From positions 1,640 through 6,712 of the forward strand of contig MGQK01000044.1 in assembly GCA_001797815.1 (NCBI GenBank): 5,073 nucleotides of DNA, in the 5' to 3' direction. The notes under the pieces are model-generated. The model was not told the DNA's origin and ran no database searches. It saw nothing but the letters and a program-made list of their open reading frames with translations. Origin of the DNA: Deltaproteobacteria bacterium RBG_13_61_14. GTDB taxonomy: Bacteria; RBG-13-61-14. Of the stretch, positions 1 through 5,073 are shown in pieces. A program made the position numbers and the translations under genes. Each line of letters opens with the position of its first letter. The first letter of the stretch is position 1.

Positions 1-433
1 CGACCTCTGGAAATGGGACGGGACCAACTGGACCTGGGTGAGCGGGAGTGATGCGGCCAGTCAATACGGCGTTTACGGGACCAAGGGGACGCCGGACCCG
101 GCCAATTTCCCGGGAGGCAGATTGGGGGCTGTCTCCTGGACCGATGCCTCGGGCAATTTCTGGCTCTTCGGCGGGGAAGGTTATTCCGCGAGCGGGGCAG
201 GTTATCTCAACGACCTCTGGAAATGGGACGGGACCAACTGGACCTGGGTGAGCGGGAGTAATGCGGCCAGTCAATACGGCGTTTACGGGACCAAGGGGAC
301 GCCGGACCCGGCCAATGTCCCGGGAAGTAGATCTTACGCTGCCTCCTGGACCGATGCTTCGGGCAATTTCTGGCTCTTCGGCGGGGATGGTTTTGCCGCG
401 AGCGGGGGAAATGGTTCTCTCAACGACCTCTGG
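1..433 (+). repeat. Tandem coding repeat, period 210/213 bases
   Basis: The string CGACCTCTGG begins units at 1, 211 and 424, giving units of 210 and 213 bases and a truncated third. The first 49 bases of units 1 and 2 are identical; the first difference is G50 versus A260. Most variation lies in the segments at 106-135/316-345 and 179-210/388-423, which encode the loops after the Pro-Asp-Pro-Ala-Asn and Phe-Gly-Gly segments. The length change is a whole codon, so the reading frame is kept. Confidence 0.9.
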
Positions 434-445
434 CGGTTTTACTGA
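1..445 (+). CDS. Kelch-repeat beta-propeller protein, C-terminal part (5' end outside window)
   Basis: The frame is open from base 2 to the TGA at 443-445; the start lies upstream of the window. The visible ~147 residues are two full Kelch-like units of 70 and 71 residues plus the first residues of a third, ending in DLWRFY. Each unit shows the Kelch hallmarks: a Gly-Gly/Gly-Ser-Arg turn, then SWTDASGNFWLFGG, then a glycine/serine loop and NDLWKWDGTNWTW. Such repeats form blades of a beta-propeller. Bacterial proteins of this kind are usually exported or surface-attached and bind sugars or proteins, but no signal peptide or enzyme domain is visible here. A GTG at 38 lies inside a repeat and is not a credible start. 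The two units are almost identical in DNA, pointing to recent duplication or gene conversion. The fold is confident; ligand and role are unknown. The stop right after the last blade strand fits a propeller closing at the C-terminus. Confidence 0.85.
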   Translation, partial: DLWKWDGTNWTWVSGSDAASQYGVYGTKGTPDPANFPGGRLGAVSWTDASGNFWLFGGEGYSASGAGYLNDLWKWDGTNWTWVSGSNAASQYGVYGTKGTPDPANVPGSRSYAASWTDASGNFWLFGGDGFAASGGNGSLNDLWRFY

Positions 446-505
446 AGCGCACGGCGCCTGGCCCGATTTTCCAAACCCTTCCTGACCTGTCTTCAGTGAG
501 ATTGT

Positions 506-517
506 GATTGGGGTCAG
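506..517 (+). repeat. GATYGGGGTCAG motif, left copy
   Basis: GATTGGGGTCAG reads on the + strand here. The same motif recurs in the same orientation at 1511-1522 (C for the variable T) and 1532-1543 (T). From memory, strings of the type GGGGTCAGAGCTTTAA are dispersed in many proteobacterial genomes near REP-associated tyrosine transposases, but no transposase is present in this window. The three copies bracket the AT-rich gene. Confidence 0.6.
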
Positions 518-623
518 TGCTTCAATTTTCAATTAAGGCGAGGCTGGCGAAAAATGGGGCAAAGGAAAATTAACAGAGCAAATAGTCATGCGCCTGAAAT
601 GAGAATGAAGTCGGCAAATAAAC

Positions 624-671
624 GGACACCAGGCTAATTTCAAGAGATCTGCGGAAATAAGTATGGTGTCC
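624..671. repeat. Imperfect inverted repeat, 17-base arms, 14 matches
   Basis: The left arm, 624-640, is GGACACCAGGCTAATTT. The right arm, 655-671, is AAATAAGTATGGTGTCC. The reverse complement of the left arm matches the right arm at 14 of 17 positions, with a 14-base loop at 641-654. The outer 8 bases (GGACACCA/TGGTGTCC) match perfectly. The structure ends 20 bases before the Shine-Dalgarno of the AT-rich gene and has no T-run, so it is not an intrinsic terminator. It could be a REP-like palindrome, an insertion scar, or a leader/operator structure. Confidence 0.6.
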
Positions 672-691
672 CCCGAATTCCGGCAGACCAT

Positions 692-698
692 AGGAGGT
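692..698 (+). promoter_or_regulatory. Strong Shine-Dalgarno for the gene at 703
   Basis: AGGAGGT is nearly a perfect anti-16S match and lies 4 bases before the ATG at 703. This fixes that start and argues that the orphan AT-rich gene is genuinely translated. Confidence 0.85.
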
Positions 699-702
699 CA
701 AC

Positions 703-1446
703 ATGGAGCTTAAGCCCCACGAAATTGAAGCCAAGCAAATCGAAATCGAGGAGCGCAAAGTTGCCCTACAGCACAAGCAGATAAAGCTTGATCTAATAAA
801 GTGGGTAATTGGTGGTGTTGTAGTAATAGTTGGCTTTTTATTAATCCGCCCAAGAGAGCAGAACCGACTTGACCAGGCCTTCCAATTAGAGGTCAGCAAA
901 GCCTACATTGCTGCCGTGCAAAGCGGAGACCTCGATTTGTGGCAAAGAAGTCTTAACCAAATTGAGGCATTCAACGATGATAAGAGAAGTAAGCTTGGAA
1001 TTTTTATTGAGAGTGAGAAAGGGAGATTACAACAAGCCAGGAAAGAACACGATATGATAATTAATCTACAGGAAGAAATAACTAAAATTACCGCTGAGAA
1101 GGGTAAGCTGGATGCCGAGTTTATTAAGGTAAAAAACGATTTAGGAAATTATAATTTCGATAGAAATGAAGCAAATAATAAAATGCATGAATTGCAAAAT
1201 AATATAACTGAGAAAGAGATTCAATTATTTCAAATATCTAATCAATTAAAGGAGACCCAAAAGAGGCTAGGCAGCGGTGATTCGTGTAAAACAATGGTTC
1301 CTTCGGATCTATTTGCGTTATGCGTTAGCGAGGATGAAAGGTGCACCCAATGCCAGCTTATCAAAAAGTATCCATCTGGAAACATATATTTTATCAATTG
1401 TTTCGATCAAAAAATAATTATTGATTGGTCAGGTGCAAAAAAATGA
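703..1446 (+). CDS. Orphan membrane-anchored coiled-coil protein with Cys-rich tail (247 aa)
   Basis: I do not recognise a named family. Residues 1-30 are a charged Glu/Lys/Gln-rich helix. Residues ~31-48 (LIKWVIGGVVVIVGFLLI) are a single membrane segment, followed by RPREQNR. Residues ~55-105 form a helical region with a YIAAVQSGDLDLWQRSLNQIE stretch that looks like a small helical-repeat piece. Residues ~105-190 are strongly coiled-coil-like, rich in Glu, Lys, Gln and Asn. The last ~55 residues carry five cysteines (C195, C207, C214, C217, C233), including a CTQC pair, which could bind zinc or form disulfides. There is no cleavable signal peptide. Topology is ambiguous because positive charges flank both sides of the helix. 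The start is supported by AGGAGGT. The gene is far more AT-rich than its neighbours (13 of 60 bases G/C in 1141-1200), a sign of transfer. Its TGA overlaps the next start by ATGA. A structural, sensor or defence-accessory membrane role is possible but unproven. Confidence 0.85.
   Translation: MELKPHEIEAKQIEIEERKVALQHKQIKLDLIKWVIGGVVVIVGFLLIRPREQNRLDQAFQLEVSKAYIAAVQSGDLDLWQRSLNQIEAFNDDKRSKLGIFIESEKGRLQQARKEHDMIINLQEEITKITAEKGKLDAEFIKVKNDLGNYNFDRNEANNKMHELQNNITEKEIQLFQISNQLKETQKRLGSGDSCKTMVPSDLFALCVSEDERCTQCQLIKKYPSGNIYFINCFDQKIIIDWSGAKK
1431..1435 (+). promoter_or_regulatory. Shine-Dalgarno for the truncated frame at 1443
   Basis: AGGTG lies 7 bases before the ATG at 1443, inside the last codons of the upstream gene. 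Together with the ATGA stop/start overlap it supports a genuine, coupled second gene here. Confidence 0.55.
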
Positions 1447-1562
1447 TCCGGATATTGTCTCCACCGCGGCTCCTGCTTCTCGTTCTTATTGCTGGTCTCA
1501 GCGCCAATAGGATCGGGGTCAGAGCTTTAAGGATTGGGGTCAGATCTAAACATAAAACATAA
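1443..1562 (+). pseudogene. Truncated exported-protein gene: signal-peptide-like N-terminus fused to repeat sequence
   Basis: The ATG at 1443 overlaps the TGA of the upstream gene (ATGA) and has AGGTG 7 bases upstream. The 39-residue product starts MIRILSPPRLLLLVLIAGLS: a basic residue, then a leucine-rich hydrophobic core, then small residues (AGLSA), as in a Sec signal peptide. There is no lipobox cysteine. After residue 22 (Asn) the frame enters the 21-base tandem repeat and reads RIGVRAL then RIGVRSK, ending at TAA 1560-1562. The natural reading is a secreted partner of the 247-aa protein whose mature domain was lost when the repeat-bearing DNA replaced it, leaving only the export signal. 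Alternatives are a genuine very small exported peptide, or a chance frame. The start signals and the signal-peptide pattern are seen directly; the loss of a mature domain is inference. Confidence 0.5.
1510..1551 (+). repeat. 21-base tandem repeat, two units carrying GATYGGGGTCAG
   Basis: Units 1510-1530 and 1531-1551 align without gaps. Both start GGATYGGGGTCAGA, then diverge in the last 7 bases (GCTTTAA versus TCTAAAC). The period is a multiple of 3, so the truncated upstream frame stays open and encodes RIGVR twice. The core is the same motif as the left copy at 506-517. Confidence 0.8.
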
Positions 1563-1566
1563 CAAG

Positions 1567-1594
1567 CAGTGGACAGTGCACGGTGCACAGAGGA
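1567..1594 (+). repeat. Heptad array, consensus CAGTGCA
   Basis: Consecutive 7-mers read CAGTGGA, CAGTGCA and CGGTGCA, followed by a degraded CAGAGGA. The first three differ by one or two bases. Confidence 0.65.
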
Positions 1595-1619
1595 GAGGTT
1601 TAGAATTTCGCGGGGAGAC

Positions 1620-1646
1620 CCCACCCTCGCCGGAGCGAGGGATGGG
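1620..1646. repeat. GC-rich hairpin, 11 bp with one bulge
   Basis: CCCTCGC (1624-1630) pairs perfectly with GCGAGGG (1635-1641) across a CGGA tetraloop. CCCA (1620-1623) extends the stem with TGGG (1643-1646), leaving A1642 bulged. No T-run follows on either strand, so a REP-like palindrome is more likely than an intrinsic terminator, although it could still slow polymerase between the convergent genes. Confidence 0.7.
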
Positions 1647-1698
1647 CTACAAGGATGGTCAAAGGCTGACGAGGAAGAATGTCTGTCCGTTCCAAAGC

Positions 1699-1726
1699 GT
1701 GTCAGGTGTCAAGTGTCAGGTGTCAG
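1699..1726 (+). repeat. Heptad array, four units of GTGTCAG
   Basis: Four head-to-tail 7-mers GTGTCAG start at 1699, 1706, 1713 and 1720. The only change is a final A instead of G in the second. This is the cleanest array in the patchwork. Confidence 0.85.
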
Positions 1727-1747
1727 GGAGATGAAACTGGTTGGTGC

Positions 1748-1774
1748 CCTTCGTGTCCTTCGTGTCTTAGTGGT
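1748..1774 (+). repeat. Nonamer array, CCTTCGTGT
   Basis: Two identical 9-mers CCTTCGTGT at 1748-1756 and 1757-1765 are followed by a degraded CTTAGTGGT at 1766-1774. Confidence 0.7.
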
Positions 1775-1783
1775 GAATTTTTG

Positions 1784-1810
1784 AATCTGCGAAATCTGTG
1801 TAATCTGTGG
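1784..1810 (+). repeat. Nonamer array, AATCTGTGK
   Basis: Three 9-mers in a row: AATCTGCGA (1784), AATCTGTGT (1793) and AATCTGTGG (1802). All share AATCTG and differ only in the last three bases. Confidence 0.75.
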
Positions 1811-1825
1811 ATGATCTTGAAGAGT

Positions 1826-1860
1826 GTATGTCGTATATCGTATGTTGTATGTTGAGTTAG
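1826..1860 (+). repeat. Heptad array, GTATGTY
   Basis: Units GTATGTC, GTATATC, GTATGTT and GTATGTT start at 1826, 1833, 1840 and 1847, followed by a degraded GAGTTAG. Confidence 0.8.
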
Positions 1861-1878
1861 AGCCTCAAGTCTCTTCCC

Positions 1879-1936
1879 TGACTACCGACTACTGAAGTTG
1901 AGTTCCCGGTTCCAGTTTACAGTGCCTGGTTTACTG
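1879..1936 (+). repeat. Degraded heptad arrays (YGACTAC; GTTCCMG)
   Basis: TGACTAC and CGACTAC are adjacent at 1879-1892. GTTCCCG and GTTCCAG are adjacent at 1902-1915. The following 7-mers TTTACAG (1916), TGCCTGG (1923) and TTTACTG (1930) keep a loose period-7 alternation. The signal is weaker than in the other arrays. Confidence 0.5.
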
Positions 1937-1965
1937 ACCTTCGGTCTAGCCTTGGGCAAACCAGG
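1925..1965. repeat. Interrupted palindrome with nested small hairpin
   Basis: CCTGGTTT (1925-1932) is the exact reverse complement of AAACCAGG (1958-1965). Inside the 25-base loop, GACC (1936-1939) pairs with GGTC (1943-1946) around TTC. It lies 21 bases past the stop of the minus-strand operon, where a terminator would be expected, but no T-run follows in that direction. Confidence 0.55.
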
Positions 1966-1985
1966 AACCTCGAACCGTGAACCGA
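1965..1985 (+). repeat. Heptad array, GAACCNN, abutting the dehydratase stop
   Basis: GAACCTC, GAACCGT and GAACCGA start at 1965, 1972 and 1979. The array ends at the base next to the TAA (1986-1988, minus strand) of the dehydratase gene. Confidence 0.75.
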
Positions 1986-2960
1986 TTACTGACTTAACAT
2001 TTCCAGGAAGGCCTGGAGCCGGGTGAGGGTGCGGATGTCCACCGGGCCGGGCCGGTCGCCCTCAAGGGAGAGGACGGGCAGGCCCAGGGTCTTCCGGAAA
2101 ACAATGGCCTCCACCTGCCGGTGGCAAAAAGTCTGGGCATAGTGCACGACGCCTTGGACCCCCCGTTGCCGGCACTCGCTCCGGATGTCCAGCGCCCGGG
2201 ATTCAGTATCGTAAGGATAAGTGTAACGGGCATATTGGTCGGCCAACGCGCCGGAGTCATCCAGCATGGCGAACTGGCGCTGAGTCTCGTTGAACACCAC
2301 CGCGGCGTCCTGGCTCTCGATCACCTGGTAGAGATCGTCCCAGATCGGGGGCACGCCCACGTAGGCCAGGCGGAACCGCGCCTTCCGGGGCGGACGGGAT
2401 TCCGCCTGGGCCAGGAATTGGTCCAGGTCCTGCTCTAAGCGGTCCGGGTCGCGGTTGAAATCGCTGGCCGAGACCAGCCAGAGGTGGTTTTCCGCGCCAA
2501 AGACTTTTCCTTCCTGCCAGGTGAGCTCGTCCAGGCGGGCGAGCTTTTGCCGGAGGCGATGCAGCCGCTCGCGCATGCCGGCGATTGCCTTTGCGCTTGC
2601 CCCGTAATGCCGGCTGAGCTTCTCGATCTCGATGGTCAAGGCGCCCCGATCCCGGTCGGCCGGATAAGCGAAGGGCACGGTGCGGAACCCCTTGAGCCGC
2701 AGCACCTCCAGGAGCTTCTCGGTGGACGAGCAATCGCCCCGGGTCACCCCGATCACCTCGTCAATGCCCTCGCTTATCACCGCGGCGTAAATGCCCTTGA
2801 TCCAGGCGCAGAGGTTGGCCGGGAAGCCGTCCTGCTCGGCCCGGGCGATCAGCTCGTCCCGCTCCGGATGGGTGATGAAGAGGTTGTTGAGGTCCACCGG
2901 GGTGTGTCCGCCGGCCAGGATGACTTCCACCGGGACGGTGGTGGTAATGCCCACGCGCAT
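1986..2960 (-). CDS. 2-hydroxyacyl-CoA dehydratase family protein (HgdB/BcrC-like, short form, 324 aa)
   Basis: It belongs to the 2-hydroxyglutaryl-CoA dehydratase D-component family (COG1775-like). Members bind a [4Fe-4S] cluster through three cysteines and, once an ATP-driven activase donates an electron, eliminate water from 2-hydroxyacyl-CoA or reduce benzoyl-CoA. The N-terminus ITTTVPVEVILAGGHTPVDL and the C-terminal LPVLSLEGDRPGP with IRTLTRLQAFLEML are family signatures. Candidate cluster ligands are C51 (in NLCAWIKG), C77 (GDCSST) and C279 (QTFCHRQ); C263 is extra. A basic, Arg/Leu-rich helical region spans ~115-145. At 324 residues it is shorter than the ~370-430 typical of HgdA/HgdB. 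No second subunit or activase is visible. The ATG at 2960 overlaps the upstream stop (TGATG) and has AAAGGAG 10 bases before it. It is the last operon gene seen, ending in the repeat patchwork. The substrate is unknown; a non-catabolic redox or maturation role is possible. Confidence 0.85.
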   Translation of the reverse strand: MRVGITTTVPVEVILAGGHTPVDLNNLFITHPERDELIARAEQDGFPANLCAWIKGIYAAVISEGIDEVIGVTRGDCSSTEKLLEVLRLKGFRTVPFAYPADRDRGALTIEIEKLSRHYGASAKAIAGMRERLHRLRQKLARLDELTWQEGKVFGAENHLWLVSASDFNRDPDRLEQDLDQFLAQAESRPPRKARFRLAYVGVPPIWDDLYQVIESQDAAVVFNETQRQFAMLDDSGALADQYARYTYPYDTESRALDIRSECRQRGVQGVVHYAQTFCHRQVEAIVFRKTLGLPVLSLEGDRPGPVDIRTLTRLQAFLEMLSQ

Positions 2961-3901
2961 CAGATCGCGGCTCCTTTGTGGGCTTGGTGGACATCCCAGG
3001 CGATCTTGGCCAGGCCGATCAGGCCGATGATGAGCGCGTTCATGGTGTAGGCGGAGTTGAGGGTCAGGGTCAGGGCCACGAGCAAAGGCTCGTTGACGTA
3101 TTCGCGGAAGAATTCCAGCCAGACCACCTGGGTGGAGCCGTAACCGGCCACGCTGACCGGGAGGGCGCCCAGGGCGTTAGCCAGGGGCACCAGGCCGAAG
3201 TAGCGGCCGAAGGGGAAATCCACCTGGAAACAATAGCGCATGACCAGGTATTGGCGGACGAAAAAATTCAGGAAGAACACGGTCCGCACCAGGAGATAGA
3301 GGCCGTAATGCCAAAGCCGCGCCACGGTGAAGGGCGCAAAAGCCTTGACCTGACGCTGGAAGCCGAGCACCCCAAAATCGAACTTGCGGATCCAGAACAG
3401 GTAGAAATAGGCATAAAAGCCGATCCCCAACAACGTGCTGACGCTCAGGAAGCGCACCGCCGCGGCCGGGACTTCGCCCTGGGGCAGTTCGTCCAGGTAG
3501 AAGAGGCCGATGGCGATCAGGATCAGGAAGAAGAACATGTCCACCGCGGCCAGGAAGAGCATGGCGCCGCCCAGGTCAATGGCGGCAGTTCCCTTTTTGC
3601 GGTTGAGGTAAACCAGCACCCCGCCCAGGCCGAGCAGGGGATTGATCATGCCGAGAAGATAAGTGGCCGCGACCGGGCCCCAGAGCTCGCGGAAAGAGAT
3701 CGGCTTGATGAACCAGTCCAGGAGCAGCTTGAAGCTCAAGACGTTAAGCACGAAAATCAGCGCCTCGGGCGGGAACCAGAGCAGGGCAAAGGTTGACAAG
3801 GGGATTTGACGGAAGACTTGTCGGACTTGAACCAGGTCCACGTGCCGGCCGACCCAGTAGAGCAGCAGGGCCGAGCCGATCCAGGGCAGGACCAGGCGCA
3901 T
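2960..3901 (-). CDS. Flippase-like / LPG-synthase-TM (UPF0104) integral membrane protein
   Basis: From the ATG at 3901 the product is 313 residues with about seven or eight hydrophobic segments (near 3-19, 36-58, 76-98, 110-137, 150-172, 198-218, 234-252 and 271-302). It fits the UPF0104 / lysylphosphatidylglycerol-synthase transmembrane family, the membrane half of MprF-like proteins. The supporting features are an N-terminal helix followed by a VDLVQVRQVF linker, an NPLLGLGGVLVYL segment, and near the end LPVSVAGYGSTQVVW, resembling the family's conserved P-S-x-x-G-x-G signature. No synthase domain is attached, so lipid or lipid-linked glycan movement is the usual guess, not a proven activity. 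The frame is open to 3997, but that would overlap the GH57 gene by 56 bases. A GTG at 3937, 4 bases after that gene's stop, is a possible alternative. I chose ATG 3901 because the protein then begins at the usual first helix; neither start has a clear Shine-Dalgarno. Confidence 0.8.
   Translation of the reverse strand: MRLVLPWIGSALLLYWVGRHVDLVQVRQVFRQIPLSTFALLWFPPEALIFVLNVLSFKLLLDWFIKPISFRELWGPVAATYLLGMINPLLGLGGVLVYLNRKKGTAAIDLGGAMLFLAAVDMFFFLILIAIGLFYLDELPQGEVPAAAVRFLSVSTLLGIGFYAYFYLFWIRKFDFGVLGFQRQVKAFAPFTVARLWHYGLYLLVRTVFFLNFFVRQYLVMRYCFQVDFPFGRYFGLVPLANALGALPVSVAGYGSTQVVWLEFFREYVNEPLLVALTLTLNSAYTMNALIIGLIGLAKIAWDVHQAHKGAAI
2971..2977 (-). promoter_or_regulatory. Shine-Dalgarno of the dehydratase gene
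   Basis: AAAGGAG on the minus strand lies 10 bases before the ATG at 2960, within the last codons of the flippase-like gene. With the one-base TGATG overlap this implies coupled translation. Confidence 0.7.
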
Positions 3902-3941
3902 AACTTTGAGGATGCCGGCGGCAGGGGAGGGGGCCACGGTG

Positions 3942-5073
3942 TCAGAGCTGCCGGAACTCAAGGTGAATCTCCCAATTCCGGGACCGGTGCCGGGCAAGTT
4001 CGAGGGGCCAGCTCAGGAGCAGGCAGGAGCCCTGGTAAGTGCGCTCAAAGCCGTCCTCCGACTGGGACACGGTCTCCACCGGGAAGCGCCACAACCGGGC
4101 GGGAGGCTTGAGCGCGAGCGAAATCTGGAAGCCAAAGGCCCGGTCCACCAGCTCCACTTTTTTCGCTTTCGCGGTCTCGCCCTCTGAGGCCAGGTTGGCC
4201 GGAGAGGGAACCTGGCCGTTGATCCGATAGTAGCGGTCGTCGGCCTGGCCGGCCAGGAGCGTGAGGTTGAACTCGATCCCGAAGCTCGCCTTGATCGCGG
4301 CTTCTCCCAGGTTGGTCAACTGGTAATTGGCCAGAAACCCGTTGCGGTTTTTGGAAAAGGAAAAAGTTTTTTCCAGGCGAAGGAGTGTTTCCCGGCCGGC
4401 GGACCAGATCGCCGCTTCCCGTGCCAGGATGAGCTTGCCGGAAGCGGCCCGGAATTGGACCTGCTTGACTGCGTAGGGCTTGCCGGCAAAGTCGCCGACC
4501 TCGTTGAACCGCTCCTCCCGGAACTCGGCGAGCGAAAGCCCCTGGGGCAGGAAATGGTCGAGGAAGCTATAGCGGGGCAGGCGGTCATAAACCAGGAATT
4601 TTTTCAGGCCGGGCTCCTTGGCCTTGACCAGCTCGTGGATGCTCTTGTGACCGGCCTCGGTCCCCGGACCGACGGCCGAGGCGAGCTTGGCATGGTATCC
4701 CTCTTGCCGCCGGCCGAGCACGTTGCTCACCGAAAAATTCTTGGGCCGGTATTCGAGGGCCATCAGCCCGCCGCCTTGGCGGGGATGGAAATAGGCGCTC
4801 AGCCGGGCCGATTCCACCAGGACTTCCGGGGCGCCGTCGCAATCCAGGTCCGCCTGCTCGCAAGCCAGCCAGTCGCCCGGACCCCGGGCCGCGGCCTCGA
4901 TCAGGCGGTCGGCGGCGATCAGTTGCTCGTAAACCGCGTGGCGGAGGTAGTTGAGGTAGAGCCCGCCGAAGACGCCGTGCCAGTAGGCGCAGTTGCACTG
5001 GCCGCGGAAGAGGTGTTTGCGCGCCGGCTCGAGCTGGCGCTTGGCGCGCGCCCGATTGAGCTTGTCGCTCACC
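3942..5073 (-). CDS. GH57 4-alpha-glucanotransferase/alpha-amylase-type protein, C-terminal part
   Basis: The frame is open through the right edge; the N-terminal catalytic barrel lies outside the window. The GTG at 5072 is an internal valine, not a start. The ~376 visible residues begin with a short helix, then GQCNCAYWHGVFGGLYL (fragment residues 24-40), the signature at the end of the GH57 catalytic region in 4-alpha-glucanotransferases of the Thermococcus litoralis type. Next come ADLDCDGAPEVLVES (74-88), the GGGLMALEYRPKNFSVSNV region and RRQEGYH (121-127), typical of the C-terminal beta-sandwich (DUF1926) that follows DUF1925. The end is a strand-rich domain finishing HLEFRQL. These enzymes remodel alpha-1,4-glucans such as glycogen in the cytoplasm. 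The catalytic Glu and Asp cannot be checked, so activity, and transferase versus amylase, remain open. It is the most upstream visible gene of the minus-strand operon and ends 40 bases before the chosen flippase start. Confidence 0.9.
   Translation of the reverse strand, partial: VSDKLNRARAKRQLEPARKHLFRGQCNCAYWHGVFGGLYLNYLRHAVYEQLIAADRLIEAAARGPGDWLACEQADLDCDGAPEVLVESARLSAYFHPRQGGGLMALEYRPKNFSVSNVLGRRQEGYHAKLASAVGPGTEAGHKSIHELVKAKEPGLKKFLVYDRLPRYSFLDHFLPQGLSLAEFREERFNEVGDFAGKPYAVKQVQFRAASGKLILAREAAIWSAGRETLLRLEKTFSFSKNRNGFLANYQLTNLGEAAIKASFGIEFNLTLLAGQADDRYYRINGQVPSPANLASEGETAKAKKVELVDRAFGFQISLALKPPARLWRFPVETVSQSEDGFERTYQGSCLLLSWPLELARHRSRNWEIHLEFRQL

Follow-up and report, generated by a model that had tools for sequence, protein, structure and literature searches.

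The patch of short tandem repeats described here is probably a mosaic of small dispersed repeats, none of them autonomous, which have accumulated in intergenic DNA that tolerates them, and its arrays were distributed over the genome in ready-made blocks of ~30-60 bp. The pieces would be: orphan terminal repeats of the RAYT/TIRYT (HUH Y1) type, a GTAG-type REP, hairpin elements, and tandem micro-arrays with units of 7 or 9 bp. The window (the whole stretch of 5,073 nucleotides that was analysed; G000:C44:1640-6712) belongs to a genome of 4.74 Mb in 132 contigs, and the patch fills the gap between two convergent genes, that is, between two 3' ends: an ORF of 247 aa at 703-1446 (+) that matches nothing in Pfam and a gene of the HGD-D family at 1986-2960 (-). 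At positions 1-433 of the window, an ORF with Kelch-type repeats ends in two tandem 210-bp copies that are 91% alike.

A common 7-base period within 1563-1992, as proposed in the first-pass annotation, was borne out: the identity count at lag 7 was 167, versus 107.3 in 500 dinucleotide shuffles (z = 6.7; z = 7.1 against shuffles for 1447-1985), and the remaining lags were flat, save 14 and 21, which are multiples of 7. The 9-base period claimed alongside holds for two exact 9-mer runs (CCTTCGTGTCCTTCGTGTC and AATCTGTGTAATCTGTG; p = 0.002) but is weak over the patch as a whole (lag 9, z = 1.5). Tandem Repeats Finder called CAGTGCA (1567-1590), GTGTCAG (1699-1727) and TGTATGT (1825-1854), as well as a 9-mer (1744-1766) and AATCTGTGA (1784-1809). 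Three of the six heptad arrays originally listed (CAGTGCA, GTGTCAG and GTATGTY) are thus among these calls; the other three (YGACTAC, GTTCCMG and GAACCNN) have merely 2-3 units apiece and are weak taken singly. GTTCCMG and GAACCNN, moreover, are not the unrelated sequences they were taken for but the paired arms of one inverted repeat (1902-1918/1966-1982), and a heptad doublet slightly upstream (AAACATA x2 at 1548-1562) had been overlooked. The patch shows what defines the heptamer class, namely an above-chance number of intergenic tandem arrays with units 5-11 nt long. A structured RNA was also considered as a reading of the patch and dropped, since Rfam covariance models gave no match to the window at E up to 1. 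The following modules were recognized:

510..536 (+): orphan RAYT/TIRYT-type terminal repeat, GGGGTCAG TGC with the doublet TTCAATTTTCAATTAA; the motif also flanks RAYT genes of the same genome
1515..1533 (+): orphan RAYT/TIRYT-type terminal repeat, GGGGTCAGAGCTTTAAGGA, without a clear heptad doublet
1536..1562 (+): orphan RAYT/TIRYT-type terminal repeat, GGGGTCAGATCT with the heptad doublet AAACATA x2
1567..1590 (+): heptad array CAGTGNA of ~3.4 units, internally palindromic (GTGCACGGTGCAC)
1620..1650 (-): GTAG-tagged REP, GTAG CCCATCCCTCGC TCCG GCGAGGGTGGG as read on the minus strand, with a hairpin and an inverted repeat
1699..1727 (+): heptad array GTGTCAG GTGTCAA GTGTCAG GTGTCAG, dispersed as a block
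1748..1774 (+): 9-mer array CCTTCGTGT CCTTCGTGT CTTAGTGGT, from Tandem Repeats Finder and the period spectrum
1784..1813 (+): 9-mer array AATCTGCGA AATCTGTGT AATCTGTGGATG of the AATCTGYGN type, a MITE arm in another genus
1825..1854 (+): heptad array GTATGTC GTATATC GTATGTT GTATGTT with the tail G(A/G)GTTAG; 18 copies listed, unit order copied as a block
1880..1895 (+): short heptad pair GACTACC GACTACT, recognized from the sequence and seen again at other loci of the genome
1902..1982 (no strand): inverted-repeat (hairpin) element with arms GTTCCCGGTTCCAGTTT (1902-1918) and AACCTCGAACCGTGAAC (1966-1982)

The arms of the last element are 17 nt long with 82% complementarity, the inner arms being GTGCCTGGTTT/AAACCAGGAAC, and its fold has z = -3.2 versus shuffles. 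The REP at 1650-1620 (-) combines a hairpin palindrome, an unpaired GTAG tag and dispersed copies in the genome; the GTAG class of REP is described as a palindrome of 20-40 bp with an unpaired GTAG at one end (PMC3733652). The block 1536..1562 was found again beside CAGTGGACAG at other loci, and CAGTGNACAGTGNACAGTG, from the CAGTGNA array, has 18 exact matches in the genome.

The genome-wide recurrence of the arrays that the first-pass annotation called for was found: BLAST of 1447-1992 gave 74 matches in the own genome, the patch itself counted. Among the GTATGTY copies of the genome the unit order GTATGTC GTATATC GTATGTY GTATGTY is kept, and between copies there are 0.71 differences per unit for units at the same position, versus 0.97 for other units (permutation P = 1.5e-4, 11 copies; those with long common flanks were collapsed by hand ahead of the test). 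The GTGTCAG copies keep their odd second unit (permutation P = 0.03, 4 copies); in both tests, units were shuffled within each array copy. The flanks of the array copies are mostly unrelated past ~10-15 bp, and some copies may have spread with larger segmental duplications. Since the copies have the same unit-to-unit differences, the arrays spread as blocks, without expansion in place, which would not predict a kept unit order together with diverging flanks. Between modules the order is preferred but loose (25 collinear versus 11 anti-collinear pairs on the same strand, and 15 on opposite strands), which fits a mosaic; one long composite element was considered and dropped, the order being a mere preference.

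Related phages point the same way: at one orthologous gene junction, one phage has GTGTCAG x3 and the other a palindrome, and a second junction is occupied by a GTGTCAG array or by an inverted CTGAAACG pair (8-mer), or is almost empty, so that whole blocks come and go, by gain or loss. Of the suggestion that some process 'generates or captures' heptad arrays, the capturing half is therefore upheld, as the patch gathered pre-formed blocks: array copies keep unit order and odd units, and related phages differ at one gene junction. Of arrays being generated at this spot there is no sign. The related phages L274/L280, L348/L355 and L357/L358/L359 exchange arrays of heptads or octads and GGCAGGCTT-type palindromes for one another at the same gene junctions. 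Viral contigs carry GTGTCAG x3 in 35 stretches versus 8 and 0 for two control units, an excess that is modest and owed in part to near-identical phages. Some array copies elsewhere sit in inverted pairs. However, an inverted partner within 400 bp exists for just 7 of the 36 period-7 arrays in the own-genome sample, and most heptad arrays are therefore not hairpin arms; they lack the palindrome or inverted doublet of a REP/REPIN, with the element at 1902-1982 of the window as the exception.

Unlike the heptads, AATCTGYGN is a sequence common to bacteria at large. Its arrays were found in 29 of 192 genomes (~15%), with up to 127 matches per genome (52 in the own genome) and 0 for the reversed control. 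The window's order, a CTTCGTGTN array and then an AATCTGYGN array, recurs exactly in 12 stretches, all from MAGs labelled Planctomycetota or subgroups, Chloroflexi or Neomarinimicrobiota, where the 9-mer module of 1748..1774 precedes AATCTG arrays too. The statement that similar strings occur in other environmental genomes was thus correct, as arrays recur in many of them. Within one family (f61), G061 has 127 AATCTGYGN copies and five congeners have 0; array counts in another genus of this family are 14, 81 and 20, a burst-like spread.

In another genus the AATCTGYGN and 8-mer arrays move as MITE-type arms. This genus (g189) has a ~130 bp MITE whose inverted arms are AATCTGCG arrays and whose terminal repeats resemble CAGGGCTGATGCAAAGTC; the target duplications GGTTGGAATGC, GAGGGAAACGT and GCCTTAATCG were seen in single copies, and further near-perfect ones exist. 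One MITE copy of G206 lies between similar 11-bp copies, and two congeners have the exact empty site, a single GCGCGTAGGGG. A second element, with the 8-mer CCTTCGCG x3, is likewise flanked by an 11-bp target duplication, and G205 has the empty site. Because 8- and 9-mer arrays ride there as MITE arms with target duplications, the 9-mers need no special synthesis, and nothing points to the unusual template-directed DNA synthesis that had been raised as a possible source. A search for the autonomous transposase of the g189 MITE gave no DDE_Tnp_1 locus with both terminal repeats. While AATCTGYGN is thus shared with the window, the two differ in setting: in g189 it is arm sequence of a transposing MITE, whereas the window's array is solitary and lacks CAGGGCTG-type terminal repeats, and no partner arm for a MITE-like pairing was found for the 9-mer arrays.

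Several further loci were noted in this connection. At the site orthologous to L293, G207 has GGGGATC x5 heptads and other repeats where G206 has the AATCTGCG element. On a phage-like contig whose ORFs include terminase-like and portal-like ones (L041, L063; IMGVR_UViG_3300044816_000209), about ten AATCTGCG hairpin arms lie at gene junctions, and some of these arms are read through as protein. No relatives of this element-rich contig, and no congeners of G185, were found.

The 7-base period itself extends well beyond the patch. In 360 kb of the own genome, 19 intergenic period-7 arrays were found versus 0 in shuffles, and unit lengths other than 7 were rarer among the short intergenic arrays; the density of 486 per Mb (coding: 56 per Mb) is biased upward, as the sampled contigs were picked for holding matches. 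Period 7 is also foremost in the intergenic DNA of 40 stretches that were taken, unselected, from other genomes of mostly different families (10 versus 1.0 expected, with 6 at the multiple 14), and nearly every array has its own unit. A heptad vocabulary common to bacteria was considered and found unsupported, since the unbiased controls are level with the units (of 192 genomes, 5 have CAGTGNA arrays and 4 have the reversed control; for GTGTCAG both numbers are 2). Units common to loci number 13 versus a null mean of 6, a figure inflated by the choice of loci. The heptad unit sequences are lineage-specific, and the period alone is held in common. In G065 the reversed control GTGACANGTGACANGTGAC, with 88 matches, is a heptad family of its own, and the unselected genome stretch L375 has AGGGACC heptads at 1106 and 1268, as an inverted pair ~160 bp apart.

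A period without a common sequence is what one would expect if each array was born where it lies, by in-place slippage with a preferred 7-bp step, in intergenic DNA that tolerates it and with local seeds as units. Among the long simple repeats of most prokaryotes, heptamers are indeed given as the most abundant (Mrazek 2007, cited in PMC4679880 and PMC4692102), and a polymerase footprint has been proposed to account for their abundance (PMC4679880, PMC4692102). Yet a single genome repeats identical units many times with conserved unit order, the arrays cluster with REP and RAYT repeats, and the phage junctions vary by whole blocks and not by unit number; as a full account of the patch we therefore regard slippage as unlikely, although it may still be the step from which the arrays originate. 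A different starting point is that the arrays are operator or RNA sites of global regulators or RNA-binding proteins, kept under selection. The tandem heptads and TCTCCGTSY of Geobacter metallireducens, many of which form opposed pairs, have been annotated as sites predicted for global regulators (PMC2700814), and in Beggiatoaceae TAACTGA heptads directly precede start codons (PMC4679880). The arrays analysed here, however, do not prefer promoter gaps (0.65 per kb in divergent, 0.62 in convergent and 0.90 in tandem gaps), so that the regulator-site reading finds no support in gap type; the patch lies between two 3' ends, and arrays are missing or exchanged at orthologous junctions, all of which makes binding sites very improbable.

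The step of 7 bp could also be set by the geometry of a protein, if the heptad arrays are, or derive from, the recognition iterons of HUH Y1 transposases, each family with a heptad of its own. The genome has 19 Y1_Tnp genes, and the majority of the RAYT-sized ones (316-325 aa) bear GGGGTCAG...CTGACCCC flanks: GGGGTCAG lies upstream and CTGACCCC downstream, inverted, of RAYT genes including those at L305, L307, L308, L310, L314, L315 and L318, i.e. on both flanks and in the orientation of RAYT/TIRYT terminal repeats. GGGGTCAG agrees with GGGGWSAS, the motif of TIRYT ends (PMC3733652). For dispersed copies away from the genes, the own-genome sample gave 81 different GGGGTCAG contexts of 65 nt, a number that takes in chance and coding occurrences, and three of these are in the window (510, 1515 and 1536). 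A second RAYT-linked repeat, GGTGTCCCC/GGGGACACCATACTTAATTC, occurs at 661-682 of the window and also beside a RAYT gene in L311. In 18 of the 31 distinct GGGGTCAGNNCT repeats, a run of 7 nt recurs at lag 7 with no fewer than 6 of 7 positions identical, and the heptads vary by copy, whereas each of the lags 4-6 and 8-12 gives 0-3 of 31. Upstream of RAYT genes of other lineages the lag-7 doublet was found in 7 of the 19 with the motif, and overall lag 7 is raised (10/36 versus 1.9 expected, p about 0.005), but so is lag 8 (6/36 versus 2.0), the downstream side has no lag-7 signal, and the doublet frequently overlaps a TTGACA-like promoter box. A Y1_Tnp gene is present in 26 of the 29 genomes with AATCTG arrays versus 93 of the 163 others (Fisher p = 7e-4), an association that could track genome size or lifestyle. 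The heptad-rich G095 gave no Y1_Tnp hit, and RAYTs can therefore not be the sole carrier. On balance we consider an iteron origin of the arrays doubtful, with rather long odds against it. The wider conjecture, that iteron-like HUH Y1 repeats with a lineage-own 7-bp unit and a period set by the spacing of the protein, amplified as end fragments, make up much of the intergenic period-7 signal of bacteria, is a speculation with a slightly better, still small, chance. For the origin of the 7-bp step, a slippage bias is the simplest reading and RAYT iterons are the boldest.

The mosaic of dispersed repeats accommodates both the block copies and the mixed content of the patch. The pieces in the own genome would have been moved in trans by transposases, and insertion of later repeats into earlier ones (nesting) would have produced the patchwork. 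The first copy of a heptad array most likely arose because mutation in general favours tandem duplications of 7 bp, as in the published polymerase-footprint idea, and arrays that landed in mobile ends may then have been amplified.

That prokaryotes favour heptamers as their short tandem unit has been known for nearly two decades, and an accepted cause is lacking. The present results split two lookalikes, a period without common sequence (the heptads) versus a bacteria-wide AATCTGYGN tied to transposing MITEs by empty sites, and they suggest a connection, one that can be tested, of heptads with the ends of one transposase family. They also hold a warning for annotation, as array-bearing hairpins get read as gene parts and as regulator sites. 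A literature search returned no papers on the array strings themselves, and comparison with named plasmid and phage records gave short, weak plasmid matches only and no phage matches.

The patch is of a known kind and belongs in part with the mosaics of REP/REPIN/BIME and RAYT/TIRYT (PMC2817692, PMC3116915, PMC3733652). Like these, it consists of short dispersed intergenic pieces in mosaic clusters, partly in inverted pairs, with GGGGWSAS ends around RAYT genes and a GTAG-tagged REP in the window or genome; the GGGGTCAG and GTAG pieces fit, whereas most micro-arrays here are tandem, unpaired and non-palindromic, and the unpaired heptads do not share the palindrome feature. With the long simple (heptamer) repeats of prokaryotes, such as the intergenic GGGAATC of Xanthomonas and Nostoc (PMC4692102) and TAACTGA (PMC4679880), the patch shares the dominance of period 7, the intergenic site and lineage-specific units, but here there are many units per region and genome, each in 2-4 imperfect copies, and fixed blocks are dispersed. 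The sites of Geobacter metallireducens (PMC2700814) are alike in being intergenic tandem heptads and 8-9-mers (TCTCCGTSY), there mostly in opposed pairs; they were described as regulator sites, whereas the evidence here favours dispersed repeats. New with respect to these systems are the block copying, a bacteria-wide 9-mer with empty sites, and the heptad doublet at RAYT ends; within the limited literature search, the main text of PMC3733652 does not mention such a doublet beside GGGGWSAS.
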